Of a DNA stretch of 29,674 bases, positions 1 to 29,674 are shown in pieces. The position numbers and the translations under genes are program-made. Under the pieces are notes generated by a model. That model was not told where the DNA came from. It ran no database searches and was given only the letters and a program-made list of their open reading frames with translations. How positions within the stretch are numbered: position 1 is the stretch's first letter; every line of letters begins with the position of its first letter. The stretch spans positions 1 to 29,674 of the forward strand of contig CAKUGH010000014.1 in NCBI GenBank assembly GCA_934654605.1, in the 5' to 3' direction. The DNA is from an uncultured Collinsella sp. (GTDB taxonomy: Bacteria; Actinomycetota; Coriobacteriia; Coriobacteriales; Coriobacteriaceae).

Positions 1-138
1 TTGGTCGGCGACGTCGATTTTGATGCCGCGGAGCCGCTTGTTGGCGCGATTACGCCCGTGCCGGGCGGCGTGGGCGCTGTGACGACGGCGATTCTCGCCA
101 AGCACGTGATTGAGGCGGCCGAACGCACGGCAAAATAG
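1..138 (+). CDS. folD: FolD C-terminus (methylenetetrahydrofolate dehydrogenase/cyclohydrolase), 5' truncated by window edge
   Basis: Only the last 45 codons are present, read in frame 1 to TAG at 136-138. The peptide begins LVGDVDFD and contains [16 protein letters not shown], the conserved C-terminal signature of bifunctional FolD, where the PGGVG loop lies in the NADP-binding part of the dehydrogenase/cyclohydrolase fold. FolD interconverts 5,10-methylene- and 10-formyl-tetrahydrofolate in cytosolic one-carbon metabolism. The usual length is about 280-300 residues, so more than 80% of the gene lies upstream of the window. The family call is firm; activity cannot be judged from the tail alone. 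Confidence 0.9.
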
Positions 139-176
139 GCGTTTTCAGGCTGTTTAGGGGGTTAGTTATATATCCC

Positions 177-406
177 GTGTGCAAAAAATGCCTAATATGA
201 GTACTGTTGCCTAGTCCGTTACATATCTTTGAGACTGATTTGACTCTCTAATGATATTCAATATCGTTAGGGAGTCTCTTTTATTAGACCTTTGGGGAAT
301 TACTTTACTCAATTTTTGGACAAATGGGGATTTCTATCGTCCAGAACAGTGAGATTTGCTGCTACTAAATTGGTGACAGTACTCATATTTGGCATTTTTT
401 GCACAC
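177..406. repeat. MITE-like element with 31-bp terminal inverted repeats
   Basis: Arms at 177-207 and 376-406 are inverted copies with one mismatch (position 193). The left arm starts GTGTGCAAAAAATGCC and ends GAGTACTGT; the right arm reads ACAGTACTCATATTTGGC inward. The 168-bp interior is A+T-rich compared with the flanking genes and contains a 16-bp hairpin (242-276) but no open frame that looks coding. The element fills most of the 355-bp gap between folD and the dipeptidase gene. It could be a non-autonomous mobile element or a pair of inverted regulator sites; no flanking target duplication is obvious. Confidence 0.5.
242..282 (+). terminator. Hairpin with T-rich tail, possible folD terminator
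   Basis: GACTCTCTAATGATAT (242-257) pairs with ATATCGTTAGGGAGTC (261-276) using two G-T wobbles and a three-base loop, then runs into TCTCTTTTA. The shape fits a rho-independent terminator reading rightward, about 100 bp after the folD stop. It lies inside the inverted-repeat element and could instead be an internal hairpin of that element. Confidence 0.5.
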
Positions 407-493
407 AGGGGTTGCCGGGGTCGCGGTTTCGCCCTTTTTGCGTCGAAGCGATACACTGTTGCCGTTTGATTTCTTCGCTCAAGGAGGATGCGC

Positions 494-2017
494 ATGCCGT
501 GCACAACGATTTTGGTTGGTAAGAACGCGAGCTATGACGGGTCGACGCTGGTTGCCCGCAACGAGGACTCGTCCAACGGGGTGTTTGAGCCCAAGCGTAT
601 GCGCGTGGTGCACCCCGACGAGCAGCCGCGCGTCTACACGAGCGTTCTGAGCCATCTGACCATCGAGCTGCCTGATAATCCCATGCGCTACACGAGCGTC
701 CCCGATGTCATCCCCGGTCACGGCATCTGGGCCGAGGCCGGATTCAATGAGCTCAACGTCGGGATGTCCGCAACCGAGACGCTCACCACCAACGAGCGCG
801 TCCGCGGCGCCGATCCGCTCGTGGACTATGTGCCCGCCAAGGGCAACGAGGGCGAGGACGGCTACGTCCCGGCGCAGCCCGGCGGCCTGGGCGAAGAGGA
901 CATGGTGACCCTGGTGCTGCCGTACGCCAAGTCCGCCCGCGACGGCGTGCGTATCCTGGGCGATCTGCTCGAGCGCTACGGCACCTACGAGAACAACGGT
1001 ATCGCCTTTAGCGACGTGGACGAGATCTGGTGGCTCGAGACCATCGGCGGTCACCACTGGATCGCCAAGCGCGTGCCCGATGACGCCTATGTGACCATGC
1101 CCAACCAACTGGGTATCGACAGCTTTGACCTGGACGATGCCGAAGGTGCCCAGGCCGATCACATGTGCTCCGCCGACCTGCGCGCCTGGATGGCCGAGTG
1201 GCATCTGGACCTGACGTTGGGCGTTGAGGGCGATGGTCCGGCTGCGGTCTTTAACCCGCGTGAGGCCTTTGGCTCGCACAGCGACAGCGACCACGTCTAC
1301 AACACGCCGCGCGCCTGGTACATGCAGCGCTGCCTCAACCCTAGCGACGTGTGGGACGGCCCCGACGCCGACTTTACGCCCGAGAGCGACGATATCCCCT
1401 GGAGCCGTGTGCCCGAGCGCAAGGTGACCATCGAGGACATCAAGTACGTGCTCTCGAGCCACTACCAGGGTACGGAGTACGACTGCTACGGCAGCAAGGG
1501 CACGCCCGCCACGCGCGGCGCCTACCGTCCCATCGGCATCAACCGCAACAGCCAGCTTGCCGTGCTGCAGCTGCGCCCCTACGCGCAACCGGCCTATCGC
1601 GCCGTGCAGTGGATGGCCTTTGGTTCCAACTCGTTTAACGCGCTGGTCCCGCTGTACGCCAACGTCGAGACCATGCCCGAGTACTACGCCGACACCCAGG
1701 CACGCGTGACGTCCGAGAACTTCTACTGGGCCAACCGCCTGATCGGCGCGCTGGCCGATGTCCGCTTCCATGAGTGCGGTCGCGCGGTGGAGGACTACCA
1801 GGAGAAGGTCGGCGGCATGGGCCACAAGCAGATTCACGACGTCGACGCCGCCGTGGCGGCGCTGCCCGAGGCTGAGGTGCCCGCCGAGCTCGCGCGCGCC
1901 AACGAGGCCTTCGCCGAGCGCGTGCGCGTGGAGACCGACGCCCTGCTGGGCAAGGTGCTCTACACCACGAGCTGCGCCATGAAGAACTCCTTCGCGATGA
2001 ACGACAATGTGAGATAA
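494..2017 (+). CDS. pepD: C69-family dipeptidase (PepD-like, Ntn hydrolase)
   Basis: A 507-residue protein beginning MPCTTILVGKNASYDGST. In peptidase family C69 the Cys of the (C)TTILVGK motif becomes the N-terminal nucleophile after removal of a short propeptide; here it is Cys3. The next conserved block, ARNEDS, is also present. The family hydrolyses a broad range of dipeptides in the cytosol. No signal peptide or membrane segment is seen. The start was set at 494 because AAGGAGG (481-487) lies 6 bases upstream; an in-frame ATG at 488 touches that Shine-Dalgarno sequence and is unlikely. Length fits the family (about 470-530). It stands alone downstream of the inverted-repeat element, so its promoter is probably in or beside that element. 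Confidence 0.93.
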   Translation: MPCTTILVGKNASYDGSTLVARNEDSSNGVFEPKRMRVVHPDEQPRVYTSVLSHLTIELPDNPMRYTSVPDVIPGHGIWAEAGFNELNVGMSATETLTTNERVRGADPLVDYVPAKGNEGEDGYVPAQPGGLGEEDMVTLVLPYAKSARDGVRILGDLLERYGTYENNGIAFSDVDEIWWLETIGGHHWIAKRVPDDAYVTMPNQLGIDSFDLDDAEGAQADHMCSADLRAWMAEWHLDLTLGVEGDGPAAVFNPREAFGSHSDSDHVYNTPRAWYMQRCLNPSDVWDGPDADFTPESDDIPWSRVPERKVTIEDIKYVLSSHYQGTEYDCYGSKGTPATRGAYRPIGINRNSQLAVLQLRPYAQPAYRAVQWMAFGSNSFNALVPLYANVETMPEYYADTQARVTSENFYWANRLIGALADVRFHECGRAVEDYQEKVGGMGHKQIHDVDAAVAALPEAEVPAELARANEAFAERVRVETDALLGKVLYTTSCAMKNSFAMNDNVR

Positions 2018-2089
2018 AACGTTTTTGTGTCGAACGTTCAATCTTGGGTACAAGAAGGCCAATGCAGTTGTTCATGATTGGAGCCAACC

Positions 2090-2506
2090 ATGGTTATGAA
2101 ATTCGATCAGCTTGTTAACGGCGCCATCAATGTGGGCTTTGGCGCCGCTGCCGTCGCCGTCGAGGGCGGCAAGAAGGTCCTTGACGACCTGGGCACCAAG
2201 GGTGAGCAGGTCCGCAAGGACGCCGCAACCCCCGATATCGCCCGCAGCGTGTCCGACATGTTTGAGCAAGCCGGCGGCACCATCTCCGACCTCACTGAGC
2301 GCCTGGGCATGCAGGGCGAGACCGCGGCGCAACGCGTGCTTGACGAGCTCATCCTTGCCCGCGTCCGCGTCATGACCGCCCCCGAGCGCACGGCCTTCCT
2401 GGCCCACGTGCGCGACATCGTCGATTCGGTCGAGGACAACGTGACCTCGGTGCCCGTCGAGTCCGTTGAGCCCGACGATGCAGAGGATGCCGAAGAGGCC
2501 GAGTAG
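2090..2506 (+). CDS. Small helical protein, phasin-like, paired with the ABC1 kinase gene
   Basis: A 138-residue soluble protein, starting MVMKFDQLVNGAINVGFGAAAVAVEGGKK, with a predicted helical body and a very acidic tail (VEPDDAEDAEEAE). The early G-rich, Ala/Val stretch followed by KKVLDDLGTKGEQ resembles short phasin-like proteins (polyhydroxyalkanoate granule-associated or regulator type), which I recall near UbiB-type genes in other Gram-positives; this similarity is weak. The start at 2090 has GGAG (2080-2083) 6 bases upstream. A TTG at 2078 is in frame but lacks a ribosome site. The stop is 8 bases before the next gene, so the two are probably co-transcribed. Function is not established. 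Confidence 0.75.
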   Translation: MVMKFDQLVNGAINVGFGAAAVAVEGGKKVLDDLGTKGEQVRKDAATPDIARSVSDMFEQAGGTISDLTERLGMQGETAAQRVLDELILARVRVMTAPERTAFLAHVRDIVDSVEDNVTSVPVESVEPDDAEDAEEAE

Positions 2507-2514
2507 CAGCGCAG

Positions 2515-4278
2515 ATGGCAGATTCCACCACCGATTACAACAATCAAGATCCCTTGTGTGACGAGGCGGCGGTTGTCGACGAGGTCGAGGCCGCCGTCTC
2601 GGGCGCTCGCAAGAAGCCGCGTGCCGTGGACATGGTGCCCGAAGAGCCCGACGCCATGGCGCCGGACGAGGAGTACCAGCTCACGCCCGCCGGTCGTCGC
2701 GAGCGCATCGGACAGATCGTCCGCCTGGTCAAAAAGTACCGCGTGTGGGACAACCTCACGCCGGTGCGCCTGCGCCGTCTGCTCGAAGAGCTTGGCCCCA
2801 TGTTCGTCAAGATGGGCCAGATTTTGGCCAACCGCTCCGAGATTCTGCCGCAGCGTTTTTGCGACGAGCTCCGTCGCCTGCGCTCCGACGTGGAGCCCGT
2901 GCCGTATGAGGTAGTGCTCCGCTGCCTGGAAGAAGAGTACGGTCAGCGTCTGGGGCAGATGTTCGACGCGATTGACCCCAGCCCGCTCGGTAGTGCGTCG
3001 CTTGCACAGGTGCATCGCGCCCGTTTGGTGACGGGCGAGGATGTGGCCGTCAAGGTGCAGCGCCCCGGTGCGCAGCAAGTCATGGCGCAGGACATCGACA
3101 TCATCCGCTCAGTGGTGCGCATCGTTTCCAAGTTCGTCAACACCGACCAGTTTGTCGACCTGCACGCCGTCGTCGAGGAGCTGTGGGCCTCGTTTCGCGA
3201 GGAGACCAACTTTTTGGCCGAGGCCAAAAACCTCAACGATTTCTATGAGTTCCATAAGAGTGTCCATGGCGTGACATGCCCTAAGTCCTATATGGATCTG
3301 TGTACCGAGCACGTCGTAGTCATGGATTACGTCGACGGCATCTCGATCGCCGACCCCGAGCGCCTGGTGGCCGAGGGCTATGACCTGGAAAAAATTGGCG
3401 CCGCGATTGTCGAGGACTACTCGACGCAGGTGCTAGACGACGGCTTTTTCCATGCCGACCCGCATGCGGGAAACATTATTCTCAAGGACGGCATCGTCTA
3501 CTTTATCGACCTGGGCATGGTCGGGCGCATGTCGAGCCACGACCGCGGTATCGTCAAGGACATGATTTTCGCCGTGGCCGAGGGCGACGTGCCCAAGCTC
3601 AAGGATTCGCTCATGCGTTTTGCCGTGACGCGCGGCGATTCGGCCGAGCTCGACCATTCGGCCTTTTTGTCCGATTTGGACTTTATCGTTGCCGACTTTG
3701 CGGGCCTCGACCTTAAGGACCTGGATATCGGTGAGTTTTTGACCTCACTGCTAAACCTGGCGCGCAAAAACGACGTTGAGCTGCCGAGTGTGGTGACGAT
3801 GTTTGCCCGCGGCATGGTGACACTCGAGGGTCTGCTGACCGAGTACATGCCCAACGTCAACATGATCCAGATCATCCAGGCACATATCAAAAATGAGAAG
3901 AGCACCTATGCCCGTGTGCGCGAGATGGGTCGCGATTTTGCGGCGAGCAGCTACCGTGCGGCCAAGGGTTCACTCGAGGCGGCCGAGTATCTGGGGCTGG
4001 CGTCGCGCATGCTCACGCGCGGTCAGCTCAAGCTGAACCTGCAGCTTATGAGTAGCGATAAGGCACTGCGTCAGATTGGCGGCATCGTCGATCGTATGTC
4101 GATGGCCATCGTCATCGCCGGCCTGTTTATCGGTTCGTCGGTGGTCTACTACGCGCGCATCGAGCCTGTTGTGTTTGGCATTCCGGTCATTGGCCTTTTT
4201 GGCTACGTGAGCGCGCTGGTGCTGGCACTCATGCTGGGGCGCGAGATCTGGCGCAACAGCCACGGCGGAAAGCACTAG
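2515..4278 (+). CDS. ABC1/UbiB-family atypical kinase, membrane-anchored
   Basis: A 587-residue ABC1 (AarF/UbiB) protein. Visible family motifs are KMGQ (99-102), the Ala/Ser loop PLGSASLAQVH (157-167) replacing a P-loop, AVKVQRP (178-184) with the ATP-lysine, HADPHAGN (313-320, catalytic loop) and DLGM (332-335, metal-binding). Two hydrophobic segments near the C-terminus (about 525-575) anchor it in the membrane. UbiB-family proteins are ATPases/kinases linked to isoprenoid-lipid (quinone) metabolism; the substrate here is unknown and no quinone biosynthesis genes are nearby. The first 55 residues are acidic and probably disordered. The gene follows the small helical protein after 8 bases and ends before a terminator at 4331. 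The start is supported mainly by spacing, since no strong ribosome site is visible. Confidence 0.9.
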   Translation: MADSTTDYNNQDPLCDEAAVVDEVEAAVSGARKKPRAVDMVPEEPDAMAPDEEYQLTPAGRRERIGQIVRLVKKYRVWDNLTPVRLRRLLEELGPMFVKMGQILANRSEILPQRFCDELRRLRSDVEPVPYEVVLRCLEEEYGQRLGQMFDAIDPSPLGSASLAQVHRARLVTGEDVAVKVQRPGAQQVMAQDIDIIRSVVRIVSKFVNTDQFVDLHAVVEELWASFREETNFLAEAKNLNDFYEFHKSVHGVTCPKSYMDLCTEHVVVMDYVDGISIADPERLVAEGYDLEKIGAAIVEDYSTQVLDDGFFHADPHAGNIILKDGIVYFIDLGMVGRMSSHDRGIVKDMIFAVAEGDVPKLKDSLMRFAVTRGDSAELDHSAFLSDLDFIVADFAGLDLKDLDIGEFLTSLLNLARKNDVELPSVVTMFARGMVTLEGLLTEYMPNVNMIQIIQAHIKNEKSTYARVREMGRDFAASSYRAAKGSLEAAEYLGLASRMLTRGQLKLNLQLMSSDKALRQIGGIVDRMSMAIVIAGLFIGSSVVYYARIEPVVFGIPVIGLFGYVSALVLALMLGREIWRNSHGGKH

Positions 4279-4330
4279 GGGCTGCGGCCGGCACCGCATT
4301 TTCCTATCACAAACCATAGCTTTTACCTTG

Positions 4331-4357
4331 GGCTTCGCCTGCGTGCGGGGCCTTTTT
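4331..4357 (+). terminator. Rho-independent terminator after the ABC1 kinase gene
   Basis: GGCTTCGC (4331-4338) pairs with GCGGGGCC (4345-4352), including two G-T wobbles, with a 6-base loop and a TTTTT run at 4353-4357. It separates the kinase transcript from the riboswitch-controlled transcript that begins just downstream. Confidence 0.6.
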
Positions 4358-4360
4358 GCG

Positions 4361-4369
4361 TGCTACCAT
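4361..4369 (+). promoter_or_regulatory. Possible extended -10 promoter for the riboswitch transcript
   Basis: TGCTACCAT fits an extended -10 (TGnTAnnnT) about 25 bases upstream of the cobalamin aptamer and directly after the terminator. Similar TGCTA-type sequences precede other genes here (18205, 21962, 23249). No convincing -35 is visible. Confidence 0.35.
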
Positions 4370-4393
4370 ATTGACGGTAATAATCGATGGCCT

Positions 4394-4566
4394 AGATGGT
4401 GGTGCGGAGACGCACGAATGCGCGGTTTTCCTGCGCGTTTGGGAGAATCGGGGTGCAAGTCCCCGGCTGTACCAGTAACCGTAATTCCTCTTGGTCCGGG
4501 ACGCACGCGTCGCAGATCGGACGGCGCGCCCGGGTCGTTAAGGTTAAGTCGGATCGCCTCCCATCT
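4394..4566 (+). promoter_or_regulatory. Cobalamin (adenosylcobalamin-type) riboswitch aptamer
   Basis: Family landmarks occur in order: a closing stem AGATGG (4394-4399) with CCATCT (4561-4566), a GC hairpin near 4419-4437, the GGGAGAATCGGGGTGCAAGT core at 4441-4460 with its CCCCGGCTG partner strand, CCAGTAACCGTAA (4472-4484), and the B12 box AAGTCGGATCGCCTCCC (4546-4562). No T-tract hairpin follows before the gene, so control is probably translational, by masking the ribosome site. Cobalamin riboswitches normally repress uptake or synthesis genes when B12 is plentiful. Here the aptamer precedes two transcobalamin-like surface proteins. Confidence 0.88.
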
Positions 4567-4708
4567 TGTACGCGGCTGCGGCGTACGCTGCTGGCACGCG
4601 TTGGGCTCTGGAAGGAAGGGGGCCCCGATGGGGGTACTCAAGCGCGATATGCGCGACGACGTGGGGCAGCCGTTGGGCAATGCTCCAAGTTCAGACAATA
4701 GGAGACAA

Positions 4709-7700
4709 ATGGATATGTTTGAGGACGAGCGCCAGCGCGCCTCGTGGCGTCGTCATGGGGCGATCGCACGCGGCGTAGCCAAGCGCGGTCTGGTGGCGTT
4801 TTTGGCCTTTGCCATGGCCTTTGGCACCACGCCGGCCCAGATGTGGGCCGAAGGCGCCGAGGGCATTGCCGAGGCCATGGCCCAGGCTGCGACGGCCGGC
4901 GAGGGCGCTGCAGCTGACGATAACGCTGCGGCCGATGCTGACTCGAATGGCGCCGCTGCCGAGGACGGCGCGGCTATCGGTGACACCGCTGCGAAAGCTG
5001 CAGGCAACGATAGCGCAACGGCCGATGGTGCCGCCGGCGCCGAGAACGCCGCGGCAGTAGCGTCCGTCGCTTCGGAGCAGGGCGAGGCAAAGGCCGCCGC
5101 CTCCGCCACGACGCTTACCAGCGAGGCTAAGGTCTACATCCAGGATTCCAAAGATAAGGACAGTTCTTGGTCCAATAAGTCCGGCGCGCTTAAAGCTGGC
5201 GACACGCTTTGGGCCAACATGTACGATGAGGTCGAGACCGAGGATTACTGGGGCGACCCTACGACCGAGACCAAATCGATTGCCAACCCCGGCACCTGGA
5301 ACTATACCTGGCTCGCAGCAGATGCCAAGGGCTACAGTACGGCTGACTATACTCAGGAACTGGGTCATGAGCAGTCGCTTGTTATCACGGGCGAGATGGC
5401 CGGCAAGTACATCATCTGCAAGGTTACGGTCGACGGCAAGGACTACTACGCTCCGGCATCTACGTATGATGGTTCGTTCAACAGCAACATCATCCCTGGC
5501 CCCGTGTTGGGCGCCGGGCAGATGGAGCTCAATAGCGTCAAGCTAAGCAGCGACATGCCTAGCATAGGCGACACCCTTACGGCGACTCCATATGTAAGCT
5601 ATTCGCAGCAGGCCCCCGCTGATGCCAAGGTCACCTACACCTGGTCCGCATCTACCTCGCAGTACTCGGGCTTTACCAAGATCGAGGGCGAGACGGGCGC
5701 TACGCTTACGGTGACCGATAACCTTGAAGGCAAGTACATTAAAGTTGAGGCCACTGCTGGCGTCAATACGGTAAACAAGACCACCTCCAGCAAGGTCAAG
5801 CAGGCCGGCGCAGTCGAGATCTCGGCCGTGTCCATCATCAACACCAAGGACAACACGAGCGTCTTTACGGTGGGCGATACCGCCCAGGCTCGCGCTAAGG
5901 AGAAGGGCGCCTCGACGTTTATCGACGCGGACAAGCTCAACTTCCAGTGGCAGTGCTCTGACACCAAGAGTGGCACGTATGCCGACATTGCGGGTGCCAC
6001 GGGTGAGACCCTCGAGCTTACCGACGCTTTGGGTGGCAAGTACCTCAAGTGCAAGGTGTCCTCGAAGATTGGCTCTTCGAGCTTGACCAACTCGACGGGC
6101 GCTCTCGTTGCTGCTGCCGGTTCAATTAATGTCACGAGCGTGACTATGAGCCCGACTTCGGGCAAAGTCGAGGTTGGTTCTACGATTACGGCGACCGCCA
6201 AGGCGGGTTCCACCGACGTCACCGCCGATTCGCATGTCACGTGGCAGTGGTATAAGGGCACCTCGAACTACGCGAGCTCGTGCAACACGCCTATCGAGGG
6301 TGAGACCGGTAATACCCTGACGGTGACCGCCGCCCTTAAGGGCTGCTACGTCGTGGCCAAGGCCAACGGCGGCTATGGCGAGCAGAAGCCCTACTATGCG
6401 GCGGGTCCTGTCTCCGTCGCTGGCCAAGTTGAGCTTTACGACGTGCAGTTCGAGGGCTCTCCCGCCACCAACGGCGTACGTGTGGGTGATACGCTCAAGA
6501 CTAAGGTGCGCAAAAAGGACGGCTCCAACTATCACTATATCGACCGCACCGATAACGTGACCTACCAGTGGCAGTATGCAAACAGCAGCTCGAGCTACGA
6601 CTCCGCCTATACCGATATCCCCGGTGCTACCGAGGCCGCCTATACCGTTGACGCCGCCTATGCCGGCAAGTACCTGCGCGTGAAGGTGACGAGCGAAAAT
6701 ACCGTCTCCAGCACGCAGAAGAAGAGCTCCTACGGCGGCACGCAGTCCGTTGCCCCGCTCGGCCCCGTGACGCTTAAGGGCCAGTACAAGCTGGCGGGCA
6801 TTGAGCTTGCCAATAAGAACGTTGTGCTCAGCGTGGGTTCAAAGATCACGCCGAGTGTGCAGGTTCCGGGTAGCTGGTCGGGCTCGACCAAGGACGTGCC
6901 CGACGATGCCGAGCTCACCATGGCGTGGTATGCCAAGGGCGAGGGCGATGCCGATTGGACCGAGCTCACCGACGGCATCGATAAGACCGATGGCAGCCTG
7001 ACCATTTCGGACGCGCTTGTTGGCAAGCGCATCAAAGTTACGGCGAGCGCCCTCGACAACACGGTTGAATGGGTTTCGTCCGATAGCGTCACCACGGCGG
7101 GGGAGTACAACCTGCTGCGCGTGATCGCCAACCCGCAGATCAATAGCGATTCGGTCCATCTCGTTTCGGGCGACGGCGTCAAGGCGACAGTGCAGGCCAA
7201 GCGCGCTGACGGTTCGGCCACCAACGGTATCGACGTCACCGGTCAGGCGACTGTTGCCTGGTATGCGGCGGACGATGCGAAGGCTCCGGAGGCCGACTGG
7301 ACGCTGCTGTCCGATATGTCGGGCGCCGAGGCGACGGTCTCGGCATCTGCTGCTGGCAAGTATCTGAAGGCTGTTGCCACGAGCGGCAGCTCGACGGTCG
7401 AGCTCGTCTCCGCCAACAAGGTTATCGCCGCGGGCTCGCTTGAGGCTGCAGTCCAAAAGCTCAACGATGCCAATAAGCAGATTGTTGTTGACTACAGCGC
7501 CAAGGGTGGCAACGTCAATGATGCGCTGAAGGCGCAGCTTGCCGATCTGGGATTTACCGACGTTGACGTTAAAGTCTCCGAGGGCGGCGTGCTCTTTGGG
7601 GCAAAGGACGCCAAGGCCACGGTCGGTATCTCCGACGCTCAGGATAAGACCAACGGCAATGTGACGTTCTTCTACATTGACCCCAACGACTACACCGGTT

Positions 7701-10700
7701 ACAACATCGACGGTCTGCGTAGCGCCGATGTGATGTTTGAGCTGTCGCGCGATGGCAAGACCGAGCATTACCAGCCCAACAAGTCGGTGCAGGTTGCTTG
7801 GGACGAGGCTAAACTGCAAGACCTTCTTGACGGAGCCGCCGAATCCCTGCAGATTGGCTACGCGGCGGGCGAGTCCGCCGATGGCGTGACCCAAAATGTC
7901 ACGCTTCCGTACAAGGCGGGTTCCGCAAAGAAATTCTCTGTTGAATGGACAAGCTCCGACACCGAGCGCCTGTTTGTTTCTGGTTATAGCTGGGAAGATA
8001 AGACGGGTAAGGTTTCGCGCGCATCGAGCGATCGCGATGTGACGCTGACCGCCAAGGTTACGGTTACGAGCGGCGACATCAAGCTTACCGGCTCGCACGA
8101 CTTCACCGTGACCGTCAAGGGCGATCCCGAGAAGGTCGCCGCCGACAAGAAGGCGCTGCAGGAGAAGGTCGATGCGGCCTTTACCTACGACAACATCAAG
8201 TACTCCGGCACCGACGCGGTCGCCAATAAGGACGGCCTAACCGCCGACCTGCAGATGCCGCGCACGAGCACGCTCAATATCGACGGCAAGTACTACAAGG
8301 TTGAGTACTCCGCCAGCACCGATGACATCACGTTTAACGGTTACAAGGGCACGGTCTATCAGCCGCTGCCTGGCACCGAGGCAGCGAAGACCAAGATCAC
8401 CCTCACGGTGACCGACAAGTCGAACGCCGAGGTCACGGCAAGCAAGACCCTCGACTTTGCGATTGCTCCGCAGGACCAGGGCGAGCTCGACGCCGAGCTG
8501 TTCCACCTGAGCCTTGCAAAGTCAACATTCTCTCAGGGAATTCTTGACGGGCAGGATGCGTCCAATGTAACGGGGAACTTGCATGCGCCGTTGAAGGTGT
8601 ACGGTCAGGGATATGCGGTTAACTGGTGCTATTCCTCTGAAGAGGCTGCTGGCCACTACGGCTTCGTGTTCAGCGAGCTCTCCGGCGGCACGGAGAACAC
8701 CTATCGTTTGCTCAAGTCGAGCAAACCGAGTGTTATCGCGCATGAGAACCTTATCCTCACTCAGCCCGAATACAACACGAAAGTCACGATTAGCGGCCGT
8801 CTGAAGAGTGAGCGTTTTGCCCGTTATGCCGAGCTCTATCCCGACAATTCGGACTACGCGGTACTTGCCGGCTTGGATGTTTCTGCGACGGTAAACGTCA
8901 AGGGAACGACGGGGCTCGACAACCCGAACGAGGGCAAGACCATTACGGTGACGGCCAAGGTCACGGGCGTTTCCGCAAGTGACGCCGGCGGCAACTACAC
9001 CGAGCAATCGGTGGTGCCCTTGACCGAGCTTACGCTTCCCGCCGACGAAGACACGACGGCCGAGTCGGTGCTCGAGCAGCTTATGACGGCTGCCGGTTGT
9101 ACGAACCTCGAAGCAAATGCATGGGGTCTTACGAGTGCGACGATGCCCGATGGCCGCGTGCTGAGCACAACGAGCGCCGCGCCGTACAGCTACTGGTCGT
9201 TCTTTGTAAACAATGGGTATGCGAGCGTCGGTGCCCCGAGCTATTTCCTTAAGAACGGCGATTGCGTCGAGTTCCGTTATGTTAAGGGTGACGGCACGCA
9301 GAAGCCCTCGACGGCTCCTGCTACCAATCCCGGAACGGAGCACCCCGATGTCGATGCGGCATGGAATGGTTTTGCGAACGGTGGCTCGGGATCCTCGACG
9401 GACGCCCTTACGCCTACAACAAAGACCGATACGCCTTCTTGGGCACTTAATCTTCTGACCGAAGAGCAGCAGAAGGCAGGTGCAAATTTCTCTGCGTCTG
9501 ACCCCATTGCCGCGAACGGAAAGGTATACCTTGTCACGGGTGCATCGGTGTGGAATGGAAAGACGTGGAATGCGGTCCTCAACGAGGTTGACCCCGAGAC
9601 GGGTTCCGTCGTGCGATCGCTTGAGCTTGGCTCTTCCATGGATAGCACCTGCCGTCCCGTTATTGCGCAGGGCATCATCCTGGTTCCGCTTTCGGGCGGC
9701 TATCTGCAGGCTGTTTCGGCAAAGACGTTTGAGACGCTTTGGTATTCCGATGCGTTTACGAAGCAGAACCTGTCTTCGTTGACCGTTGACGGCGACTACG
9801 TCTATATCAACACCCTTGATTATTGGTCTGGCGATAACGTACAAAACGGTACGGTCAGGCGCATCAATATTCACACGGGCGCCATCGCCGGTAGCGTCTC
9901 CGTCGCTGACGGAGGTTACTACTGGTCTGGCGGCCTGATGGTAAATGGCTACTATGTCGTTGGCGGAGATTTTGGCCAGGTGCGCGTATATTCCGCCGAT
10001 TTGTCAAAGCTTGTTGGTTCGATTAAGCTGTCCGGCGGCAATATTCGTTCGGCACTCGTTCTTCATGACGGCTTTGTATATGCGGTCACGCGCGACGATG
10101 GTACGCTGCACAAGCTGACCATTGGTTCGGATGGTTCCGTTACCGAGGCTGCGAAGGTGCAGTTTGCCGCATACTCGACTTCGACTCCCGTTTTCAGTGG
10201 TAAGTATGCTTTTATTGGCGGGGCAACCGCGAACAATTGGAAGTCTATGGCTAAGGCTAAGGCTAAGGCCAAGGCTAAGGCTACGGCTAAGGGCCTGCTT
10301 TCAATTATTGACCTCTCCGATATGAGTGTGAGGCAGATTACGAAGGCCGATGGCGAAGATCTTGGCTTTGAGTCCAAGGGCACGCCACTCGTCTCAACAC
10401 ATGATGGCGAGACGTACGTATATTTCACCTTGAACGGCGCCAAGGGCAATTGGCCTAACTACACTACCGGCGGTGGCGTGTACATGTACAAGCTGGGCGA
10501 TGCCGAGGCAACCGAGGTGTTCGTTCCCGGTTCTGGATATGCCAACTATTGCATGGCTTCGGTTGTCTGCGATCAGTTCGGCAATCTGTATTACACCAAC
10601 GATTCCGGCCACTTGTTCTGCGTGAAGTCTCAGTCCCATCGCGTCAAGTTTGATGCTCAGGGCGGCTCTGCGACTGGCGATCAGACGCCTGCTTCCGGTT

Positions 10701-11248
10701 CGACCGTTGCCAAGCCGGCGGATCCCACGCGCGATGGTTACACCTTTGCCGGTTGGTACACCGATGAGGCTTACACCAAGGCGTATGACTTTAGCGTTGC
10801 GGTGACGGCTGATATGACGCTGTATGCCAAGTGGGTCAAGAATGCTGTTAACCCTGGTGGTAACGGCGGCTCTGGTTCCAATGGCGGCTCGGGTAATGCC
10901 GGTGCTGGTTCTGGCTCCGGTAACGGCACAAACGGCCAGCAGACTGGCGGTGCTGTTGCTCCGGGTCAGAAGCCGGTGTCGTCGACCACGACCAAGACCA
11001 AGGACGACAAGGATTCCAAGAAGGATTCCGACAAGTCCGACAAGAAGGACAGTAAGAAGTCTGATAAGAAGTCCAGCAAGTCCAGCTCCAAGTCCGATAC
11101 GGGCTCGGCCGCCGCGACTACCGCCAAGAAGTCCGCTGAGGCTCCCGCGCAGCAGTCTGGCTTCAATCCGCTCGCCATCGTCGGCGTTGCGGCTGGCGTG
11201 ATCGGTCTTGCCGTCATCGCCGTGTTCGTATTCACCAAGCGTCGGTAG
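4709..11248 (+). CDS. Giant secreted surface protein: Ig-like repeats, transcobalamin-like DUF4430 domain, beta-propeller, C-terminal membrane anchor
   Basis: A 2179-residue protein. In order: signal peptide (hydrophobic core about residues 28-40, then AQMWA); Ala-rich low-complexity segment (47-134); about seven Ig-like repeats (135-910), each with a W in the middle and a G(K/C)Y-(I/L/V)-K type end; a mixed region; an atrophied-Ig-like (aBig) module (about 1147-1252); a DUF4430/transcobalamin-C-like domain (about 1410-1526, with YWSFFVNNGYASVGAPSYFL and KNGDCVEFRYV); a PQQ-like beta-propeller (about 1574-1970); one InlB/Flg_new repeat (about 1977-2044, FAGWYTDEAY...LYAKWV); a Gly/Ser then Lys/Ser/Asp linker; and a C-terminal membrane helix with the tail FTKRR. 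No LPXTG is seen. The start at 4709 follows AGGAG (4700-4704); an in-frame ATG at 4628 with GGAAGGAAGG upstream is an alternative (2206 residues). The cobalamin riboswitch upstream suggests corrinoid capture; this is inferred, not shown. Confidence 0.88.
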   Translation: MDMFEDERQRASWRRHGAIARGVAKRGLVAFLAFAMAFGTTPAQMWAEGAEGIAEAMAQAATAGEGAAADDNAAADADSNGAAAEDGAAIGDTAAKAAGNDSATADGAAGAENAAAVASVASEQGEAKAAASATTLTSEAKVYIQDSKDKDSSWSNKSGALKAGDTLWANMYDEVETEDYWGDPTTETKSIANPGTWNYTWLAADAKGYSTADYTQELGHEQSLVITGEMAGKYIICKVTVDGKDYYAPASTYDGSFNSNIIPGPVLGAGQMELNSVKLSSDMPSIGDTLTATPYVSYSQQAPADAKVTYTWSASTSQYSGFTKIEGETGATLTVTDNLEGKYIKVEATAGVNTVNKTTSSKVKQAGAVEISAVSIINTKDNTSVFTVGDTAQARAKEKGASTFIDADKLNFQWQCSDTKSGTYADIAGATGETLELTDALGGKYLKCKVSSKIGSSSLTNSTGALVAAAGSINVTSVTMSPTSGKVEVGSTITATAKAGSTDVTADSHVTWQWYKGTSNYASSCNTPIEGETGNTLTVTAALKGCYVVAKANGGYGEQKPYYAAGPVSVAGQVELYDVQFEGSPATNGVRVGDTLKTKVRKKDGSNYHYIDRTDNVTYQWQYANSSSSYDSAYTDIPGATEAAYTVDAAYAGKYLRVKVTSENTVSSTQKKSSYGGTQSVAPLGPVTLKGQYKLAGIELANKNVVLSVGSKITPSVQVPGSWSGSTKDVPDDAELTMAWYAKGEGDADWTELTDGIDKTDGSLTISDALVGKRIKVTASALDNTVEWVSSDSVTTAGEYNLLRVIANPQINSDSVHLVSGDGVKATVQAKRADGSATNGIDVTGQATVAWYAADDAKAPEADWTLLSDMSGAEATVSASAAGKYLKAVATSGSSTVELVSANKVIAAGSLEAAVQKLNDANKQIVVDYSAKGGNVNDALKAQLADLGFTDVDVKVSEGGVLFGAKDAKATVGISDAQDKTNGNVTFFYIDPNDYTGYNIDGLRSADVMFELSRDGKTEHYQPNKSVQVAWDEAKLQDLLDGAAESLQIGYAAGESADGVTQNVTLPYKAGSAKKFSVEWTSSDTERLFVSGYSWEDKTGKVSRASSDRDVTLTAKVTVTSGDIKLTGSHDFTVTVKGDPEKVAADKKALQEKVDAAFTYDNIKYSGTDAVANKDGLTADLQMPRTSTLNIDGKYYKVEYSASTDDITFNGYKGTVYQPLPGTEAAKTKITLTVTDKSNAEVTASKTLDFAIAPQDQGELDAELFHLSLAKSTFSQGILDGQDASNVTGNLHAPLKVYGQGYAVNWCYSSEEAAGHYGFVFSELSGGTENTYRLLKSSKPSVIAHENLILTQPEYNTKVTISGRLKSERFARYAELYPDNSDYAVLAGLDVSATVNVKGTTGLDNPNEGKTITVTAKVTGVSASDAGGNYTEQSVVPLTELTLPADEDTTAESVLEQLMTAAGCTNLEANAWGLTSATMPDGRVLSTTSAAPYSYWSFFVNNGYASVGAPSYFLKNGDCVEFRYVKGDGTQKPSTAPATNPGTEHPDVDAAWNGFANGGSGSSTDALTPTTKTDTPSWALNLLTEEQQKAGANFSASDPIAANGKVYLVTGASVWNGKTWNAVLNEVDPETGSVVRSLELGSSMDSTCRPVIAQGIILVPLSGGYLQAVSAKTFETLWYSDAFTKQNLSSLTVDGDYVYINTLDYWSGDNVQNGTVRRINIHTGAIAGSVSVADGGYYWSGGLMVNGYYVVGGDFGQVRVYSADLSKLVGSIKLSGGNIRSALVLHDGFVYAVTRDDGTLHKLTIGSDGSVTEAAKVQFAAYSTSTPVFSGKYAFIGGATANNWKSMAKAKAKAKAKATAKGLLSIIDLSDMSVRQITKADGEDLGFESKGTPLVSTHDGETYVYFTLNGAKGNWPNYTTGGGVYMYKLGDAEATEVFVPGSGYANYCMASVVCDQFGNLYYTNDSGHLFCVKSQSHRVKFDAQGGSATGDQTPASGSTVAKPADPTRDGYTFAGWYTDEAYTKAYDFSVAVTADMTLYAKWVKNAVNPGGNGGSGSNGGSGNAGAGSGSGNGTNGQQTGGAVAPGQKPVSSTTTKTKDDKDSKKDSDKSDKKDSKKSDKKSSKSSSKSDTGSAAATTAKKSAEAPAQQSGFNPLAIVGVAAGVIGLAVIAVFVFTKRR
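10250..10291 (+). repeat. In-frame GCTAAG hexamer tandem repeat (7 units)
   Basis: Seven hexamers, five of them exact GCTAAG (fourth GCCAAG, sixth GCTACG), encode an Ala-Lys run inside the beta-propeller region of the giant surface protein. The unit is a multiple of three, so slippage would change loop length without shifting the frame. Confidence 0.9.
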
Positions 11249-11257
11249 GTGAGGGCT

Positions 11258-12154
11258 GTGTCCAATAAGCCTCAGGACGCCGAGTCCAAGCAGCCCGACT
11301 CGTCGTTCATCCAGCTCGACGACACTGTGCAAAAGGGCGCCGCTTCGGCGGCGTCCGCCCCTCGGCGCAAGGCGCTTGTTGGCGCTCTGACGGCCGTCTG
11401 CATCGTGTTGATTGTCGTCTCGCTGGGCTTTGTTCGCCCTTCCGTCAGCGGTGCCTGGTCCATCGATTGGATTGTCGAGACCGTGGCGGGGGAGAGTGTC
11501 GTTGCCAAGGAAGCGTCGGTTTCCGGCTCGACTACCGCTTCGGGTAAGACTGGAGCCAAGGGCTCAAAATCTTCGGATGATGCGAGCTCTGAGTCCAAGG
11601 ATCCGGACGAATCCGACTCCAAGGACGATTCCGAGTCTTCGGACAAGGACTCGAAAGAGAAGAAGTCCGAAGGCAAGGACGGCAAGAAGTCCGATGGCAA
11701 ATCCGCCGGGCAGAGTTCCGGTTCCACTGGTGGACCTGGTTCTTCTGGCGGCGCCTCGTCGGGCGGCGGCTCAACCACTGACGGTGCGCCTGTCTCTGGT
11801 GGCAGCAGCGCCTCTGCAGGCAGCCACGGCGGCTCGCAGCAGCCTGGCTACATTACCGTGACGGTCTCGGTCACGTCGAGTGCCGTGGGCAATCCTGTCT
11901 CGTCTGGCGGCACGTTCACCTTTAACGAGGGTGCCACTCCCTATGACGCACTGTGCGCGCTGGGCCTTTCTATTAACGCGCATGGCTCGTCGTATGGCAC
12001 GTATGTTGCCGCGATCGGCGGCTTGGCCGAGAAAGAGCACGGCGGCACAAGCGGCTGGATGTACTCCGTCAACGGCGTAACGCCCAATACGGCCTGCAGC
12101 AACTACGTTCTCAAAAACGGTGACAACGTAGTCTGGTATTACGTTACAGGCTAG
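11258..12154 (+). CDS. Membrane-anchored DUF4430 (transcobalamin-like) protein
   Basis: A 298-residue protein with three parts: a short cytosolic N-terminus and one membrane segment (ALVGALTAVCIVLIVVSLGF, about 37-56); a long Ser/Asp/Lys- then Gly/Ser-rich spacer (about 80-195) suited to crossing the wall; and a C-terminal DUF4430 domain (about 200-298) with the typical TPYDAL, SGWMYSVNGVTPN, NYVLKNGDNVVWYYV pattern. DUF4430 is related to the C-terminal cobalamin-capping domain of transcobalamin and intrinsic factor. The gene starts about 10 bases after the giant surface protein stop, so it shares its riboswitch-controlled transcript, and ends at a strong terminator. The start is a GTG at 11258 with AGGTGAGG just upstream; the in-frame GTG at 11249 is an alternative. 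A role as a second cobalamin-binding or hand-over protein is inferred. Confidence 0.85.
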   Translation: MSNKPQDAESKQPDSSFIQLDDTVQKGAASAASAPRRKALVGALTAVCIVLIVVSLGFVRPSVSGAWSIDWIVETVAGESVVAKEASVSGSTTASGKTGAKGSKSSDDASSESKDPDESDSKDDSESSDKDSKEKKSEGKDGKKSDGKSAGQSSGSTGGPGSSGGASSGGGSTTDGAPVSGGSSASAGSHGGSQQPGYITVTVSVTSSAVGNPVSSGGTFTFNEGATPYDALCALGLSINAHGSSYGTYVAAIGGLAEKEHGGTSGWMYSVNGVTPNTACSNYVLKNGDNVVWYYVTG

Positions 12155-12175
12155 AGGCCTCGACATAACACGCCA

Positions 12176-12215
12176 AACGGGCGGTTCGGACCAACATCCG
12201 AGCCGCCCGTTTTCA
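12176..12215 (+). terminator. Rho-independent terminator of the riboswitch operon
   Basis: AACGGGCGGTTCGGA (12176-12190) pairs with TCCGAGCCGCCCGTT (12197-12211) over 15 bp with one G-T wobble and a 6-base loop, then TT. It lies 21 bases after the stop of the second DUF4430 gene. Confidence 0.85.
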
Positions 12216-12221
12216 TGCGAA

Positions 12222-12514
12222 TGGGACGCCGTTTCCCAATCGAGGCTCAATCGGAAATTGCATCCCACTCTGAAGGCGAATTCCGGGACACACTTTCCGC
12301 ATCAGCATCCATTGGGAAAGCGTATCCCATTCTGGACATCGATAATGGGATGCGCTTTCCGTTTCGGCGTCCGCGGGAAACTGCGTCCCGTTCTGGCGAC
12401 CGATTCCGGGACACACTTTCCGCTAGGACGGCGTTGCGGAAGCTACATCCCATTCTGAGGCTGCAATCTGGGATGCGCTTTCCGGAGCAGCGCCCCCGGG
12501 GAAACTATGTCTCA
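12222..12514. repeat. Phased array of ten 15-bp arms in alternating orientation, about 31-bp period
   Basis: Arms in one orientation resemble GGAAAGCGTATCCCA and start at 12253, 12315, 12376, 12438 and 12500. Arms in the other orientation resemble TGGGATGCGCTTTCC and start at 12222, 12284, 12346, 12407 and 12469. Start-to-start distances are 31 bases in every case but one (30). Between arms lie 15-16 bases of poorly conserved sequence; after each GGAAA-type arm the gap usually opens with TTCTG. The array sits between two converging genes, after both terminators. A 123-codon open frame across it rotates through the repeats and does not look like a real gene. Function is unknown. Confidence 0.85.
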
Positions 12515-12565
12515 TTCCGACGCCGTAGCCCACCTCGTACGCCTTCCCCGGCAGGCTCTGCAAAC

Positions 12566-12598
12566 AAAAAGCCGGTTGGAACATGAATTCCAACCGGC
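12566..12598 (-). terminator. Rho-independent terminator of the GtrA genes
   Basis: Read leftward, GCCGGTTGGAA (complement of 12588-12598) pairs with TTCCAACCGGC (complement of 12571-12581) in a perfect 11-bp stem with a 6-base loop. A T run follows (complement of 12566-12570). It closes the leftward transcript 26 bases after the stop at 12625. Confidence 0.85.
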
Positions 12599-12624
12599 TG
12601 CGAAGCGAGATTATGTTGGGTCGT

Positions 12625-13032
12625 CTACGACTGTGCGCCCTCGAGGAAAAAGCGACGGCTAAAGTAGTTGTACCAGGTGACCAGGAACGTAGCGATGGCC
12701 TTCATGGCCTGGTAGCCGATGCTCAAAAACGTGACGCCCACAAACATGTACAGGTCGTTGAGGCCCAGGCCAATCACCGACAGGATGGTGAAGATCGTGA
12801 ACTCGCGCTTGCGGCTCATGCCCTCGCGGTGGTCGAACACGTACTTCATGCTGAGCCAGTAGTTGACCACGACGGACGTGATGAACGAGATCGTGGTGCT
12901 CATCAAAAAGTCGAGGTGGAACAGCTCGACAAGCGCAATGAGCATGCCCCAGTCGATGCCAAAGGAAATAAGACCCACGACAGCGAACTTGAGGAACTGC
13001 TTGGTATGAGGTTGTGCCAGTGCCTTGCGCAC
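12625..13032 (-). CDS. GtrA-family membrane protein (copy 1)
   Basis: A 135-residue protein with four hydrophobic segments, the hallmark of the GtrA family: FLKFAVVGLISFGIDWGMLIAL, MSTTISFITSVVVNYWLSM, FTIFTILSVIGLGLNDLYMF and the region ending VTWYNYFSRRFFLEG. GtrA-like proteins are small polytopic membrane proteins linked to moving lipid-bound sugars for cell-envelope glycans. The start is GTG at 13032, with GGAT about 10 bases upstream. It is a paralogue of the next leftward gene (13252-13647): both share a KYVF..EGMSR+REF segment and the C-terminal FLEG. No glycosyltransferase gene is adjacent, so the glycan involved is unknown. Confidence 0.88.
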   Translation of the reverse strand: MRKALAQPHTKQFLKFAVVGLISFGIDWGMLIALVELFHLDFLMSTTISFITSVVVNYWLSMKYVFDHREGMSRKREFTIFTILSVIGLGLNDLYMFVGVTFLSIGYQAMKAIATFLVTWYNYFSRRFFLEGAQS

Positions 13033-13183
13033 GTAATCACATCCAATGCGTTGATGAATCGAGCAGAGGATACTTTAGAGCTTTTGCAAGGGAAACGTAA
13101 GGGCTTTGCCAAGAACTATACGAACTCGTCAAATTTTCAAGAGGCAATCCGCAAACGTGCCAAATTTGCCCGTAAACGAACGG

Positions 13184-13227
13184 GGCCCGCGAACGACGCC
13201 GCACCCAGTGCGCGTCGTTCGCGGGCC
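13184..13227 (-). terminator. Strong hairpin between the two GtrA genes, possible terminator
   Basis: GGCCCGCGAACGACGC (13184-13199) pairs perfectly with GCGTCGTTCGCGGGCC (13212-13227). It lies 25 bases downstream of the copy-2 stop on the minus strand. The T-tract is poor, so it may be a weak terminator or an mRNA-stabilising hairpin. Confidence 0.5.
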
Positions 13228-13251
13228 TCGTAACGCTGCGAGAATGCCGAG

Positions 13252-13647
13252 CTATTTGGTCTCGTCGCCCTCTAGGAAGATCTTGCGGGTCACAAAGTTG
13301 TAGACCATGACAAGCGCGGTGGCGCAAATCTTGGCGATATTGGCCTCGAGTCCCAGGCCGGCGTTGAGCGCCAACACGATGCCGTCGTTAAGCACCAGGC
13401 CGATCACGGACAGCACGACAAAGATGATAAACTCGCGACGGCGGCTCATGCCCTCCTTGTGCGCGAACACGTACTTCATGCTCGCGACGTAGTTAAAGAT
13501 GAGCGAGACGATAAAGCCGCTGGTGTTGGCGATCAGGATGTTAAGGCCCAGACCGTAGTGGAGCAGATTCATGATGCCGAAGTCGATGACCGTGGCGACG
13601 ACGCCGACGACGCCAAACTTCATGATCTGCGCAAGGAGCTTTTGCAT
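13252..13647 (-). CDS. GtrA-family membrane protein (copy 2)
   Basis: A 131-residue protein with four predicted membrane segments (MKFGVVGVVATVIDFGIM, ILIANTSGFIVSLIFNYVASM, FIIFVVLSVIGLVLNDGIV and the C-terminal helix before TRKIFLEG). The start is placed at 13647 (MQKLLAQIMKF), after an AGGCAGGT-like ribosome site; a longer reading from 13710 would add 21 residues overlapping a GC hairpin and looks like leader sequence. It is downstream of fbp on the same strand (78-base gap containing the short hairpin 13665-13678) and upstream of its paralogue. The tandem pair suggests local duplication. The role in envelope polysaccharide assembly is inferred from the family. Confidence 0.87.
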   Translation of the reverse strand: MQKLLAQIMKFGVVGVVATVIDFGIMNLLHYGLGLNILIANTSGFIVSLIFNYVASMKYVFAHKEGMSRRREFIIFVVLSVIGLVLNDGIVLALNAGLGLEANIAKICATALVMVYNFVTRKIFLEGDETK

Positions 13648-13725
13648 GGTACCTGCCTTTAGATGGCGCCGGGGCGCCGTGGGGATGACAAACTCAGCAA
13701 GTTTAGCCAATCCCCGCGGGCTGGG

Positions 13726-15642
13726 CTAGGCGCGCTCCTCGATAGCACCGTTTCTATATGCATCGAGCAGCTGACGTAGGTCCTGGATCTGGCTGCGGAT
13801 CTTGGCGCCCGAATCGGTATCGCTTACCATGCGGCGACGGTCGGCCTGGTCAAAACGGTTGGTCTCGCTCTCGATGTCCACGTTGCGCGTGAGTGCCTCG
13901 GCAACCGTCGTAAAGGCCCGGTGCGATTTGAGGCGGCAGCCGCGCGAGCTCGAGATGAGCGTATAACCGGCGATGCCCGTCTTGGGATGGTAGGCGCGGC
14001 AGAAGCCGCCATCGATGACCAGCAGCTTGCCCTCGGCGCGGATGGGCTGCTCGCCCTTGGTAGTTTTAACGGGTGTGTGGCCGTTGATGATGTGACCGGT
14101 CGGCGAGCAAGCCATGGGGACGACGCCGAACTCGTGCATGATGTCATCGCAGACCGAGGGCGACGTGGTGAGCGTGTAGTACGGATCCATCGGCTCGACC
14201 CAGGTACTCTTGTCGGCGATATAGGCGCGCTCGAAAGTGCGGACCAGACGCCCGCTGGCGGGCGAGTTAAAGCCGATCCACAGGTACCACATCCAGTCGA
14301 GGGCATCGCGGTCGCCCACGCGCCAGGCGCGGCGGGCGATACGGTCGCAAAAATCGAAATAATCGCGGCCGGCGTGCCACGTGCCCAGGCAGTTCATGCT
14401 GCTAAAGGTGCTGTCCTCATTGAGCGGCACACAGCCGTGGAACAGCAGGTTGCCGTTGGTGACCTTGTACATCGAGCCGTGGGAGTAGAGGAAATCGATA
14501 TGGCGATGCAGGTGATCGGCGGTGACAAACTCGGACACGAGCTTGTCGATGATGTGCTGCTCCTGGGGCGTGAGCGTGTAGGGGTCTGCCGGGTCGACGG
14601 TGGGGAAGTCGTTGGTCGTGAGCGGCCACACGCTGCCGTCGGCGAGCATGACCGTGCCGGTGTCGTGGTCGATCTTGTCGAGCAGCAGGCGGTCGGTCAT
14701 ATCGAACTCGGGGTGGCGTTGGATGATCTGGCCCTCGAGCTTAAAGAGCAGCACGTTGATGGCTTTGATCAGCGGGGTGATGGACTCACCCGCGGTGTAG
14801 GTGGCATCGGCGAAGGCGACAAGCTCGCGCAGCGAGATGCCGTAGTCGTTCTCCAGGATCTCGTAATTGTCGTAGCGCAGGTTGTTGCGCAGCACCGTGG
14901 CGATGCAGGCGGGCTCGCCGGCCGCAGCGCCCATCCACAGCAGATCGTGGTTGCCCCACTGGATGTCGAGCGAATGGTAGGTGAGCAGGCGATCCATAAT
15001 CTTGGCCGCGCCGCCGCCGCGGTCGAAGATGTCGCCCACGAGGTGCAGGTGGTCGACGGCTAGGCGCTTGATGAGCGAGGCAAGCGACTCGATAAAGTCG
15101 TCGGCGCTGGCGGTCTCCAGGATGGACTCCACGATGCGCTCGTGATAGCGCACGCGATAGTTGTTCTCGTCCGGGTGCGTGTGCAGCAGCTCGTCGATGA
15201 TGTAGGCGTAATCGCGCGGGATGGCCTTACGCACCTTGGAGCGGGTATAGCGGCTCGAAAGCGAGCGGGCAACCATAATGAGCTGGTCGAGCATTGTCTT
15301 GTACCAGGTGGGTGAGTCTTCGTGTTGGCTGCGGACCAGCTCGATCTTCTCGCGCGGGTAGTAGATGAGCGTGCACAGCTCGCCCTTTTCGTCAAAGGAA
15401 AGCGTGTCGCCAAAGATCTCGTCGACATGCTCGCGCACGACGCCCGAGCAGTTGTTGAGGATGTGCATAAAGGCTTCGTACTCGCCATGCACGTCGCTCA
15501 TAAAATGCTCGGTGCCCTTGGGCAGGTTGAGGATGGCCGAGAGGTTGATGATCTCGGTAAACGCGGATTGCTCGGTGGGAAATTGTCTCGACAGCAGGCG
15601 CAGATACTTGAAGTCTTGCGGATTGCGATCGAATGCGACCAT
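13726..15642 (-). CDS. fbp: Fructose-1,6-bisphosphatase, class 3
   Basis: A 638-residue protein matching the class 3 (Firmicutes-type) FBPase, usually about 640-670 residues. Metallophosphoesterase motifs appear in order: FMSDVHGEYEAF (48-59), HLVGDIFDRGG, IQWGNHDLLWMG, and INGHTPVK near the C-terminus. It removes the 1-phosphate from fructose 1,6-bisphosphate, the committed step of gluconeogenesis, in the cytosol. The ATG at 15642 is preceded by GGAAGG at a good distance. It diverges from degV with a 320-base intergenic region between them. Nothing unusual was seen in the sequence; the family assignment is secure. Confidence 0.96.
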   Translation of the reverse strand: MVAFDRNPQDFKYLRLLSRQFPTEQSAFTEIINLSAILNLPKGTEHFMSDVHGEYEAFMHILNNCSGVVREHVDEIFGDTLSFDEKGELCTLIYYPREKIELVRSQHEDSPTWYKTMLDQLIMVARSLSSRYTRSKVRKAIPRDYAYIIDELLHTHPDENNYRVRYHERIVESILETASADDFIESLASLIKRLAVDHLHLVGDIFDRGGGAAKIMDRLLTYHSLDIQWGNHDLLWMGAAAGEPACIATVLRNNLRYDNYEILENDYGISLRELVAFADATYTAGESITPLIKAINVLLFKLEGQIIQRHPEFDMTDRLLLDKIDHDTGTVMLADGSVWPLTTNDFPTVDPADPYTLTPQEQHIIDKLVSEFVTADHLHRHIDFLYSHGSMYKVTNGNLLFHGCVPLNEDSTFSSMNCLGTWHAGRDYFDFCDRIARRAWRVGDRDALDWMWYLWIGFNSPASGRLVRTFERAYIADKSTWVEPMDPYYTLTTSPSVCDDIMHEFGVVPMACSPTGHIINGHTPVKTTKGEQPIRAEGKLLVIDGGFCRAYHPKTGIAGYTLISSSRGCRLKSHRAFTTVAEALTRNVDIESETNRFDQADRRRMVSDTDSGAKIRSQIQDLRQLLDAYRNGAIEERA

Positions 15643-15868
15643 GAAACACCTTCCGATATGGTTGGTAAAACTGATAAAGCAGCGTTGAGCGTTTACCAGT
15701 ATGCGCCGGGTTTGTTTCGATTTAGCGCCGGCGGCTGAATTGTCGGCTGAACGGTTTGGTAAATCGATTTAGTCGAGGTAGATATGGCGGTTGAGTGGAG
15801 ACGAAGCGGGTGATTTTGCCCACGTTGGTCCATGGCGGGGATGGGGATGTTCATGATAAAGATATTCA

Positions 15869-15945
15869 ATACAAATGGTTCGCATTGGTAAAAAGTGGAC
15901 ATTTGTATCGTATTTAGGCTTGCTGTGCGATAATTTGCACAGCAA
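15869..15945 (+). promoter_or_regulatory. degV promoter region with two nested inverted repeats
   Basis: In the 320-base gap between fbp and degV there are two perfect 9-bp inverted repeats. ATACAAATG (15869-15877) pairs with CATTTGTAT (15900-15908), and TTGCTGTGC (15920-15928) with GCACAGCAA (15937-15945). The loop of the second holds GATAAT (15929-15934), which with the preceding TGC makes an extended -10. The palindrome therefore brackets the -10 and could be an operator. The ribosome site AAGGAG is at 15951-15956. The rest of the gap (15643-15868) shows no gene. Confidence 0.45.
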
Positions 15946-15962
15946 TACTTAAGGAGCCTCAT

Positions 15963-16853
15963 ATGAGTGATTATGTCCTGACCTGTGAATCCGCCGCCGA
16001 TCGAACCAGTGAGTTCTTTGCGTCGCGCAATATCCCTGTCGTGTGTTTTCATTACGAGATCGACGATGTTGTCTATACGGACGATCTGTATCAGTCGATT
16101 ACGCCGGACGAGTTTTTTGCCCAGATTGCCGCGGGCGCCATGCCCAAGACGTCTCAGGTGAGCGTGGGTGAGTACGAGGAGTTTTGGGAGCCGTTTGTTG
16201 CCGAGGGTAAAGACGTGCTGCACCTGGCGTTGTCCTCGGGTATTTCGGGCACGTATGGCTCGGCCTGCGTTGCGGCGCAGATGCTTGCCGATCGCTATCC
16301 CGAGGGCGGTAAGGTGCGCGTCATCGATTCGTTGGCAGCGTCTTCGGGCTTTGGCCTGCTGGCGGAATGTGCCGCCGACGTTCGCGATGGCGGCGCTTCG
16401 CTCGACGAGACGGCCGCTTGGATTGAGGAGCATAAACTCAACCTTCACCACTGGTTCTTCTCGACCGATCTGTCGAGCTACCTGCGCGGCGGTCGCATTT
16501 CGGCTGCGAGCGCGATCATCGGCACGGCGCTTAAGATTTGCCCACTTATGACGGTCGATTGCGAAGGTGGGCTGTCGCCACGTGAGAAGATTCGCACTAA
16601 GAAGCGTGCGATTTCCGAGATGGCTAAGACCATGATGGCACACGTGCAGGACGGTGCGGATTATTCGGGTAAGTGCATCATGTCGCACTCGGCGTGCCGC
16701 GAGGATGCCGAGGCCGTTGCGGCGCTGATTGAGGAACAGGTTCCGCAGCTTAAAGGCAAGATTGAGATCAACAATATCGGTACTCTGATCGGTTCGCATA
16801 CCGGACCTGGTACGGTGGCGCTCTTCTTTATGGGCGACAAGCGCGTGGATTAA
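15963..16853 (+). CDS. DegV-family fatty-acid-binding protein
   Basis: A 296-residue DegV protein. The conserved lipid-head-group motifs are visible: KTSQVSVGEYEEF in the N-terminal domain and LALSSGISGTYGSA just after, where a Thr and a Ser bind the carboxylate of a fatty acid. DegV/FakB proteins present fatty acids to the FakA kinase for incorporation into phospholipid, and act at the cytosolic side of the membrane. Length (about 280-300) and start (AAGGAG 6 bases upstream) are normal. No fakA is in this window, which is common because degV paralogues are scattered. The upstream region carries nested palindromes that suggest a dedicated regulator. Lipid specificity cannot be read from the sequence. 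Confidence 0.92.
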   Translation: MSDYVLTCESAADRTSEFFASRNIPVVCFHYEIDDVVYTDDLYQSITPDEFFAQIAAGAMPKTSQVSVGEYEEFWEPFVAEGKDVLHLALSSGISGTYGSACVAAQMLADRYPEGGKVRVIDSLAASSGFGLLAECAADVRDGGASLDETAAWIEEHKLNLHHWFFSTDLSSYLRGGRISAASAIIGTALKICPLMTVDCEGGLSPREKIRTKKRAISEMAKTMMAHVQDGADYSGKCIMSHSACREDAEAVAALIEEQVPQLKGKIEINNIGTLIGSHTGPGTVALFFMGDKRVD

Positions 16854-16917
16854 CGTTCGTGGGCTGGATGACAGTTTTAACGGCTGCGCCTGTCCCTCCT
16901 GACATTCGATAACAGAA

Positions 16918-16950
16918 AAGGCCCGTCCCGTTGTTTGCGGGGCGGGCCTT
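16918..16950. terminator. Bidirectional terminator between degV and the convergent gene
   Basis: AAGGCCCGTCCCG (16918-16930) pairs with CGGGGCGGGCCTT (16938-16950), with one G-T wobble. Leftward the stem is followed by TTTTCTGTT, a good tail for the minus-strand gene; rightward the tail is TGCTGTTG, weaker for degV. Confidence 0.7.
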
Positions 16951-16960
16951 GCTGTTGCGG

Positions 16961-18052
16961 TTAGCGTTTCTTGCCGCGGAAGAAGAAGCCGTGCAGCGAG
17001 GGCTTGAGTCCGCGGTTGCTGCGGCGCTCCTCGATATGATCGTGGATTGAAGCGACACGCTCGATGACTTCGTCGGGAATCGGCACGTCGGGATTCATGT
17101 TCTCGACCTGGCTGACCTCGGCAGCGGCGACCTGGTCGATAATGGGCACATCGTCACGCGAGATGACGGGCGTGGCGTCTTCCTTCATCTTGCGGTAGCG
17201 CTGCATCATGTCGGTCTGCAGCTGCTGCGCCGAAGGCGGCGTCCAGATGATGGCGTTGGCGCCGGCGGCGATAGTCTCGCGGATGCTCTCGGGCGTCTTG
17301 CCACCCGGCGCGATGAGCGGCAGGTTGGGGTAGTGCTCGCGTAGCTCGCGCAGGACCTGCGGCGTGTTCTTGCCGGCGGCGATGTTGAGGATCTTGGCTC
17401 CGGCGCGAACCTTGGCATGTGCGTCGTCGTCGCAGCGCACGACCGTGGCGATGACGGGGATGTCCGCCATGTTGGTGATGTGCTCGACCATCTCGGCGGT
17501 GGCGGGGGAGTTGACGACGCAGCCTGCCGCGCCCTGCATCTCGGAAACGGCTGCCATCTGCACGGAGCGCTTGCCGGTCGTGGTGCCGCCGCCCACGCCC
17601 ACGAAGACCGGGCACTCGGCGACAGTCAGCAGCGCCTGCGTAATGGCCGGCTGCGGCGTGAAGGGGTAAACGGCAAAGACGGCGTCGGCGTTGGAGTTGC
17701 GGATGACCGCGACGTCGGTGGTGTAGATGAGCGATTTGATGCGTCGGCCGAAGAGCGTAAAGCCGCTGGCCTCCTCGATCTCGTCGGGCATGCGGAGGGC
17801 CGCCTTTCGCAAACGCCCGTCGATGGGCAGCGGCTCCATGGGGAGCAGTCCGTTGGGGGTCACGGCTACCTGGGGCTCGGTGAACTCGTCTGCGAGCTCG
17901 ACCTCAGAAAAATCGACCGAGGCGACGATGTCCTCGTGAACCTCGGCGGGAACATCGATGGGGGCTTGGTCGTTTGGCGCGCTGGGCGTGTCGAAGGAGC
18001 TGGTGCCGACGAAGGCGTCGACGCGCTCGTTGAGGTCGTTGAGACTATCCAT
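16961..18052 (-). CDS. Unrecognised 363-residue protein with a TIM-barrel-like core
   Basis: Family not recognised with certainty. Residues 1-75 are acidic and probably disordered. Residues about 95-285 read like a (beta/alpha) barrel of the aldolase or thiamine-phosphate-synthase-like type: short hydrophobic strands such as AVFAVYPF, CPVFVGVGGG, AAGCVVNS, IPVIATVV, AKILNIAAGK, LPLIAPGGK and ANAIIWTPP alternate with helices. The GGGTTTGKRS segment (154-163) and the IAPGGKTPESI loop (247-257) look like phosphate- or carboxylate-binding sites. The C-terminal 80 residues are charged. No signal peptide or membrane segment is seen. The ATG at 18052 has only a weak ribosome site (GAG). A terminator follows at 16950-16918. 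Possibly a small-molecule lyase or a divergent non-catalytic barrel; no substrate is proposed. Confidence 0.75.
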   Translation of the reverse strand: MDSLNDLNERVDAFVGTSSFDTPSAPNDQAPIDVPAEVHEDIVASVDFSEVELADEFTEPQVAVTPNGLLPMEPLPIDGRLRKAALRMPDEIEEASGFTLFGRRIKSLIYTTDVAVIRNSNADAVFAVYPFTPQPAITQALLTVAECPVFVGVGGGTTTGKRSVQMAAVSEMQGAAGCVVNSPATAEMVEHITNMADIPVIATVVRCDDDAHAKVRAGAKILNIAAGKNTPQVLRELREHYPNLPLIAPGGKTPESIRETIAAGANAIIWTPPSAQQLQTDMMQRYRKMKEDATPVISRDDVPIIDQVAAAEVSQVENMNPDVPIPDEVIERVASIHDHIEERRSNRGLKPSLHGFFFRGKKR

Positions 18053-18204
18053 GGGGGGGCTCGATTCTATGCGATGGTTGCCGGCAGGGTGCCGGCGGCG
18101 TTGTGCTTGCTAAATCGTTTGACGAGTTGATTTTTCCCCGCCGCGCCATCCGTTAGACCGATGGGCCGGCGAACGTGAAGGAGCTGTGGTGGCGGGTATT
18201 GAGG

Positions 18205-18213
18205 TGCTATCTT
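18205..18213 (+). promoter_or_regulatory. Possible extended -10 promoter for the 56-residue membrane protein
   Basis: TGCTATCTT fits an extended -10. A start about 7 bases downstream would give a short leader containing the GAGAGG ribosome site at 18231-18236. No clear -35 is seen. Confidence 0.35.
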
Positions 18214-18245
18214 GAATGTCCCGTTTAAAAGAGAGGTGACGCGGA

Positions 18246-18416
18246 ATGGAATTCACGGCAATGTTGGGCTCGATTGGCCTGTGTGTGGGTGCAATCGTAG
18301 CCGCCGCGGTCATCTACTTTGTGGTTACGGCCATTAAAGGCAAAAGAGCCGAGCGCAAGGAACGCGAGGCACTTAAGCAGCACCGTGACCAGCAGAACAA
18401 GCGTGCACAGAGATAG
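18246..18416 (+). CDS. Small single-pass membrane protein (56 residues)
   Basis: ATG at 18246 to TAG at 18414-18416. The protein starts MEFTAMLGSIGLCVGAIV, continues through a hydrophobic stretch to YFVVTAI (about 27 residues in all), then ends in a strongly basic, helical tail rich in K, R, E and Q (KGKRAERKEREALKQHRD and on). This suggests one membrane helix with a positive cytosolic tail. GAGAGG (18231-18236) lies 9 bases upstream of the start. It occupies the gap between two minus-strand genes and has its own promoter-like sequence. No family is recognised; codon use and ribosome site support a real gene. Confidence 0.7.
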   Translation: MEFTAMLGSIGLCVGAIVAAAVIYFVVTAIKGKRAERKEREALKQHRDQQNKRAQR

Positions 18417-18440
18417 CTTGTTGAGTTTTGAATCCGTGCG

Positions 18441-19544
18441 CTAGCTGCGTTTTCGGATCAGGGCGATGTAGAAGCCCTCAAAGTCGCGGCTGGGCGGAAT
18501 GGTCAGCGTGCCGGGCATACCGTTGGCGATGGACGAAACGTGGCCGGCGGCGATGGCCTCGGTGAGGGGGTTAGACTCGATGCGCGGCTCTTCGCCAGCT
18601 TCCTGAGCGCGGCGTGCTTCGCTTTCGCTCGGCGTGCCATCGAGGGGGATAAGCTCGCAGTCCATGTGCTTGTCGAGGGCCTCTTGCAGGGCGTCCTCGT
18701 TTTCCTGCGGCATAATCGAACAAGTGGAATAGACGAGCGCGCCGCCCGGTTTGAGGGCTCCCATGGCGCGGTCCAGAAGTGCTCGCTGCGAGCGGGCGCA
18801 CTTGCAAAGCAGCTGCTCGGTGAGGCCGCGCAGGCTCTTTTCGTTGCCGCTGATGACGGTGCCCGTGCCGGTGCAGGGAGCGTCGAGCAGGATGCGGTCA
18901 AAGCGGAAGAACTCGTCAAGCTCGCGTGCGTCAGTACGCATGACGGGCACGTTTTTTGCGCCTTGGCGGTCAAGGTTGGCTTCGAGCTTCTCGGCGCGGG
19001 GAATGCTCATCTCGCAGGCCGTGAGATGAGCCTTGCCCTGGGTGAGGGCGGCGATCTGCGTCGTCTTGCCGCCAGGGGCTGCGCACATGTCCAGGATGTC
19101 CTCGCCGGCCTGGGCGCCCAGGACCAACGGCGGCATCATGGACGACAGGCTTTGCAAGTAGATCTTGCCGTCGCGGTAGATGTCGAGGTCCCACAGGTCG
19201 GAAACCTGGGCCTCGGGCAGGATGAAGGCGTCCGGATACCAGGTAACGGTTTGGTGCGCGATGCCGGCCTCGTCGAGTGCGGCGGCGATGTCCTCGGCGG
19301 TTGCCTTGAGCGTGTTGGCGCGCAACGTGACCGGGCGCGTGCCCGCGGCGCCGAAGCCTTCGATCATAAGCTCGGCATCGGCGGGGTCATAGGCGCCGGC
19401 GATCGTGTCGATCATAAAGCGCGGCAGGTCGGCGGCGGAGTGTTGGGCGGCAAGCTGGTCGGAAAGCTCGGTAGCGGCAAACTGCCTGAGCTTGAGCTCG
19501 GCCTTGACCTGCTTTTTCTGCTTACGACGACGCGGCTTGGACAT
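18441..19544 (-). CDS. RNA (cytosine-5-)-methyltransferase, NOL1/NOP2/Sun (RsmB/RsmF-like) family
   Basis: A 367-residue class I SAM-dependent methyltransferase. The SAM-binding motif is DMCAAPGGKTTQ (152-163), motif IV is DAPCTGTG (221-228) and motif VI is VYSTCSIMPQENE (271-283). Cys275 is the expected catalytic nucleophile and Cys224 the release cysteine. The family makes 5-methylcytosine in 16S rRNA; the exact target position cannot be told. It is shorter than RsmF (about 450-480) and lacks an obvious C-terminal RNA-binding (PUA-like) extension; the N-terminus is very basic (KPRRRKQKKQ). The start ATG at 19544 is preceded by GGAAGG. Downstream on the minus strand is only the 56-residue gene on the opposite strand. 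Confidence 0.93.
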   Translation of the reverse strand: MSKPRRRKQKKQVKAELKLRQFAATELSDQLAAQHSAADLPRFMIDTIAGAYDPADAELMIEGFGAAGTRPVTLRANTLKATAEDIAAALDEAGIAHQTVTWYPDAFILPEAQVSDLWDLDIYRDGKIYLQSLSSMMPPLVLGAQAGEDILDMCAAPGGKTTQIAALTQGKAHLTACEMSIPRAEKLEANLDRQGAKNVPVMRTDARELDEFFRFDRILLDAPCTGTGTVISGNEKSLRGLTEQLLCKCARSQRALLDRAMGALKPGGALVYSTCSIMPQENEDALQEALDKHMDCELIPLDGTPSESEARRAQEAGEEPRIESNPLTEAIAAGHVSSIANGMPGTLTIPPSRDFEGFYIALIRKRS

Positions 19545-19563
19545 CCGTCTTTCCTTCCACCTA

Positions 19564-19675
19564 AATGATTATTCTGGGACGGGGATTAAAAAATCATTTA
19601 ATGATCCCCGTCCCAAAAAGATTACTTTGCGGCGCCCGGGAATGATTTTTTAATCCCCGTCCCAGAATAATCATT
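19564..19675. repeat. Interspersed inverted repeat, copy 1 (35-bp perfect arms)
   Basis: Arms 19564-19598 and 19641-19675 are perfect inverted copies. Each contains the core GGGACGGGGATTAAAAAATC (or its complement), flanked by AATGATTATTCT at the outer side. The 42-bp middle carries a third, partial arm (ATGATCCCCGTCCC, 19601-19614). The element lies between the methyltransferase start and the synthetase-like stop. Copy 2 is at 22559-22634. This resembles a REP/BIME-like family. Confidence 0.9.
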
Positions 19676-19695
19676 CCCGGGCGTGTTGCTGTTAC

Positions 19696-21846
19696 CTAGT
19701 ACTGGCTCTCGTGCTTGCTGAAGAAGTCGAAGCGCGGGGGCAGCGGCTTCACACGGTGCTCGCCGGGCTTCTCGCCCAGGCTCTCCACGAACTCGTCCGT
19801 GGAAGTGAAGATGTTGTCCCAGCTAAAGAACGCGACCGGGTCGACGTCGAAGTACTCGCAGATGAGCTCGCAGCCGGCCGGCACAATGCCGTGCATCAGG
19901 ACGGTCGCCACGCGCAGCTCGGTAAAGGCGTCGATGAGGGCCTGCGTCATCGCCGCATTGGCCGGCTCACCCTCGAGCTTGTTGGCGGCCTTGGAGGCGT
20001 CGCTCCAGCGCTTGTTGGCGGCGCGCAGGTAGTCGTCGCACACGGCGAGCGCGCGGTGCGTCTCGAACTTGTACATGGCCTGCTCAAAGGCGAGAGCTGC
20101 CTGCTCGGCGGCTTCGACCACAGTGGCGGAGGCGGCGCCGGCGGGGATGCAGCCGTTGCGATAGGGGCTCTCGTCGCCCTCCTTGATGGCGACGCCGTAG
20201 AAGCAGCTGCGGGCCAGGCGGTTGAACACGCCGGTCAAAAGGGCGCTCTCCTTAAGGGCCGGATCGATGACGCGCTTGTCGTCGCAGGCACGCACCTCGT
20301 TGCCGTCCTTGTCCTTGCCGGTCACACGCGTGTCGTATGCCTTGGGGCTAAAGCTCACCGGCTTCTCGGACAGGCCGAGCGACAGCCAATGCGCGCGCAT
20401 CTGCTCGCAGGTGTAGTGGTTGAGCAGGTCGTCTGCCGGCGGGGGAGGCGTCTGCGAGGACGAGCTGGCCTTTTTGCCCATGTAGAGCAGGTGGTAGCAG
20501 GCGCTGACGGTGCTCTGCGTGAGGTCCCAGCCCAGGGCCTCCCACATGGCGGTCTGCGCGATGCAGTAGAAGTAGATGTTGTCCTGACCGATGAACTGGT
20601 AGATCTGAGCGTCGTCCGAGCACCACCAGTCGCGCCAGTCGAGCGAGCTGTGCTGGTAGGTGGGCGCGGGGACCTGCGTGGAATCGGCGGCGGGCTCGCC
20701 CATGAGGGCGGCATCCTGGGCGGCGACACCCTCGGTTACGCCGGCGGCCTTGGCATCGCGTGCGAGTACGGTGCGGGTGTAGCTGATGGGCGCCCACAGG
20801 CTCTCGGGCCAGCACCAGCAGGTGACGTCGGAAACGCCGTCGACCTCGGGCACCGGAACGCCCCAGTCGATGTTGCCGGTGATGCGGAAGGGCACGAGCG
20901 CCTTGCCGCTGCGGAAGCGCACGCCGCCGTTGGCGAGCACCGCGTGGGCGTCGTCGCGTTCCTTCCAGCTGGGGAAGGTGACGGTAAAGCTGCTCTTGTT
21001 GCCCTCGGGCTCCAGTACGGTGTGCTCGGGGAGCTGGTCCTCGACGGCGTCGAAGGCCTCGCGGAACTTGTTCTGAATGTAGAGCTGAGCCGGCAGCAGC
21101 CACTCCTCCATGGTCTTGGAGACCACGGAGCGAACCTGCGGGTTCTGGGCGAGCTTGGCGGTGTAGGTCTTCATAAAGTCGAGGTAGGCCGGCAGGTCGA
21201 AGTAGAGGTTGTCGACCGGGCGCAGCTCGGGCACTTCGCCGGTGAGCTGGCTCTTGGGCGCGATGAGTTCCTCGGGCTCAAACTGGTGGCCCAGATCGCA
21301 CTCGTCGGCATAAGCCTTCTCGGACTTGCAACCTTGGATGGGGCAGCGGCCGATCACCTGGCGACCGTTGAGGAACGTGCCGGCCTTGGCGTCGTAGAAC
21401 TGCAGCGTGGAGCGCTTGGAGATGGTGCCCTGCTCGTGCAGGCGCTTGATAATCTCCGCGGTCACCTCGTTGTGAATCTGCGCAGCCGGCTCAAGGCCCG
21501 AGCCGCCGTAGATGTCGCAGCTGATGTTGTAGTTGTTGAGGGTCGCGGCCTGGCGGGAGTGGTTGGACTCGACGTACTCGCTAATGGACTTGTCGTAGCC
21601 CTCGTTCTCCTTGAGCTTGCGGTAGCTCTCCATGATGGGCGAGCCGTAGCAGTCGGTGCCCGAGGTGAAGATCACGTTCTCGCGGCCCAGGCGGTCGCGC
21701 AGGAAGCGGGCGAAGAAGTCGGCCGGGACAAAGACGCCACCAACGTGGCCGAAGTGCAGGCCTTTGTTGCCGTAGGGCTCGCCGGCGGTAACGATGGCGC
21801 GGCGCGGCCAGCTGGGACGGTCGTTCATGGAGTATTTGGATGCCAT
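19696..21846 (-). CDS. Class I methionyl-tRNA-synthetase-like protein with altered KMSKS motif
   Basis: A 716-residue protein with the MetRS (class I, M-type) layout. HFGH at 31-34 replaces HIGH. A zinc-binding insert carries CPIQGC (168-173) and C183/H187, followed by LIAPKSQLTG and NLYFDLPAYL, as in MetRS. IYQFIGQDNIYF (415-426) matches the segment before the KMSKS loop. That loop reads GKKASSSSQT (457-466), so the second lysine of KMSKS is a serine. An insertion of about 70 residues (250-320) is unusual. MetRS charges tRNA-Met in the cytosol; whether this copy does so is uncertain. The start is placed at 21846 because AAGGAG lies just upstream; an upstream ATG (21861) precedes that site. 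No T-box is seen in the short leader. Confidence 0.82.
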   Translation of the reverse strand: MASKYSMNDRPSWPRRAIVTAGEPYGNKGLHFGHVGGVFVPADFFARFLRDRLGRENVIFTSGTDCYGSPIMESYRKLKENEGYDKSISEYVESNHSRQAATLNNYNISCDIYGGSGLEPAAQIHNEVTAEIIKRLHEQGTISKRSTLQFYDAKAGTFLNGRQVIGRCPIQGCKSEKAYADECDLGHQFEPEELIAPKSQLTGEVPELRPVDNLYFDLPAYLDFMKTYTAKLAQNPQVRSVVSKTMEEWLLPAQLYIQNKFREAFDAVEDQLPEHTVLEPEGNKSSFTVTFPSWKERDDAHAVLANGGVRFRSGKALVPFRITGNIDWGVPVPEVDGVSDVTCWCWPESLWAPISYTRTVLARDAKAAGVTEGVAAQDAALMGEPAADSTQVPAPTYQHSSLDWRDWWCSDDAQIYQFIGQDNIYFYCIAQTAMWEALGWDLTQSTVSACYHLLYMGKKASSSSQTPPPPADDLLNHYTCEQMRAHWLSLGLSEKPVSFSPKAYDTRVTGKDKDGNEVRACDDKRVIDPALKESALLTGVFNRLARSCFYGVAIKEGDESPYRNGCIPAGAASATVVEAAEQAALAFEQAMYKFETHRALAVCDDYLRAANKRWSDASKAANKLEGEPANAAMTQALIDAFTELRVATVLMHGIVPAGCELICEYFDVDPVAFFSWDNIFTSTDEFVESLGEKPGEHRVKPLPPRFDFFSKHESQY

Positions 21847-21961
21847 GGGACTCCTTCGCATATGGTGAGGGCGCGGCCGGGCGCGGGGCTCGGCGGCGCG
21901 GTGGTCAATTCGTGCATATCATTCGACATTATCGCACATGCGGGCGGGTGCGTGGCAGGGG

Positions 21962-21970
21962 CGCTATCCT
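21962..21970 (+). promoter_or_regulatory. Possible -10 close to the start of the DUF3267 gene
   Basis: CGCTATCCT ends 8 bases before the ATG at 21979. If used as a -10, transcription would begin at or within a couple of bases of the start codon, giving a leaderless mRNA. No Shine-Dalgarno sequence is visible, which agrees. Confidence 0.35.
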
Positions 21971-21978
21971 AAGATGCT

Positions 21979-22548
21979 ATGAATGAGATTTCCAACATAC
22001 ATGCGTTTGAGGACGAGGATTTTCTGCACGCCTGCTTTGTGTGGGGGATGGCAGTGCTTGGCGCATTTGCCATGTGCCTGGTGCCGGTGTTTATGCTGCT
22101 GGGCGGGCCCGCGGACCTGGATGCGGCCGACGCGGGCGGCTGGATGGCCGTCTTGGGCTGGATAGTCGGCTTGGCTGCGGTTTCGGCGGCGTCATTTGCC
22201 GTGCACGAGCTGGTGCACGCGGTGTTCTTTAAGCTGTTTGCGCCCGCCGGTGCTCGGGTGACCTTTGGGGCGAATCGCGAGACGGCGATGATCTATGCCT
22301 GCGCCGAGGGCGTTGTGTATTCGCGCCGGCGGTACGTGGCGGTTTGCCTGGCGCCGACGGTTGTTGTGACGACAGCGTTTGCCCTGGGGTTTGCATGCTC
22401 GGGCTATCCGCTGCTGTGCTATCTGGCGGCTGGCTTGCATTTGTCGGGTTGCGTGGGCGACTGGTATTACGTGCGGACCATCCTGTGCGACCGCCGCATT
22501 GTCGCCTGCGAGGACACGTCCTTTGGTGTCCGCTTTTTCGCAAGGTAG
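21979..22548 (+). CDS. DUF3267-family putative zinc metalloprotease, membrane protein
   Basis: A 189-residue protein with about four hydrophobic segments. The zinc-protease signature HELVH (HExxH, residues 76-80) lies at the end of the second/third hydrophobic region in SFAVHELVHAVFFKLFAP. A third conserved block, LHLSGCVGDWYYV, with a D preceding WYY, lies near the C-terminus and would supply the remaining zinc ligand. This order matches the DUF3267 putative zincin family. Its substrate is unknown. No ribosome site is seen and a possible -10 sits right upstream, so the message may be leaderless. It diverges from the synthetase-like gene and ends 10 bases before a hairpin repeat. Confidence 0.82.
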   Translation: MNEISNIHAFEDEDFLHACFVWGMAVLGAFAMCLVPVFMLLGGPADLDAADAGGWMAVLGWIVGLAAVSAASFAVHELVHAVFFKLFAPAGARVTFGANRETAMIYACAEGVVYSRRRYVAVCLAPTVVVTTAFALGFACSGYPLLCYLAAGLHLSGCVGDWYYVRTILCDRRIVACEDTSFGVRFFAR

Positions 22549-22558
22549 TCTTTTTGGG

Positions 22559-22634
22559 ATGATTTTTCTGGGACGGGGATTAAAAAATCATTGCGTACCT
22601 AATGATTTTTTAATCCCCGTCCCAGAAAAATCAT
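22559..22634. repeat. Interspersed inverted repeat, copy 2 (34-bp perfect hairpin)
   Basis: Arms 22559-22592 and 22601-22634 are perfect inverted copies around an 8-base loop (GCGTACCT). The core GGGACGGGGATTAAAAAATC is shared with copy 1 at 19564-19675; outside the core, ATGATTTTTCT replaces AATGATTATTCT symmetrically on both arms. It sits between the DUF3267 stop and the queH ribosome site and could act as a terminator in either direction. Confidence 0.9.
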
Positions 22635-22653
22635 TGCGGGAGAGGAGATGTCC

Positions 22654-23229
22654 ATGAAGCCGTTGCTGCTGCATGCTTGCTGTGCGCCGTGCTCGCTTGA
22701 GCCGGTTCGCCTGCTGTGCGAGGAAGGGTTTGAGCCCACGATTTGCTGGACCAACCCCAATATTCAACCGCGCGATGAATGGCAGCGCCGCCTGGACGAA
22801 CTGCGCCGGTGGTGTGCTGATGGCGACATCGAGCTTATCGAGGCAGGCGAGGACCGCGAGCGCTGGGAGGCCGGTGTGGCCCCGTTGGGCGCCGATCGAC
22901 CCCGTCGCTGTCGTGCGTGCTATGCCCTGCGTCTGGCCGAGGCATGCCGTGTGGCCAAGGATCGCGGGTTCGAATATGTGGGTACGACGCTCGCCGTCTC
23001 GCCGTATCAGCTGTTCGATACCTGTAATGACGTGCTTGAGCGCTTGGCAGCGGCACATGGGCTCACCCCGGTCATTCGCGATTTTCGCCCGTATTACCCC
23101 GAGGCCACGCGTCGTTCGCGCGAGCTTGGCATGTATCGGCAGAACTACTGTGGTTGCCGCTTCTCGGCTGTCGAGGCGGCCATGGACCGCGCCCGCATCC
23201 GCGACGAGCGTAAAGCCGCCAAAAAGTAG
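22654..23229 (+). CDS. queH: Epoxyqueuosine reductase QueH
   Basis: A 191-residue protein with the QueH (former DUF208) signature: LLLHACCAPCS at the N-terminus (adjacent Cys9-Cys10, Cys13), RRCRACYALRL (Cys86, Cys89) and YCGCRFS (Cys166, Cys168). The cysteines bind an Fe-S cluster and metal in this family. QueH reduces epoxyqueuosine to queuosine at position 34 of GUN-anticodon tRNAs, the last step of the pathway. The ATG at 22654 is chosen because GAGAGGAG (22640-22647) is 6 bases upstream; the in-frame ATG at 22648 touches that site. queA follows 64 bases later on the same strand, and tgt is 5 kb downstream, so all three named genes act on the same tRNA base. Confidence 0.95.
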   Translation: MKPLLLHACCAPCSLEPVRLLCEEGFEPTICWTNPNIQPRDEWQRRLDELRRWCADGDIELIEAGEDRERWEAGVAPLGADRPRRCRACYALRLAEACRVAKDRGFEYVGTTLAVSPYQLFDTCNDVLERLAAAHGLTPVIRDFRPYYPEATRRSRELGMYRQNYCGCRFSAVEAAMDRARIRDERKAAKK

Positions 23230-23248
23230 TTCATTTGGGACGTTAGCC

Positions 23249-23257
23249 TGCTAGGAT
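23249..23257 (+). promoter_or_regulatory. Possible extended -10 promoter for queA
   Basis: TGCTAGGAT in the queH-queA gap resembles the extended -10 sequences seen upstream of other genes in this window. It would give a leader of about 30 bases with AAGGAG at 23280-23285. Confidence 0.35.
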
Positions 23258-23293
23258 GTAGAGCGGACTTTAGCTATATAAGGAGAATCCGAC

Positions 23294-24511
23294 GTGTCTA
23301 TGCGTACCGATGATTTTGACTATAACCTTCCTGAGGAACTGATTGCCCAGGCTCCTGCCGAGCCGCGTGACTCCTGCCGCCTGCTGGTGGTGGATCGCAA
23401 AGGCTCCCAGGCAGGAACGCCGCTGGAGCATGGCGGCACCGTCGAGCACCGCATCTTCCGCGACATCATCGACTATATCGAGCCGGGCGATGTGCTCGTC
23501 ATCAACAAGACGCGCGTGATGCCGGCCCGCCTGATCGGTCGCAAGTCGGGCTCGGGTGGCGTGGTCGAGACGCTGCTGCTCAAGCGCCGCGAGGATGTTG
23601 ACCCACTGGGTCACGTTTGGGAGTGCCTGGTCAAGCCGGGCAAGCGCCTAAAGCCCGGTGCTCAGATTGAGTATCGCGCCGGTGGCGCACATGCGCCCGA
23701 GGGCGCGCCCGTGGTGTTGACAGCTGAGGTCATCGACTTTGTCACCGATAGCCGCGGTGGCCGCCTGGTGCGCTTTGAGCCGGCCGGTTGCAATGCCGCC
23801 GGCGAGCCGCGCACGCTCGACGAGGCCATTCACGCCGCCGGTCACGTGCCGCTGCCGCCCTACATTACCGATTACGAGGGCGATCCCGAGAAGTATCAGA
23901 CCGTCTACGCCATGAAGGAGGAGCATTCGGCCGCTGCTCCCACGGCGGGCCTGCATTTCACGCCCGAGCTCATGGCCGCTATTGAGGCCAAGGGTGCGAA
24001 GTTTGCCGCCGTCGAGCTCGAGGTGGGCATCGATACCTTCCGTCTGGTGGAGGAGGATGACCCCACGCAGCACGTGATGCACACCGAGCGCTACCACGTG
24101 TCGCAGGAGGTTGTCGACGCCGTGCACAAGGCCAAGGCCGAGGGGCATCGCGTAATCGCCGTCGGTACCACCGCGGTGCGCTCGCTCGAGAGCGCGTTTG
24201 ACGCGGACGCGCCGGTGGCTGACCCGGCCGTGACGGCGCGCTATTTTGAGGGTCGTGAGGACGGGGCCGACACGCTCGGTCGCGGTGACATCGTGGTGCG
24301 CGAGAACGCCACGACGCAGCTCTACCTCATGCCCGGTTCGACCTATCACGTGGTCGATGCGCTCATCACGAACTTCCACGTGCCGCGCTCCACGCTCATG
24401 ATGCTCGTGAGTGCGCTTGCCACCCGCGACCAGATCATGGATGCCTACGCCGCCGCCATCGAAGAGCGCTACCGCTTCTTCAGCTTTGGCGACGCGATGC
24501 TCATTCAGTAG
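23294..24511 (+). CDS. queA: QueA, S-adenosylmethionine:tRNA ribosyltransferase-isomerase
   Basis: A 405-residue protein. Diagnostic blocks are FDYNLPEELIAQ (8-19), RDSCRLLVV, NKTRVMPARLIGRK, APTAGLHFT and NFHVPRSTLMMLVSA. QueA transfers and isomerises the ribosyl group of SAM onto preQ1 in tRNA to give epoxyqueuosine, which QueH then reduces. It is about 55-60 residues longer than typical QueA (about 345); the extra sequence lies mainly in a middle segment (VVLTAEVIDF...GCNAAGEPRT) and near residues 300-325. The GTG at 23294 is the likely start because AGGAG (23281-23285) is 8 bases away; the ATG at 23300 is an alternative. The TAG stop overlaps the first base of a hairpin (24511). Confidence 0.96.
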   Translation: MSMRTDDFDYNLPEELIAQAPAEPRDSCRLLVVDRKGSQAGTPLEHGGTVEHRIFRDIIDYIEPGDVLVINKTRVMPARLIGRKSGSGGVVETLLLKRREDVDPLGHVWECLVKPGKRLKPGAQIEYRAGGAHAPEGAPVVLTAEVIDFVTDSRGGRLVRFEPAGCNAAGEPRTLDEAIHAAGHVPLPPYITDYEGDPEKYQTVYAMKEEHSAAAPTAGLHFTPELMAAIEAKGAKFAAVELEVGIDTFRLVEEDDPTQHVMHTERYHVSQEVVDAVHKAKAEGHRVIAVGTTAVRSLESAFDADAPVADPAVTARYFEGREDGADTLGRGDIVVRENATTQLYLMPGSTYHVVDALITNFHVPRSTLMMLVSALATRDQIMDAYAAAIEERYRFFSFGDAMLIQ

Positions 24512-24570
24512 GTTACGGCGTTTTCCAAACGCCGTAACCGGCCGACGCTGCAAACGCCCCTAAGCGGCAA
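24511..24570 (+). repeat. Covarying hairpin element, truncated copy A1
   Basis: A perfect 13-bp hairpin (GGTTACGGCGTTT 24511-24523 with AAACGCCGTAACC 24527-24539) is followed by GACGCTGC (24544-24551), AAACGCCCCTAAGCG and GCAATC. The element then stops where the intact copy A2 begins. The left stem arm has no partner, so this looks like a deletion or insertion scar. Confidence 0.75.
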
Positions 24571-24575
24571 TCGGG

Positions 24576-24752
24576 GGTTCCGCCGTTCTACCGAACGGCG
24601 GACCGGTCGACGCTGCGCGGGCCGCATTTGGACAATCTGACGTTCAACTTCAAGGGCGCGACCAGAAGGTCAGCGCCCTTTCGTTTCACGTCACCTTGTC
24701 TCAAATGCGACCCGCTCGCTGTCGTTGCCAAAACATTGTCGTTGCCGTGGTT
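24576..24752 (+). repeat. Covarying hairpin element, full copy A2 (candidate structured RNA)
   Basis: Leading hairpin GGTTCCGCCGTTC (24576-24588) with GAACGGCGGACC (24593-24604); GACGCTGC (24609-24616); left arm 24617-24631 pairing with right arm 24701-24715; a 69-base core (24632-24700); then TCGCTGTCG and a conserved tail to 24752. Within the core, TGACGT (24638-24643) pairs with ACGTCA (24688-24693), and AAGGGCGCGACC pairs with GGTC-A-GCGCCCTT around an AGAA loop (24652-24680). From GACGCTGC the element is 144 bases, identical in length to copy B at 27845-27988. The core differs at 5 of 69 bases but the 15-base arms are unrelated in sequence. Confidence 0.75.
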
Positions 24753-24757
24753 CACTT

Positions 24758-24797
24758 GGCACCTGGGGACGTTCCTTTTGTGCCGGCACCTGGGGAC
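24758..24797 (+). repeat. Direct repeat of GGCACCTGGGGAC
   Basis: Two identical 13-bp copies at 24758-24770 and 24785-24797, 27 bases apart, each followed by a short T-rich stretch. A related GGGGACGTTC box occurs at 28014-28023 in the equivalent position after copy B. Confidence 0.7.
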
Positions 24798-24856
24798 ACT
24801 TCTTATGTCAAGAGATTGGTGCAAGAGGGATAGGTTGCCTTGCGACGATTTAAATA

Positions 24857-24923
24857 AGTTGCGGTGAGATAGTTCTTGAATTGGCCTTTTTGAGGGCTAA
24901 ACAGGAACTATCTCACCGCAACT
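24857..24923. repeat. 19-bp perfect hairpin with TTGGCC loop, copy 1
   Basis: AGTTGCGGTGAGATAGTTC (24857-24875) and its exact complement (24905-24923) enclose a 29-base loop containing TTGGCCTTTTTGAGGGCTAA, which forms a small inner stem. Copy 2 at 28069-28136 has a similar loop but unrelated arms. It lies 26 bases from the stop of the coiled-coil gene on the minus strand and could end its transcript. No gene is seen in 24512-24949. Confidence 0.85.
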
Positions 24924-24949
24924 GCGTTGGGCTGTTTTTGGCAACTGGC

Positions 24950-26713
24950 TTACTTGCTCATGAACAGCCAGATTGCGATGAGTACGAGGACTGCGGCGAT
25001 GATGCAGGCGATGGCTCCGGTGAATTTGACGCGTGAGTCGCGGGTTCGCTTGCGCACGTCGACTTCGGCGGCCTCGAGTTGGGCAACTTCGCGCTCGGTC
25101 TCGGTATGCTCGGCCTTGTCGCGTGCCAAGGACCCGGCGAGCGATTCGGTGATTTCGGGATGGTCGTGCACCTCGGTCGCCTGCTCGATAATCGACTGCG
25201 CATGCGCGGCATCTGCCCGGGCGTTTGCGATGGCCTGCTCTTGCTCACGGCGTGCCTTGTCCTGCGTGGCGATCTTTTCGCGCAGCTCGCGCTGGCGCGT
25301 CGCGGCGGCAGTTTTTGCGGACTGCAACTCGTCACGCGCGGCATCTGCCTCGGCCGTTACGGCCTGGTGCGCGCGTTTAGCGTCGGCGATGGGGGCCTGT
25401 GCCTGCTCGACGGCCTGCTCGGCGGCGGCAAGTGAATGCTCAAGATCGGCGGTCACGCGCGGAATGTCTTCCTCGGCCTTACGGAGGGCGTCGGCAGCGT
25501 CGGAGATTTGCATAGACAGCTCGCTGGTGCGCACGGTGTAATTGGCGGGATTTGCCGAAGGGTTGCGCTGCAGCTCGGCATACTCGCGACGCAAGGTCTC
25601 GAGCTGTGCACGCGTAGCATTGGCAGTTTGTCGTGCGGCGGCGACACCGGTATCGCGCTCAGCCTTCACTTTGTCGCGGATGCGCTTGGAGTCTTCGAGT
25701 CGACGAACCAGGCGGTTGCCGGTTTCGCGTGAACTCGCCTCGCGAGCCTCGACGGCATCGAGTGCAGCCTTCAGGCGGCGCTCAGCTGCATCATCTTCTG
25801 CCTTCATTTGCTCGAGCTGGCCCTTGAGCTCAGTCGCTTTGGCGGCATGGGCGTCGCGGTCAATCTCGGCGGCCGCAGCGGTCTTTTGCGCCGTGGCGAT
25901 TGCCTGGCGCTGGTCGGCGACAATCTGGTCGTACCGCCCCGCGATATCCTGCCGCGTCTCGAGCTCCTCGGCCTGATCGGAAATGCGCTGCTCCAACTCT
26001 GCCAGGTGGTCGCGGGCATCGGCGAGTGCCTTTTTCGCGGCGTTCATCTCGCGCATGGCCGAGGCTCCCTGCGCGATAAAGGCGCCCACGGCGTTCGCAG
26101 TGTTCGAGACGGTGGTTCCCAGGTCGCGGCTCGCGGCGGGGGCGTGCGGGGCGATCGGGCGACCGGTGTCGGCAGCGTCCACATCGGTAGCTTGCGGCGT
26201 GGCAATATTGCCGGTGCCGCCTTCGATCACAGAAAAGCCTGCTGCATGCGGGTCGACGGCGTCCGCGCCAATCGTGGGATGTTCGAGCTGCAGAAACGAG
26301 GGCATAGTGCTGCCCTGATCGGCAACGGGGGTCTCGCCGGGTACAAAGGTCGAGGCGGCCTCGGCGGCCTCTTCTTCCTCGGCGTCAACGTCGGCATCGG
26401 CGACAGCGTCCTTCATCGCTTTGACAGCATCCATCATGGAATCCATGACGGCATCGAGCTCTTCTTCCGAAGATACTTCGATGGGGCCTGCTACTTGCGG
26501 GGCGGCGTCCTTTTTGGGGGCGCCGTCCTGAGCGGCCGAATCGTCGTTTTGCTCGTCGGCATCTTCGGCCGCAGGGATTTCCGTCGCAGCGCCGTTATCC
26601 AGGGCGGCGCCGTCGACGTCGGTATCATTGCAGGTCACAGCGTCGGTATCTACGCTGATGTCTGCGGAATCATCAATATGCTGTTGAGTCTGGGGGTCCA
26701 GCTCGTCTGTCAT
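24950..26713 (-). CDS. Tail-anchored coiled-coil protein, function unknown
   Basis: A 587-residue protein. Residues 1-120 are strongly acidic and low-complexity; 120-215 are loosely structured; 220-545 form long heptad-rich coiled coils (for example AKKALADARDHLAELEQR and later LEHSLAAAEQAVEQAQ); the end is a single hydrophobic helix (FTGAIACIIAAVLVLIAIWLF) followed by MSK. There is no signal peptide, so the bulk should be cytosolic and held at the membrane by its tail. The start at 26713 has GAGGAG 9 bases upstream; ATG at 26719 is the alternative. It is flanked by two hairpin-element regions and is divergent from the dehydrogenase gene. A scaffold role is plausible, but no family is recognised. 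Confidence 0.83.
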   Translation of the reverse strand: MTDELDPQTQQHIDDSADISVDTDAVTCNDTDVDGAALDNGAATEIPAAEDADEQNDDSAAQDGAPKKDAAPQVAGPIEVSSEEELDAVMDSMMDAVKAMKDAVADADVDAEEEEAAEAASTFVPGETPVADQGSTMPSFLQLEHPTIGADAVDPHAAGFSVIEGGTGNIATPQATDVDAADTGRPIAPHAPAASRDLGTTVSNTANAVGAFIAQGASAMREMNAAKKALADARDHLAELEQRISDQAEELETRQDIAGRYDQIVADQRQAIATAQKTAAAAEIDRDAHAAKATELKGQLEQMKAEDDAAERRLKAALDAVEAREASSRETGNRLVRRLEDSKRIRDKVKAERDTGVAAARQTANATRAQLETLRREYAELQRNPSANPANYTVRTSELSMQISDAADALRKAEEDIPRVTADLEHSLAAAEQAVEQAQAPIADAKRAHQAVTAEADAARDELQSAKTAAATRQRELREKIATQDKARREQEQAIANARADAAHAQSIIEQATEVHDHPEITESLAGSLARDKAEHTETEREVAQLEAAEVDVRKRTRDSRVKFTGAIACIIAAVLVLIAIWLFMSK

Positions 26714-27007
26714 AGGCATGTGCTCCTCATCGTTGTTTGTCACCCTATGATAAAGTCTCGCGCCGACATCCCGCGCCCCGCAGCAAAGTTTCAAAACGTA
26801 TTCGATGACTCGTTGCGTTAACAAAAACTCGGCCGCTCTATCCAATTTTTACTTGACATTCCCTTCGCCGAAAGACGTTGCACCGTTCGCCTGCCATGGG
26901 CTTTATTTTTCACTTGAACCCGCTAAAGTTGCATTTCAGCTTTTGGCGCGTGAAGTTGGATGCGCGCAGTCGACGGGCAGGCCCGTCGCGATTTGAAAGG
27001 ACTTCGT

Positions 27008-27808
27008 ATGGGACTTTTCACTGGTAAGACCGTGATCGTCACCGGCGGCGGCAAGGCCACGCTCAAGGACGGCTCCGCTGGCTCCATCGGCTACGGCATC
27101 GATATCGCCTTTGCCAAGGAGGGCGCGAACCTCGTCATCACCGGCCGCAACGTCGCCAAGCTCGAGGCCGCCAAGGAGTCTCTTGAGGCTGAGTACGGCG
27201 TCAAGGTTCTTCCTGTTCAGGCCGATGTCTCCGCCGGCCAGGACAACGAGGCCGTCGTGCAGAACGTTATCGACAAGGCGATTGAGGAGTTCGGCCGCAT
27301 CGACGCCGTCGTCAACAACGCTCAGGCAAGCGCCTCGGGCGTGACCATCGCCGACCACACTATGGACCAGTTTAACCTGGCCATTTACTCTGGCCTGTAT
27401 GCCACCTATCTGTACATGCAGAAGGCCTATCCGCACCTGAAGGAGACCAAGGGCTCCGTGGTCAACTTTGCCTCGGGCGCCGGCCTGTTTGGCAACTATG
27501 GTCAGTGCAGCTATGCCGCTGCCAAGGAGGGCATCCGTGGTCTGACTCGCGTTGCCGCCAATGAGTGGGGCAAGGACGGCATCAACGTCAACATCGTTTG
27601 CCCGCTTGCTTGGACTGCTGCGCTCGAGAACTTCCAGGATGCTTACCCCGAGGCGTTCAAGGCCAACGTCCACATGCCGCCGGCGGGCCACTACGGCGAC
27701 GTCGAGAAGGAGATCGGCCGCGTGGTCGTTCAGCTCTGCGGCCCCGACTTTAAGTACATGAACGGCGAGACCGTCACCCTCGAGGGCGGCATGGGCCAGC
27801 GTCCTTAG
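27008..27808 (+). CDS. Short-chain dehydrogenase/reductase (SDR), substrate unknown
   Basis: A 266-residue classical SDR. The cofactor loop is TGGG...GSIGYGI (12-31), with an insertion of about 9 residues (KATLKDGSA) compared with the usual TGxxxGIG. TGRN follows strand 2, which is typical of NADP(H) enzymes. NNAQ (103-106) replaces NNAG. The catalytic Ser156 (NFASGAG) and Y169xxxK173 (SYAAAK) are present. The start at 27008 is supported by AAAGGA 6 bases upstream; longer in-frame starts have no ribosome site. Substrates could include sugars, acyl or steroid compounds. Gut Collinsella carry hydroxysteroid dehydrogenases, but nothing here identifies one. The stop lies 2 bases before hairpin element copy B. 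Confidence 0.92.
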   Translation: MGLFTGKTVIVTGGGKATLKDGSAGSIGYGIDIAFAKEGANLVITGRNVAKLEAAKESLEAEYGVKVLPVQADVSAGQDNEAVVQNVIDKAIEEFGRIDAVVNNAQASASGVTIADHTMDQFNLAIYSGLYATYLYMQKAYPHLKETKGSVVNFASGAGLFGNYGQCSYAAAKEGIRGLTRVAANEWGKDGINVNIVCPLAWTAALENFQDAYPEAFKANVHMPPAGHYGDVEKEIGRVVVQLCGPDFKYMNGETVTLEGGMGQRP

Positions 27809-27810
27809 GG

Positions 27811-27988
27811 GGTTACGCGGTTTTACCAAACCGCGTAACCAGTTGACGCTGCAAACCCGCCAGAGCGGCAATCTGACGTTCAATTTCAAGGGCGCGACCA
27901 GAAGGTCAGCGCCCTTTCATTTCACGTCACCTTGCTCGCTCTGGCGGGTTTTCGCTGTCGGTGCCAAAACATCGGCGTTTCCGTGGTT
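27811..27988 (+). repeat. Covarying hairpin element, copy B (candidate structured RNA)
   Basis: Perfect 13-bp leading hairpin (GGTTACGCGGTTT 27811-27823 with AAACCGCGTAACC 27828-27840), GACGCTGC (27845-27852), left arm AAACCCGCCAGAGCG (27853-27867), a 69-base core, exact complementary right arm CGCTCTGGCGGGTTT (27937-27951), then TCGCTGTCG and a conserved tail. The architecture matches copy A2 base for base in length. Compared with A1, the leading hairpin swaps GGCG for GCGG on one side and the partner bases on the other, so pairing is kept. Confidence 0.75.
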
Positions 27989-28011
27989 AGTAAAAAGCCC
28001 TCCCATAGTCA

Positions 28012-28054
28012 TTGGGGACGTTCTTGTTTGACTAGTCGTTTAAGAACGTCCCAA
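28012..28054. repeat. Inverted repeat with GGGGACGTTCTT arms
   Basis: TTGGGGACGTTCTT (28012-28025) pairs with AAGAACGTCCCAA (28042-28054) apart from one bulged G. It occupies the same relative place as the GGGGAC direct repeats near 24758. Confidence 0.65.
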
Positions 28055-28068
28055 CGACTACTCGCAAA

Positions 28069-28136
28069 ATGAGCGTGGATAATCTCCCGTTTTTGGCCTG
28101 TGTTTTGGGCAAAAGTGGGAGATTATCCACGCTCAT
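28069..28136. repeat. 20-bp perfect hairpin with TTGGCC loop, copy 2
   Basis: ATGAGCGTGGATAATCTCCC (28069-28088) and its exact complement (28117-28136) enclose a 28-base loop containing TTTTGGCCTGTGTTTTGGGC. A third partial arm, ATCCACGCTCAT, occurs at 28154-28165. The arms do not resemble those of copy 1 at 24857-24923 but the loops do. No gene is seen in 27809-28261. Confidence 0.85.
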
Positions 28137-28246
28137 GCGTCAAGCGTCCAAAAATCCACGCTCATTTGCCGTGCCCTTGTCGTGTCCCCGCCACGCCGCC
28201 TCTCGCACCAGTTTCTGTCGAGTCGGTGCTCCTCGTTGGTTGCCCG

Positions 28247-28252
28247 TATAAT
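28247..28252 (+). promoter_or_regulatory. TATAAT -10 box of tgt
   Basis: A consensus TATAAT 43 bases upstream of the tgt start. The start of transcription would be near 28260, giving a leader of about 30 bases that contains AAGGAG. No good -35 is visible at 17 bases. Confidence 0.5.
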
Positions 28253-28289
28253 GGTCTGCGTATGAACCGCAACCAAGGAGTTCCAGTTT

Positions 28290-29429
<1,140 letters not shown>

Positions 29430-29578
29430 GAGCGGCACGGGTGCTTGCAAGGCGTGGGCAACGGCAAGGGGCGAACACCGGCCGGTCGGCACATTCGCTG
29501 ACACTGTTTGCGCGACCGCTGACCGATAGCTTGCAAGCACTTGATGCATCGTGGGTACCATACCGAATGGTTGATGTT

Positions 29579-29627
29579 CGGGCGGGTGTTTGGCGCATGG
29601 CGTCGACCCCGCCCGTTTTTCTTTTTC
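29579..29627 (+). terminator. Rho-independent terminator close to the next start codon
   Basis: CGGGCGGG (29579-29586) pairs with CCCGCCCG (29608-29615) and is followed by TTTTTCTTTTTC. It ends tgt transcription or, because the next ATG is only about 16 bases further, could attenuate the downstream gene. The 213-base gap 29430-29642 also contains two CTTGCAAG palindromes (in 29441-29451 and 29530-29540). Confidence 0.75.
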
Positions 29628-29642
29628 TCGATAGGAGTACCC

Positions 29643-29674
29643 ATGATTAAGAATGAGAACGTCGAGGGCGAGCC
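29643..29674 (+). CDS. Start of an unidentified gene, truncated by window edge
   Basis: Ten codons are visible (MIKNENVEGE). ATG at 29643 has an AGGAG (29633-29637) 5 bases upstream, which makes a real start likely. Ten residues are too few to name a family. Confidence 0.6.
   Translation, partial: MIKNENVEGE

Follow-up and report, generated by a model that had tools for sequence, protein, structure and literature searches.

In the 29,674-nt window analysed here (an uncultured Collinsella sp., contig CAKUGH010000014.1 of assembly GCA_934654605.1), a leader RNA precedes the genes of two surface proteins, and we put the chance that this locus is a B12-repressed corrinoid-capture operon, with a proposed hand-over to an importer, at roughly four in five. 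Computation established the leader RNA and the folds, as well as the linkage and the kinship of the relatives' importer to CbrT. The features of the locus are as follows.

4388..4568, + strand: cobalamin-type riboswitch aptamer, with P1 formed by 4394-4399 and 4561-4566 (RF01689 below gathering score, model R1, covariation)
4603..4630, + strand: conserved block GGGCTCTGG, with GGAAGGAAGG (Shine-Dalgarno-like) and the ATG start at 4628 (15-leader alignment)
4628..11248, + strand: giant surface protein, 2206 aa (open reading frame, Pfam and leader alignment; signal, linker and anchor by eye)
7835..8119, + strand: aBig_2 (PF20578), an atrophied bacterial Ig domain in the stalk (Pfam, 43.2 bits, cut-off 27)
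9026..9289, + strand: DUF4430 domain of the giant, transcobalamin beta-domain-like (Pfam, 31.1 to 34.5 bits, profile positions 39-71 of 72 only)
9347..10633, + strand: beta-propeller, probably eight-bladed (structure matches)
10640..10831, + strand: Listeria-Bacteroides repeat, List_Bact (PF09479; Pfam, 73.1 bits)
11160..11245, + strand: C-terminal hydrophobic stretch with KRR tail, likely membrane anchor (translation by eye)
11249..12154, + strand: small protein, 301 aa, GTG start directly after the stop of the giant (open reading frame, Pfam)
11942..12145, + strand: DUF4430 domain of the small protein (Pfam, 65.4 bits)
about 12175..12212, + strand: terminator-like hairpin with four terminal U (-31 kcal/mol, z -6.8)

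Leader RNA and its linkage to the surface-protein genes

Rfam at the gathering threshold returned zero matches anywhere in the window, and we therefore used a relaxed E-value search and two models of our own, R1 and R2. The Rfam clan for cobalamin riboswitches is CL00101 (RF00174, RF01689). In the relaxed search of the window, AdoCbl-II (RF01689) matched positions 4433-4510 with 31.5 bits (E 1.5e-5); because this lies under the gathering score of 36.5, the aptamer is named cobalamin-type here and not assigned to an Rfam family. A lower-scoring match of the clan is omitted from the table of that search. The aptamer structure is conserved with compensatory changes: in alignment A1 of 18 leaders, that of the window included, the consensus fold had 44 pairs with 96.5% of cells paired, and changes on both sides were seen in 24 of these pairs, compared with a shuffle mean of 8.9 and with 0 of 500 shuffles as high. 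R1, in whose training set the window leader is included, covered 4388-4568 with 191 bits. The P1 strands coincide exactly with the limits of 4394 and 4566 that a sequence-only reading had given the aptamer, and its claim of a cobalamin riboswitch upstream of the genes is upheld by covariation and the sub-threshold RF01689 match but not, at the gathering threshold, by Rfam, which it had named as a check.

Since both the start codon (14 ATG and one GTG in 15 aligned leaders) and the Shine-Dalgarno-like block are conserved, ATG 4628, a codon overlooked in the first reading, is most likely the start of the giant, while the alternative in-frame ATG 4709 would yield 2179 aa. The block at 4603..4630 is the likely expression platform, with control that would be translational; in the consensus terminator scan, the stretch from aptamer to start codon has no listed terminator-like site on the + strand, and a single-sequence fold of the leader gave no settled mode of Shine-Dalgarno masking.

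Linkage was scored on named loci encoding the DUF4430 and propeller core (best 80 of 191). An aptamer was found at the gene in 63 of them, 49 by R1 and 14 by RF00174, and R2 added 10 for a count of 73/80. R2 had been built after Rfam found nothing at E 1 in the leader of an Olsenella-type locus (L137), and it recovered, at unchanged positions, the RF00174-positive aptamers of L162, L173, L192 and L195. The R1 and R2 counts are partly circular: leaders of this kind served to train both models, 12 or more of the 18 R1 training leaders come from contigs equal in length to named loci, and 8 of the 10 loci added by R2 are its own training set. With our own models not involved, RF00174 was submitted 28 loci of relatives and in 14 of them exceeded its cut-off at the corresponding position, that of the gene; a plain RF00174 search matched 27 of 58 relatives, 13 over the cut-off. 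Among the seven remaining loci, three (L122, L156, L185) reach the 5' edge of the locus, the upstream region lying outside the data, and L191 has an aptamer 5.7 kb upstream of the gene. The aptamer of L178 is on the other strand, ahead of another DUF4430 gene, and L166 and L186 show none.

Domain architecture of the two proteins

The giant consists of a signal-peptide-like start, an Ig-like stalk, DUF4430, the beta-propeller, the List_Bact repeat, a charged linker and the C-terminal anchor. It had first been described as a secreted protein with a DUF4430 domain; the domain stands at 31.1 bits, but its end reads by eye as a likely membrane anchor rather than that of a simply secreted protein, and the propeller after DUF4430 had been missed. 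Comparison of relatives, whose giants carry up to three DUF4430 domains, showed that the DUF4430 and propeller core is the conserved part and that the stalk is highly variable. The small protein, whose gene lies downstream in 72 of the 80 loci, has an N-terminal end, a single hydrophobic segment (about 11369-11437, by eye), a Ser/Asp/Lys-rich linker and, as the first reading had it, a C-terminal DUF4430 domain. The single terminator proposed after both genes agrees with the stability of the hairpin at 12175-12212, although this has four U only and is absent from the list of the consensus terminator scan.

Both DUF4430 domains pass the PF14478 cut-off of 23.8 bits, which the sequence-only reading had named as a check, and by Pfam score the two proteins would fall in the transcobalamin-like clade of SLBB. 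Searched against the PDB, the DUF4430 sequence alone gave no match at E 10 and its profile gave weak matches only (3u7z, 0.27; transcobalamin-2, 1.7), so that the claim of a fold rests on models. The modelled DUF4430 of the small protein lies near beta domains whose structures were solved with B12 bound, among them 5np4 (cyanocobalamin), while that of the giant is assigned by Pfam and by the same order of secondary structure in a model of 8969-10633 (helix 31-41, hairpin 45-50/53-58, strands 74-80 and 100-106), structural alignment being confined to the small protein. These models support the transcobalamin-type fold proposed earlier for the two domains. The head model of the giant had a pTM of 0.91, a value that, without pairwise error, is suggestive as to domain orientation. 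Much of the binding site of transcobalamin is supplied by its alpha/alpha toroid, whereas neither window protein had a toroid match in Pfam at E 0.1. Compared with transcobalamin, intrinsic factor and haptocorrin (15-21% identity), the giant has a propeller beside its DUF4430, apparently in the toroid's stead, and both window proteins are probably membrane-anchored; we do not file them as transcobalamin and keep the resemblance of DUF4430 to the beta domain.

In a structure search with the head of the giant, in which the listed matches fell on the propeller, the nearest structures among those listed were YxaL, Cake8, Tako8 and BamB. Tako8 is described as eight-bladed in the structure listing and the other three we take to be eight-bladed, and the propeller of the giant is probably eight-bladed as well. 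BtuG2 (3DSM) was not among the best 60 of 72 sequence matches of the propeller, nor among the structure matches listed, and kinship to BtuG, considered for this propeller, has no support from the nearest matches. BtuG and BtuH of Bacteroides are likewise surface proteins for B12 capture. Passages on BtuG (PMC6143338, PMC10404256) describe it as likewise a propeller, which binds B12 and cobinamide at the cell surface; BtuG2 is seven-bladed there, and BtuG is a lipoprotein lid on the TonB-dependent BtuB. The system of the window differs in having a propeller nearest to eight-bladed ones in one surface protein with DUF4430, and an ECF importer in relatives. That the propeller alone binds corrinoid as BtuG does, DUF4430 only holding it or passing the ligand on, would agree with the Arg, Gln and aromatic positions conserved in the propeller among relatives; we consider this unlikely, given the matches to propellers other than BtuG2 and the nearness of the modelled DUF4430 fold to solved B12-bound domains.

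ECF importer and distribution in the genus

Among the window proteins scanned with Pfam there was no transporter family, in keeping with the earlier remark that the window holds no BtuF/BtuCD or ECF gene; that reading had missed the ECF cassette often added in the operons of relatives. EcfT, a fused EcfA-EcfA' and an S component were found in the same operon in 37/80 loci (37 of the 52 not titled Collinsella or Enorma). Pfam matched ABC_tran twice in L087 and L103 and S-component families in L087, L103 and L085; in L087 and L103 the candidate EcfT had no Pfam match and was named by position. By these assignments EcfT, two ATPase halves and S are encoded together. The S component matched 6FNP (6fnp_A) at E 5e-15, the sole other match at E 1 being 4hzu_S (6e-4), and is thus, as far as sequence tells, closest to CbrT. 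ECF-CbrT of Lactobacillus delbrueckii transports cobalamin and cobinamide, according to part of its description (PMC5997447). The S component is of the same type in the operons of relatives and in Collinsella; unlike ECF-CbrT, the importer of the relatives is linked to dedicated surface DUF4430 proteins, with T, A and S together. This linkage backs the uptake role in the earlier proposal of B12-repressed corrinoid capture, which had lacked importer, propeller and the likely anchor of the giant.

Genus-level counts were made on related genomes (G001 onward). An S component was present in 42 of 43 genomes, mostly elsewhere in the genome than the capture genes, and seven such unlinked Collinsella ECF regions had no aptamer (R1 at most 13.1 bits), so that importer and capture genes are without visible co-regulation there. 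R1 had a single place per genome in 41/42, on the DUF4430 contig in 31 of 35 (G001-G035). In a short form of the locus (G008, G016, G017 and G035), the aptamer is followed after 100-160 bases by a DUF4430 match and after about 3 kb by an S component match. In the region fetched from G021 the small gene is present and the giant is missing, and the sole R1 match of this genome is weak and on another contig. The FecCD (BtuC-type) permease was absent at E 1e-10 in 7 of 11 genomes tested; G032 has two such genes, a single case, and the other ten none or one. The MetH-type cap domain PF02607 was found in 30 of 35 genomes. We looked for genomes in which capture genes and B12 enzymes are lost neatly together and did not find this pattern: G032 has PF02607 with DUF4430 match, S component and aptamer all missing, and five genomes without PF02607 (G005, G015, G030, G033, G034) keep the match to the small DUF4430 protein. 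C. aerofaciens is listed as needing B12 to grow in a portion of PMC6593275.

Ig-like stalks, List_Bact repeats and FIVAR domains are common in surface adhesins, and the first two occur in the window and FIVAR, by Pfam, in surface proteins of relatives. These proteins might then be adhesins or polysaccharide binders under B12 regulation by chance, with DUF4430 as a spacer or a binder of another small ligand; the high variability of the stalk and the proposal of other SLBB superfamily members as sugar binders (PMC1796856) fit such a role. We regard it as quite improbable, because the conserved part is DUF4430 with the propeller and not the stalk, and because aptamer and CbrT-like importer recur with the gene at the frequencies given above.

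Proposed mechanism and significance

Many genera among the named loci are known from the gut or mouth. Docking to or stripping of B12 carriers from the host or from elsewhere (intrinsic factor, haptocorrin, binders of other bacteria) in place of capturing free corrinoid would suit such habitats, the long protruding stalk and the removal of B12 from intrinsic factor described for BtuG (in part of PMC6143338), but is very improbable, as no sign of a protein partner was seen in the sequence and direct binding of B12 by the fold makes for a simpler explanation.

For the corrinoid-capture operon, we infer the direction of regulation, membrane topology, corrinoid binding and hand-over as follows. 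When cobalamin is scarce in the cell, the leader RNA would leave the Shine-Dalgarno region open and both surface proteins would be made. The giant, anchored at its C-terminal end and lifted by the variable Ig-like stalk, would display the conserved head of DUF4430 and propeller, which would capture corrinoid; the small membrane protein, with DUF4430 on a flexible linker, may relay it to a CbrT-type ECF importer; in the first reading the two would be a long arm and a short receiver. More tentatively, and with less than even confidence, the head may be a new type of two-domain clamp under the B12 switch, in which the propeller replaces the toroid and the ligand lies between the DUF4430 lid and the propeller face before passing to the tethered DUF4430 protein and the importer.

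A 2007 study of SLBB predicted that surface DUF4430-type domains scavenge B12, and likewise described fusions to Ig domains and beta-propellers (Clostridium gi 28210494) as well as operons that also encode another, paralogous SLBB protein and products like CbiO and CbiQ; the word 'riboswitch' is absent from its main text (PMC1796856). The present analysis adds the aptamer at 73/80 loci, the CbrT-type S component, the Coriobacteriia-wide spread and the mostly unlinked importer in Collinsella. Among the publications listed by our literature searches, none was announced as putting a bacterial DUF4430 protein to experimental test. Passages of a 2020 review point to BtuFCD homologues, with BtuB missing, in many Gram-positive gut bacteria, some of which probably rely on variants of the known machinery (PMC6977713). 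The locus bears on how Gram-positive gut bacteria collect B12 ahead of the membrane importer. Given the RNA switch, the transcobalamin-type fold and the likely importer in the operons of relatives, it is very probable that this is how these Gram-positives grab B12, and the clamp, if true, would be a Gram-positive counterpart of the Bacteroides BtuG-BtuB system and a bacterial analogue of transcobalamin.

Leader of the giant surface-protein gene

The leader of the gene for the giant, a 2206-aa surface protein with a DUF4430 and beta-propeller core (4628..11248, + strand), has a cobalamin-type aptamer fold. The limits 4394 and 4566 assigned to the aptamer in the sequence-only reading coincide with its closing pairs in the leader alignment.

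Leader features in the window
4388-4568, + strand, cobalamin-type aptamer (fold and leader alignment)
4394-4399 with 4561-4566, + strand, P1 closing pairs of the aptamer (leader alignment)

The alignment comprised 18 leaders (the window and 17 from relatives), in which 96.5% of the cells at paired positions were paired, against 34.5–42.3% once the partners were slid by 1 to 3 columns. Both sides were changed in at least one sequence for 24 of the 44 pairs, whereas the shuffle mean was 8.9 and none of 500 shuffles reached 24. Rfam listed nothing across the window at the gathering threshold, and a relaxed scan of 4280-4760 gave the Rfam cobalamin family RF01689 31.5 bits (E 1.5e-5), under the curated 36.5.

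Downstream of the aptamer, 15 aligned leaders kept a GGGCTCTGG block (with variations), a Shine-Dalgarno-like purine-rich stretch and a start codon (14 ATG, including that of the window at 4628, and one GTG) despite varying spacer lengths. The terminator scan listed no terminator-like site on the + strand between aptamer and start, which together with these kept elements points to translational control of a giant that would begin at 4628. At ∼10247-10291 the propeller contains a run of KA repeats, a low-complexity loop that exceeds its counterpart in L061, the nearest relative, by four residues and whose model has low confidence.

Aptamers at the core genes of relatives

Scanning genome contigs with the alignment of the core yielded 191 places that encode it, the best 80 of which were examined. 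These 80 loci are labelled as Coriobacteriia (Collinsella, Enorma, Slackia, Gordonibacter, Raoultibacter, Adlercreutzia, Eggerthella, Olsenella, Atopobium, Tractidigestivibacter, among others) or, in some cases, Clostridia. R1, our model built from 18 leaders, was run over them with E up to 1 and returned 52 rows, one per locus. Forty-nine sit at the core-gene start, about a quarter of these being re-finds because at least 12 of the 18 training leaders apparently come from loci within the 80; the others are very weak (L153), 5.7 kb upstream (L191) or on the opposite strand (L178). The Rfam cobalamin family RF00174 was run on 28 loci, namely these three and the 25 without an R1 row but with their upstream side present; L122, L156 and L185, where the frame reaches the locus edge, lay outside this set. 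Fifteen of the 28 matched, 14 of them over the cut-off and all 14 at the core-gene start, within 1.1 kb, so that R1 and RF00174 together place an aptamer at the core gene in 63 of the 80 loci.

Operons of the Olsenella/Tractidigestivibacter type have as leader a strongly conserved structured RNA with a P1 of GAGGGCA/TGCCCTC, and Rfam returned nothing at E 1 for one such leader (L137). A second model, R2, was built from 8 leaders and searched in 26 loci.

R2-type leaders
L137:6107-6265
L146:5415-5574
L150:8996-9155
L154:6011-6169
L163:6819-6970
L164:6801-6993
L170:5915-6073
L197:7438-7613

R2 added ten loci, the eight listed being its own training sequences and only L171 and L199 new finds, which brings the loci with an aptamer at the core gene to 73 of 80. 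For Collinsella and Enorma the count is 26 of 28, the remaining two being cut off. R2 is tied to the cobalamin family by re-finding the RF00174-positive aptamers of L162, L173, L192 and L195, none of which were in its training set. Searched in 17 whole genomes, it had a single place in 13 and no match in the two Collinsella genomes. The Olsenella/Tractidigestivibacter-type leader is probably a diverged cobalamin-type aptamer beyond the reach of Rfam.

RF00174 also exceeded its cut-off (48.2 and 46.8 bits) in two Collinsella genomes beside a different long open frame (1558 and 1578 aa), which is possibly a second B12-regulated surface protein; that of L118 contains FIVAR and shares its C-terminal tail with the giant. 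At L093, in the region also recorded as L178, an aptamer scoring below threshold (29.8 bits) points away from the propeller gene and instead heads another DUF4430 gene.

Aptamers beside other genes
L118:8299-8425 and 8441-13117, RF00174 aptamer and long open frame
G006:C13:46020-46146 (in L119), RF00174 aptamer by the long open frame
L093:1334-1474 and 1490-2389, sub-threshold aptamer, then gene for a 299-aa DUF4430+DUF5648 protein

ECF importer and distribution in Collinsella

Using phmmer, the small DUF4430 gene (301 aa at 11249..12154, + strand, in the window) was found in 72 of the 80 loci, and a downstream same-strand cassette encoding an EcfT-like protein, a double ATPase fused into one chain and an ECF S component was found in 37. 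None of the 28 Collinsella or Enorma loci has the cassette; several loci outside these genera (e.g. L130, L153 and L178) end too early to judge it. The S components belong to Pfam ECF families, and their profile (15 rows, two identical, as the L085 and L152 proteins are the same) had only two matches up to E 1, namely 6fnp_A (5e-15) and 4hzu_S (6e-4). According to PMC5997447, 6FNP is ECF-CbrT, which uses ATP to import both cobalamin and cobinamide.

This S component is present in 42 of 43 Collinsella genomes, and in G008, G016, G017, G035 and G093 it shares a contig with the aptamer, lying ∼3 kb past it. For G008, G016, G017 and G035, a DUF4430 match starts 100–160 bases past the aptamer, leaving no space for a giant between them; this short operon form suggests that the minimal unit is the small DUF4430 protein with the ECF importer. 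In seven other Collinsella genomes whose S regions were examined, the S component stands alongside EcfT and the ATPase, with no convincing R1 aptamer at these regions (best 13.1 bits).

R1 had one place each in 41 of 42 Collinsella genomes; RF00174, under stricter filters, matched in 27 of 58 genomes (13 over the cut-off), and small-protein relatives were found in 49 of the 58. Among G001-G035, the aptamer and small-protein match share a contig in 31 genomes and are on separate contigs in G006 and G010, where the giant reaches or nears a contig end; the R1 match of G021 is weak (22 bits) and away from the small-protein match, and G032 has neither. PF02607, the MetH-type cap domain, occurs in 30 of these 35 genomes; set against the spread of the capture genes, the distribution is therefore no clean signature of B12 use judged by MetH alone.

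FecCD, a BtuC-type permease, was absent at E 1e-10 from 7 of 11 Collinsella genomes tested. G032 alone among the Collinsella genomes lacks all three of small-protein match, S component and R1 aptamer; it still encodes PF02607 and carries two FecCD permeases, versus none or one in the ten others tested. A BtuC-type route possibly replaces the ECF route there. At 22648-24511 of the window, a QueH-family gene adjoins a queuosine synthesis gene; QueH spares the B12-dependent QueG.

Predicted B12 capture

Burroughs et al. 2007 (PMC1796856) named a transcobalamin-like SLBB clade at the cell surface, with members fused to propellers and Ig domains and with operons that hold another paralogue and CbiO/CbiQ-like genes, and gave B12 scavenging as its likely role; the word 'riboswitch' is absent from the main text. 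We consider it likely, with a probability of roughly 0.8, that the present genes form a B12 capture system, for which a clamp, the propeller alone and DUF4430 alone are candidate modes of the giant's head. The scavenging role was thus already predicted, and what is added here, new within the literature searched, is the riboswitch, the kinship with CbrT and the leader missed by Rfam.
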